Assembly: GCF_900110025.1 (NCBI RefSeq)
Contig: NZ_FOCE01000016.1
Span: 1 to 40,794 of the forward strand
Direction: 5' to 3'
From: Gemmobacter aquatilis
Lineage (GTDB): Bacteria > Pseudomonadota > Alphaproteobacteria > Rhodobacterales > Rhodobacteraceae
DNA: 40,794 nucleotides
The position numbers and the translations under genes are program-made. Positions 1-40,794 of this stretch are shown here, one piece after another. A model generated the notes under the pieces. That model saw nothing but the letters and a program-made list of their open reading frames with translations. It was not told where the DNA came from and searched no databases. Numbering within the stretch: position 1 is the first letter of the stretch; each line of letters opens with the position of its first letter.

Positions 1-359
1 AGCAGCAGCTCGGGGAACGCGCCGACAGGATCGTCAAACTCGAAGCGGCTCTCGCGGCATCCCAACGCGCCCAGCAGACCAATGCGGAACAGGCCCGAGC
101 GGATGTCGCCCTCGCGATGCGGGCCCAGATGCTGGCGCTTGGCGATCTGCGCAATCTGCAGGAACAGCACGCAGTTCTGCGTGCCCGCTGCACGAAACAG
201 GAAGAGCTTCTGCGCAAGCTGACACCAAAGCTGCAGGAGGCCGCGAGCCAGTTGCAACTTCATATCATGTCGCCCCCCCTTGGGCCTAATGTCGGCGCTC
301 TGCCTGCGGCACAGACATCACAGGGTAGAACCGGGAAAACGAAGAAGACCAAACGCTGA
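1..359 (+). CDS. Coiled-coil protein, C-terminal fragment (cut by window edge)
   Basis: The frame is open from the left edge to a TGA at 357-359, so the N-terminus lies outside the window. The visible 118 residues are mostly a heptad-like, Glu/Gln/Ala/Leu-rich coiled coil (to about residue 88). A short low-complexity tail follows, ending in a basic Lys/Thr/Arg stretch (KTKKTKR). No enzymatic motif is visible. It sits 13 bp upstream of a sulfotransferase on the same strand, so the two are probably co-transcribed. Another coiled-coil protein in this window (30308-31690) also lies among polysaccharide genes, so a shared scaffold or chain-length role is possible, but that is inference. The missing part could carry a glycosyltransferase or other domain. 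Confidence 0.6.
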   Translation, partial: QQLGERADRIVKLEAALAASQRAQQTNAEQARADVALAMRAQMLALGDLRNLQEQHAVLRARCTKQEELLRKLTPKLQEAASQLQLHIMSPPLGPNVGALPAAQTSQGRTGKTKKTKR

Positions 360-372
360 CAGGATCGCGGAC

Positions 373-1302
373 ATGAATGACGATCATCAGACCAGGGTAC
401 TACTTGAAACGGTCGAAACGGCCCTCTCTCTTCTGTCAGAATATTCGGACACCACACCGACCCCCTCGATTGCCGATCCGTTACCGAGCCTGCTCGAGCA
501 ATGTCTTGCCTTGACGGTACCCACCGAACCGGAACCACTGCGAACGGTGCATCACTTCGCCTGCACCGGTGGTACGGTGATATGCAAGCTTCTGGGCGCG
601 CTGCCCAATGCTGTCCTGCTGAGCGAGATCGACCCGCTAAGCACAATGAATTTCTGGCCGGACAAGCCACTTTTTGCGCCGACAGACCTGGTTCTCAATC
701 TGCGCCAATCCTCGCGTTCGGTCGAAGAGGCGGTGCTCGTGGATGTTTTTCTGGGTGGCCTCGTCAGAATGAAAGAGCGGCTGGCGCATGTCGGTCAGAG
801 GCTCATCTTGCGAGATCACGCGCACTCACAGTTTTGTACGACACAGGATGACCAGAAACGCGCAACACTGCTGGACATGCTTCAACCGCATTTCGCGCTG
901 CGCTCACTGGTCACGGTCCGGGATCCGGTCGATTCATACCTGTCACTTGTCGGCCATGACTGGCACCGACATTTCTGCCCCGCGACACTTGAAGAATACG
1001 CACAACGATACATGCGCTTCATGGACCGTCACAGAGATGTCCCTGTAATCCGCTACGAGGACCTTCTCGCCGATCCCGTCGCGGTGCTGGCCGATATGTG
1101 CACCATTCTTGCACTGCCCCATGATCCGGCGGCACTGGATCTGTTTCCCAGCATTAGGCTGACAGGCGACAGTGGGCGCAGTGGCAACCAACTGGCCCCC
1201 CGCATACGCCGGGCCATCCCCGAAGCTTTGGCCCGGGAAATCGCCGAAAGCCCAAGCTTGCCGCTGCTGTGCGGAAGGCTTGGTTATGATCTTGCAGTTT
1301 GA
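373..1302 (+). CDS. Sulfotransferase family protein
   Basis: This 309-residue protein is probably a PAPS-dependent sulfotransferase acting on a carbohydrate. Near residue 58 a P-loop-like stretch (ACTGGTVICKLLGALPN) fits the 5'-phosphosulfate binding loop. Further on, VRDPVDSYLSL fits the 3'-phosphate binding motif, and VIRYEDLLADP is the usual conserved segment of the family. The frame is open upstream to 280, but the ATG at 373 follows the stop of the preceding gene and aligns better with the expected N-terminus; the ribosome site (AGGATC) is weak. By eye its base composition is less GC-rich than most of the window. A perfect stem-loop follows the stop. The acceptor is unknown; the neighbourhood suggests a surface polysaccharide. 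Confidence 0.8.
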   Translation: MNDDHQTRVLLETVETALSLLSEYSDTTPTPSIADPLPSLLEQCLALTVPTEPEPLRTVHHFACTGGTVICKLLGALPNAVLLSEIDPLSTMNFWPDKPLFAPTDLVLNLRQSSRSVEEAVLVDVFLGGLVRMKERLAHVGQRLILRDHAHSQFCTTQDDQKRATLLDMLQPHFALRSLVTVRDPVDSYLSLVGHDWHRHFCPATLEEYAQRYMRFMDRHRDVPVIRYEDLLADPVAVLADMCTILALPHDPAALDLFPSIRLTGDSGRSGNQLAPRIRRAIPEALAREIAESPSLPLLCGRLGYDLAV

Positions 1303-1314
1303 TCAAGGCAGCTT

Positions 1315-1340
1315 GGCAGGGGCGCCGTAGCGCCCCTGCC
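1315..1340. terminator. Bidirectional terminator hairpin between convergent genes
   Basis: A perfect 11-bp inverted repeat (GGCAGGGGCGC / GCGCCCCTGCC) with a 4-nt loop lies between the sulfotransferase stop (1302) and the protease stop (1359, opposite strand). There is no long T-tract, so termination strength is uncertain, but the position between two convergent ends is what a shared terminator would occupy. Confidence 0.65.
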
Positions 1341-1358
1341 TGCGACAAGCATCTCTGC

Positions 1359-4300
1359 TCAGAACACAAAGAAATCGGTATTGCTCAGCCCACCAAGGTT
1401 CGGGCTGATCGTAGCGAACAGGACCCCGGCGGCGCCTCCCAGACCGTCGACGTCGAAGAACAGCTTTCCGGTGTCGGTCTCGTAGATGATGTGATGGGAA
1501 GCGTCGGTTGCCTGCCCGGTCAGGTTCGCGGCAAAGGCTGCGAAATTCAGCCCCCCCAGCGCCAGCCCGGCGAAGACCGCATTGTCGATGCGGAACGTAT
1601 CATCCGCAACACTGTAGTTGAGGATCGTATCCGCATTGGCGGAGCCGAGCGCGGCGTTGAATTCGAAGAAATCCGCCCCGGCCCCGCCGTCCAGCGTGTC
1701 GTTCTGCAGGCCGCCATTCAGGGTATCGCTGCCGCCGCCGCCATTCACCGTGTCATTGCCGCCCAGCCCCTGCAGCAGGTTGTTGCCGGTATTGCCGGTG
1801 ATGACATTGCCCAGCCCGTTGCCTGTGCCGTTGATATTGGCGAAGCCGGTCGCGGTCATGTTCTCGACATTGGCCGACAGCGTATGGCTGATCGAGAAGA
1901 ACACCTGATCGGTGCTGAGGCCGGGCGCGACGAAGGCCTCGGTGATGACATCGCCCACATTGTCGTAATCATAGGTGTCGCTCCCGCCGCCGCCGGTCAT
2001 ACTGTCGGCGCCCTGACCGCCATAGAGCGTATCATTTCCGGCACCGCCGTTGAGGGTATCGGCCCCGACCAGCCCCTGCAGCAGGTTGTTGCCGGTATTG
2101 CCGGTGATGACATTGCTCAGCCCATTGCCGGTGCCGTTGATATTGGCCGCCCCGAGCGCGATCATGTTTTCGACATTGGCCGACAGCGTATAGCTGATCG
2201 AGAAGAACACCCGGTCGATGCTGAGGCCCGGGGCGACGAAGGCTTCGGTGATGACATCGCCCACATTGTCGTAATCATAGGTGTCGTTCCCGCTGCCGCC
2301 CTCCATGCTGTCGGCGCCTTGGCCACCATAGAGCGTATCATTTCCGGCGGCGCCCTTGATGGTATCGGCCCCGATCAGGCCCAGCAGGACGTTGGTGCCG
2401 GTGGTGCCGATGATGACATTGTTCAGCCCGTTGCCGGTGCCGTTGATGTTGAGCGCGCCAAGGCCGGTCATGTTCTCGACATTGGCCGTCAGCGTGCAGT
2501 TGATGCCGAAATAGACCAGATCAATGTCCGGCCCAACACCCTCGACAATTATATCGCCCGCATCGTCATAGGCGTAGACATCATTCCCGGCGCCGCCCGT
2601 CATGGAATCGCCACCCTGCCCGCCATAAAGCGTGTCATTGCCCGCACCGCCGTTGAGGGTATCAGCGCCGATCAGCCCCTGCAGGAAGTTATTCCCGATA
2701 TTGCCGGTGATGATGTTGTTCAGCCCATTGCCGGTGCCGTTGATATTGGCCGCCCCGAGCGCCGTCATGTTCTCGACATTGGCCGACAGCGTATGGTTGA
2801 TCGCGAAGACCACCCGGTCGATGCCGCTGGTCGGCAGGGCCCCCTCGACGATCGTATCACCGGAATCGTTGACTTCATAAAGGTCGTCGCCCTCGCCGCC
2901 CTCCATATGATCGCCACCCTCACCGCCATAGAGCGTGTCATTGCCGGTGCCGCCATACAGCGTATCGGCCCCGATCCGCCCGGCCAGGCTGTCATGGCCC
3001 TCGGCCCCCGACAGCGCGTTGGCATTGCCATCGGCGCGCAGGATATCGTTGAGCTTGGAGCCGATGACATTCTCTACCCCGAACAGGTCATATTGTCCGT
3101 TCGCGCCGAAGGGGCTGCCGACGTAGTGATAGTTGTTCAGCAGCATGTCGAGTTCAAAGGCATCGGTGGCGATCGGATCGGTCAGATCCAGCGTGTCATT
3201 TCCGATGCCACCATAGACATTGTCGCCGAAACTGTTGCCCGTGACGCGGAACCTGTCATTGCCCGCCCCGCCATAGCTGCTGTCCTTGCTGCCGCCACCA
3301 TCGAGAATGTCATCGCCGCGCATGCCATGCAGGATATTGACCCCGCTGTTGCCGGTCAGCGTGTCATTGCCGTCGCCCGCGACCGCATTTTCGAACGTCC
3401 CGGACAGCGCTGCCCAGTTGACCCCGGCCACGGTGAAGGTCGATCCGGTGGCCATGTTCAGGTTGATGCCGCCGCGCACCGCCGCAAGGTCCAGCCAGTC
3501 GGTGCCGCCATTGCTGTCGGAAATCGTGGCCCGCGCGGCATCGAAACCCAGCATGGTCAGGTATTCGTCGGTGAAGTGATAGACATCATCGGCATCTGCG
3601 GTTGAGCCGAAGAAATCCAGCCGGGCCGAACGCAGCGTTGTCAGGTCGATGGCGGCGATGTCGGCCACCTGCAGGGTCCAAGTGCCAGCCGACAGTTCGC
3701 CGCGCAACTGATCGAGCCCCCAGCTCCAGGTCCCGTTGATGTCGGTGCCGGGGCTGGTGTTGCCCCGTGCCACGGTGATCACTGTGCCCTCGGCCGAGGT
3801 CAGGGTGATGCGCAGGTCGCCGATGAAGGTGGTTTGCAGATCCAGCGAAAGCTGCACATGATCCAGTTCGATATTGTCGCCGACGGTGAAGGTGGTGGTA
3901 AAGCCCGTGGCATTGTTGTCGGGCAGGGCGACATCGGCGAAATCGTTGAAGCTGGTCGCGGTCGCCTCGTTCACGCTGGTCTGGGCCTCATCGAACAGAT
4001 GCCAGACTTCGGCCATGCGGGTGGCATTATAGGCATTCAGCATGCCGAAGCCGTAATTGGTGTGGATGTGGTTGCCGCCGCCGTTCCAGGTTCCGCTGTG
4101 ATTGACCTGCCACAACCCCTCTTCGGTCGCATTCGGCGCAACCGCATTGAAAGACGCACCGGTCAGGCTGGCCGAATTGGCCAGGATGTTCTGCACGTCG
4201 CGCCAGCCGAGATTCGGATTGGCCTCCAGCATGAGGGCGATCACCCCCGATACGACCGGGGTCGCCGCCGAGGTGCCGTTGAAGGTGCTGGTGTAGTTGC

Positions 4301-5039
4301 CCGCGTCATAGCCAGGGGCACCAGTGAGATCGGTGGTGACCGCCGCTGCCGGGGCAGCAATCAGGATCGAGGCGCCGAAATTCGAATAGCTGGCAGCGAT
4401 CCCGGTCTGTTCCGTTGCCGCCACCGTGATGGTGAAGCGCGAGGCGTTCACCCCGTCGCCGTTGGCATCGCGATTGTCATTGCCCGACGCCTGAGTGATG
4501 ATCGTGCCTAGGCCGCCCCGTCCGGTGGCAGACAGCGTGCCATAGACGACATCCAGCTGATCGGCGAAACCGCCGCTGTTCAGGTTCTGGGAGCCCGAGA
4601 AATTCGGTGTCGCCCCCCAGCTGTTCGAACTGATGTCGAACCGGCTGGCCGCCTGCCCCACCACATCGAGGAAGGGGTTGATGTCGGCTGCGTTAACATA
4701 GCCGTAGCGGGCGGAATCGAAGATGTTCACACTGGTGATCGAACTGTCGAAGGCTACGCCCACGCCGCCCACGCCATTGTTGTCGGCGCCAATCAGGCCG
4801 GCAACTGAAGTGCCGTGCGGGCCGGTCGCATTGCCGATGATCGGGTTCAGCGACCCGTCCACGACATGGCGGGAGGCATCGTAATTCGCCGCCAGATCTT
4901 CGTGGGTCAGATCGACCCCCGAGTCATAGACGCCGACATGTACGCCGTCTCCGGTATATTCGTCCCAGATGGTCTGGATGTCGCCAAGAAGCGCGAAATG
5001 CCATTGGCTGGTGAAGAGCGGATCGCTGGGGGTTGTCAT
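1359..5039 (-). CDS. Secreted subtilisin-like (S8) serine protease with P-domain and RTX repeats
   Basis: A 1226-residue protein. The peptidase S8 domain (about 1-345) has Asp39 (VYDSG), His75 (GPHGTSVAG) and Ser257 (NGTSAATP) as the catalytic triad, with Asn187 as the likely oxyanion residue. A P/proprotein-convertase domain follows (about 375-478, with FIGDLRITL and GTWTLQVAD), then a long set of Ca2+-binding GGxGxDxx RTX nonapeptides. The C-terminus ends NTDFFVF, as expected of a type I secretion signal. No Sec signal peptide is seen, which fits type I export. The frame is open 17 codons further upstream, but the ATG at 5039 has AGGGAA at a suitable distance. No type I ABC/MFP exporter lies in the window. 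Likely roles are extracellular protein turnover or surface processing. Confidence 0.93.
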   Translation of the reverse strand: MTTPSDPLFTSQWHFALLGDIQTIWDEYTGDGVHVGVYDSGVDLTHEDLAANYDASRHVVDGSLNPIIGNATGPHGTSVAGLIGADNNGVGGVGVAFDSSITSVNIFDSARYGYVNAADINPFLDVVGQAASRFDISSNSWGATPNFSGSQNLNSGGFADQLDVVYGTLSATGRGGLGTIITQASGNDNRDANGDGVNASRFTITVAATEQTGIAASYSNFGASILIAAPAAAVTTDLTGAPGYDAGNYTSTFNGTSAATPVVSGVIALMLEANPNLGWRDVQNILANSASLTGASFNAVAPNATEEGLWQVNHSGTWNGGGNHIHTNYGFGMLNAYNATRMAEVWHLFDEAQTSVNEATATSFNDFADVALPDNNATGFTTTFTVGDNIELDHVQLSLDLQTTFIGDLRITLTSAEGTVITVARGNTSPGTDINGTWSWGLDQLRGELSAGTWTLQVADIAAIDLTTLRSARLDFFGSTADADDVYHFTDEYLTMLGFDAARATISDSNGGTDWLDLAAVRGGINLNMATGSTFTVAGVNWAALSGTFENAVAGDGNDTLTGNSGVNILHGMRGDDILDGGGSKDSSYGGAGNDRFRVTGNSFGDNVYGGIGNDTLDLTDPIATDAFELDMLLNNYHYVGSPFGANGQYDLFGVENVIGSKLNDILRADGNANALSGAEGHDSLAGRIGADTLYGGTGNDTLYGGEGGDHMEGGEGDDLYEVNDSGDTIVEGALPTSGIDRVVFAINHTLSANVENMTALGAANINGTGNGLNNIITGNIGNNFLQGLIGADTLNGGAGNDTLYGGQGGDSMTGGAGNDVYAYDDAGDIIVEGVGPDIDLVYFGINCTLTANVENMTGLGALNINGTGNGLNNVIIGTTGTNVLLGLIGADTIKGAAGNDTLYGGQGADSMEGGSGNDTYDYDNVGDVITEAFVAPGLSIDRVFFSISYTLSANVENMIALGAANINGTGNGLSNVITGNTGNNLLQGLVGADTLNGGAGNDTLYGGQGADSMTGGGGSDTYDYDNVGDVITEAFVAPGLSTDQVFFSISHTLSANVENMTATGFANINGTGNGLGNVITGNTGNNLLQGLGGNDTVNGGGGSDTLNGGLQNDTLDGGAGADFFEFNAALGSANADTILNYSVADDTFRIDNAVFAGLALGGLNFAAFAANLTGQATDASHHIIYETDTGKLFFDVDGLGGAAGVLFATISPNLGGLSNTDFFVF
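1670..2826 (-). repeat. Four tandem ~300-bp repeats coding for RTX modules
   Basis: Within the protease gene a module of 99-102 codons is repeated four times. Each begins with a D-x-V-x-F strand, continues through a conserved SANVENM segment and NINGTGNGL, and closes with GG-rich Ca2+-binding turns. The segment coding for VENM starts at about 1860, 2166, 2472 and 2769 (+ coordinates), giving periods of 306, 306 and 297 bp. The two most C-terminal modules are nearly identical at DNA level over long stretches (around 1900-1980 versus 2210-2290), which suggests recent duplication or gene conversion. Confidence 0.85.
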
Positions 5040-5104
5040 GGCTGTTCCCTGTTCTGGTTCTGGCAAATGGCAGACAGCCGGGCCAGACATAGCCCGGCAG
5101 AGGA

Positions 5105-5491
5105 TCAGTTTCCGGGCGGGGCTGTTTCGGAAATCCCCGCAACGAGGAAGGCCCGGCCTTGCATGCAGGTGGAGACCATGATGAAGTTGCCCGTCAGCGT
5201 CACAAGGTCACCGGGGACGACAGTCGAAAAATCGCCGCCCTCGAGACTAATCTGTTCGCCGTCATGCAGGCGCAACTGGGGACACTCGACACCGCGGCCC
5301 AGATAGAAACCGCTGATTTCCTGCAGATCCGTCATTGCGGCATCCCCTGCGGGCATGGTTTCGGCAGAGACGGGAGAACCCACGCCTCCGGACAGAAGGG
5401 GAATGCAGACAAGAAGGCCAAAGGCCAGACCACCACCGACGCAGCCCAATGGCCTGAAACTGTCAGGGCGTGAACTCGGACCGGCAAGCAT
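5105..5491 (-). CDS. Small exported protein of unknown function (DUF5818-like)
   Basis: A 128-residue protein with an N-terminal signal-peptide-like segment: Arg residues, then a hydrophobic run to about residue 42 ending SPVSA before ETMP. The mature part is about 85 residues of beta-rich sequence with two cysteines. It resembles the small DUF5818-type family, but this is from memory and not verified. The ATG at 5491 was chosen; an in-frame GTG lies three codons upstream, and neither has a strong ribosome site. It lies 65 bp upstream of the RTX protease on the same strand, so the two could be co-transcribed and it might be a companion of the protease, for example an inhibitor or chaperone. 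That link rests only on position. Confidence 0.6.
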   Translation of the reverse strand: MLAGPSSRPDSFRPLGCVGGGLAFGLLVCIPLLSGGVGSPVSAETMPAGDAAMTDLQEISGFYLGRGVECPQLRLHDGEQISLEGGDFSTVVPGDLVTLTGNFIMVSTCMQGRAFLVAGISETAPPGN

Positions 5492-5560
5492 GGCGGACAC
5501 CCGACTGAATGCAAAAAGACACGGCTAGAAACGGGAGAATGAAAGCAGGCAAGTCTAGTC

Positions 5561-5590
5561 CGCGCATTCTGGCCGAATTCGGCCTGCGCG
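5561..5590. repeat. Imperfect inverted repeat downstream of galE
   Basis: A 14-bp perfect palindrome (GGCCGAATTCGGCC, 5571-5584) is flanked by outer arms CGCGCA and TGCGCG, separated from the core by an unpaired TTCT on one side. It lies in the 161-bp gap between the galE stop and the small exported protein. It may be a weak terminator for galE or a regulator site. There is no T-tract. Confidence 0.4.
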
Positions 5591-5652
5591 TCCAATTCTA
5601 AATGCATCCAGGTACCCGGCAAGGGCGCCGACCGCCACCTGACTGGGGCTGT

Positions 5653-6639
5653 CTACTTGCTGAAGCCGGGTTGCTGCGCCCAGACCCAGGCATCGCCGAT
5701 CATGTCGCGCAGGTTCGACCGTTTCGGCTGCCAGCCCAGCTCCTCGATCGCCCGGGCCGAGCCTGACACCAGCGCCACGGCATCGCCCGCGCGCCGGTCG
5801 CCCAGCGTGATCGGCACCTCGCGGTTGGTGACGGTGCGCGAGGCGTCGATCACCTCATGCACGGTGAAGCCCGTGCCGGTGCCCAGATTGAACACCCGGT
5901 TGCCCTTGCCCTCCAGCAGCCATTGCAGCCCCAGCACATGGGCATCGACCAGATCCATCACATGGACATAATCGCGCACGCAGGTGCCATCGCGCGTCGG
6001 ATAATCGGTGCCGAACACCGTCAGCGCCGGGCGCTTACCCGCCACCGCCTCCAGCATCAGCGGGATCAGATGGGTTTCGGGCACATGCTGTTCGCCGATC
6101 TCGCCCTCGGGGTCGCAGCCCGCCACGTTGAAATAGCGGAAGATCACCCGGTTCAGCCCGTGGCTTTCGGCGAAATTGTTCAGCATGTCCTCAATGGCGC
6201 GCTTGGAGGCGCCATAGGAGTTGATCGGCATCTGCACCGAAGTCTCGTCCAGCAGCACGCCGTCCTGATCGCCGTAAGTGGCGCAGGTCGAGGAAAAGAC
6301 GAAGTTCAGGCAGCCCGCGGCAATCGCGCCCTCGATCAGGTTCAGCGCGCCCATCACGTTCACCCGCCAGTATTTTCCGGGGTCTTTCATGCTTTCGCCG
6401 ACGAGGGAAAGCGCCGCGAAATGCAGCACGGCCACGGGCCTGTATTGCGCGAAAGCCGCATCGACATCGGCGCGGTTCATCAGGTCGCCCTTGAAGAAGG
6501 GGCCGTATTTCACCGCCTCTTCCCAGCCGGTGTTGAGATTGTCGAAGGTCACCGGGGTAAAGCCCGCCGCCTTGAGCACCTTGCAGGCATGGGCCCCGAT
6601 ATAACCCGCGCCGCCCGTCACCAGAACTGTCTGCGCCAT
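5653..6639 (-). CDS. galE: UDP-glucose 4-epimerase
   Basis: A 328-residue short-chain dehydrogenase/reductase that interconverts UDP-glucose and UDP-galactose in the cytoplasm. The NAD-binding GGAGYIG motif is at residues 9-15. Catalytic Ser/Thr lies in FSSTCATYGD (about 116-118), and the YxxxK pair is Tyr142/Lys146 (YGASK). The length is normal for GalE. The frame stays open upstream to 6783, but the ATG at 6639 begins MAQTVLVTGG, the usual start just before the first beta strand. It is divergent from ugd across 183 bp. In context it supplies UDP-galactose for polysaccharide assembly, and for galactofuranose if a mutase exists elsewhere. Confidence 0.95.
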   Translation of the reverse strand: MAQTVLVTGGAGYIGAHACKVLKAAGFTPVTFDNLNTGWEEAVKYGPFFKGDLMNRADVDAAFAQYRPVAVLHFAALSLVGESMKDPGKYWRVNVMGALNLIEGAIAAGCLNFVFSSTCATYGDQDGVLLDETSVQMPINSYGASKRAIEDMLNNFAESHGLNRVIFRYFNVAGCDPEGEIGEQHVPETHLIPLMLEAVAGKRPALTVFGTDYPTRDGTCVRDYVHVMDLVDAHVLGLQWLLEGKGNRVFNLGTGTGFTVHEVIDASRTVTNREVPITLGDRRAGDAVALVSGSARAIEELGWQPKRSNLRDMIGDAWVWAQQPGFSK

Positions 6640-6822
6640 CCTGAATCCTGCCTTGAAATCCGATGCCTTTCTATGACGCGCCGCCCATGCACAATGCAAT
6701 GACCGTGCCGAGAGAGCGTTGCAGAAAACCGCCACTCTTGTCAGGACGGCAGCAGACCGCTTTACGCTGCACCGCCGAAACACTAAGCAGATGGGTGTTC
6801 TGCATCAGGCATTGGGGCGTCC
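6640..6822. promoter_or_regulatory. Divergent intergenic region galE / ugd
   Basis: A 183-bp spacer between two divergently transcribed sugar-nucleotide genes must hold promoters for both. I could not fix convincing -35/-10 pairs. A GGGG ribosome site precedes the ugd ATG. No operator-like palindrome stands out. Confidence 0.4.
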
Positions 6823-7989
6823 ATGAAGATTGCTGTCGCGGGTATTGGCTATGTCGGCCTTTCGATCTCGGTCCTTCTTGCCCAGCGACACAAGGTCATG
6901 GCGATGGATGTGAACGCGGCGCGGGCAGCGATGCTCAATGCCCGCAAATCCCCGATCCAGGATCGCGAGATCGAAGAGTTCCTGACCACCAGGACGCTGG
7001 ATCTGACCGCAACCACCGATCCGGCCGAAGCCATGGCCGGGGCCGCGTTCGTGGTGATCGCCACGCCAACCTCTTATGATGCGACGACCAATCGTTTCGA
7101 TACCGCCTCGGTCGAGCTGGTGGCCGAAGCCGCGCTGAAATACGCGCCCCAGGCCACCATCATCATCAAATCTACCGTCCCGGTCGGCTTCACCGCCGCG
7201 CTGAACGCCCGGCTGGGCACTGACAGGATCCTGTTCTCGCCGGAATTCCTGCGCGAGGGCCGCGCGCTTTACGACAACCTGCACCCGTCGCGCATCGTGG
7301 TCGGCGCCACCACGCCCGAAGCCGAAACCTTCGCCACTCTGCTGCGCGAGGGCGCGCTGGATGCGGATGTGCCGGTGCTGCTGTGCGGCGCGCAGGAGGC
7401 CGAGGCAATCAAGCTGTTCGCCAATACCTATCTCGCGCTGCGCGTGGCCTATTTCAATGAGCTGGACAGCTATGCCCTAGCACTTGGCCTCGACAGCCGC
7501 CAGATCATCGACGGGGTCAGCCTCGATCCGCGCATCGGGCGGCATTACAACAACCCGTCCTTCGGCTATGGCGGCTATTGCCTGCCCAAGGATACCAAGC
7601 AGCTTCTGGCCAATTACGACGCCGTGCCGCAGAACCTGATCCGCGCCGTGGTGGAAGCGAACTCCACCCGCAAGGATTTCATCGCCGACAGCATCCTGCT
7701 GCGCAAACCGCGCCGCGTGGGCATCTACCGGCTGGTGATGAAAGCCGGGTCCGACAATTTCCGCGACAGCTCGATCCAGGGGATCATGAAGCGGGTGAAG
7801 GCCAAGGGGGTCGAGGTCATCGTGTATGAACCGCAACTGCCCGACAGCCATTTCTTCAACTCGCCGGTCGAACGCGATCTGGCCGCCTTCAAGGCGGGCT
7901 GCGACGTGATCGTCGCCAACCGGATGGCGCCGGATCTGGCCGATGTGGCCGAAAAGGTCTTCACCCGCGACCTGTTCGGCGGTGACTGA
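6823..7989 (+). CDS. ugd: UDP-glucose 6-dehydrogenase
   Basis: A 388-residue enzyme of the UDP-glucose/GDP-mannose dehydrogenase family, oxidising UDP-glucose to UDP-glucuronate with two NAD+. The N-terminal Rossmann motif is GIGYVGLS (residues 7-14). The FSPEFLREG segment is at about 138-146 and Lys197 lies in AIKLFANTY. The catalytic Cys253 is in [10 protein letters not shown]. The length matches the short enterobacterial-type Ugd, and the C-terminal NAD/UDP-binding domain appears intact. It probably provides acidic sugar for the polysaccharide exported by the nearby Kps-type transporter. A 127-bp gap separates it from the downstream sulfotransferase on the same strand. Confidence 0.95.
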
Positions 7990-8116
7990 GCAACGCGCAG
8001 GACAGGACGCGACCCCTTTTTCCTTCACCGTGACGGACAGAGCGGTTAGAACAGCGCGTCACCCGCGCCGAGCCGCCGGATGAGACAGAAAAGACCAAGC
8101 CAGGACCGCGCTGCAC

Positions 8117-9241
8117 ATGAAACTCGTCTGCCATATCGGGCACCATAAAACCGGAACCACCTCGCTTCAGGTCTTCCTGTCCCAGAACTCCCACGCCTTG
8201 TTGCAGGCGGGTATCCTCTACCCCTGGGTCGAAAGCCAGGGCGCGACGACTGCGGTGATGAAGGGGCTGACCGGCGACATGGAAGGTGTGCTGCCGATCA
8301 ACATCCGCGAGGCGCATAATGCGCTGGCCTTCCGCATGTTGGCGGATGCGATCCCGCACTGGAAAGTGCCGCCCTATCACCGCGAACTGCCACATTCCAA
8401 ACAGATGCTGATCGCCCTGCGCAACCAGATGGAAGCGCTGATGCCCGAGGCCGTGGTGCTGTGTTCCGAGGTCATGTCGCATTTCGGCATCGCCGCCCCG
8501 CAGCTCATCACACAGCTGCGCAAGCCGACGGAACAGGCCGACTTCAAGCTCTACTGCACCTTGCGCCGGCCGGACGAACAGCTCGTCTCCTGGCATGGCC
8601 AGCAGATCCGCTTCGGGCAAGCGCCCGCGCCACTGTCCGATCCGGCAGAGGGCATCAAATTCGGCAATCTGCATGTCGATTACCGCGGCGTAGTGGAACC
8701 CTGGCTGAAGCGCATCCCCGATGCGACCTTCCTGATCAACCCCTACCGCGAAACCATCGCCGATGGCGGCTCGATCCAGCATTTCGTCAAACATTCCGGC
8801 ATCAGCTTCCCCGAGAATCTGCTGGAAGCGCCGACCATGAATGTCAGCCAGCCCGCCGCGCTGATCCCGCTCTTGCGCGAGGCCAACCGCGTGCTGCCCA
8901 AACCCGCCGCCCAAGCGCTGGCACATGAGATGGCCGATCTGACCGAGGGGCTGGATCTGCCCGGCACGCGCGAGGTGGAGTTCTTCGGCCCTGCGGCCCG
9001 CGCGCAGCTGCTGGACTATTTCCGCCCGATCCATGCCTGGCTGACGGCGTTGACCGGACGGACCGCCTTCTTCACCGATCTGGAAGAAATGGCCGTCTGC
9101 AAGCCGGTTTCGGACTCCGAGGCGCTGCGTCAGGTGCTGGACCAGATCACCCCCGATCACCTTGCCGCCCTGTCCAGCGACGAGGCGCGCCGCTTCGTGA
9201 CCCTGATGTGCGACACGCATCGCGGGGCGCCGCTGCCCTGA
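8117..9241 (+). CDS. Sulfotransferase-fold protein (HxGxxKTGTTSLQ type)
   Basis: A 374-residue protein starting with a beta strand and a P-loop, HIGHHKTGTTSLQ (about 6-18), the PAPS 5'-phosphosulfate loop of bacterial sulfotransferases. A second motif, LRRPDEQLVSW (about 152-162), fits the 3'-phosphate binding site. The C-terminal half is less conserved and probably recognises the acceptor. This family is common near polysaccharide loci but is often annotated only as hypothetical, so sulfotransfer is inferred from fold. It lies 53 bp upstream of the GlfT2-like glycosyltransferase on the same strand and is a relative of the 11150-12487 protein, which shares HIGHHKTG. Confidence 0.75.
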   Translation: MKLVCHIGHHKTGTTSLQVFLSQNSHALLQAGILYPWVESQGATTAVMKGLTGDMEGVLPINIREAHNALAFRMLADAIPHWKVPPYHRELPHSKQMLIALRNQMEALMPEAVVLCSEVMSHFGIAAPQLITQLRKPTEQADFKLYCTLRRPDEQLVSWHGQQIRFGQAPAPLSDPAEGIKFGNLHVDYRGVVEPWLKRIPDATFLINPYRETIADGGSIQHFVKHSGISFPENLLEAPTMNVSQPAALIPLLREANRVLPKPAAQALAHEMADLTEGLDLPGTREVEFFGPAARAQLLDYFRPIHAWLTALTGRTAFFTDLEEMAVCKPVSDSEALRQVLDQITPDHLAALSSDEARRFVTLMCDTHRGAPLP

Positions 9242-9294
9242 GCGGGCCCGCCCGCCCGATGCCTTGCGCCACGCCCCCCTGCCCCGGAGCCCCC

Positions 9295-11118
9295 ATGTTC
9301 GCTGATGTCCCCCCGCCGCGCACGATCACGCTGCAATCCCTGCTCTGGCCGGAGCATGGCATCTCGACCGAGCGCGATGTCTATATGCGCCTGCATGGCG
9401 ATGCCGTCTGGTCGGATCAGCCCAACGAGATCTGGCTCGAGGAAGGCGGCGTGGCCGAATTCAACACTGCCTTCAACATGTTCAACCTCGGCAAATGGCA
9501 GCGCCATTGCGCGCTGGAGGATCTGCGGCTGGTGCTGGAAGGCGCGGGCCGGTTCGAGCTGGTGGTGTTCCAGGCCATTGACGGGCGGTCCTGGGAACGG
9601 CTGGTCAACCGCATCGTCACGCTGGAACAGGGCGTGCCGGTCGAGGCTGACCTGTCGCATTTCGCGCGCACCGATCTGAACTGCGTCTGTTTCTTCTCGC
9701 TGCGCGCGCTGGAGGATGGCGGGCGGCTGTGGAATGCCTCCTGGATCTCGGCCCAGGCGCCACAGCGCCTGCCCCGGCTCGCCGCCTCGATCACCACCTT
9801 CAAGCGCGAGGCGGCGGTGCGCGTCAGCGTGGCGCGGTTTGAAGCCTTCATGGCGCAGACCCCGCTGGCGCCCTGGCTGCATCTGCTGGTGGTCGATAAC
9901 GGCCAGAGCGCGGGCATCGAACCCTCTGCCCATGTGACACCCGTGCTCAACGAAAACCTCGGCGGCTCGGGGGGCTTTGCCCGCGGCCTGATCGAGGCCG
10001 AGCGGCGCGGTGCCACGCATTGCCTGTTCATGGATGACGATGCCTCGATCCACATGCCCGCGATCGAGCGGACCTGGGCCTTCCTCGCCTATGCCACCGA
10101 TCCGGCCACCGCGGTGGCGGGGGGGCTGCTGTCGTCACGTCACCGCTGGGCGATCTGGGAAAACGGCGCGCTGTTCAACCAGTTCTGCCAGCCGCAATAC
10201 ATGGGCACCGACCTGCGCGACGCCGGCCAGTCCATGCAGATGGAATATCGGTCCACCGCCCGCACCGCGCCGAATTTCTATGGCGGCTGGTGGTTCTTTG
10301 CCTTCCCGATCGCCCATGCCGCCCACCGCCCCTTCCCGTTCTTCGTGCGGGGCGATGATGTCAGCTTTTCGCTGGCCAATGATTTCAACATCGTCACCCT
10401 GCCCGGCGTCGTCTCCAGCCAGGACGAGGATTTTTCGGCCAAGGAATCGCCGCTGACGGTCTATCTCGACCTGCGCAGCCATATGGTGCACCATCTGGCC
10501 CTGCCCGCGATGGATCTGGGCACCAGGGGCACGCTGAAAATTCCGGTGTTCTTCTTCCTGCGTAGCCTGCTGCAATGCCAATACGAGACGATCATGGCGC
10601 AGAACCTCGCTTTCGAGGATGTGCTGCGCGGCCCGGCCTTCTTTGCCGAGAACGCCGATATGGCACAGCGTCGGGCCGAGATCGGCAAGCTGCGCAAGGA
10701 TGAGATGTGGAAGAAACTGACCGGCCCTGCCCCGGTCGCCCGCTACCGCTTCAACCCACACGACCACCGGACCCGCCTGCTGATGAAGATCTCCATAAAC
10801 GGCCATCTGCTGCCGTTCTTCCGCAGCTATGGCAACCGGCTGGTGCTGCAGGCCGATCAGCGTGGCCATATCCGCGAGACCTGGGGCGCGGCCGAGATCA
10901 CCTATCTCAACACGTCGGGCCAGTATTTCACCGTGCGCCATTCCAAGCGGGCCGCCCTGCGCGAGGGCTGGCGCTTCCTGCGCAATGCGCTGACCTTCCT
11001 GCGGCACTATCCGCAGATCAAGGCGGCATGGCGCAAAGGCTATGAGGATCTGGCGACCACCGGCTTCTGGGAAAAGCGGCTCGATCTGGAACCGCAGGCG
11101 CAGCAGGCCGCAGAATAG
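9295..11118 (+). CDS. Glycosyltransferase, GlfT2-like (galactofuranosyltransferase family)
   Basis: A 607-residue protein with the layout of GlfT2-type galactofuranosyltransferases: an N-terminal beta-sandwich (about 10-150), then a GT-A domain starting LAASITTFKR (about 162). The metal-binding DDD is at 247-249 (FMDDDAS), after NENLGGSGGFARG. A later VRGDDVSFSL near residue 352 corresponds to the acidic catalytic region. The C-terminal part is helical. The ATG at 9295 has GGAG upstream and matches the family's N-terminus; the upstream open frame overlaps the previous gene. Galactofuranose transfer is an inference, since no UDP-galactopyranose mutase gene lies in the window. It is flanked on both sides by related sulfotransferases. 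Confidence 0.8.
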   Translation: MFADVPPPRTITLQSLLWPEHGISTERDVYMRLHGDAVWSDQPNEIWLEEGGVAEFNTAFNMFNLGKWQRHCALEDLRLVLEGAGRFELVVFQAIDGRSWERLVNRIVTLEQGVPVEADLSHFARTDLNCVCFFSLRALEDGGRLWNASWISAQAPQRLPRLAASITTFKREAAVRVSVARFEAFMAQTPLAPWLHLLVVDNGQSAGIEPSAHVTPVLNENLGGSGGFARGLIEAERRGATHCLFMDDDASIHMPAIERTWAFLAYATDPATAVAGGLLSSRHRWAIWENGALFNQFCQPQYMGTDLRDAGQSMQMEYRSTARTAPNFYGGWWFFAFPIAHAAHRPFPFFVRGDDVSFSLANDFNIVTLPGVVSSQDEDFSAKESPLTVYLDLRSHMVHHLALPAMDLGTRGTLKIPVFFFLRSLLQCQYETIMAQNLAFEDVLRGPAFFAENADMAQRRAEIGKLRKDEMWKKLTGPAPVARYRFNPHDHRTRLLMKISINGHLLPFFRSYGNRLVLQADQRGHIRETWGAAEITYLNTSGQYFTVRHSKRAALREGWRFLRNALTFLRHYPQIKAAWRKGYEDLATTGFWEKRLDLEPQAQQAAE

Positions 11119-11143
11119 GCGCTGCCGGTTTTCCCGGCAGCGC
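11119..11143. terminator. Bidirectional terminator hairpin
   Basis: A perfect 10-bp stem (GCGCTGCCGG / CCGGCAGCGC) with a 5-nt TTTTC loop starts at the base after the glycosyltransferase stop. It sits in the 31-bp gap between two convergent genes, so it can serve both strands. Confidence 0.75.
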
Positions 11144-11149
11144 GGCGCC

Positions 11150-12487
11150 TCAGGCTTCGGCGGCCTTCAGGCGGCGCTTGCCGCCAACCGCTTTCTTGCC
11201 CTTGCCCGCCTTGCCACCCCCGGCCTTGCGGCCCCCCGGCTTGCCCTCCGCAGTCTGAACAGCGCCCGCCTGAACACTGGCCGCCTGCGCCCCGGCGCGC
11301 TTCAGGCCCGCTTTCCTTCCGGCCTTCGGCCCGGCGCCAGCCCGTTTCGCGCCCTTCTTCCCGCCCTTACGGCGCGGTGCGACGGGCATCCCGTCCGCCC
11401 CCAGCACGCCCGAGACGCGGCGCTCCAGCATGAAGCTGCGCCAGCCATCGCTGTCCTTGTGCAGCATATCGGCCAGAAGCTCGGCCAGGATCGAGACATG
11501 GCGCAGCTCTTCGGGCGAGAAATGGTCGGCAGGCTCCATGGATTGCGGCTCTGACACCGCCAGATCCACCGCGCGGTCCAGCTCGCGCTCCATCACCGGG
11601 GTCGAAGCAAAGATCCCGGCATCCAGCGCGCGGGCATCCTCCAGATAGGCCTGTCGCGCCCCTTCGGCCAGACCGCGCGGCAGCGCAAGCTTCGTGCCCG
11701 CCCCGCTGCGCCGGCTCTGCGCCAGCGCCATAGCCAGCGTCCAACCCATGGCATGGCGCAGCGGGCGGGCATGGGCCTTCAGATGGGCCTGGATATGCCG
11801 CAGCATCACCAGATCCTCCAGGCAGAGCGATTCATTCGCCGACCCGCCGTCGCGCACGGTGATCTGCGCCTGCGGCCCAAAGGCCAGACGGGCGAAATCC
11901 TGCACGACCGACCCCGCTTCCATCAGATCGCGCACCATGGGGCGCGCCTGAAACTGCGGGCCGAAAGCGGCGGTCCAGGCCGCCATCTGCGGCGCGTAAA
12001 GCAGCCGTCCATTGGCGATCTGCCGGGTCTGGAACGCCGCCAGCCCATCGGAAAACACCCCCAGTTTCACCTGTTCGGCATAGCTGGACAGCAGGCGCGC
12101 GGCATGGGGGCGCACATAGCAGATCACCGAAGCCTCATCGACCTGCGGCAACAGCGTCGCGCGCAGCACCGCCGCGAAACTGTCCGGCGCCATCCGCTCG
12201 AACTCCTCGCCCGACAGCACGGCGTAATCGAAGCCGCCCGCCTGCAGCCGCGCCGCGATCTCGGCCAGACCCGGCCGACCGGGGGCGCCCTTCAGGGTCT
12301 CCCCGCTTTTGGCATAGGCCTCGAAATGGCGGGGCAGGTAATTGTGGCTCATCTGGCCGGGATAGAGGATCTTTGCCCCCGCCACCTGCACCCGCCCGGT
12401 GGCAAACGCCTCCTGGATCGAGGTGGAGCCGGTCTTGTGATGGCCGATATGGAAGATCAGCTTTGACGGTCTGGAACTGGCGGACAT
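11150..12487 (-). CDS. Sulfotransferase-fold protein with a long Lys/Ala/Gly-rich C-terminal tail
   Basis: A 445-residue protein. The first ~370 residues carry a sulfotransferase-type P-loop, HIGHHKTGSTSIQ (about 12-24), and a 3'-phosphate-like motif, VRPHAARLLSSY. The last ~75 residues are quite different: low-complexity Lys/Arg/Ala/Gly, with no hydrophobic core, resembling histone H1 tails (for example KKGAKRAGAGPKAGRKAG). The tail could bind an acidic polysaccharide, membrane or nucleic acid. It is the third gene of the leftward kpsE-kpsT transcript, 39 bp after kpsT, and is closely related to the 8117-9241 protein. Start ATG at 12487 with GAGAG upstream. The enzymatic role is inferred from fold. 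Confidence 0.75.
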   Translation of the reverse strand: MSASSRPSKLIFHIGHHKTGSTSIQEAFATGRVQVAGAKILYPGQMSHNYLPRHFEAYAKSGETLKGAPGRPGLAEIAARLQAGGFDYAVLSGEEFERMAPDSFAAVLRATLLPQVDEASVICYVRPHAARLLSSYAEQVKLGVFSDGLAAFQTRQIANGRLLYAPQMAAWTAAFGPQFQARPMVRDLMEAGSVVQDFARLAFGPQAQITVRDGGSANESLCLEDLVMLRHIQAHLKAHARPLRHAMGWTLAMALAQSRRSGAGTKLALPRGLAEGARQAYLEDARALDAGIFASTPVMERELDRAVDLAVSEPQSMEPADHFSPEELRHVSILAELLADMLHKDSDGWRSFMLERRVSGVLGADGMPVAPRRKGGKKGAKRAGAGPKAGRKAGLKRAGAQAASVQAGAVQTAEGKPGGRKAGGGKAGKGKKAVGGKRRLKAAEA

Positions 12488-12526
12488 CTCTCAACCCTGT
12501 TTGCAAAATTCATGTGATGCGGCCCC

Positions 12527-13186
12527 TCATCGCACCATCAGCGCCTGATACACCTCGATCGCCTCGTCGAGATCATCGAAATAGGTCAGATGACCCTTTT
12601 CTAGCAGGATGGCGGCATCACAATATTCGCGCAGCTGCGTCAGATCGTGGCTGACGAAGATCGCGCTCGACTGTTTCATGCGTTCCCGGAACACCGCGCT
12701 ACTCTTGCGGCGAAAGCTCGCATCGCCGACGGCCGTGGTCTCGTCCACCAGATAGGTGTCGAAGCGGATGCCCATTGAGGCGCCAAAGGCCAGACGCGAG
12801 CGCATGCCCGAGGAATAGCTGCGCACCGGCATGTGGAAATGTGGCCCCAGCTCGGCGAAATCCTCGACGAAGGCGATCAGGCTTTCGGTATCCACCCCGT
12901 AGACCCGGGCGATGAAGCGGATGTTCTGCGCCCCGGTCAGATCCTTGTGCAGCGACCCGCCCAACCCCACCGGCCAGCTGATCGTGCCATCGGTCACGAT
13001 GCGCCCGCTGTCCGGGCGGATCGTGCCCGCGACCATCTCGAGCAGGGTGGATTTGCCCGCCCCGTTGCGCCCCATCAGCGCCAGCGACTTGCCGGTAGGC
13101 AGGGTGAGGCAGAGATCCTCAACGATCACCTTGCGGTGGTAGTGACCCACCCGGAAGCTCTTGCTGAGATGTTCGAACCGGATCAC
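12527..13186 (-). CDS. kpsT: Capsular polysaccharide ABC transporter, ATP-binding protein
   Basis: A 219-residue nucleotide-binding subunit of an ABC-2 capsule exporter. Walker A is GRNGAGKST (39-47), the signature is YSSGMRS (124-130), Walker B ends YLVDET (145-150), and the H-loop His is at about 180 (FVSHD). The length and the short N-terminus match KpsT/CtrD. The start is GTG at 13186, with AAGG seven bases upstream. It should pair in the inner membrane with the permease encoded at 14786-15643 and with the KpsE-like protein 21 bp upstream. It powers export of polysaccharide to the periplasm. Confidence 0.93.
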   Translation of the reverse strand: MIRFEHLSKSFRVGHYHRKVIVEDLCLTLPTGKSLALMGRNGAGKSTLLEMVAGTIRPDSGRIVTDGTISWPVGLGGSLHKDLTGAQNIRFIARVYGVDTESLIAFVEDFAELGPHFHMPVRSYSSGMRSRLAFGASMGIRFDTYLVDETTAVGDASFRRKSSAVFRERMKQSSAIFVSHDLTQLREYCDAAILLEKGHLTYFDDLDEAIEVYQALMVR

Positions 13187-13207
13187 GCAGGCCTTACCCC
13201 GACCGAC

Positions 13208-14719
13208 TCAACGCCGGTCACGCACGCTGTAATAGATCAGCGCCATGATCGACCACGCCAGCGCGAGGAACATGCCGATCAGCCCGATCATGACGAAGCG
13301 TTGCGGATACTCCGCGACCTGCGGCAAGGTGGGCTTCACATAGGGCGCCAGATACATTGTCTGGCGCGACGCATTGGCGCGCGCCACGTCCAGCGCGGCC
13401 AGAGAGGCGCGGTAGGTTTCCTCGGCAAATTGCAGATCAACCGCCAAGCCTTCGAAAGCGGCAAGCAGCTCGGGGTAGTTCTCGCCGACGGTGCCATTGT
13501 CGTCCGAGGTGGCGAAGGTCTGGCGTTCGGCGGTGATCCGGTCGCGGATCACCTGAATCCGGCGCGCAGCCTGCTCCCGGCGGGGGTCATCATCCTGAGT
13601 GGTGCCCAGCACGATGTCATTTTCGATCAGCGCCTGGGCAAGTTGCTGCTGAAGATTGTTCAGCACGCCCATGCGGCCCTGGATATCGGCTTGGGGATCG
13701 ACGATCTGGGTGCGGGTGCGAAACCGGCTCAGCGCTTCACGCGCGGCCTTGAGCCGGGCAATGGAGGAGGCCAGATCCTCGTTGGCATAGCGCATCGTGT
13801 CGGCACGCGCCTGCACGTTCAGATCATTGATCATGCGCTGGCTTGCGGCGACGATCTCGGTCGCGATGCGCTGCGCATCTTCGGCATTGGGGGCAAGCAC
13901 ATTCAGCTCGATCAGATGGGTTCCCGCGTCATAGGAGATGCGCACGACCCTCCCCCAGTACCACTGCAGATCCTCGATCGTGGCACCAGGCCAGAGCGCG
14001 AACAGCGGATCGGCGGGCCAGTGTTCGGCGTAGATGTCACTCAGCCCGATCCGCTCGTCGATCTGGGCAATGATTTCCTGACTCTGGATGAATTCATACA
14101 GGATATCCGTCTCGGATGACCCACTGGATGCGCCGATCTGCGCCAGACCGCCCAGAAGTTCGGTCGCCGAGGTGGCACCCTCCTCGCGGCGGACGGTGAA
14201 CCCCACGGTCGAGGCATATTGATCCTGCGCTACGCCCCAGAGATAGCCCGCCGAGATCAGGAAGGGCAGGATGACCAGCAGCAGAAAGCTGAGCAGCAGC
14301 CCGCGATGGCGCAGCCGCATCTGCGCGGGCCCGGCGGGGGGATGCACCTCGACGACCGTGGCGGCCTGTTGCCGCCGGCCACGACGGCCGGGCACCAGCG
14401 CCGGAGCGATTTCGGGTTCCGGGTCCGTCGGCAGGGGCTGGGCTTCCTGGACATCGGCGACATCAGCGGCCTGCGGCTCTTTCGCCGACAGCGCATTCTC
14501 ACCGTCCGGCATGGCCTCCTGCAGCTCGTCCTCCACCTCGTTGTCACGCAATGCCCGTCGGGCACGAGGACCGAAGACATTGTTGCCACCCAGACGCCGC
14601 CCGCCGCCCGCCGCCCGCAAGCCAAGTACTCGCCCGCGCCGGGACGCGGGCGTCTCATCACCCGATGACGCCCCGCCTTCGGGTGCCACGGGTAGATTTT
14701 CACTTTCGCTCAACGTCAT
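13208..14719 (-). CDS. kpsE: Capsule polysaccharide export inner-membrane protein (KpsE/CtrB-like, Wzz-type)
   Basis: A 503-residue protein of the polysaccharide co-polymerase type that couples the ABC exporter to the outer-membrane channel. Membrane segments lie at about 140-163 and 475-497, with a periplasmic domain between them containing a long coiled coil. Before the first membrane segment is an unusually long (~138 residue) cytoplasmic region, acidic and Pro/Ala/Gly-rich, probably disordered; typical KpsE proteins have much shorter N-termini. The frame stays open to 15691, but that part overlaps kpsM antisense and is not protein-like, so the ATG at 14719 (MTLSESENLP) was chosen. It is divergent from kpsM across 66 bp and followed by kpsT. 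Confidence 0.88.
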   Translation of the reverse strand: MTLSESENLPVAPEGGASSGDETPASRRGRVLGLRAAGGGRRLGGNNVFGPRARRALRDNEVEDELQEAMPDGENALSAKEPQAADVADVQEAQPLPTDPEPEIAPALVPGRRGRRQQAATVVEVHPPAGPAQMRLRHRGLLLSFLLLVILPFLISAGYLWGVAQDQYASTVGFTVRREEGATSATELLGGLAQIGASSGSSETDILYEFIQSQEIIAQIDERIGLSDIYAEHWPADPLFALWPGATIEDLQWYWGRVVRISYDAGTHLIELNVLAPNAEDAQRIATEIVAASQRMINDLNVQARADTMRYANEDLASSIARLKAAREALSRFRTRTQIVDPQADIQGRMGVLNNLQQQLAQALIENDIVLGTTQDDDPRREQAARRIQVIRDRITAERQTFATSDDNGTVGENYPELLAAFEGLAVDLQFAEETYRASLAALDVARANASRQTMYLAPYVKPTLPQVAEYPQRFVMIGLIGMFLALAWSIMALIYYSVRDRR

Positions 14720-14785
14720 GCCCCAGCAACAACCGATTTGATATCCGTTGCCCCCTTCTACATAATGACACCGCAAAAGACCAGC
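14720..14785. promoter_or_regulatory. Divergent kpsE / kpsM control region
   Basis: The 66 bp between the chosen starts of kpsE (minus) and kpsM (plus) must carry back-to-back promoters for the two halves of one transporter. No strong ribosome site is visible for kpsM, so its start could also be the ATG at 14765 or 14801. No clear promoter hexamers were found. Confidence 0.35.
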
Positions 14786-15643
14786 ATGGTGAACCCGCCG
14801 ATGACTCAGGCCGACAACACTCAGCCTTTCGCTACGCCCGTCCTGCCGGATGCGGCACCGGTATTCCGGGCCGTCCGGCGTTTCGCCACCCTGCGCACGA
14901 TCATCGCCCTGATGCTGCGCGAGATGTCGTCTTCTTTCGGTCGGACGCCGGGCGGCTATGTCTGGGCCGTGGTCGAGCCGCTGGGCGCGATCATCATCCT
15001 TGCCGTGATGTTCTCGGTCATCGCCCGGCATCCGCCGCTCGGCACCAATTTCCTGCTGTTCTACGCCACGGGCTTCCTGCCGTTTTCCCTGTATCAGGAT
15101 GTCTCCACCAGCGTTACGCGCTGCCTCAGCTACTCCCGGCCACTTCTGGGCTATCCGGCAGTCACCTGGATGGATGCGCTGCTGGCCCGCTTCATCCTGA
15201 ACACGCTGACCACGCTGATGGTTAGCTATATCCTGCTGACCGGCATCATCATGCTGTTCGAAACCGGCAGCGTGATCAGGATCGGCCCGATTCTGGCCTC
15301 CATGACGATGAGCGCGCTGATCGGCCTTGGCGTCGGCGCCATAAACTGCGCCCTCATCGGGCTGTTCCAGACCTGGGGACAGATCTGGTCGATCGCCTCG
15401 AAGCCGCTGTTCATCGTCTCCGGGGTTTTCATGTTGATCGACGACATGCCTCCGACAGTGCGGGAACTGATGCTGTACAACCCCCTGATCCATGCGACGG
15501 GGGAAATGCGGCATGGCTTCTACCCAATGTACACCGCCGATTACGTCAGCTACACTTATGTCTTCACCGTGGCTCTGGGGATGATCGCCTTCGGCTTCAT
15601 CCTTCTGGGGCGCTACTATCGAGAAATTCTCTCCGGCGAATGA
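14786..15643 (+). CDS. kpsM: Capsular polysaccharide ABC transporter, permease
   Basis: About 285 residues, an ABC-2 type membrane subunit with six predicted hydrophobic segments. The family sequence LREMSSSFGRTPGGYVWAVV precedes the first segment, and NPLIHATGEMRHGFYP matches the conserved NPLVH...E..R region of KpsM. It forms the channel through which polysaccharide crosses the inner membrane. Unlike the common kpsMT order, it is divergent from the kpsE-kpsT pair. Its start is uncertain (ATG at 14765, 14786 or 14801); 14786 is a compromise with a weak AAAGA upstream. The rhamnose operon begins 72 bp downstream on the same strand. Confidence 0.9.
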   Translation: MVNPPMTQADNTQPFATPVLPDAAPVFRAVRRFATLRTIIALMLREMSSSFGRTPGGYVWAVVEPLGAIIILAVMFSVIARHPPLGTNFLLFYATGFLPFSLYQDVSTSVTRCLSYSRPLLGYPAVTWMDALLARFILNTLTTLMVSYILLTGIIMLFETGSVIRIGPILASMTMSALIGLGVGAINCALIGLFQTWGQIWSIASKPLFIVSGVFMLIDDMPPTVRELMLYNPLIHATGEMRHGFYPMYTADYVSYTYVFTVALGMIAFGFILLGRYYREILSGE

Positions 15644-15715
15644 CGCGCAAGCGCCATAGCTTTGCCATGCTGATCGGCGCAAAACTGCCATCAGCCCCAG
15701 CTACGGGAGAGCAAG

Positions 15716-16282
15716 ATGCAGATCGAAACAACCGCCCTGCCCGGCGTGGTGATCCTGACCCCGGCGCGCTTTGGCGATGCCCGCGGCTTCTTTGCCGAAA
15801 GCTGGAACCGCAAGCGCATGGCCGAGGCCGGGTTGGACATCGACTTCGTGCAGGACAACCACTCGCTTTCCACCCGCATCGGCACGGTGCGGGGCCTGCA
15901 TTTCCAGCCGCCCCCCCATGCACAGGCGAAACTGGTGCGCTGCGGCCACGGGCGGCTGTGGGATGTGGCGGTGGATATCCGCGCCGGATCGCCGACCTAT
16001 GGGCGCTGGGTGGGGGTGGAGCTTTCGGCGGAAAACGGGCGGCAATTGCTGATCCCGGCAGGCTTCGCGCATGGCTTCGTGACGCGCGAGGCGGATACCG
16101 AGATCGTCTACAAATGCAGCGATTACTACGCACCCGACTGTGATGGCGGCATCCGCTGGGATGACCCGGCGCTCGGCATCGACTGGGGGCTGGGGGGGCT
16201 GGCCCCCGTGCTGTCCGACAAGGACGCCAAGGCGCCGCTGCTGGCCGATCTGGCCAATCCGTTTGTCTGGGGGGCGGCATGA
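15716..16282 (+). CDS. rfbC: dTDP-4-dehydrorhamnose 3,5-epimerase
   Basis: A 188-residue cupin-fold enzyme, the third step of dTDP-L-rhamnose synthesis (epimerises C3 and C5). The catalytic His62 is in VRGLHFQ, Lys72 in QAKLVRC, and a Tyr lies in CSDYYAP (about 137-138). The length is typical. A GGGAGAG ribosome site precedes the ATG. It is first in the rfbCBDA operon, and its stop overlaps the start of rfbB (ATGA at 16279-16282), implying translational coupling. Confidence 0.96.
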
Positions 16283-17325
16283 AGATTCTGGTCACCGGGG
16301 GCGCGGGCTTCATCGGCTCGGCGGTAGTGCGGCTGGCGGTGGGGCGCGGGCATCAGGTGGTGAACCTCGATTGCCTGACCTATGCCGCCTGTCTGGAGAA
16401 TGTGAAAAGCGTCTCTGACAACGCCCTTTATGCCTTTGAACAGGCCGATATCCGCGACCGTCCGGCATTGGACCGGATCTTGGCGCAGCATCAGCCCGAT
16501 GCGGTGATGCATCTGGCCGCCGAAAGCCATGTGGATCGCTCGATCGACGGGCCTGCGGATTTCATCGAAACCAACATCACCGGCACCTTCAACCTGCTGG
16601 AGGCCGCGCGCAGCTACTGGGCCGCAGCGGGCAAGCCCGAAGGGTTCCGCTTTCACCATATTTCCACCGATGAAGTGTTCGGCTCCCTGCCGAACGATCC
16701 TTCGGTCAAGTTCACCGAAGATACGCCCTATGACCCGCGCAGCCCCTATTCCGCCTCGAAGGCCGCAAGCGACCATCTGGTGCGCGCCTGGGGGGAAACC
16801 TACGGCCTGCCGGTGGTGCTGACCAATTGTTCCAACAATTACGGCCCCTACCATTTCCCCGAAAAGCTGATCCCGGTGGTGATCCTGAACGCGCTGGCAG
16901 GCAGGCCGATCCCGGTTTACGGCGCGGGCGAAAACGTGCGCGACTGGCTTTATGTCGAAGACCACGCCGAAGCGTTGCTGCTGGTGCTGGAGCGCGGGCA
17001 ACTGGGCCGCAGCTACAATATCGGCGGCGAGAACGAGCGCCGGAACATCAACCTCGTGCGCATGATCTGCGCGATATTAGACTCTAAACGGCCCAAAGCC
17101 ACACCTTATGCCGATCAGATCACCTTCGTGACCGACCGGCCCGGCCATGATGCCCGCTATGCCATCGACCCCACGCGCATCCGCGCCGAACTGGGCTGGC
17201 GGCCCTCGGTCACGGTCGAGGAAGGGCTGGCGCGCACGGTGCAATGGTATCTCGACAACGAGGCGTGGTGGCGCCCCCTGCAGGCGCGGGCGGGCGTGGG
17301 CGAACGGCTGGGGGTGAAGGCATGA
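16279..17325 (+). CDS. rfbB: dTDP-glucose 4,6-dehydratase
   Basis: A 348-residue SDR enzyme performing the second step of dTDP-L-rhamnose synthesis. The NAD-binding TGGAGFIGS is at residues 6-14, the catalytic Thr130-Asp131-Glu132 in STDEVFG, and the Tyr157/Lys161 pair in [19 protein letters not shown] follows as in the family. The start overlaps the rfbC stop and the stop overlaps the rfbD start, both by 4 bp. Confidence 0.97.
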
Positions 17326-18170
17326 AGCTGCTGGTTTTCGGGCAAACCGGGCAGGTGGCGCGCGAATTGCAGCGGGCCGCCCCCGAGGCCCGCTATCTGG
17401 GCCGCGATCACGCCGATCTGACCAACCCCGCCGCCTGTGCCGCCGCCATACGAGCCAGCGGCGCGCAGGCGGTGATCAATGCCGCCGCCTATACCGCGGT
17501 GGACCGGGCCGAAAGCGATACAGCAACCGCGCAGCTGGTGAATGGCGACAGCCCCGGGGGCATGGCGCAGGCCTGTGCGGCGCAGGGCATCCCCTTCCTG
17601 CATGTCTCGACCGATTATGTCTTTGATGGCACGGGCACCGCGCCGTGGCGGCCCGAAGACCCGACAGCGCCGATCAATGTCTATGGCCGCACCAAACTGG
17701 CGGGCGAGGCGGCGGTGCGGACCTCGGGGGCGCGGCATGTGATCCTGCGCACCTCCTGGGTATTTTCGGCCCATGGCGCGAATTTCGTCAAGACCATGCT
17801 GCGTCTGGGCGCCGAGCGGTCCCACCTGCGCGTCGTCGCTGATCAGATCGGCGGGCCGACCCCGGCTAAAGGCATCGCCGCCACGCTGCTGACGCTGGCC
17901 GCGGCCCTGCGTGATGGCGCGACGGGCGGCACGCATCACTATGCCGGTGTGCCCGAAACAAGCTGGTCCTGTTTCGCGCGCGAAACATTTGCGCAAGCCG
18001 GGATGGATGTCACGGTCGAGGATATCCCGACCGAGGCCTACCCCACCCCGGCGCGGCGGCCGCTGAATTCCCGGCTCGATTGTGCCGCATTGGCGACGGA
18101 TTTCGGCATTACGCCCCCAGACTGGCGGGCCGGTCTGGCCGAGGTGATTGGCGAGTTGAAAGGGGCCTGA
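17322..18170 (+). CDS. rfbD: dTDP-4-dehydrorhamnose reductase
   Basis: A 282-residue SDR enzyme that makes the final product, dTDP-L-rhamnose, with NAD(P)H. Visible are the GQTGQVA nucleotide loop (7-13), STDYVFDG (96-103) and YGRTK (Tyr121/Lys125). The ATG at 17322 overlaps the rfbB stop by 4 bp; the upstream open frame lies within rfbB. Codons 217-222 (Cys-Phe-Ala-Arg-Glu-Thr) are exactly the 18-bp palindrome found after parA, so this gene appears to contain a partition site. Three of those six codons (TGT, ACA and, next to them, TTT) are unusual choices for this GC-rich region. Confidence 0.95.
17970..17987. other. parS: Second parS-like palindrome, inside rfbD
   Basis: TGTTTCGCGCGCGAAACA, a perfect 18-bp palindrome identical to the one following parA at 24214-24231, 6.2 kb away. 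It occupies exactly six in-frame codons of rfbD. The half-sites TGTTTC/GAAACA equal those of the canonical chromosomal parS, with a 6-bp GCGCGC centre instead of ACGT. Part of the coding sequence (Phe-Ala-Arg) is normal for the family, so coincidence is not fully excluded. Confidence 0.7.
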
Positions 18171-18171
18171 C

Positions 18172-19053
18172 ATGGCGCGCAAGGGGATCATTCTGGCAGG
18201 CGGCTCGGGCACGCGGCTTTACCCGATCACCATCGGCATCTCGAAACAACTGCTGCCGATCTATGACAAGCCGATGATCTATTACCCGCTGTCGGTGCTG
18301 ATGCTGACCGGTATCCGCGACATCGCCGTGATCACCACACCGCAGGATCAGGACCAGTTCCGCCGCACGCTGGGCGATGGCAGCCAATGGGGGCTGAACC
18401 TCAGCTATATCGAACAGCCTTCGCCCGATGGCCTGGCCCAGGCCTATCTGCTGGCCCGCGATTTTCTGGCGGGGGAACCTTCGGCCATGGTGCTGGGCGA
18501 CAATATCTTCTTCGGCCATGGCCTGCCCGATCAGCTGGCCCGCGCCGATGCGCGCGCCAGTGGCGGCACGGTGTTCGGCTACCGCGTGGCCGATCCCGAA
18601 CGCTATGGCGTAGTAGGGTTCGACGACACGGGCCGGGTGAACCGGATCATCGAAAAACCCGCACACCCGCCCTCGCCCTATGCCGTCACCGGGCTGTATT
18701 TCCTCGACGGCACCGCGCCGGACCGGGCCCGCGCCGTCACGCCTTCCCCCCGGGGCGAGTTGGAGATCACCTCGCTGCTGGAAATGTATCTGGCCGAAGG
18801 GCTGCTGTCGGTGGAACAGATGGGCCGCGGCTTTGCCTGGCTGGATACCGGCACCCATGCCAGCCTGCTGGATGCCGGAAACTTCGTGCGCACGCTGACC
18901 GAACGGCAGGGCCAGCAGGTGGGCAGCCCCGAAGAGATCGCCTTTGCCAAGGGCTGGATCAGCGCCGATCACCTGGCGGCGCGGGCCCGGCTGTTCGGCA
19001 AGAACGCCTATGGCAGCTATCTGATGGGTCTGCTGGACCCCGCCCACCGCTGA
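18172..19053 (+). CDS. rfbA: Glucose-1-phosphate thymidylyltransferase
   Basis: A 293-residue nucleotidyltransferase, the first step of dTDP-L-rhamnose synthesis: dTTP plus glucose-1-phosphate gives dTDP-glucose. The nucleotide-binding loop is LAGGSGTRLYP (8-18), followed by KQLLPIYDKPM. The metal-binding Asp110 is in VLGDNIFFG. Length and ending are typical of long-form RmlA. It starts 1 bp after the rfbD stop and closes the operon; only 2 bp separate its stop from the convergent DUF4376 gene. Confidence 0.97.
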   Translation: MARKGIILAGGSGTRLYPITIGISKQLLPIYDKPMIYYPLSVLMLTGIRDIAVITTPQDQDQFRRTLGDGSQWGLNLSYIEQPSPDGLAQAYLLARDFLAGEPSAMVLGDNIFFGHGLPDQLARADARASGGTVFGYRVADPERYGVVGFDDTGRVNRIIEKPAHPPSPYAVTGLYFLDGTAPDRARAVTPSPRGELEITSLLEMYLAEGLLSVEQMGRGFAWLDTGTHASLLDAGNFVRTLTERQGQQVGSPEEIAFAKGWISADHLAARARLFGKNAYGSYLMGLLDPAHR

Positions 19054-19055
19054 GC

Positions 19056-19433
19056 TCAGCCGGGCCAGCCGGTTTCCGCATCCACCGCGCCGCCTTCGGC
19101 CAGGGCGGCCAGCAACGCCGCTTCGTGATCGAAACAGGCCTGCACATGGGCGCGCACCGCCCGGGCAATCGCCAGAATCTGCCCCGCAGCCAGAAGGATG
19201 AAGCGGCCATCGGGCAGTTTCCATTGCACGCAGGTCTCCGGGTCCAGCATAGCGGCCAGCGCGGCGCCGGTCAGCCGCGCCTGCGACACGTCGTCGGTGG
19301 CCACAGGCAGCCCGTCCAGCACGATCCCGGCCGCAATCGCCCGGTCGCGCCGCAGCTTGATCGCGGCCCGGCGGGCGGCAAGCGTCTCTGCATTGCGGGT
19401 TTCGGCGGGAATGACCCGGGTCCAGTCGATCAT
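19056..19433 (-). CDS. DUF4376-like protein, tail-module gene 3
   Basis: A 125-residue protein. The segment with ETRNAETLAARRAAIKLRRD, followed by an Ala-rich helical region and a central hydrophobic stretch, resembles the DUF4376 domain often found at the end of phage tail-fibre genes. The ATG at 19433 overlaps the upstream gene's stop by 4 bp, so translation is coupled; the longer open frame upstream lies antisense to nothing useful and reads as low-complexity Arg/Pro/Gly. No catalytic residues are evident. It ends 2 bp from rfbA. Function is unknown; the context is a small phage- or GTA-derived module. Confidence 0.65.
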   Translation of the reverse strand: MIDWTRVIPAETRNAETLAARRAAIKLRRDRAIAAGIVLDGLPVATDDVSQARLTGAALAAMLDPETCVQWKLPDGRFILLAAGQILAIARAVRAHVQACFDHEAALLAALAEGGAVDAETGWPG

Positions 19434-19744
19434 TGTGCAGTCTCCTCGGGTCCATCGGCGGGCAGCAAGACCGGGCCATCCCCGGTCAGATCGAGCGGGG
19501 CAGGGTGCAGACGGGCCGGGCCGGCCTCGGCCCCATGCGGCAGGATCAGCGTGAGGCGGATCACCCCGCCCTCGCGCGTCACATCCGAGGCCAGCCAAGG
19601 GCAGGCCACCGCCGCGCGCGGCAGAACCGCGCCCTCGGCCAGCGGGGTGAAATCATAGTCCGTGCCGTTGATCGTCAGCACATCGCCCGCGCGGTGCAGG
19701 CTCAGGGTTGTATCCATGCGGATGGGGGACAGGGTGATGTACAT
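19430..19744 (-). CDS. Small hypothetical protein, tail-module gene 2
   Basis: A 104-residue protein beginning MYITLSPIRMD, with a Leu-His-Arg-Ala-Gly-Asp-Val segment, then NGTDYDFTPL, and a conserved-looking CPWLASDVTREGG in the middle. It has no signal peptide or membrane segment. A strong GAGGAGGG ribosome site precedes the ATG, showing this is a real gene. It lies 11 bp after the DUF2793 gene and overlaps the next gene by 4 bp. The set of three resembles tail-fibre accessory genes of rhodobacterial prophages, which is a resemblance from memory. Function unknown. Confidence 0.65.
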   Translation of the reverse strand: MYITLSPIRMDTTLSLHRAGDVLTINGTDYDFTPLAEGAVLPRAAVACPWLASDVTREGGVIRLTLILPHGAEAGPARLHPAPLDLTGDGPVLLPADGPEETAQ

Positions 19745-19755
19745 GGTGGCCCTCC

Positions 19756-21255
19756 TCAGAACCAGCGGCCGATGGCCGTCAGAATATAGTCGAACCCACC
19801 CGCCGCGCTGGCGGTGCGCATCAACCCGGCAGAAACAGATGTCGTGCTGTGGGTGTTGGTCACCACCCAGCCGACGCTGTTTTTGCACTCGCCATGCACC
19901 ACCGGATAGGATCCGGTCACGAAGGCGGCAGGAAAGCTCCAGACCGAAAAATTGCAGGTGTAAAGCGCGCCGCTGGCCACATTGACCGCGCCAGACGTCA
20001 GACCGGGCGAAATGCAGATCTGCGTCCCATCGGCAAAACGAGCATATTCGCCATTCGCGTTGCTGGCGCGCTCGATCACCGCCCCGGTCGGAACGCCGCT
20101 GGACTGGCTGACCGCGCCGACAACCGGTGTATCCTGCACCCAGGCCGTCCAGCCGCCGCTGTTGTAGCTGCGGGTCCAGCGGCCTTTCGATGTGACCAGC
20201 GGTGTCAGCGTTTCCACGAAAGCCACCGTGCTGATGCGCTGCACATCGAGCGTGGCATAGGTGGCAGCCATGCCGGGCGGCCAAGTGCCTGCAGTGGTAT
20301 TGGTCGGATGCAGCAGGTAGAGACCCGAGGCGAGCGTGCCATCGTCGAGATTGGCGGCCACCGTCGGTGCACCAACCGTACCCGTCCCGAAGTCCCCGGT
20401 CCGCATCAACCGCCCGGCGGTCGCATCGGTGGCGCTTTGCGTGATGGCCGTGCCGGTCAGCGGCAGGTCGAGCTGGAAGGCACTGCCCCCCATCAGCGCG
20501 CGCGCGATGCCGGCCACGGCGAACCCGATCTGGCCCGTCGCGCTGCGAAACAGGCCGGTCGTCGGCGCGGCCCCAAAACCCAGCGCCGGGGTTGCCGCAG
20601 CGCCATCGCCAAGCACCGCCCCGGCGGGCAGGCTCACCCGGCCTGTCGCGTGATCGGCGAGCAGCGCCTCGCTCCAGGTCAGGCCATCGGGACTGACTTT
20701 CACGCTGAAATCGTCACCGCCGACCAGCCCCATCTCGGCCCGGCCCGACCAGTTGTCCTGAAACAGCAGGCTCGCCGTATCGCCGGACGCGGCCTTGTTG
20801 ACCTTCACCTGATGCCCGGCCCCGGCATGGGTCAGCAGCGTCGCCGCCGCCGCCACGGCCAGCCGGTTGGTGGCATCATGCGTGGTATTCACTCCCAACC
20901 CCGCCAGATTGTCGAGCGGCAGTCGCTCCCAGGCGGTGCCACGCCAGATGCGCAACTCGCCCTCGGTCCGGCCCCAGGCACGCCAGCCGTCGCGCGGCGG
21001 CACAAAGGCCCAGGTGGTGCCGTCCCAGGCGGCCAGCCTGCCGCCCTGCCCCGTCCAGACGCCCTCCGGCGCGGCCCCCAGCGCATGGATCTCGCCCACC
21101 CCCGGGCTGGCAGGCGGGATCAGGCCGTCGAACCCCTGCACGACCAGTTGCACGATCTGGTCAAGCCGGGCGAGCGCCTCGTTATGGGTGACGTGCTTTT
21201 GCGCCTGCGAGGGCAGCAGATAGGGCAAGGCAAGATTGGGCGAGGTATTGGGCAT
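19756..21255 (-). CDS. DUF2793 domain protein, phage/GTA tail-fibre or spike-like
   Basis: A 499-residue protein. The N-terminal ~110 residues are the recognisable DUF2793 domain (SPNLALPYLLPSQAQKHVT, NEALARLDQ, then Trp-rich WRAWGRTEGELRIW). The middle is Gly/Ala-rich and beta-repeat-like, with phage-fibre features (ALLADHATGRVSLPAG, FRSATGQIGF). The C-terminal ~200 residues include W-rich segments (GRWTRSYNSGGWTAW) and probably bind glycans or form a fibre tip. A GGAG ribosome site precedes the ATG. No capsid, terminase or tail-tube genes are near, so this is an orphan fibre module inserted between the rhamnose operon and repA. Confidence 0.75.
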   Translation of the reverse strand: MPNTSPNLALPYLLPSQAQKHVTHNEALARLDQIVQLVVQGFDGLIPPASPGVGEIHALGAAPEGVWTGQGGRLAAWDGTTWAFVPPRDGWRAWGRTEGELRIWRGTAWERLPLDNLAGLGVNTTHDATNRLAVAAAATLLTHAGAGHQVKVNKAASGDTASLLFQDNWSGRAEMGLVGGDDFSVKVSPDGLTWSEALLADHATGRVSLPAGAVLGDGAAATPALGFGAAPTTGLFRSATGQIGFAVAGIARALMGGSAFQLDLPLTGTAITQSATDATAGRLMRTGDFGTGTVGAPTVAANLDDGTLASGLYLLHPTNTTAGTWPPGMAATYATLDVQRISTVAFVETLTPLVTSKGRWTRSYNSGGWTAWVQDTPVVGAVSQSSGVPTGAVIERASNANGEYARFADGTQICISPGLTSGAVNVASGALYTCNFSVWSFPAAFVTGSYPVVHGECKNSVGWVVTNTHSTTSVSAGLMRTASAAGGFDYILTAIGRWF

Positions 21256-21352
21256 GGCGGCTCCGGCCTGGGTTCAGCAGCGCTTCGGCCTGCACCATGC
21301 CGGGATCGCCTTGCCCGCCGCTGAATCGCCCGGCCACCGCCGTTACCCCGCG

Positions 21353-22393
21353 TTAACCCCGATCCGCCACGCGCGCATTCACCCAGCCCAGGAAAGCGCG
21401 GTCCGGCGCGGTCAGCCGCGGCTGGCCCGACATCACCCAGAAGGCCCGCCATTCGGCCTCCAGCGCATAGACATCCGCCCCCGCCGCCAGCGCCCGCGCC
21501 GCATCCAGCACCTCGGGGCCGAAAGGCGCGGGCAGGGCGGCACTCTCGTCCTCGACCAGCCCGTTGCGGCTGAAGCGGATCACATCACACGGCTCCTCGC
21601 TCATGGTGTAATCGGGCAGGCCCGCCTCGTCGATCATCTTGCGGATCGCTGCGCGGAACACCCGCAACGGCGCCGCCGACCCCGCCTTCTTGTGCAGCAC
21701 CGCCACCGAAACCCGCCATTCGGGCTGGCGCCCGCAATGCTTGCGCGCCAGTTCATAGACCCGCCGCTCCAGCGGTTTGCGCAGCCCGAAATACTCGCGG
21801 CTCAGCGTCAGCACCGACCGGCCGACCACCGCGCGAAACAGCCAGTCCGACAGCGTGACCATGACCGACACCATCCGCCCGCCGCGCGTCTTGCGCAGGA
21901 TCTCCCAGCTTTCGATCAGACCGAAGCCGGAGGTCACCTCGATGCCGCCGGTGGTCAGGTTGGTGGTGATGCGCGTGCCCACCAGCCGCTCGAACGCCTC
22001 GCGCAGCCGCTGATAGCTGTCGCCCCCGGTATCGCGGCCGGTCGCCATCAGCAGGTCATGCGCCTTGAGCTGCAGCTTGCGGCTGACCTCGCGCCCGGCA
22101 TTCAGCCCGGCCATCAGCTGGCTGATGCAGAAGATCAGGATGTCCTTGTCAAAGATCGTGGCCCGGCCCTTCACCGAAGGCGTCACCTCGATCAGCGCGC
22201 CATTATGCTCGTAGCGCAGCACCCGCAGATCGGGTTTGGTGGACAGCGAAAAGATCGGGTGTTCCATCGTGGCCAGATCATCCTTCGGGCTGGCCCCAAA
22301 GATGTCGCAAGTGAACAAATCGCCGATCACCGGCGGCGCGATGTCACGCCGCATTCTTGCGGGAATGCCTCCCGCCCCTGTCAGTCCCGCCAT
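21353..22393 (-). CDS. repA: Plasmid replication initiator protein RepA (RPA family)
   Basis: A 346-residue replication initiator. The segment MEHPIFSLSTKPD, then a KGRATIFDKDILIFC region and a winged-helix-like part (SYQRLREAFERLVGTRI), is typical of the RepA proteins that define one replicon class of Rhodobacterales plasmids. It should bind the iterons just upstream and recruit DnaA and helicase. The ATG at 22393 has AGAGGCGG upstream; an in-frame GTG at 22441 is possible but has a poor ribosome site. It is divergent from parAB. Iterons and a DnaA box upstream of the start suggest autoregulation, which is inferred. Confidence 0.92.
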   Translation of the reverse strand: MAGLTGAGGIPARMRRDIAPPVIGDLFTCDIFGASPKDDLATMEHPIFSLSTKPDLRVLRYEHNGALIEVTPSVKGRATIFDKDILIFCISQLMAGLNAGREVSRKLQLKAHDLLMATGRDTGGDSYQRLREAFERLVGTRITTNLTTGGIEVTSGFGLIESWEILRKTRGGRMVSVMVTLSDWLFRAVVGRSVLTLSREYFGLRKPLERRVYELARKHCGRQPEWRVSVAVLHKKAGSAAPLRVFRAAIRKMIDEAGLPDYTMSEEPCDVIRFSRNGLVEDESAALPAPFGPEVLDAARALAAGADVYALEAEWRAFWVMSGQPRLTAPDRAFLGWVNARVADRG

Positions 22394-22452
22394 CTGCCGC
22401 CTCTTGTGATCCCCGTTTTCACATCGGGGTTTCAGTGACACCCACCCTAGAA

Positions 22453-22461
22453 TTATCCACA
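22453..22461 (+). promoter_or_regulatory. DnaA box
   Basis: TTATCCACA, an exact match to the consensus DnaA box, lies 60 bp upstream of the repA start and 26 bp before the first iteron. The placement supports a RepA-plus-DnaA origin. Confidence 0.75.
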
Positions 22462-22486
22462 GCCCGCGTCCAGCCGCCGGAATGGC

Positions 22487-22543
22487 GGATCAGAGTCGCC
22501 GCTTCGGGGGATCAGAGTCGCTCGACTGTCGGATCAGAGTCGC
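22487..22543 (+). repeat. Three iterons, 13-bp core, exact 22-bp period
   Basis: The core GGATCAGAGTCGC occurs at 22487-22499, 22509-22521 and 22531-22543, with start-to-start distance exactly 22 bp (two helical turns), so all copies face the same side of the DNA. The sequences between the cores differ. No further copy of the core was seen in the window. They are the likely RepA binding sites for initiation and copy control. Confidence 0.88.
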
Positions 22544-22818
22544 CCCTTGCCCCAGATAGCGAAAATTCACCATGCAAAACAAAGGGCTGCAAAAAGGGCT
22601 GGGAAGCTGTAACATATAAGAATAACATCCAATAACAGAAAAAATCCGCACATGGCCCTGCCCCTGCTTGGCACCAGCCCCGCCAAAGCGCCGGGAGCAA
22701 CGCCCTCTGCCCCCCGCAAGCCACAGAATCAGCAATGAAAATACAGTGATGTGCGGTCTTTTCTTCCATATGCCGCGTTTTGTGTTATGTTTCAAAAAAA
22801 GCATCACATGAGGCACCG

Positions 22819-24213
22819 ATGAAGCCCGAGGCCGCAGCAGCCCTTCCCCCCTATTTCGGCATTGATCCCGATGCGGCGCTGGCCGCCCTGGGCGCCCCCA
22901 CCGTCACGGAAGAGTTTCAGCGCATCGCCAAGGCCTGCGAGGCGGGACGGATCGATCTGGCCGGGCGCGGGCTGGACGAAACCGGGCGGCGGCAGTTGCG
23001 GATGTTCTCGACCTGGGAAATCACCCGCTATCTGATCCCGGTGGCCCAGGCCCATTTCCGCCGCGTGCTGAAACAGAATCCCGATCTGCCGCAGGGCCTG
23101 TCGGAAACCGAGGGCGGTGCGAAATGGTTCACGCTGGACGAGGTGCTGCGCCTGCGGGCCTTCTTTGCCGCCGAAGGATCGAAGGCCAAGCCCTACCTGC
23201 CCTACCGGCCCAAGGGGCTGCCCGCCAAGATGCTGGCGGTGGCAAATTTCAAGGGCGGCGTCGGCAAGACCTCCACCTGCGCACATCTCGCCATGTCGGC
23301 AGCGCTGGATGGCTACCGCGTGCTGGTGATCGACCTCGACAGCCAGGGTTCGATGACCTCGATCTTTGGGGGCCGGGTGGCGGATGAATGGCAGACGGTC
23401 TTCCCGCTGCTGGCCCGCCATTACGCCACCCATCTGCGCGCCGACAACCAGCGCCGGCTGGACCGGGGCGATGCGCCGATCCCGATGGATGATACGCTGG
23501 GCGAAGCGCTGACCATCAAGGCCGACAGCCTGATCCAGAAAACCCACTGGCCGAATATCGACCTGATCGGGGCGCAGCTGAACCTCTACTGGGCCGAGTT
23601 CCAGATCCCGGTCTGGCGGATGCAGTCGCGCGGCTGGAAGCTGTGGGATGCGCTGACCGAAACGCTGGCCGCCGATGGCATCCTCGACCAATACGATGTG
23701 ATCTTCCTCGATACCCCGCCCGCGCTGGGGTATCTCACGATCAACGGGCTGGCGGCGGCGGATATCCTGCTGGTGCCGATGGGCGCCTCGTTTCTGGAGT
23801 TCGACAGCACGGGCCGGTTCTTCGACATGCTGCATTCCACCTTCCGCTCGATCGAAGAGGGCGAGAACATGGCGGCCCGCGCGCTGGGGCGGCGAGAGCT
23901 CAACTTCGAATGGGATGCGGTGCGCACCATCATCACCCGTTATGACGGGGCCCAGCAGGCCGAGCTTGCGGCGCTGATGCAGGGCTGGATGGGCAAGACC
24001 CTGTCCCCGCACCGGCAGGATTTCACCGCGCTGATCGGGCAGGCGGGCGAACAGGTGCGCGGCATCTACGAGGCCGATTACCGCGACTTCAACCGCGAGA
24101 CCTATGCCCGCGGCCGCGAAACCTTTGACGAGACCTGGGCCGCGGTGAAGGCGCTGATCCTGGGAAGCTGGCGGCGCGACGAACGGGCGGCCGGGCAAGA
24201 GGCGGCAGAGTGA
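22819..24213 (+). CDS. parA: Plasmid partition ATPase ParA
   Basis: A 464-residue ParA of the type with an N-terminal DNA-binding part (about 55-115, with STWEITRYL and FTLDEVLRLR). The deviant Walker A is FKGGVGKTS (144-152), Walker A' lies in LVIDLDSQGS, and a Walker B-like FLDTPPALGYLT follows. It positions the replicon by ATP-dependent action on ParB-parS complexes and probably represses its own promoter. The ATG at 22819 has GAGG upstream; the earlier open frame starts inside the AT-rich origin. The parS palindrome starts one base after the stop. Confidence 0.94.
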   Translation: MKPEAAAALPPYFGIDPDAALAALGAPTVTEEFQRIAKACEAGRIDLAGRGLDETGRRQLRMFSTWEITRYLIPVAQAHFRRVLKQNPDLPQGLSETEGGAKWFTLDEVLRLRAFFAAEGSKAKPYLPYRPKGLPAKMLAVANFKGGVGKTSTCAHLAMSAALDGYRVLVIDLDSQGSMTSIFGGRVADEWQTVFPLLARHYATHLRADNQRRLDRGDAPIPMDDTLGEALTIKADSLIQKTHWPNIDLIGAQLNLYWAEFQIPVWRMQSRGWKLWDALTETLAADGILDQYDVIFLDTPPALGYLTINGLAAADILLVPMGASFLEFDSTGRFFDMLHSTFRSIEEGENMAARALGRRELNFEWDAVRTIITRYDGAQQAELAALMQGWMGKTLSPHRQDFTALIGQAGEQVRGIYEADYRDFNRETYARGRETFDETWAAVKALILGSWRRDERAAGQEAAE

Positions 24214-24231
24214 TGTTTCGCGCGCGAAACA
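24214..24231. other. parS: Partition site parS between parA and parB
   Basis: TGTTTCGCGCGCGAAACA, a perfect 18-bp palindrome immediately after the parA stop and 74 bp before parB. It lies where the ParB-binding site of rhodobacterial plasmid modules is expected. Its half-sites match the canonical parS, but the GCGCGC centre is two bases longer, which could give specificity against the chromosomal ParB. An identical copy lies in rfbD. Confidence 0.85.
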
Positions 24232-24305
24232 CCAGCGTGCGCCGTGTTAGAGCCGCATTGGCCTCTGGCCCCCTATCCTGCGCCCCCCTGAGACGGAGCT
24301 GAGCC

Positions 24306-25376
24306 ATGGCCAAACGCAAGCGCCTTCTGCCCTTCGGAACCGAGTCTGACGCCCCCGAGGCGATGCCGGTGCTGGAGACGAAAGCCTTCCCCACCTATCC
24401 GCTCGGCTATGCCGGGGGGCACACCTATACCCGTCAGGCCCCCATCGCCGACATGGCCGGGGCCGCCGCCGCCACCGCCGCGATGGAGGAAATGGCCGAT
24501 CTGCTGCGCCGTGCCAAGGAAGGCGGGCGCATGGTGCTGACCTTGCCATTGGTCGAGGTGGAGGCAGGCTATCTGGTGCGCGACCGCATCACCACGACCC
24601 CCGAGGATATGGCGGAACTGGTTGAATCGCTGCGCGCGCGCGGCCAGCAGACCCCGATCGAGGTGGTGCAGCTTGCGCCGGGCCGCTATGGGCTGATCTC
24701 GGGCTGGCGGCGGTTGCAGGCGCTGCACCACCTGTCGGCGCAAACCGGCGACACCGAGAAATTCGGCTCTGTTCTGGCGCTTTTGCGGCGGCCGGAACAG
24801 GCCTCCGATGCCTATCTTGCCATGGTGGAAGAGAACGAGATCCGCGTCGGCCTGTCCTTCTACGAACGCGCCCGCATCGTGACCAAGGCTGTGGAGCTGG
24901 GCGTCTACCCGACCGAGCGCGAGGCGCTGCGCGGGCTGTTCCCCACCGCGTCGCGCTCCAAGCGGTCAAAGATCGGGTCGTTCATCACGGTGGTGCGGGC
25001 GCTGGACGGCGTGCTGCGCTTCCCCGAGGCGCTGGGAGAGCGGATCGGCCTTGCGCTGGCCCAGGCGCTGGAGGCGGATGGCTCTTTCGGCGCGCGGGTT
25101 GGGGCGGCGCTGGCGGCTGCCGCGCCAGCCGATGCGCAGGCCGAGCAGGTGCAGCTGTCGCGCCTGCTCGCGGGGCCAAAGGCGCCCAAGGCCAATACAG
25201 AAAAACAGGCTCAGACCGCCGTGTCAGAGACGAATTCTGGCGCCGAGCCCCTGCCCGGCCTGCGCGTGCGGGCCGAGGCCGGGCGGCTGGTGATCGAGGG
25301 CAAAAAGGCTGATGCTGTCCTTCTGGCGCGGCTGATTGACTGGCTGGGCCGGCAGGACTGGTCTGCTGACGGCTAG
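24306..25376 (+). CDS. parB: Plasmid partition protein ParB
   Basis: A 356-residue ParB/Spo0J-type protein. The N-terminal ParB/Srx domain includes DRITTTPEDMAELVESLRA and GLISGWRRLQAL, which replaces the usual GERR motif. VEENEIRVGLSFYERARI follows, then a helix-turn-helix region (about 200-240, REALRGLFPTASRSKRSKI) that would read parS. The C-terminus is variable and probably dimerises. GGAGCTGA precedes the ATG. Its stop codon overlaps the convergent glycosyltransferase stop by 4 bp, so the partition module abuts the polysaccharide operon directly. Confidence 0.92.
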   Translation: MAKRKRLLPFGTESDAPEAMPVLETKAFPTYPLGYAGGHTYTRQAPIADMAGAAAATAAMEEMADLLRRAKEGGRMVLTLPLVEVEAGYLVRDRITTTPEDMAELVESLRARGQQTPIEVVQLAPGRYGLISGWRRLQALHHLSAQTGDTEKFGSVLALLRRPEQASDAYLAMVEENEIRVGLSFYERARIVTKAVELGVYPTEREALRGLFPTASRSKRSKIGSFITVVRALDGVLRFPEALGERIGLALAQALEADGSFGARVGAALAAAAPADAQAEQVQLSRLLAGPKAPKANTEKQAQTAVSETNSGAEPLPGLRVRAEAGRLVIEGKKADAVLLARLIDWLGRQDWSADG

Positions 25377-26395
25377 GACAGCAGGGCGGCGAATTCGCGG
25401 GTAAGGGCGGCGGCCACGCGTTCCAGCTCGGCCTCGGCGGGTCGGGGCGTGGCGAACAGCCCGGCCAGATGCTGCTGGGTTGCGGCATAGGCTTCGGCCT
25501 CTGCCAGGCTGACAGGCCGTCTGGCGTCAAAGGCGTCGGGGCGGGGCGGCACGGCGTGGAAGTTCCGCCAGCCTCCCGGCCTGATCAGCCGGTGCACTGC
25601 ATGGCCGGGCCCCGCGAAATACAGCGGTATCGCTCCGGTTGCGAAGGCATCATAGATCTTTTCCGAAACATATTCCCGCTGATGGGTGTTCTCGAACGCG
25701 CCCAGATAACGGCAGCGCAGATCGAAGCGTTCCAGCTTGTCCTGATGCCAGTCAGGCAGGGCTTGCCGGGGCGGGCCGTCGCTCCAGCCCTTGCCAAGAC
25801 GCAGCACCCGCGTCCCGGTGCACAGCTGGGTGAAGCGGCTGCGGTAGACGCTGAGCCCCCAGAGATCCTCGGCGGGCCAAGCCGGTCGGTGCCGCTCATG
25901 CGTGCGCTTTTCGCCCATGAAACCCGCATCCCATTCCGCATCGCGGAACTGCGCCAGCCAGTCGGTGGCGCTGCGCCCGGCATTGCGGTCCAGTCGCGGC
26001 TGGTAGTGCGCGATGTAGCGCGGATGCGTCAGCAGGAAGTAGGGCACCTGTGCCGCCTGGAAGATCGCCGAATTCTGGTGGTTCAGCACTGCATAGGGCA
26101 GGGGGCCTGAAGCGGTGGCGAAGACCTGATGGCGCGCGAAAGGGTCCGGCGCCCAGCAACTGTCCCAGAACGGCTCTTCCGACAGCAGCACAAGGCGCAG
26201 CCCTGGCCGGGCCGCCAGCATCTGCCACAGCCTGTTGCCAAACAGTTCCAGATCCTTGTGATGGCTGATCGTGACGATCTGCGCTTCGGTCGGATCATCG
26301 ACCAGCCGCAGCCGCCCCGCCAGCCGGTCGCGGATCGGGGCATAGGCCAGCGGCTGACGATTGCGAAAGGCGCCGAAGGTCAGAACCCGGATCAT
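25373..26395 (-). CDS. Glycosyltransferase family 10-like (fucosyltransferase)
   Basis: A 340-residue protein. The C-terminal part has YLGAFENTHQREYVSEKIYD followed by AFATGAIPLYFAGPG, matching the GT10 alpha-1,3/4-fucosyltransferase donor-binding signature (FEN...YVTEK...D....G.VP.Y.G). The N-terminal half is less conserved and should bind the acceptor. It would use GDP-L-fucose made by manC, gmd and fcl of the same operon. It is the last gene of the long leftward operon and overlaps the upstream sulfotransferase by 4 bp. No membrane segment is visible. Confidence 0.8.
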   Translation of the reverse strand: MIRVLTFGAFRNRQPLAYAPIRDRLAGRLRLVDDPTEAQIVTISHHKDLELFGNRLWQMLAARPGLRLVLLSEEPFWDSCWAPDPFARHQVFATASGPLPYAVLNHQNSAIFQAAQVPYFLLTHPRYIAHYQPRLDRNAGRSATDWLAQFRDAEWDAGFMGEKRTHERHRPAWPAEDLWGLSVYRSRFTQLCTGTRVLRLGKGWSDGPPRQALPDWHQDKLERFDLRCRYLGAFENTHQREYVSEKIYDAFATGAIPLYFAGPGHAVHRLIRPGGWRNFHAVPPRPDAFDARRPVSLAEAEAYAATQQHLAGLFATPRPAEAELERVAAALTREFAALLS

Positions 26396-27552
26396 GCCGT
26401 CCCGGCAGGGCCGTTTTCCGGCGGCAGGACGCCCAGCCGATCCAGTTCGGCCGCCGCCGCCTTCGCCTGACGCTGGGCCCGCCGCAGCCCCGCCTCGTCG
26501 CAGGCCATCGCGGCCAGCTTGCCTTCCGCGATATGGCGGCGCCAGCGTTCCAGCGCCAGTTCCTCTGCATTGCGGCGCAGCATGTGGCCGATCTGCGCCT
26601 CGAAGACGCAGGGGGCATCAACCAGATGCAGGTTGCCCTCTTCGGGGTAATCGGCCCAGTCGGGGGTCAGATCCTCCAGCGTGAGGTCGCTGCGGCGGGA
26701 GACAAGGGCGGCATTGCTGTCGGCAAAGCGAGCTTGCAATTCCTGCGCCAAGGCCCGGCCCGGCTGGATGCGCTCGATCCCCGGCATGGTGTCGAGGTGA
26801 TATTCGGTCCGCTGCGGCAGGCCTGCGGCGGCGAGGGCGCGGTTCACCACATTGGCCAGCGCGATGGCCCGCCAGTCGAGCGCGGTGTTTTCGCGCCCGG
26901 GCGGGGGCAGCTGGCTGCTGTCGATTCCCAGATTGCGGATCAGGTAATCGGTCATGTCCGGTTCGCGGCGGAAGGGCACCAGCCGGATATTCTCTGCGCC
27001 GAAGACACTTTCCCAGCCCTGCAGGAAGCGGTTGTAGCCGTAGAAATAGTTGTTGGGCCCCACGCCGGGCCGGGTGATTTCCGCCCGCGACATCTGGCGG
27101 CCGATCCGCGCCAGTTGCGAGGCATTCGACATCATGAGATCAATCTGCGGCCGCAGATGCAGATAGACCGTGATCCCGTCGAACAGCGGGGCCAGCAGGT
27201 CGCGCAACCGGGCCGCCATCTGTGCCGTGTTGATCTTGCTGAAGATATGTTCGTTCGACATCAGCATGACGCGCGCGCCACCTTGCGCGGCCACTTCGGC
27301 TGCGATCTCCTCGGCCAGGCGGCTGCGGAATGCGGCGTGATCTTCGGCGCTGTGGATGCCGTTCTGGGCAAAGCTTTCATCCGGCTTGTCGGTGTCGCGG
27401 GCATAGGTGGCCAGCTTGCGGTGGTTCTCCTGTCCCGGAGCTTGTGCATAGCGCAGGCCCTGTGCCTGCAGCGCCTCGCGGTTCTGGCTGAACCAGCGCT
27501 GCAGGCTGGTGGTGCCGGTCTTCGGGGTGCCGATGTGCAGCGCAAGTTTCAT
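26392..27552 (-). CDS. Sulfotransferase-fold protein
   Basis: A 386-residue protein with a P-loop HIGTPKTGTTSLQ (6-18) near the N-terminus and a 3'-phosphate-type motif in VYLHLRPQIDLMMSNASQLA. A region PFRREPDMTDYLIRNLGI resembles the acceptor-side part of related proteins. It is probably a PAPS-dependent sulfotransferase acting on the polysaccharide or its lipid-linked precursor. Both ends overlap neighbours by 4 bp: the GT10-like gene downstream and the GT2 gene upstream. Catalysis is inferred from fold. Confidence 0.75.
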   Translation of the reverse strand: MKLALHIGTPKTGTTSLQRWFSQNREALQAQGLRYAQAPGQENHRKLATYARDTDKPDESFAQNGIHSAEDHAAFRSRLAEEIAAEVAAQGGARVMLMSNEHIFSKINTAQMAARLRDLLAPLFDGITVYLHLRPQIDLMMSNASQLARIGRQMSRAEITRPGVGPNNYFYGYNRFLQGWESVFGAENIRLVPFRREPDMTDYLIRNLGIDSSQLPPPGRENTALDWRAIALANVVNRALAAAGLPQRTEYHLDTMPGIERIQPGRALAQELQARFADSNAALVSRRSDLTLEDLTPDWADYPEEGNLHLVDAPCVFEAQIGHMLRRNAEELALERWRRHIAEGKLAAMACDEAGLRRAQRQAKAAAAELDRLGVLPPENGPAGTA

Positions 27553-28757
27553 CTTCCGTCTTCCTTCTGTTCCAGTGCCTCGTCGGCGGCGGCAAGTGCC
27601 CGGAGCGCCCTGAATTCCGCGATGTGATGCAGGCTGTCCAGCCGGGCGGTCTGTATCTGCAGCCGGTCCTGCACCGGCTGCAGATGTGTGGCCATCTCGT
27701 TGCAGGTGTCGGCTCGGGCCTGATGCAGCGCGCGCTCCATCTGTTCGATCCGGCGCAGCAGTCGGTCCTGTCCCCAGACGGCGACCACGCCCGCCACGTC
27801 ACCGCAGTGCAGGGCCTCGGCCATGCCGCCGATCGCCGTGGCCATGAAACGGTTGCGCAGAGGCGCCCAGAGCGTGTCCGGGCATGCTGAAAGAACCTGC
27901 GCTGCCCGGTTCGCATAGGGCCAGAAGGCCGGGGCCTGTAACCGCGTCACATGCCAGGACATGTTGTTCAGCAGCCATCCCAAAGCCGCGATCTGCAGCT
28001 CTGTCTCATCTGGCGGCAGCCGGTCGCGGATGGTTTCATAATGGGTGAAGAAGGCCATCAGTTCCACCCCGGTCGAGGCCATGGTCTGGCCCGGTCGGTT
28101 GATGCGATGCTGGCACAGCACTGCATCGTGGAAGGCGATCTCTGCAGCCCTTTCGCAGACCTGCCAGTGGAAGGGGTTGTCCTCGAAGAAGAAATTCCCT
28201 TCGGGAAACCGGATGCGGTGGCGTTCCAGAAAGTCGCGTCGATAGAACTTGCGCCATGGCACGGCGATCAGCGACAGCGCGAAACTCCGCCGGGCCGCCA
28301 TGTCGCGCGCGGCATCGAGCCCCCGCCAGTGGCGGGCATCGGCCGGTGGGCGCGATTGCCCCGAGGCCTCATCATATTCCAGATAGTTGCCGATCAGGAT
28401 GTCGGCCCCCGAGGTCTCGAATGCAGCGCGGCAGGCGGCGAAGCCGGCAGGCTCCAGCCAGTCGTCGCCGTCCACAAAGAAGACCGCCTCGCCTGTGGCC
28501 TCGCGCAGGCCGATATTGCCGGGAATCCCCACCCCGCCTACCGTATTGCAGCCCAGAAGGATCGGCCGCAGGGCCACGTCTTCGCCGAAGCCGCCCGCAG
28601 CCAGCAGCGCCTCGACCCGTTCGGTCGTGCCGTCGTCGGACCCGTCATCCACCACGATGATCTCGTCGCCGGGGCGGGTGCAGCCGCGCAGGCTGTCCAG
28701 ACAGCGCGCGACATAGCCGTCGATGTTGTAGGTCGTGACAATAAAGGAATGTCTCAT
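27549..28757 (-). CDS. Glycosyltransferase family 2
   Basis: A 402-residue protein. The N-terminal GT-A domain begins FIVTTYNIDGYVARCLDSL and has IIVVDDGSDDGTT (nucleotide binding) and VFFVDGDDWLEP (the DxD metal site). The ~180-residue C-terminal part is helical and ends in a charged segment (ALEQKEDGR). The frame is open upstream to 28985, but the ATG at 28757 is the natural start before the first strand and overlaps the next gene by 4 bp. The donor and acceptor sugars are unknown. Confidence 0.88.
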   Translation of the reverse strand: MRHSFIVTTYNIDGYVARCLDSLRGCTRPGDEIIVVDDGSDDGTTERVEALLAAGGFGEDVALRPILLGCNTVGGVGIPGNIGLREATGEAVFFVDGDDWLEPAGFAACRAAFETSGADILIGNYLEYDEASGQSRPPADARHWRGLDAARDMAARRSFALSLIAVPWRKFYRRDFLERHRIRFPEGNFFFEDNPFHWQVCERAAEIAFHDAVLCQHRINRPGQTMASTGVELMAFFTHYETIRDRLPPDETELQIAALGWLLNNMSWHVTRLQAPAFWPYANRAAQVLSACPDTLWAPLRNRFMATAIGGMAEALHCGDVAGVVAVWGQDRLLRRIEQMERALHQARADTCNEMATHLQPVQDRLQIQTARLDSLHHIAEFRALRALAAADEALEQKEDGR

Positions 28758-29734
28758 TGCGGTCTCCGTCCCGCCGCCTGTCGCAGGACCCGGGCAGAAA
28801 GCCCCGGAGCGCGCAGCGCCAGCAGGGCAAACAGCGGCTCCGGCATCTTGTGCAGCAGGAAATCCTGCACCAGATCCGCGAATTCCGGCCGCAATTCGGG
28901 GGCCAGCGTTTCGGTGATCCAGCCGAACAGCCGGGTCTGGAATTCCACGAAGGGTTCGGCGAAGGCCAGAAGTTCCGGTGCGCACAGCAGTTCCGCCAGC
29001 ACCGGCTGCAGGGCGCGGAACACCTCGAACCGTTCGCGACCGCTGCGGTTGGTCAGCCGGTCGCCCCGGTCGATCACGAAATGCTCACAGCAGATCCGTC
29101 GGGAAACCAGAATGCGCTGCGCCTTCAGAAAGCTCATCCAGTGCAGTTCGATGTCGTTGTGCACCGGGATCTCGGTGCAGCGGATGCCGGTCTCGCGCAG
29201 GAACCCGATGCGGTAGATCTTGTTCCACGGATAGGCGGCGATGCGGCAAAGCTGGCTGGCAGCACCGGGCTGCAACAGGGCAGGGGTCTCCTCGGCGCCT
29301 GAAGCGGCCCAGTAGCGTTCATCGCCGGGCAAGGGGCCATAGCCGCCCGTCGCCCGGACCCGGCTGTCCACATGGCAGAACAGGCAGAAGTCGAAATGAT
29401 CTTTCATGGCTGCCAGATCGGCGATCAGCAGACCCAGATCCGGCAGGAACAGGTCGTCGGAATCGAAGAACAGCACATGGCTACCCGTCGCCTGTTCCAG
29501 CGCCATGTTGCGCGCATGACCGGCGCCGCGCTGCCGGTCGCTGCGCAGCCAGACCAGCCGCGGATCGGCGGCGACCTCTGGCGACAGGCCGGGCATTCCG
29601 GGGCCGCAGGGCGGCTCCGATGCATCGTCGGAGACGATGATCTCGGCCAGGCATGTCATCTCGCGGGCCTGGGTCAGCAGGCGGGTGAGCCCCTCGGGGT
29701 CGTTCCAGACCGGGATGACGAGCGAAAGCCTCAT
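28754..29734 (-). CDS. Glycosyltransferase family 2
   Basis: A 326-residue GT-A enzyme. Motifs are LVIPVWNDPEGL, IIVSDDASEP, GAGHARNMALEQATG and VLFFDSDDLFLP, the last with the DxD metal site. The later WNKIYRIGFLRETGIRC and HNDIELHWMSFL segments parallel those of the neighbouring GT2 (WRKFYRRDFLERHRI, FFEDNPFHW), so the two probably arose by duplication. It is coupled by 4-bp overlaps to genes on both sides. The transferred sugar is unknown. Confidence 0.88.
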   Translation of the reverse strand: MRLSLVIPVWNDPEGLTRLLTQAREMTCLAEIIVSDDASEPPCGPGMPGLSPEVAADPRLVWLRSDRQRGAGHARNMALEQATGSHVLFFDSDDLFLPDLGLLIADLAAMKDHFDFCLFCHVDSRVRATGGYGPLPGDERYWAASGAEETPALLQPGAASQLCRIAAYPWNKIYRIGFLRETGIRCTEIPVHNDIELHWMSFLKAQRILVSRRICCEHFVIDRGDRLTNRSGRERFEVFRALQPVLAELLCAPELLAFAEPFVEFQTRLFGWITETLAPELRPEFADLVQDFLLHKMPEPLFALLALRAPGLSARVLRQAAGRRPQ

Positions 29735-30264
29735 ACGATGAAGACCCGCAGATCCTGCAGCAGGATCTGGCTGGTTTCGGGGCGGAAGAACAGGATCAGC
29801 TCGCGCCAGGGCGCCACCGCCGGCACGACCGGATCGCCATCCAGCACCAGCGCGTCGAGATGAGTGCCCGATCCCGTCGTGGCGACGACGGTCTTGCGCA
29901 GGAAGCTGTCGGTGAAGCCGCCGTCGCGGCCCGAACGCAGGCAGAAGCGGAAGGTCGTGGTCTGCGGGCTGCTGCAGCGGCAGACCACGCCCAGCACCTG
30001 CCGCCCGCTCAGATCCGCCGGGCCGAGCGCCAGATGCAGCGCCATCCAGCGGCCGGGGGTGGCGGCGTTGAACTCCATGTCGAGCAACCGGCCGGGTTCA
30101 GACCGGAACCGGCCGGTCGTCTCGCTTTCGGGATCGAGCGAGAAGAACAGGCCCGGCAGCAGTTGCTGGTTCGACACGATGTCGCCCGAAAGTTCGCCCT
30201 CGCGCAGCAGGGCGAGCGTGGCATTGACCTCGGCATCGGGGGCGAGGGAGAGGTTATGGGGCAT
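29731..30264 (-). CDS. Unknown 177-residue protein, probably beta-rich
   Basis: No family recognised. The protein has no signal peptide, membrane segment or catalytic signature. It reads as a beta-sandwich-like domain: alternating hydrophobic strands such as MALHLALGPADLSG, QVLGVVCRC and TTFRFCLRSG, and a final ILLQDLRVFIV strand. This resembles in style the N-terminal beta-sandwich of some multidomain glycosyltransferases and carbohydrate-binding modules. GGGAG precedes the ATG. It overlaps the downstream GT2 by 4 bp and lies 43 bp after the coiled-coil gene, so it is a member of the polysaccharide operon. Confidence 0.7.
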   Translation of the reverse strand: MPHNLSLAPDAEVNATLALLREGELSGDIVSNQQLLPGLFFSLDPESETTGRFRSEPGRLLDMEFNAATPGRWMALHLALGPADLSGRQVLGVVCRCSSPQTTTFRFCLRSGRDGGFTDSFLRKTVVATTGSGTHLDALVLDGDPVVPAVAPWRELILFFRPETSQILLQDLRVFIV

Positions 30265-30307
30265 GGGCAGTGGCTCCCGCAGGGGACGTGGGTCTGGATC
30301 GGCGAGG

Positions 30308-31690
30308 TCAGGATCTGGGGCGCGACAGCAGCCGACGGGCGGTGCGCAGCGGCTCTGTCATCTTCCAGGAATGCGAGGCGAAGACACGCTCCCGTTCGGC
30401 GATTTCTGCGCTCAACGCCTGGGACAGTTCTGTTTCATGTGCGTGCAGCTGCTCCAGACTGGCGACAAGCTCGGCCTCGCGGGCGCGCAGCTTCTCCAGC
30501 TCGCGCGCCTGGGCGGCGATCGTGTCCAGCAGGCCGGTGCTGTCGGCTGTCAGGCGGGACATTGCGTCGCGGGCGGCGATCAGGTCGTTGCGTTCCTGCT
30601 GCTGGACGACGATTTGCCCCCTCAGCCTGCCAAGCTGGACCTCGGCCGCCACCCGCGCCTCGGCCTCGCGGCGCAGATCGGCCAGAAGCCGCGCCATGTC
30701 CTGATCCGAGGCAGCCGCTGCCTGCCGCCCGGCTTCGGCGGCCTGCATGTCGAGCGCGGCCTGCAGCAGATCCAGTTGCGCCTGCAGATGGGCCATCTCG
30801 CTCTCGCTGGTGGCCAGCCGTGCCGCTGTCTGGCTGTGCAGATGCTCGGTCTTCGCCAGACGGTCGTCCCGCTCTGCGATCTTCTGGCGCAAATCGGCGG
30901 CTTCCGCAGTCAGCGGCCGGAGCTGCTCCAGCTCTGCGCGCAGCCTGTCTGCGGTGTCGGCCAGCGGCTCCAGCTCGGTCACGCGCTGTTGCAGGGCGGC
31001 CTTCTGGCGGTCCCAGCCGGCGGCCTGCGCCTCCATGGTTTCCTGCAGCAGAGACAGCTGCTCCTGCAGCAGTCCGGCCTCGTCAAGCGCTGCCTGATGG
31101 GCCTCGGCGCTGCGGGCCTGATCTGCCGTCTGCGCGGCCAGACCGGCGGCGATCTGGTCAAGGGCGGCAAGGTCGAAGGCCTGCGGTGCGGGCAGGATGC
31201 TGCTGGCCTGCAGTTCGGCCAGCACCGCCGCCAGTTCCGGCAGGCGGGCAATGGCCAGATCGGCCAGCGCCGCCAGATGGGCAGGATATGCGGGGTCACG
31301 GGCGCCAGCAGGCGCCACCTGCAGGCCCAGTTCCGTCAGCGCGGCCCCGGGACTGGTGAAGACGCTATCGGCCAGCAGGGTGACGCGGCGGCGGTTGCGG
31401 CGGAAGACCGCCAGAACCTGCTGCATCGCCGCGCTCCACTCGGTCAGCGCCGGCCCGGGGGCCGAGCCGGCGGCCAGTGCCCGCGCCAGCGTTTCTGCCG
31501 CGCCATGCCAGATGATGAACAGCTTTTCCCCGCTGGCCAGATGACGCAGCGCCGCTTCGGGTGCGAAGGCCGCCAGTGACGCGGGACCCGGTGCCGACAT
31601 GCGGCAGGCGTCGATGACCGGCTGTCCCACGGCAGAGGTATAGAGGATCACCCGGGGCGTCAGTGCGCCTTCGGTCATGTCATCCTGCAT
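30308..31690 (-). CDS. Coiled-coil protein of the polysaccharide operon
   Basis: A 460-residue protein. The first ~170 residues form a globular alpha/beta-looking domain (RVILYTSAVGQPVIDACRM, EKLFIIWHGAAE). Residues about 190-435 are a long heptad coiled coil (Ala/Leu/Glu/Gln/Arg), and the end is HSWKMTEPLRTARRLL. That end resembles the SWRxTxPLR motif often seen between a coiled coil and a glycosyltransferase domain, here without the transferase. GAGG precedes the ATG at 31690. It may act as a scaffold or chain-length ruler for the glycosyltransferases encoded next to it, which is speculative. DUF6212 is a family worth testing. Confidence 0.7.
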   Translation of the reverse strand: MQDDMTEGALTPRVILYTSAVGQPVIDACRMSAPGPASLAAFAPEAALRHLASGEKLFIIWHGAAETLARALAAGSAPGPALTEWSAAMQQVLAVFRRNRRRVTLLADSVFTSPGAALTELGLQVAPAGARDPAYPAHLAALADLAIARLPELAAVLAELQASSILPAPQAFDLAALDQIAAGLAAQTADQARSAEAHQAALDEAGLLQEQLSLLQETMEAQAAGWDRQKAALQQRVTELEPLADTADRLRAELEQLRPLTAEAADLRQKIAERDDRLAKTEHLHSQTAARLATSESEMAHLQAQLDLLQAALDMQAAEAGRQAAAASDQDMARLLADLRREAEARVAAEVQLGRLRGQIVVQQQERNDLIAARDAMSRLTADSTGLLDTIAAQARELEKLRAREAELVASLEQLHAHETELSQALSAEIAERERVFASHSWKMTEPLRTARRLLSRPRS

Positions 31691-31776
31691 AGATGGGCCT
31701 CGTTCTGTTTATCGTTTCCCTGAGGCGTATGCGGGGCGGATCAGCCCTGCAGCCCCCGCCCGCCCTCTCCGCCCGG

Positions 31777-31792
31777 CCTGCCACCCGGCAGG
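31777..31792 (-). terminator. Weak stem-loop after manC
   Basis: A 6-bp perfect stem (CCTGCC / GGCAGG) with a 4-nt loop lies a few bases after the manC stop, in the 105-bp gap before the next gene of the operon. There is no T-tract; it may attenuate transcription or protect mRNA rather than terminate. Confidence 0.3.
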
Positions 31793-31795
31793 GTG

Positions 31796-33244
31796 TCAGC
31801 CCTTGGCCCCCTGGCCGCGGGCATAGATGTCTTCGTAGCGGATGATGTCATCCTCGCCAAGATAGCTGCCGGTCTGGACCTCGATCAGCACCATGGGCAC
31901 CTTGCCGGGGTTTTCCATCCGATGCACCGCACCCAGCGGGATATAGACCGACTGGTTTTCCGTGACGAGCTTCACGTCCTTGTCCACGGTCACCCGGGCG
32001 GTGCCCTCCACCACGATCCAGTGTTCGGCACGGTGATGGTGGCTCTGCAGACTCAGCGCGGCGCCGGGATGCACCACGATGCGCTTCACCTGAAAGCGCT
32101 TGCCGATCACCAGGCTTTCATACCAGCCCCAGGGTCGGAAATCGCGCGGGAAGCTTTCGGCCTGCGAGGCGCCCTGTTTCTTCAGCGCGGCGACGGCCAA
32201 TTTCACATCCTGCGCGCGGTCCTTGTCAGCGATCAGCACCGCATCGGGCATGGCCACGGCCACGATGTTCTTCAGTCCGATCCCCACCAGTTGCAATGTT
32301 TCCGATTCCGACCGCAGCAGACTGTTTTCGCAATCAATTGCCGTGGTCGGCCCTTCGGACACCACGCCCGCGTCATCGGGCCCGGCCTCGCGCCAGACGG
32401 CTTCCCAGCCGCCGAGATCCGACCAGGCCCCGGCATAGGGCAGCACGGTCAGGTTGGTGGCCTTCTCCATCACTGCATAGTCGATGGAAATGTCCTGCAG
32501 CCCGCCCCAAGGTGTCGCAGCGAGACGGGTGAAGGCCAGATCGGCCTGTGCCCCGGACAGCGCCTCGCGCACGAGGGCGAGCATATCCGGCGCATGGGTC
32601 TCGAACGCCTCGATCAGGGTGCCGGCGGTGAACAGGAAGATGCCTGCGTTCCACAGATGCAGCCCGCCGTTCAGCATGTTCTGCGCCGTGGCCAGATCGG
32701 GCTTTTCGACAAACCGCTTCAGCAACTGTGGCACTGGTGCAAAATCCTCGGTCGCGGTCGACAGTTCCAGCCAGCCATAGCCGGTTTCGGCCCGGTCGGG
32801 GCGGATACCGAAGGTCACGATCTGCCCGGACTGCGCAGCGGGGACGGCGGCTCGTGCGGCCTGGCGGAACTGTTCGGCTTGTGGCACCACATGATCCGAC
32901 GGGGCCACGAGGATTAGCGCATCCGTCCCGCTGTGCCCGGCAATCTGCAGCGCTGCTGCCAGAATCGCGGGACCAGTGTTGCGGGCCGAGGGCTCGATCA
33001 GCACATTGGCGGGCGCAGTTTCCACGGCCGCCAGCTGTTCCAGCACGATGAAGCGGAAATCCGATCCGGTGACCACCAGCGGAGCGGCAAACTCCGGCCC
33101 CGACAGGCGGCGGGCCGAGGCTTGGAACAGGCTTTCGTCGCCGGTCAGCTTGGCGAACTGCTTGGGATAGCTCTTGCGCGATAGCGGCCAGAGGCGGGTG
33201 CCAGAGCCACCGCAGAGCAGGACGGGATGAATGGTCGGGGTCAT
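31796..33244 (-). CDS. manC: Mannose-1-phosphate guanylyltransferase / mannose-6-phosphate isomerase
   Basis: A 482-residue bifunctional enzyme. The N-terminal pyrophosphorylase domain has LLCGGSGTRLWPLSRKSYPK (9-28), a RFVEKPD motif and related segments. The C-terminal cupin-type isomerase domain has LSQ-like LSLQSHHHRAEHW and VEGTARVTV near residue 400. It makes GDP-mannose, and usually mannose-6-phosphate from fructose-6-phosphate, feeding gmd and fcl nearby. Phosphomannomutase (manB), needed in between, is not in the window. It is 32 bp downstream of fcl in the same operon. Confidence 0.95.
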   Translation of the reverse strand: MTPTIHPVLLCGGSGTRLWPLSRKSYPKQFAKLTGDESLFQASARRLSGPEFAAPLVVTGSDFRFIVLEQLAAVETAPANVLIEPSARNTGPAILAAALQIAGHSGTDALILVAPSDHVVPQAEQFRQAARAAVPAAQSGQIVTFGIRPDRAETGYGWLELSTATEDFAPVPQLLKRFVEKPDLATAQNMLNGGLHLWNAGIFLFTAGTLIEAFETHAPDMLALVREALSGAQADLAFTRLAATPWGGLQDISIDYAVMEKATNLTVLPYAGAWSDLGGWEAVWREAGPDDAGVVSEGPTTAIDCENSLLRSESETLQLVGIGLKNIVAVAMPDAVLIADKDRAQDVKLAVAALKKQGASQAESFPRDFRPWGWYESLVIGKRFQVKRIVVHPGAALSLQSHHHRAEHWIVVEGTARVTVDKDVKLVTENQSVYIPLGAVHRMENPGKVPMVLIEVQTGSYLGEDDIIRYEDIYARGQGAKG

Positions 33245-33276
33245 GCCAGGTATCCGAATGTCTATTAGGGGGAAGG

Positions 33277-34248
33277 TCAGTGGCGAATATCGTTCTGATG
33301 GTCGAGGAACCAGCGGTAGGTCCCGGCCAGCCCGTCCTGCAATCCAATGCCGGAGGTCCAGCCCATGGCGGCAAGACGACTGACATCCATCAGCTTGCGC
33401 ATCGTGCCGTCGGGCTTTGTGCTGTCATAGCTGATGCGGCCGGTGAAGCCCGTCACCTTGGCCACCATGCGGGCCAGTTCGGCAATGGTGACATCGCTGC
33501 CCGAGCCTACGTTGATATGGCTCAGCATCGGTTCGGTATTGGCCTCGTACACATCCTTCGGCAGATCCAGCACGAAGAGCGAGGCCGCCGCCATGTCATC
33601 GACATGCAGGAATTCGCGCAACGGCGTGCCGGTGCCCCAGATCACCACCTCTTCGGTGCCGTTTTGAACGGCTTCGTGGAAGCGGCGGATCAGCGCGGGC
33701 AGCACATGGCTGTTCTGCGGGTGAAAATTGTCGCCCGGCCCGTACAGATTGGTCGGCATGACCGAGCGGTAATCTGTGCCATGCTGGCGGTTGTAGCTTT
33801 CGCACAGCTTGATGCCGGCAATCTTGGCCACCGCATAGGGTTCGTTCGTGGGCTCCAGCACGCCGGTCAGCAGTGCATCCTCGCGCATCGGCTGTGGCAC
33901 CGCCTTGGGATAGATGCAGGACGAGCCGAGCTGCAATAGCCGCGTGACCCCGGCGGCGAAAGCCTGATGGATCACGTTGCATTCGATCATCAGGTTTTCA
34001 TAGATGAAATCGGCCGGATAGGTGCTGTTAGCCAGAATCCCGCCTACCTTGGCGGCGGCGAGGATCACCATATCGGGCTTTTCGGCCTGCATGAAGTCCC
34101 GCACCGCCGCCTGGTTGGTCAGATCCAGCTCGGCATGGGTGCGGGTGATCAGGGTGAGGGCTTCGCCCGCATTCATGCGGGCCTGCAGGCGGCGCAGGAT
34201 CGCACCGCCCACCATGCCACGATGCCCGGAGATGTAGATCTTACGCAT
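33277..34248 (-). CDS. fcl: GDP-L-fucose synthase
   Basis: A 323-residue SDR enzyme performing 3,5-epimerisation and 4-reduction of GDP-4-keto-6-deoxymannose to GDP-L-fucose with NADPH. The nucleotide loop is SGHRGMVGG (7-15). The catalytic Ser109 and Cys111 are in LGSSCIYPK, and Tyr138/Lys142 in YAVAK, which aligns with the E. coli enzyme's known residues. The ATG at 34248 has AAGGAAG upstream and lies 8 bp inside the end of the preceding SGNH gene. Together with gmd and manC it gives a complete GDP-fucose branch from GDP-mannose. Confidence 0.96.
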
Positions 34249-35227
34249 TGGCGTTGATCTTCCTTTCCACAAGAAGGTGCCCGATTCTGCCCGACCGCGG
34301 CCCGGTGTCTGCTATGCCCTTGCGCAAGGTGACTTCCGGCTGATCGGGAAGCTGTTCGATGCGCAGCGTCGGGCTGTTGATCCTGTCGAAAAGGAACATG
34401 CTGATCCGGCGATAATAGGCGAACTGGTCATAGGCGAGGAAGACGATCTCACGTCCGGGCGCCAGAATCCTGAATTTTCCGGCGCTCGGCCCGATGATAT
34501 AGGAAACTCCCAGCGCGTCCATGCCGGAAGGCAGGCGCAGTTGCAGCGGACTCTCCGGCTCCACGATGGCCATTTCCGCCTGGATCCCGGCGCGTCCGAA
34601 GGCCTCGAGGCGTAGATCCTCGCGTGCCGAGACCATGGGGATAGGCAGCGCGTCGAAGGGGAAGACGAAATCCGCGGCCGCCGGGCGCGCCCGCTGATCC
34701 GCGATCGTATCCGATCCGAGTATCTCTTCGACAAAGGCCCGCAACTCTTCCGCATAATAGCGGAAACCGTCCTGTGTGGCATGGACCTGATCACGCAGCA
34801 GCTCCGGGCGCAGCGGCACTCGGCGATAGGGCAGGCCCTCCTTCCGGGCGACCTGCGCATGGGTCCGGTACAAGACATCCTCGTCGGTTGAGAAATCCCG
34901 GTGCGGCAGATCCAGAAAGGCGAAGGCCTGCCTGCGCTGGCGCAGCAGGCCGACGATCTTGTCCAGCAGCCCTGCATAGGACTGGGGCTGCGCCCCGTTC
35001 GCCCAGCGATAGCCGGGTGTACCTATTTCTAGGATCACCAGATCGCAGGGATTCTGGTCCAGGATCGTGCCCAGCAGGAATTTGAGCTGATGCAGATGGA
35101 CCCCGCCCAGGCCCACCTTCTTCAACTCGAACGGCGCGTCGCGGCTGCTCGCCTGGGCAAGTTCCACCAGACCGGGTGTATCGGCGATGACGCTATACCC
35201 CAGAACCAGGATCTTGGTATGTGGCAT
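34241..35227 (-). CDS. SGNH/GDSL-hydrolase-like protein
   Basis: A 328-residue protein. The N-terminal ~165 residues fit the SGNH fold with divergent blocks. Block I is [10 protein letters not shown], with Ser12 as candidate nucleophile. Block II has [10 protein letters not shown], block III reads ILEIGTPG in place of GxND, and block V is RDQVHAT with Asp146 and His149. The C-terminal ~160 residues are beta-rich and of unknown fold. SGNH proteins in polysaccharide loci often add or remove acetyl groups. The replaced Asn of block III makes the activity uncertain. It overlaps fcl by 8 bp and follows gmd by 8 bp, so it is firmly in the GDP-fucose part of the operon. Confidence 0.65.
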
Positions 35228-35235
35228 GCCTGCCC

Positions 35236-36360
35236 TCAGCCGTTTTCCAGGCTGACCGGCACGTCATGCCCATGCGCCTTTAGCAAGGCGTGGCGCTGTG
35301 CGACCTTCAGGTCTTCTGCCACCATCTCGGCGCACATTTCCTGTGCGGTTATTTCCGGTACCCAGCCCAGCTTTTCCTTCGCCTTGGTCGGATCACCCAG
35401 CAGGGTCTCCACCTCGGCGGGGCGAAAATAGCGCGGGTCGATGCGCATCAGTACGTCACCCACCTTGACCGCCGGAGCCTTGTTGCCGGTCACGGCGATG
35501 ACCGTGGCGATCTCGCCCACGCCGGTGCCGGTGAATTCGAGCGCGATGCCCAGCTCCGCCGCTGTCCAGGTGATGAATTCACGCACCGAATACTGCACAC
35601 CGGTGGCGATGACGAAATCGTCTGCCACGTCCTGCTGCAGCATCATCCACTGCATCCGCACATAGTCTTTCGCGTGGCCCCAGTCGCGCAGGGAGTCGAT
35701 ATTGCCCATGTAGAGGCATTTCTCGTGCCCTTGGGCGATGTTCGACAGGCCGCGGGTGATCTTGCGGGTCACGAAGGTCTCGCCGCGGCGCGGGGACTCG
35801 TGGTTGAACAAGATGCCGTTGCAGGCATACATGCCATAGGCCTCGCGGTAGTTCACCGTGATCCAGTACGCATACATCTTTGCCACCGCATAAGGGCTGC
35901 GCGGATGGAAAGGCGTGGTTTCCTTCTGCGGAATCTCCTGCACCAAGCCGTAGAGTTCGGAGGTCGAGGCTTGATAGAAGCGAGTCTTCTGTTCCAGCCC
36001 GAGGAAACGCGCCGCTTCCAGTAGGCGCAGTGCGCCGATGGCATCGACGTCGGCGGTATATTCCGGTGCCTCGAAGCTGACCGCGACATGGCTTTGTGCG
36101 CCGAGGTTGTAGACCTCGTCCGGCTCCACCTCGCGCAGGATGCGCGTCAGGTTCGACGTGTCGGTCAGATCGCCGTAATGCAGCTTGAAGCGGGCGTTGT
36201 CGATATGCGGATCCTGATAGATATGGTCCACCCGCTGGGTGTTGAACAGCGAGGCGCGGCGCTTGATGCCATGAACCTCATACCCTTTTTCCAGCAGAAA
36301 TTCCGCAAGATACGATCCGTCTTGTCCCGTAACGCCCGTGATAAGTGCTTTTTTTGCCAT
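35236..36360 (-). CDS. gmd: GDP-mannose 4,6-dehydratase
   Basis: A 374-residue SDR enzyme that converts GDP-D-mannose to GDP-4-keto-6-deoxymannose, the first committed step to GDP-L-fucose. The NADP loop is [11 protein letters not shown] (8-18). Catalytic Thr133 and Glu135 lie in QASTSELYG, and Tyr157/Lys161 in YAVAK. The length is typical. GGAG precedes the ATG at a normal distance. It follows the sulfotransferase by 82 bp and is followed by the SGNH gene and fcl. Confidence 0.97.
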
Positions 36361-36442
36361 TCGTGCTTCTCCAATAAAGAGCCTGTATCTCGCCTGCCGC
36401 AGGTCCGTTCAGCCCGCCGGTCTAGGGATGGGAAGGAAACCG

Positions 36443-37489
36443 TCATGTTGGTGCATGAGCCCCTCCAGTGGATTTGGCTTGTTGCCACAGTTCGACGATT
36501 GCGGCTGCCGTCTGTTGCAGATCCTGATTGTCAAGTTTCTCGCCAGTAGCCGGATCACGGGGCGTCGGGGCGAATAGTTGGTCCCGATCAGGGAAAAAAT
36601 GCTGCCGAACCCATTCAACGGATTCCGCAAACGCATGCTCATAGGCGGCAACGGTCTCTGCTTCGGCGATGTAACGCCGACCGTCGGAAAAATGGCGCTC
36701 GAAAAATGCGCTCATCTGGCTGCGCCCGGTGTTGACGGTGCCATCGGTCAGATAGACTGGGATGTCTCGGTTGATTCTGCGCAGGAGTTCGATCCCCAGA
36801 GCGCTAAGCGATTCATTCTCGCGCGCGGGGCGTTGCGTTGCGCTGGCGGGCAGATCGCAGGCGGCCATGAAATCGTCGATCAGATCGCCATTCACAAAAT
36901 CCTGCCGGTCAAACAGCCGGACGGTGATGTTGTCCTTTCCGAACACCGCCATCCAGCGGCGCAGGGTGGCCGCATGGTCGATGACGCTGCGGAAATAGGG
37001 CGTGTTGGGCGGGGGCAGCTTGCCCGTGGTCGAGCCATGTTTCACCGCCGTCGAATAGAGCGAGATTGCGGTTGCCGCCGGTGAGCGGAGATAGATGCAG
37101 ATTCGGATCTCGTCGAACAGTTCCGACAGATGATCCTGCAGGCGACGGATTTCCGTCTCCTTGAGCAGTCTGCTCTGCAGATGTTCGGACGAGATAACGG
37201 TACGTGGCAGGTCAGCCCTGCGTACCTCTTTGACGAAAGCTTCCCACCAGCGCCGCTTCGCCGCCTTGCGGGCCGCGAAGTCCAACAGATTCATCTGGCG
37301 GAACAGGTCGTCGACATGATCGTCTTCGTTCATGATCCCTGCCAGCAGACGATGGTTCGTCTGCCCCAGCGAGAAGGGCACCAGAATCCCGGCCTCGCGC
37401 AGGGATTTCCGGTTAAGGTCCAGAAACCGCTGCAAGGTTGTGGTGCCGGTCTTTTCAGTGCCGATATGAAGTACCGCCTTCATGCCCAT
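36443..37489 (-). CDS. Sulfotransferase-fold protein
   Basis: A 348-residue protein with P-loop LHIGTEKTGTTTLQRF (7-22) and 3'-phosphate-type motif ICIYLRSPAATAISLYSTA. A further FGKDNITVRLFDRQDF matches the equivalent region of the 26392-27552 protein (FGAENIRLVPFRREPD), so the two are related. It is likely PAPS-dependent and acts on a polysaccharide or its precursor. Starts at 37489 (MGMK) and 37483 (MK) are both possible; neither has a strong ribosome site. It lies 24 bp after the large two-domain glycosyltransferase. Activity is inferred from fold. Confidence 0.75.
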   Translation of the reverse strand: MGMKAVLHIGTEKTGTTTLQRFLDLNRKSLREAGILVPFSLGQTNHRLLAGIMNEDDHVDDLFRQMNLLDFAARKAAKRRWWEAFVKEVRRADLPRTVISSEHLQSRLLKETEIRRLQDHLSELFDEIRICIYLRSPAATAISLYSTAVKHGSTTGKLPPPNTPYFRSVIDHAATLRRWMAVFGKDNITVRLFDRQDFVNGDLIDDFMAACDLPASATQRPARENESLSALGIELLRRINRDIPVYLTDGTVNTGRSQMSAFFERHFSDGRRYIAEAETVAAYEHAFAESVEWVRQHFFPDRDQLFAPTPRDPATGEKLDNQDLQQTAAAIVELWQQAKSTGGAHAPT

Positions 37490-37513
37490 CCGTTTGTCAT
37501 TGCTCGTCCCGCA

Positions 37514-39619
37514 TCACAGCCCTGCATAGAGCCCGGACGCTGCGATGTCACGGCAGAATCCCGAATAGGTCAGGTCTATGGCCTGGCGCCGCAGAAGCAG
37601 ATAGGCATGGGCTTCGGCGATCTTTTCCGGCTGGGCCAGCAGGGCATCCGCCTCGGCCACGTCGCAGGCATAAAGCGGATAGTCGAAGCCCAGGTATTCG
37701 ATCACTGCGGGCAGCGGGTTGACCAGAAGCGGGGTTGCCCGGGCCAGACATTCCACGATTACGTTGTTGGCGGCGGTCGCATACATCAGGCAGATCACGA
37801 CCGACGAGGACAGCAGCGCGTCATATTCGTCGTTTGGCACCATGTGGCGGACATCCACCGCCGGATCAAGGTAATCACCGAACCGGGCGATCTCGGCATC
37901 AAGATAGCCCTGCGTCTGGCCCTTCATCAGCATGATCCGCTCGTGCCCCCAGGCCCGCAACCTGTGGATGCCCTGCAGCCGACGCAGCCAATCGCCGACC
38001 TGCACCACGCGCGGCCGCGCCCGGTAAGCAGCATGGTCGAACATCCGCACGTCAAGCTCGGTTGGGTGAAGTACCGACAGGGTGGGAAGATCGGGGTCCA
38101 CCACCTTCAGGTCGCGTTCCAGATCGGCGCAGAGCGTGATGATTCCGCGGCACTGTGGCCGCGAGGCGCGCCACAGATCGGTGTCGAAGAACCGTTCGGG
38201 GCTGACGGCCGGGCCATACCAGTCCGGTGCGTCGAACGGGACGTGCAGGATGCCGATCCAGTCTTCGGTGAGCGGAGCGGGGCTGTCGGACGCGGCTTCG
38301 CCCGGGTCGGTGCCCCAGACGAAATAACGTTCGAGGAAGGGCAGGAAGCGCACGCCGGTCCCGTCGGTCCGGTCCAGCGGTTCCAGCGCATGGATCAGCG
38401 TGTTGAAGCTGTTGCGATGCACCCCGAACATCTGACTGCGCCCGGTGAGGTTCAGCTTGCGGGGCACCTGCGGCATCGGGCGGGTAGCATGGGGGGGCAG
38501 GCCATCGCGGCGGGCGATGAACGGCGCGATGAAATCGCCTTCGACCACCCGGTGCAGCCGCTCCAGATCCGTGCCACGCCGGTTGTGCGAGGTCGGGTTG
38601 ACGAAATAGAAGCTCAGCGGCGCCGGGTTCATCCAGGCGGCCGCGCCATCCTGCAACGCCTTCAGCCAGAAGGCCCAGTCGGCATAGGTGCCGTAATGCG
38701 CCTCGTCGAACCAGCCATAGCGGTCATGCATTGATCGCCGCCACACTGGCATGCAATGCGGCATGTTGTGGGGGGCAAGCTGCGGCGGATCGTCCTTGGT
38801 CAGATGGGCCAGATCGAAGAAGCCGTAGCGCCCGGCGCGGTCGGCATACCAGCCAGCGCGTTCGACCGGCAGGCTGCCATCCGGCGGATAGTCGTAGAAC
38901 GGGTTGATCGCGGTGGCCGCAACGAGCACATCGGGATTGGCCTCCAGATCTTCGACCAGCGTCTTCACCTGCAGCGGGTCGCGCAGGTCGTCGACATTGG
39001 CATTGGAGACATATTTGTGCCGCGCCATGCGGATGCCCAGATTCCAGCAGGCATAGAGACCAGGATCCTTGCGGTTGCGCAGCACCACGGCATTCTTCTG
39101 CCGATCCAGCAGACCACCAAAGGCCTCGACCTCGATGTCCGACAGGGCTGCGGTCAGGAAGATATGCTCGATGAAACTGTCGTAGCCGACAAGCGCGAGG
39201 GAGTTGTTCAGAAACCCCGTGATGAAGCTATCCGAGCGGAAGACCGAGGTCACCAGCGTGCAGCCCAACTCGACATGGCCCGCGGGATAAAGCGCGCCCG
39301 GCCCCGCGATCACGCATTGGGTCTCGGCCAGAATCTGCGGCGTGACGCGCGACAGATCCCCCACGAAGGCGATACTGTCGATGCTGTCGGGCAGGCTGCT
39401 CAGCAGGCTGCGGCGCAGCTCCGGCAGCGGGGAGGGTGACAGGATTACCGTGAGGTTGGTGGGGAGTGGATGGTCGGGAACGGCCTCGCACAGCAGGCCG
39501 ATCCGCGTGTTCCATTCGGTTGCCATCTCCTGCAGCCGGGTCAGGCCCGCAGTGCAATCGGCCCCTGCCGGATGGGCCAGCAGCAGCAGTGGGCGGGCGG
39601 CGGCTGAAATCGGAATCAT
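37514..39619 (-). CDS. Two-domain glycosyltransferase (GT2-like plus GT-B-like C-terminal domain)
   Basis: A 701-residue protein. The first ~420 residues contain a GT-A domain lacking a classical start strand but with RKDPGLYACWNLGIRMAR, NANVDDLRDP (acidic pair 210-211) and YGWFDEAHYGTYADWAFWLK, typical of GT2 polysaccharide enzymes. The final ~250 residues look like a GT-B C-terminal domain: HERIMLMKGQTQGYL, SSSVVICLMYATAANNVIVE and ATPLLVNPLPAVIEYLG, resembling GT4 donor-binding sequences. It may therefore add two sugars, or have one regulatory domain. It is second in the operon, overlapping the small upstream gene by 4 bp. Confidence 0.8.
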   Translation of the reverse strand: MIPISAAARPLLLLAHPAGADCTAGLTRLQEMATEWNTRIGLLCEAVPDHPLPTNLTVILSPSPLPELRRSLLSSLPDSIDSIAFVGDLSRVTPQILAETQCVIAGPGALYPAGHVELGCTLVTSVFRSDSFITGFLNNSLALVGYDSFIEHIFLTAALSDIEVEAFGGLLDRQKNAVVLRNRKDPGLYACWNLGIRMARHKYVSNANVDDLRDPLQVKTLVEDLEANPDVLVAATAINPFYDYPPDGSLPVERAGWYADRAGRYGFFDLAHLTKDDPPQLAPHNMPHCMPVWRRSMHDRYGWFDEAHYGTYADWAFWLKALQDGAAAWMNPAPLSFYFVNPTSHNRRGTDLERLHRVVEGDFIAPFIARRDGLPPHATRPMPQVPRKLNLTGRSQMFGVHRNSFNTLIHALEPLDRTDGTGVRFLPFLERYFVWGTDPGEAASDSPAPLTEDWIGILHVPFDAPDWYGPAVSPERFFDTDLWRASRPQCRGIITLCADLERDLKVVDPDLPTLSVLHPTELDVRMFDHAAYRARPRVVQVGDWLRRLQGIHRLRAWGHERIMLMKGQTQGYLDAEIARFGDYLDPAVDVRHMVPNDEYDALLSSSVVICLMYATAANNVIVECLARATPLLVNPLPAVIEYLGFDYPLYACDVAEADALLAQPEKIAEAHAYLLLRRQAIDLTYSGFCRDIAASGLYAGL

Positions 39620-40062
39620 GCTTGGGCTGCCTTCGCTACATTCTGCCGCAGTAGATGCTGGGCGATCCGGTATTCGGGCTGGCGCGAGGCGGCAAGCCGC
39701 GATAGCAGCTGTAGCCCGCGCGTGGTGTTGCCGCAGTCGAGCCAGGCCAGACCCGCCCCAATCAGTGCCACCGGACGGGCGGGGTCCAGTCGCAGCGCCG
39801 TCTCGAACCGTTCGGCATCCAGAAGGGTCAGCCGCGCCTTCAGCCCGGGATTGCGCAGCAGCAGCGCGAACAGGTCGAGATAGCGCTCGTAGGACACGAG
39901 GCTGGCGGTGCAGGACGTGTCGACGAGGTTGTCCCGCAGAGCCTGCAACGTCGGCAGGATGTCCTGATGCAGCGCGTCCGGGCCTGCTGTCCGGGTGGCT
40001 CGATAAAGGTCAAGAAGCCTGCGATGTGTGGCTGCGAAGGTGCTGTCGTAACCAGCGCTCAT
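39616..40062 (-). CDS. Small helical (TPR-like) protein, first gene of the operon
   Basis: A 148-residue, all-helical protein without signal peptide or membrane segment. Residues about 80-135 have a TPR-like pattern (ERFETALRLDPARPVALIGAG, then LDCGNTTRGLQLLSRLA). The ATG at 40062 has AAGGCAG upstream; the open frame continues to 40317 through low-complexity sequence that does not look coding. It overlaps the large glycosyltransferase by 4 bp, implying coupled translation. TPR proteins often scaffold polysaccharide machinery, but its role here is unknown. Confidence 0.65.
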   Translation of the reverse strand: MSAGYDSTFAATHRRLLDLYRATRTAGPDALHQDILPTLQALRDNLVDTSCTASLVSYERYLDLFALLLRNPGLKARLTLLDAERFETALRLDPARPVALIGAGLAWLDCGNTTRGLQLLSRLAASRQPEYRIAQHLLRQNVAKAAQA

Positions 40063-40519
40063 GCTGTCTGCCTTGTCGTAACGATTGTTCTGCGATGCGT
40101 GGCGCAAAAAATTATTCAACCGGCTTGTGCCACCTTTGCCCTTCTTCCCGCAAGTGGCCTGCGACAGATCAGCGGAGCTTTGCAGGCAGCCGCCCGTCAC
40201 TTTTCTGCAGGATTCGCCTACATACTTTGCGTTTGGTGATTTTTTGTTCGCGTCCGGCCGTGCGTCGCGCGCGCGCACTAAATAGCTACCCGATAGATGT
40301 TCCAAAGCATCACGCACCTTCCCCGCGGGGGGGGGCTGTGGGGGCGATTCCGTCCTTCAGGGGTGATTCCGGCCTCCGGGGCGGGCTGGCCGTCGCCGAT
40401 CATGGAAAGCGGCCCGTGAAAGCGCGTTTTGGCGCCGCCAGAAAAATATGCGGACTCAATGAAACAAGGCCTTCGTGACGGGATGATGAAGAAAATGCGC
40501 CCGATCTGCATTTTTTCTC
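40063..40519. other. Intergenic region upstream of the polysaccharide operon
   Basis: 457 bp without a convincing gene. It must hold the promoter of the leftward operon. A TTGAAT-like -35 and an A/T-rich patch (TTGAATAATTTTTT on the minus strand, about 40110-40123) are suggestive, but no good -10 follows. It also contains a GCGCGCGCGC run (about 40266-40277), a CCCCGCGGGG palindrome joined to a G-tract (40321-40334), and two loose copies of a GATTCCG...GGGG segment about 20 bp apart. No JUMPstart/ops element was seen. Confidence 0.45.
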
Positions 40520-40548
40520 TTGCGGGTTTTGGTTGGTGGGCCTAGATA
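40520..40548 (+). promoter_or_regulatory. Putative rRNA operon promoter
   Basis: TTGCGG (-35, 40520-40525) and TAGATA (-10, 40543-40548) are separated by exactly 17 bp. A T-rich stretch just upstream (GCATTTTTTCTC) may be an UP element. The following CCGCCTCACC resembles the start region of rrn promoters in Rhodobacteraceae, from memory. Confidence 0.65.
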
Positions 40549-40794
40549 CCGCCTCACCGAAACGGACGGTTGGAAGACTGGACGGGTCGGGGCGGCGGAC
40601 CGAGAGGGAAGCTGGTAGGAGTTGCGGCTTGGCGGCGCGCCAAAGGATTGGCGCGGTGCTGTGTTTTTGACTTCATGCTCTTTGACATTGATGGAATATT
40701 GAAGAGATATGTGGGCGGTTTGGTCGTTTCGACGATTGGATGCTTGCATATCGGCCTACTAGCTTCGGCGATGATGTAGGTGACAGCTTCACTG
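40549..40794 (+). ncRNA. 16S rRNA operon leader with boxA (5' part; 16S gene beyond window)
   Basis: TGCTCTTTGACA at 40676-40687 matches the rrn antitermination boxA (TGCTCTTTAACA) at 11 of 12 positions. Downstream text (GAAGAGATATGTGGGCGGTT, then ACAGCTTCACTG at the edge) is very like the 16S leader of Rhodobacter-type rRNA operons as I remember it. The 16S sequence itself (AGAGTTTGATCCTGG) is not in the window and should begin within roughly 100-200 bp past the right edge. The remainder shows no reading frame worth calling. Confidence 0.75.

Follow-up and report, generated by a model that had tools for sequence, protein, structure and literature searches.

A parS-like palindrome in frame within rfbD of a RepA-type plasmid of Gemmobacter aquatilis, a candidate second centromere site

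Genes and palindromes of the plasmid contig

The DNA analyzed here, a stretch of 40,794 bp from Gemmobacter aquatilis that is called the window in the following, represents contig C31 in full. It carries an RPA-type repA beside parA and parB and, on the same replicon, the dTDP-rhamnose operon (Table 1). This is the layout of the RepA-I rhamnose ("biofilm") plasmids of roseobacters, which we take to be the class matching the window replicon; these plasmids share the same repA, parA, parB and rfb set in Phaeobacter, Sulfitobacter, Leisingera and others. One related record is annotated as RepA-I, and plasmid p5 of Gemmobacter fulvus is annotated with the same gene arrangement. Relatives of the parB product are annotated as ParB N-terminal domain proteins. 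A comparison of the two contig ends found no overlap indicative of plasmid closure.

Table 1. Positions of the genes and palindromes considered in the window
Feature	Position	Strand	Remarks
rfbC, dTDP-4-dehydrorhamnose 3,5-epimerase	15716..16282	+	
rfbB, dTDP-glucose 4,6-dehydratase	16279..17325	+	
rfbD (rmlD), dTDP-4-dehydrorhamnose reductase	17322..18170	+	host of the second palindrome
parS-like palindrome TGTTTCGCGCGCGAAACA, intragenic	17970..17987	+	rfbD codons 217-222; conserved core 17971-17986
rfbA, glucose-1-phosphate thymidylyltransferase	18172..19053	+	
repA, replication initiator protein A	21353..22396	-	PF10134 (RPA)
parA, ParA-type partition ATPase	22819..24213	+	AAA_31; partition_RepA model under its cut-off
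parS-like palindrome between parA and parB	24214..24231	+	core 24215-24230
parB, ParB/RepB-type partition protein	24306..25376	+	model scores under cut-offs; presumed binder of both sites

The original prediction placed an identical palindrome directly after parA and in the reading frame of rfbD, and both copies were recovered there as the sole exact ones in the genome (3,960,730 bases, 33 contigs). No further match with up to three mismatches exists in the window, nor did any appear in 100 dinucleotide shuffles, while the 16-mer core with one mismatch is found once more in the genome, on contig C23. The copy at the partition locus abuts the parA stop codon (24211-24213) and ends 74 bases upstream of parB. 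In rfbD the palindrome is read as TGT TTC GCG CGC GAA ACA, followed by TTT. The claim that TGT, ACA and TTT are uncommon is borne out by the 26 selected ORFs of the window, in which they make up 18% of Cys, 7% of Thr and 20% of Phe codons, respectively, whereas TTC, GCG, CGC and GAA are ordinary. Relatives conserve the 16-mer GTTTCGCGCGCGAAAC and not the full 18-mer, because the first position can be G or C in place of T (GGT, CGT) and the last one C or G in place of A (ACC, ACG).

Both copies fit the repABC-type parS consensus GTTNNNNGCNNNNAAC (quoted in PMC9040568), whereas variants of relatives with a CATG center do not fit its central GC. Despite this resemblance the palindrome is not classed with the repABC type, because no match to RP-C (PF03428) lies on C31, which bears a PF10134 repA instead; such matches were found in the same genome on contigs C10, C29 and C30.

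The palindrome in related plasmids

In 93 of 114 related loci (155 sites), the core or its CATG variant, with at most one mismatch, was found in the 2 kb starting at the end of parA, compared with 2 of 114 (2 sites) for five control palindromes at the same interval and tolerance. This comparison rests on the rows with zero and one mismatch only, since the control at two mismatches (63 of 114 loci versus 101) is spoiled by one control palindrome that is itself two bases away from the core. Counted without a control of its own, a looser motif occurred in 97 of the 114 loci in the 2 kb that follow parA. Moreover, 26 of the 29 exact copies in 14 carriers are situated on the contig with parA or repA of this type. 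Hence, the 16-bp palindrome is very likely the parS of the RepA-type plasmid. That it would be bound by the replicon's own ParB, as had been proposed, is strongly suggested.

The distribution of the rfbD copy was analyzed in a codon-blind survey of 394 genomes of the family, which gave 147 rfbD-like sites, one of them removed as off-target. On contigs with this parA, the inner 15-mer was exact at 10 of 43 sites, compared with 3 of 103 elsewhere (Fisher 3e-4), and Thr222 occurred at 12 of 43 and 5 of 103 sites, respectively; these denominators comprise sites with Glu221 followed by Thr, Ile or Met, exclude FARAI-type genes and genes with AGA or AGG arginine, and consist mostly of sites lacking individual confirmation as rfbD. 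Among partition loci with rfbD in the fetched stretch, the exact core was present in 11 of 44, four of the 11 being genus members retrieved via their rfbD protein, and in these core-bearing loci rfbD lies at varied distance and in both orientations. Twelve of the 17 named plasmid records with rfbD that were inspected lack the exact core, and Rhodobacter CZR27, Roseovarius faecimaris, Marinibacterium anthonyi and Cereibacter sphaeroides p.A are examples in which the same parS coexists with an rfbD without it. Any tie between rfb operon and replicon would thus be optional. The exact core was found in none of the 80 loci listed in the genome scan. One genome (G099) has the core in rfbD, but its 131-kb contig bears neither par nor rep genes of this type, and none were found genome-wide at E 1e-120.

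A single clade of carriers is rejected (AU p 0.005), and at least 10 changes are required on the tree. A phylogenetically paired test pointed nearly always in one direction without reaching significance (median p 0.125-0.25). The inner branches of the tree are weak, and transfer of the rfb operon could mimic separate gains of the site.

In genome G305 and in Rhodovulum marinum the parS is of the CATG type (GTTTCGCATGCGAAAC), and their rfbD sites, GTTTCGCATGCGAAAT and ATTTCGCATGCGAAAT, also have the CATG center together with Cys220. These are two of eight CATG plasmids with rfbD in the set; a third, G234, combines a CATG parS with a CGCG site in rfbD, and the five others have an rfbD without CATG site. 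ParB columns were scanned for differences between CGCG- and CATG-type loci, and the best matches were weak. In two further genomes, G401 and G098, no parS was recognized within 2 kb after parA, the ParB frame is open and of normal length, and the rfbD copy is the sole match in the genome at up to one mismatch, a tolerance at which a reversed control pattern also matches (8 versus 74 matches over 22 genomes, with one of the 8 in G401). It is possible, if rather doubtful, that the centromere has moved wholly into rfbD in these two plasmids and that ParB specificity dictates Thr222 in CGCG-type and Cys220 in CATG-type plasmids. No trade-off between the rfbD site and sites in the par region was found, carriers having on average 1.36 and non-carriers 1.45 par-region sites (p 0.8).

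Interpretation of the rfbD copy

The best reading of the rfbD site is that of an auxiliary, sometimes sole, intragenic parS. We assign a probability of about 0.7 to the explanation that the palindrome is the parS of the RepA-type plasmid and its rfbD copy a second parS kept by selection acting on the DNA. This explanation is based on the position of the site, its codon-exact conservation in diverged rfbD genes, its enrichment on this replicon type and the separate clades of carriers, as well as on the two rfbD sites that bear the central bases of their own plasmid's variant parS. ParB would load at the rfbD site in the same way as at the par site and spread from there onto neighboring DNA; with this additional entry point, about 6 kb away from the par site, partition might become more reliable. 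The recurrence at the same codons is attributed to the W-x-x-F-A-R-E-I motif of rhodobacterial RfbD, whose GC-rich coding (TTC GCG CGC GAG ATC) is already only two changes away from the inner 15-mer. These would be the synonymous change of GAG to GAA and the replacement of Ile222 by Thr (ATC to ACx), and a codon 217 ending in GT would complete the core.

It is unlikely that the site mainly allows ParB to tune or repress the rhamnose operon and thereby links surface polysaccharide to the copy number or segregation of the plasmid. The operon and the gene that hold the site are the same in every carrier, and KorB of RK2 is a ParB-type protein that also represses genes. However, the site is situated 650 bp into the third gene and not at a promoter, 33 of the 44 par loci with rfbD lack the exact core, and a role as centromere fits better to the two plasmids in which it is the sole site recognized.

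Slightly less probable still is a coding coincidence, in which W-x-x-F-A-R-E-x in GC-rich codons happens to resemble parS and exact matches reflect chance and descent. In its favor, 22 of the 103 off-replicon sites differ by two mismatches from the inner 15-mer and six more by one, TTC and CGC are common at FAR, and Thr222 occurs without the palindrome in G103 and Sulfitobacter S190. A codon table of exact-core carriers would be circular, because these were selected by the core; hence, 21 RfbD genes were chosen by their amino acids (FARET), those outside the genus all being among the sites of the codon-degenerate survey pattern. They use TTC 21, GCG 17, CGC 21, GAA 20 and ACA 19 times, with an ACA background of 12% in the same genes, and all 10 glycines at position 217 are written GGT, against a background of 10%. 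Thr222, which the core needs, is seldom found in RfbD in general (1 of 75 among the loci listed with the motif), and relatives without the palindrome mostly have other residues (FAREI, FARAI). As the main null hypothesis, coincidence is therefore disfavored by the synonymous codons and by Thr222, and the excess of sites on contigs with this parA also speaks against it. The exact core is present in 16 of the 21 FARET genes, the other five being short by one to three bases, so that conservation seems to act on the palindrome and not on the protein, as originally supposed, and the retention of the amino acids with loss of the palindrome is not the rule. Collectively, these sequence comparisons suggest that the rfbD copy is probably not a coding accident and that selection keeps it as DNA despite unusual codons and amino acids, one stretch seemingly serving as both gene and centromere.

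It is highly improbable that a different DNA-binding protein uses the palindrome as its operator and that only a resemblance to parS exists, given the concentration of the palindrome on the plasmid contig and its place next to the partition genes in the majority of related loci, even if the multi-copy genomes described below speak for it.

Relation to known intragenic parS sites

Intragenic parS sites are already known. In repABC replicons of Rhodobacterales they have been described for six species, in cas3, casA and casB close to the partition operon; repeated evolution of these sites was assumed, and positive selection for them in coding sequences was proposed (PMC9040568). The present case shares with them the bacterial order and the extra parS in genes near the partition operon, but concerns another replicon type and another gene, a metabolic one, in which the site occupies identical codons across many lineages; tests of codons and residues and the tracking of variants were not seen in the accessible part of that study (PMC9040568). 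On the Pseudomonas aeruginosa chromosome, 9 of 10 predicted parS sites are situated in coding sequences (PMC4368675, as far as accessible); these ParB sites of a functional segregation system are likewise intragenic, though chromosomal and spread over several genes and not in one cargo gene of a plasmid. For the IncC plasmid R55 and SGI1, 14 scattered parS-like repeats were reported on the plasmid, four of them in ORFs, and copies also on the passenger element, SGI1 being a rival element; in contrast to rfbD, the accessible part of that work describes no site kept in frame at a fixed codon of a biosynthetic gene (PMC10954446). No published report of a parS in rfbD was found, the literature on RepA-I plasmids included, in a search thin on subscription papers; the recurrent, codon-exact case in rfbD was thus not found in print.

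If the second-parS explanation is true, the DNA specificity of a segregation protein influences the amino acids of an enzyme to which it has no relation, and a plasmid type widespread in the environment has its cargo operon included in the partition complex. The natural variants with CGCG, CATG, no site or only this site are ready comparisons for the number of parS needed per plasmid, and they bear on whether ParB loading within a transcribed gene matters and on the origin of new centromeres from coding sequence that already comes close to a match.

Finally, some genomes of the family contain the 18-mer many times (17 copies in G133 and 14 in G371). At 11 such loci that were inspected it is mostly located between ORFs, and another protein may read these scattered copies.

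The palindrome in the window and at related par loci

The two occurrences of the 18-mer TGTTTCGCGCGCGAAACA, originally noted after parA and in frame within rfbD, were borne out by a scan of the window, in which no third copy appeared at up to three mismatches, and shuffled sequence gave none. They are also the only exact copies in the own genome, where the 16-mer with one mismatch occurs once more on a different contig. The contig of the window lacks repC.

Features identified in the window
Feature	Position	Strand	Remark
TGTTTCGCGCGCGAAACA, rfbD copy	17970-17987		in frame, codons 217-222
TGTTTCGCGCGCGAAACA, par copy	24214-24231		directly 3' of the parA stop
rfbC, rfbB, rfbD, rfbA			dTDP-rhamnose genes
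PF10134 replication initiator		minus	
ParA-type ATPase			
ParB-type protein			weakly scoring assignment

The ParA search of 394 family genomes (393 genera) gave matches at E 1e-120 in 148, and 114 par loci with ParA 70-93% identical were compared, namely 108 fetched loci from among the best matches, four genus members taken via rfbD, the window and G. fulvus plasmid p5. Between the parA end and 2 kb beyond it, the 16-bp core GTTTCGCGCGCGAAAC (CGCG centre) or its CATG variant GTTTCGCATGCGAAAC was found with at most one mismatch at 93 of the 114 loci (155 sites), frequently just 3' of parA or just 3' of parB, compared with two sites at 2/114 loci for five control palindromes. A looser motif admitting other centres and a 15-bp form reached 97/114 loci, a figure that carries no control. 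The arms are constant and the centre varies, often symmetrically, which fits the expectation for a dimer-binding site; the palindrome is presumably bound by ParB. Loci L054, L086 and L152, with ParB of the same group, show further parS-like forms, namely the 15-bp GTTTCGC(A/T)GCGAAAC, which is not writable in frame as F-A-R-E, and GTTCCGCGCGCGGAAC. The par-region copies of p5 (L032) read GTTTCGCGTGCGAAAC, and roughly 3.7 kb past parA an extra exact core falls within a gene annotated as encoding a hypothetical protein (L032:21100).

Distribution of the core in rfbD

In the originally proposed scan of homologous RepA replicons, the core recurs in rfbD across genera and is exact in 11 of the 44 par loci with rfbD inside the fetched stretch. 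An rfbD match exists in 8/11 genus genomes. The window, G361 (G. fulvus), G394, G396, G397 and G401 share the core at this codon position; it is missing from rfbD of G398, of G399, where a par locus of the same type lies about 35 kb away on the same contig, and from the second rfbD of G361. The latter belongs to a second rfb gene set on p5 (L072, contig C6, near 122 kb). Outside the genus, rfbD contains the core in G350, G204, G316 (Tropicibacter oceani), G138 and G098, also in G273, G245, G234, G390 and G099, and on plasmids of Jannaschia M317, where ACG is used and the 16-mer is still intact, Sulfitobacter D7 and Sulfitobacter W027. It is exact in 5/17 rfbD genes of named plasmid records, hand-picked among top search rows, and in none of 80 loci among the matches listed in the genome-contig scan.

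A codon-blind survey with the pattern W-x-x-F-A-[RC]-E-[TIM], synonymous codons being free except AGR, matched 147 sites in 141/394 genomes; one site was removed because no rfbD lies there. The inner 15-mer TTTCGCGCGCGAAAC was exact at 10/43 sites on contigs with same-type parA versus 3/103 elsewhere (Fisher 3e-4), and with up to one mismatch to either variant the counts were 16/43 and 9/103. Thr222 occurred at 12/43 versus 5/103 sites, and GAA for Glu among Ile222 genes at 11/31 versus 17/98 (p 0.045). The three exact sites elsewhere belong to G245, whose contig bears repA of the same type, G390, on a 10-kb fragment, and G099, on a 131-kb contig (L302, C13) that has neither a par nor a rep gene of the type. 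The G099 rfbD has perhaps moved recently off such a plasmid.

In 22 genomes searched with one mismatch allowed (74 matches versus 8 for the reversed control), the sole match lay in rfbD in G401, G098, G245 and G099. G401 and G098, both draft assemblies (360 contigs; 84% complete for G098), show no palindrome of at least 14 bp in the 2 kb after parA, and their ParB reading frames are open (321 and 341 residues, respectively); G245 has GTTTCGCAGGCGAAAC after parA.

Eight CATG-type plasmids with rfbD were available for following the variant. G305 and Rhodovulum marinum each carry GTTTCGCATGCGAAAC twice as parS and have GTTTCGCATGCGAAAT and ATTTCGCATGCGAAAT, respectively, in rfbD, where a TGC codon makes residue 220 Cys instead of Arg. 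Counted against such tracking were G234 with a CGCG site in rfbD, G211 with a hybrid (CACG), and G208, G288, G344 and R. denitrificans pTB2 with no CATG site in rfbD; G344 has a CGCG parS besides the CATG one. Cys220 without the palindrome occurred once (G151).

Codon use and history of the rfbD site

Among 21 rfbD genes selected on the protein motif FARET (Phe to Thr222), Thr is ACA in 19, compared with 12.3% of the remaining Thr codons in those genes, GAA occurs in 20, TTC and CGC in 21 each and GCG in 17, and Gly217 is GGT in 10/10 versus a 9.8% background; binomial values for these counts assume independent genes, an assumption that holds only in part. Protein identity to the window gene is 54-77%, a range in which synonymous positions are expected to be close to saturated. 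The biased codons support the earlier suggestion that the palindrome rather than the protein is preserved: DNA and not peptide seems to be under conservation here.

In a tree built from 126 RfbD proteins with the motif columns removed, the 16 exact-core carriers require at least 10 changes, compared with a mean of 15.3 and a minimum of 13 in 200 shuffles, hence carriers cluster more than at random. A single carrier clade was rejected (AU p 0.005), and gain and loss are indistinguishable on this tree with its many weak branches. Transfer of the rfb operon is likely. With replicon labels assigned by hand and four rows left out, the exact core occurs in 14/55 rows on same-type replicons versus 1/67 others; paired contrasts pointed almost always in one direction and were non-significant (median p 0.125-0.25).

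Explanations and known intragenic sites

We favour the reading that the rfbD copy is an auxiliary intragenic parS serving partition (probability about 0.7). The RfbD motif written in GC-rich codons is already near-parS, which would explain the repeated use of the same place. That the site regulates rfb, in whose operon it lies, appears unlikely; a coincidental match, to be set beside the ACA and GGT counts, is slightly less probable still, and an operator of another protein, for a palindrome so frequent at par loci, is quite improbable.

Location of parS inside genes is already known: nine of ten parS sites of P. aeruginosa within genes (PMC4368675), parS in cas genes of Rhodobacterales repABC replicons, proposed to be positively selected (PMC9040568), and four parS-like repeats within genes of IncC (PMC10954446). 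Our literature search returned no report of a single enzyme gene hosting the site at identical codons in many lineages and with residue changes demanded by the palindrome.

The same 18-mer occurs many times in some family genomes (17 copies in G133, 14 in G371, 10 each in G092 and G277) and also on a 3.79-Mb contig (G035, L016). These scattered copies, at loci including L004, L005, L008, L010, L014, L016 and L017, could reflect another regulator or a plasmid ParB on the chromosome. In the many-copy genomes they lie between ORFs in most of 11 loci according to a rough ORF call, L026 being one exception, and they adjoin ordinary metabolic genes, with a DAO-type oxidoreductase gene in L004 and L010.
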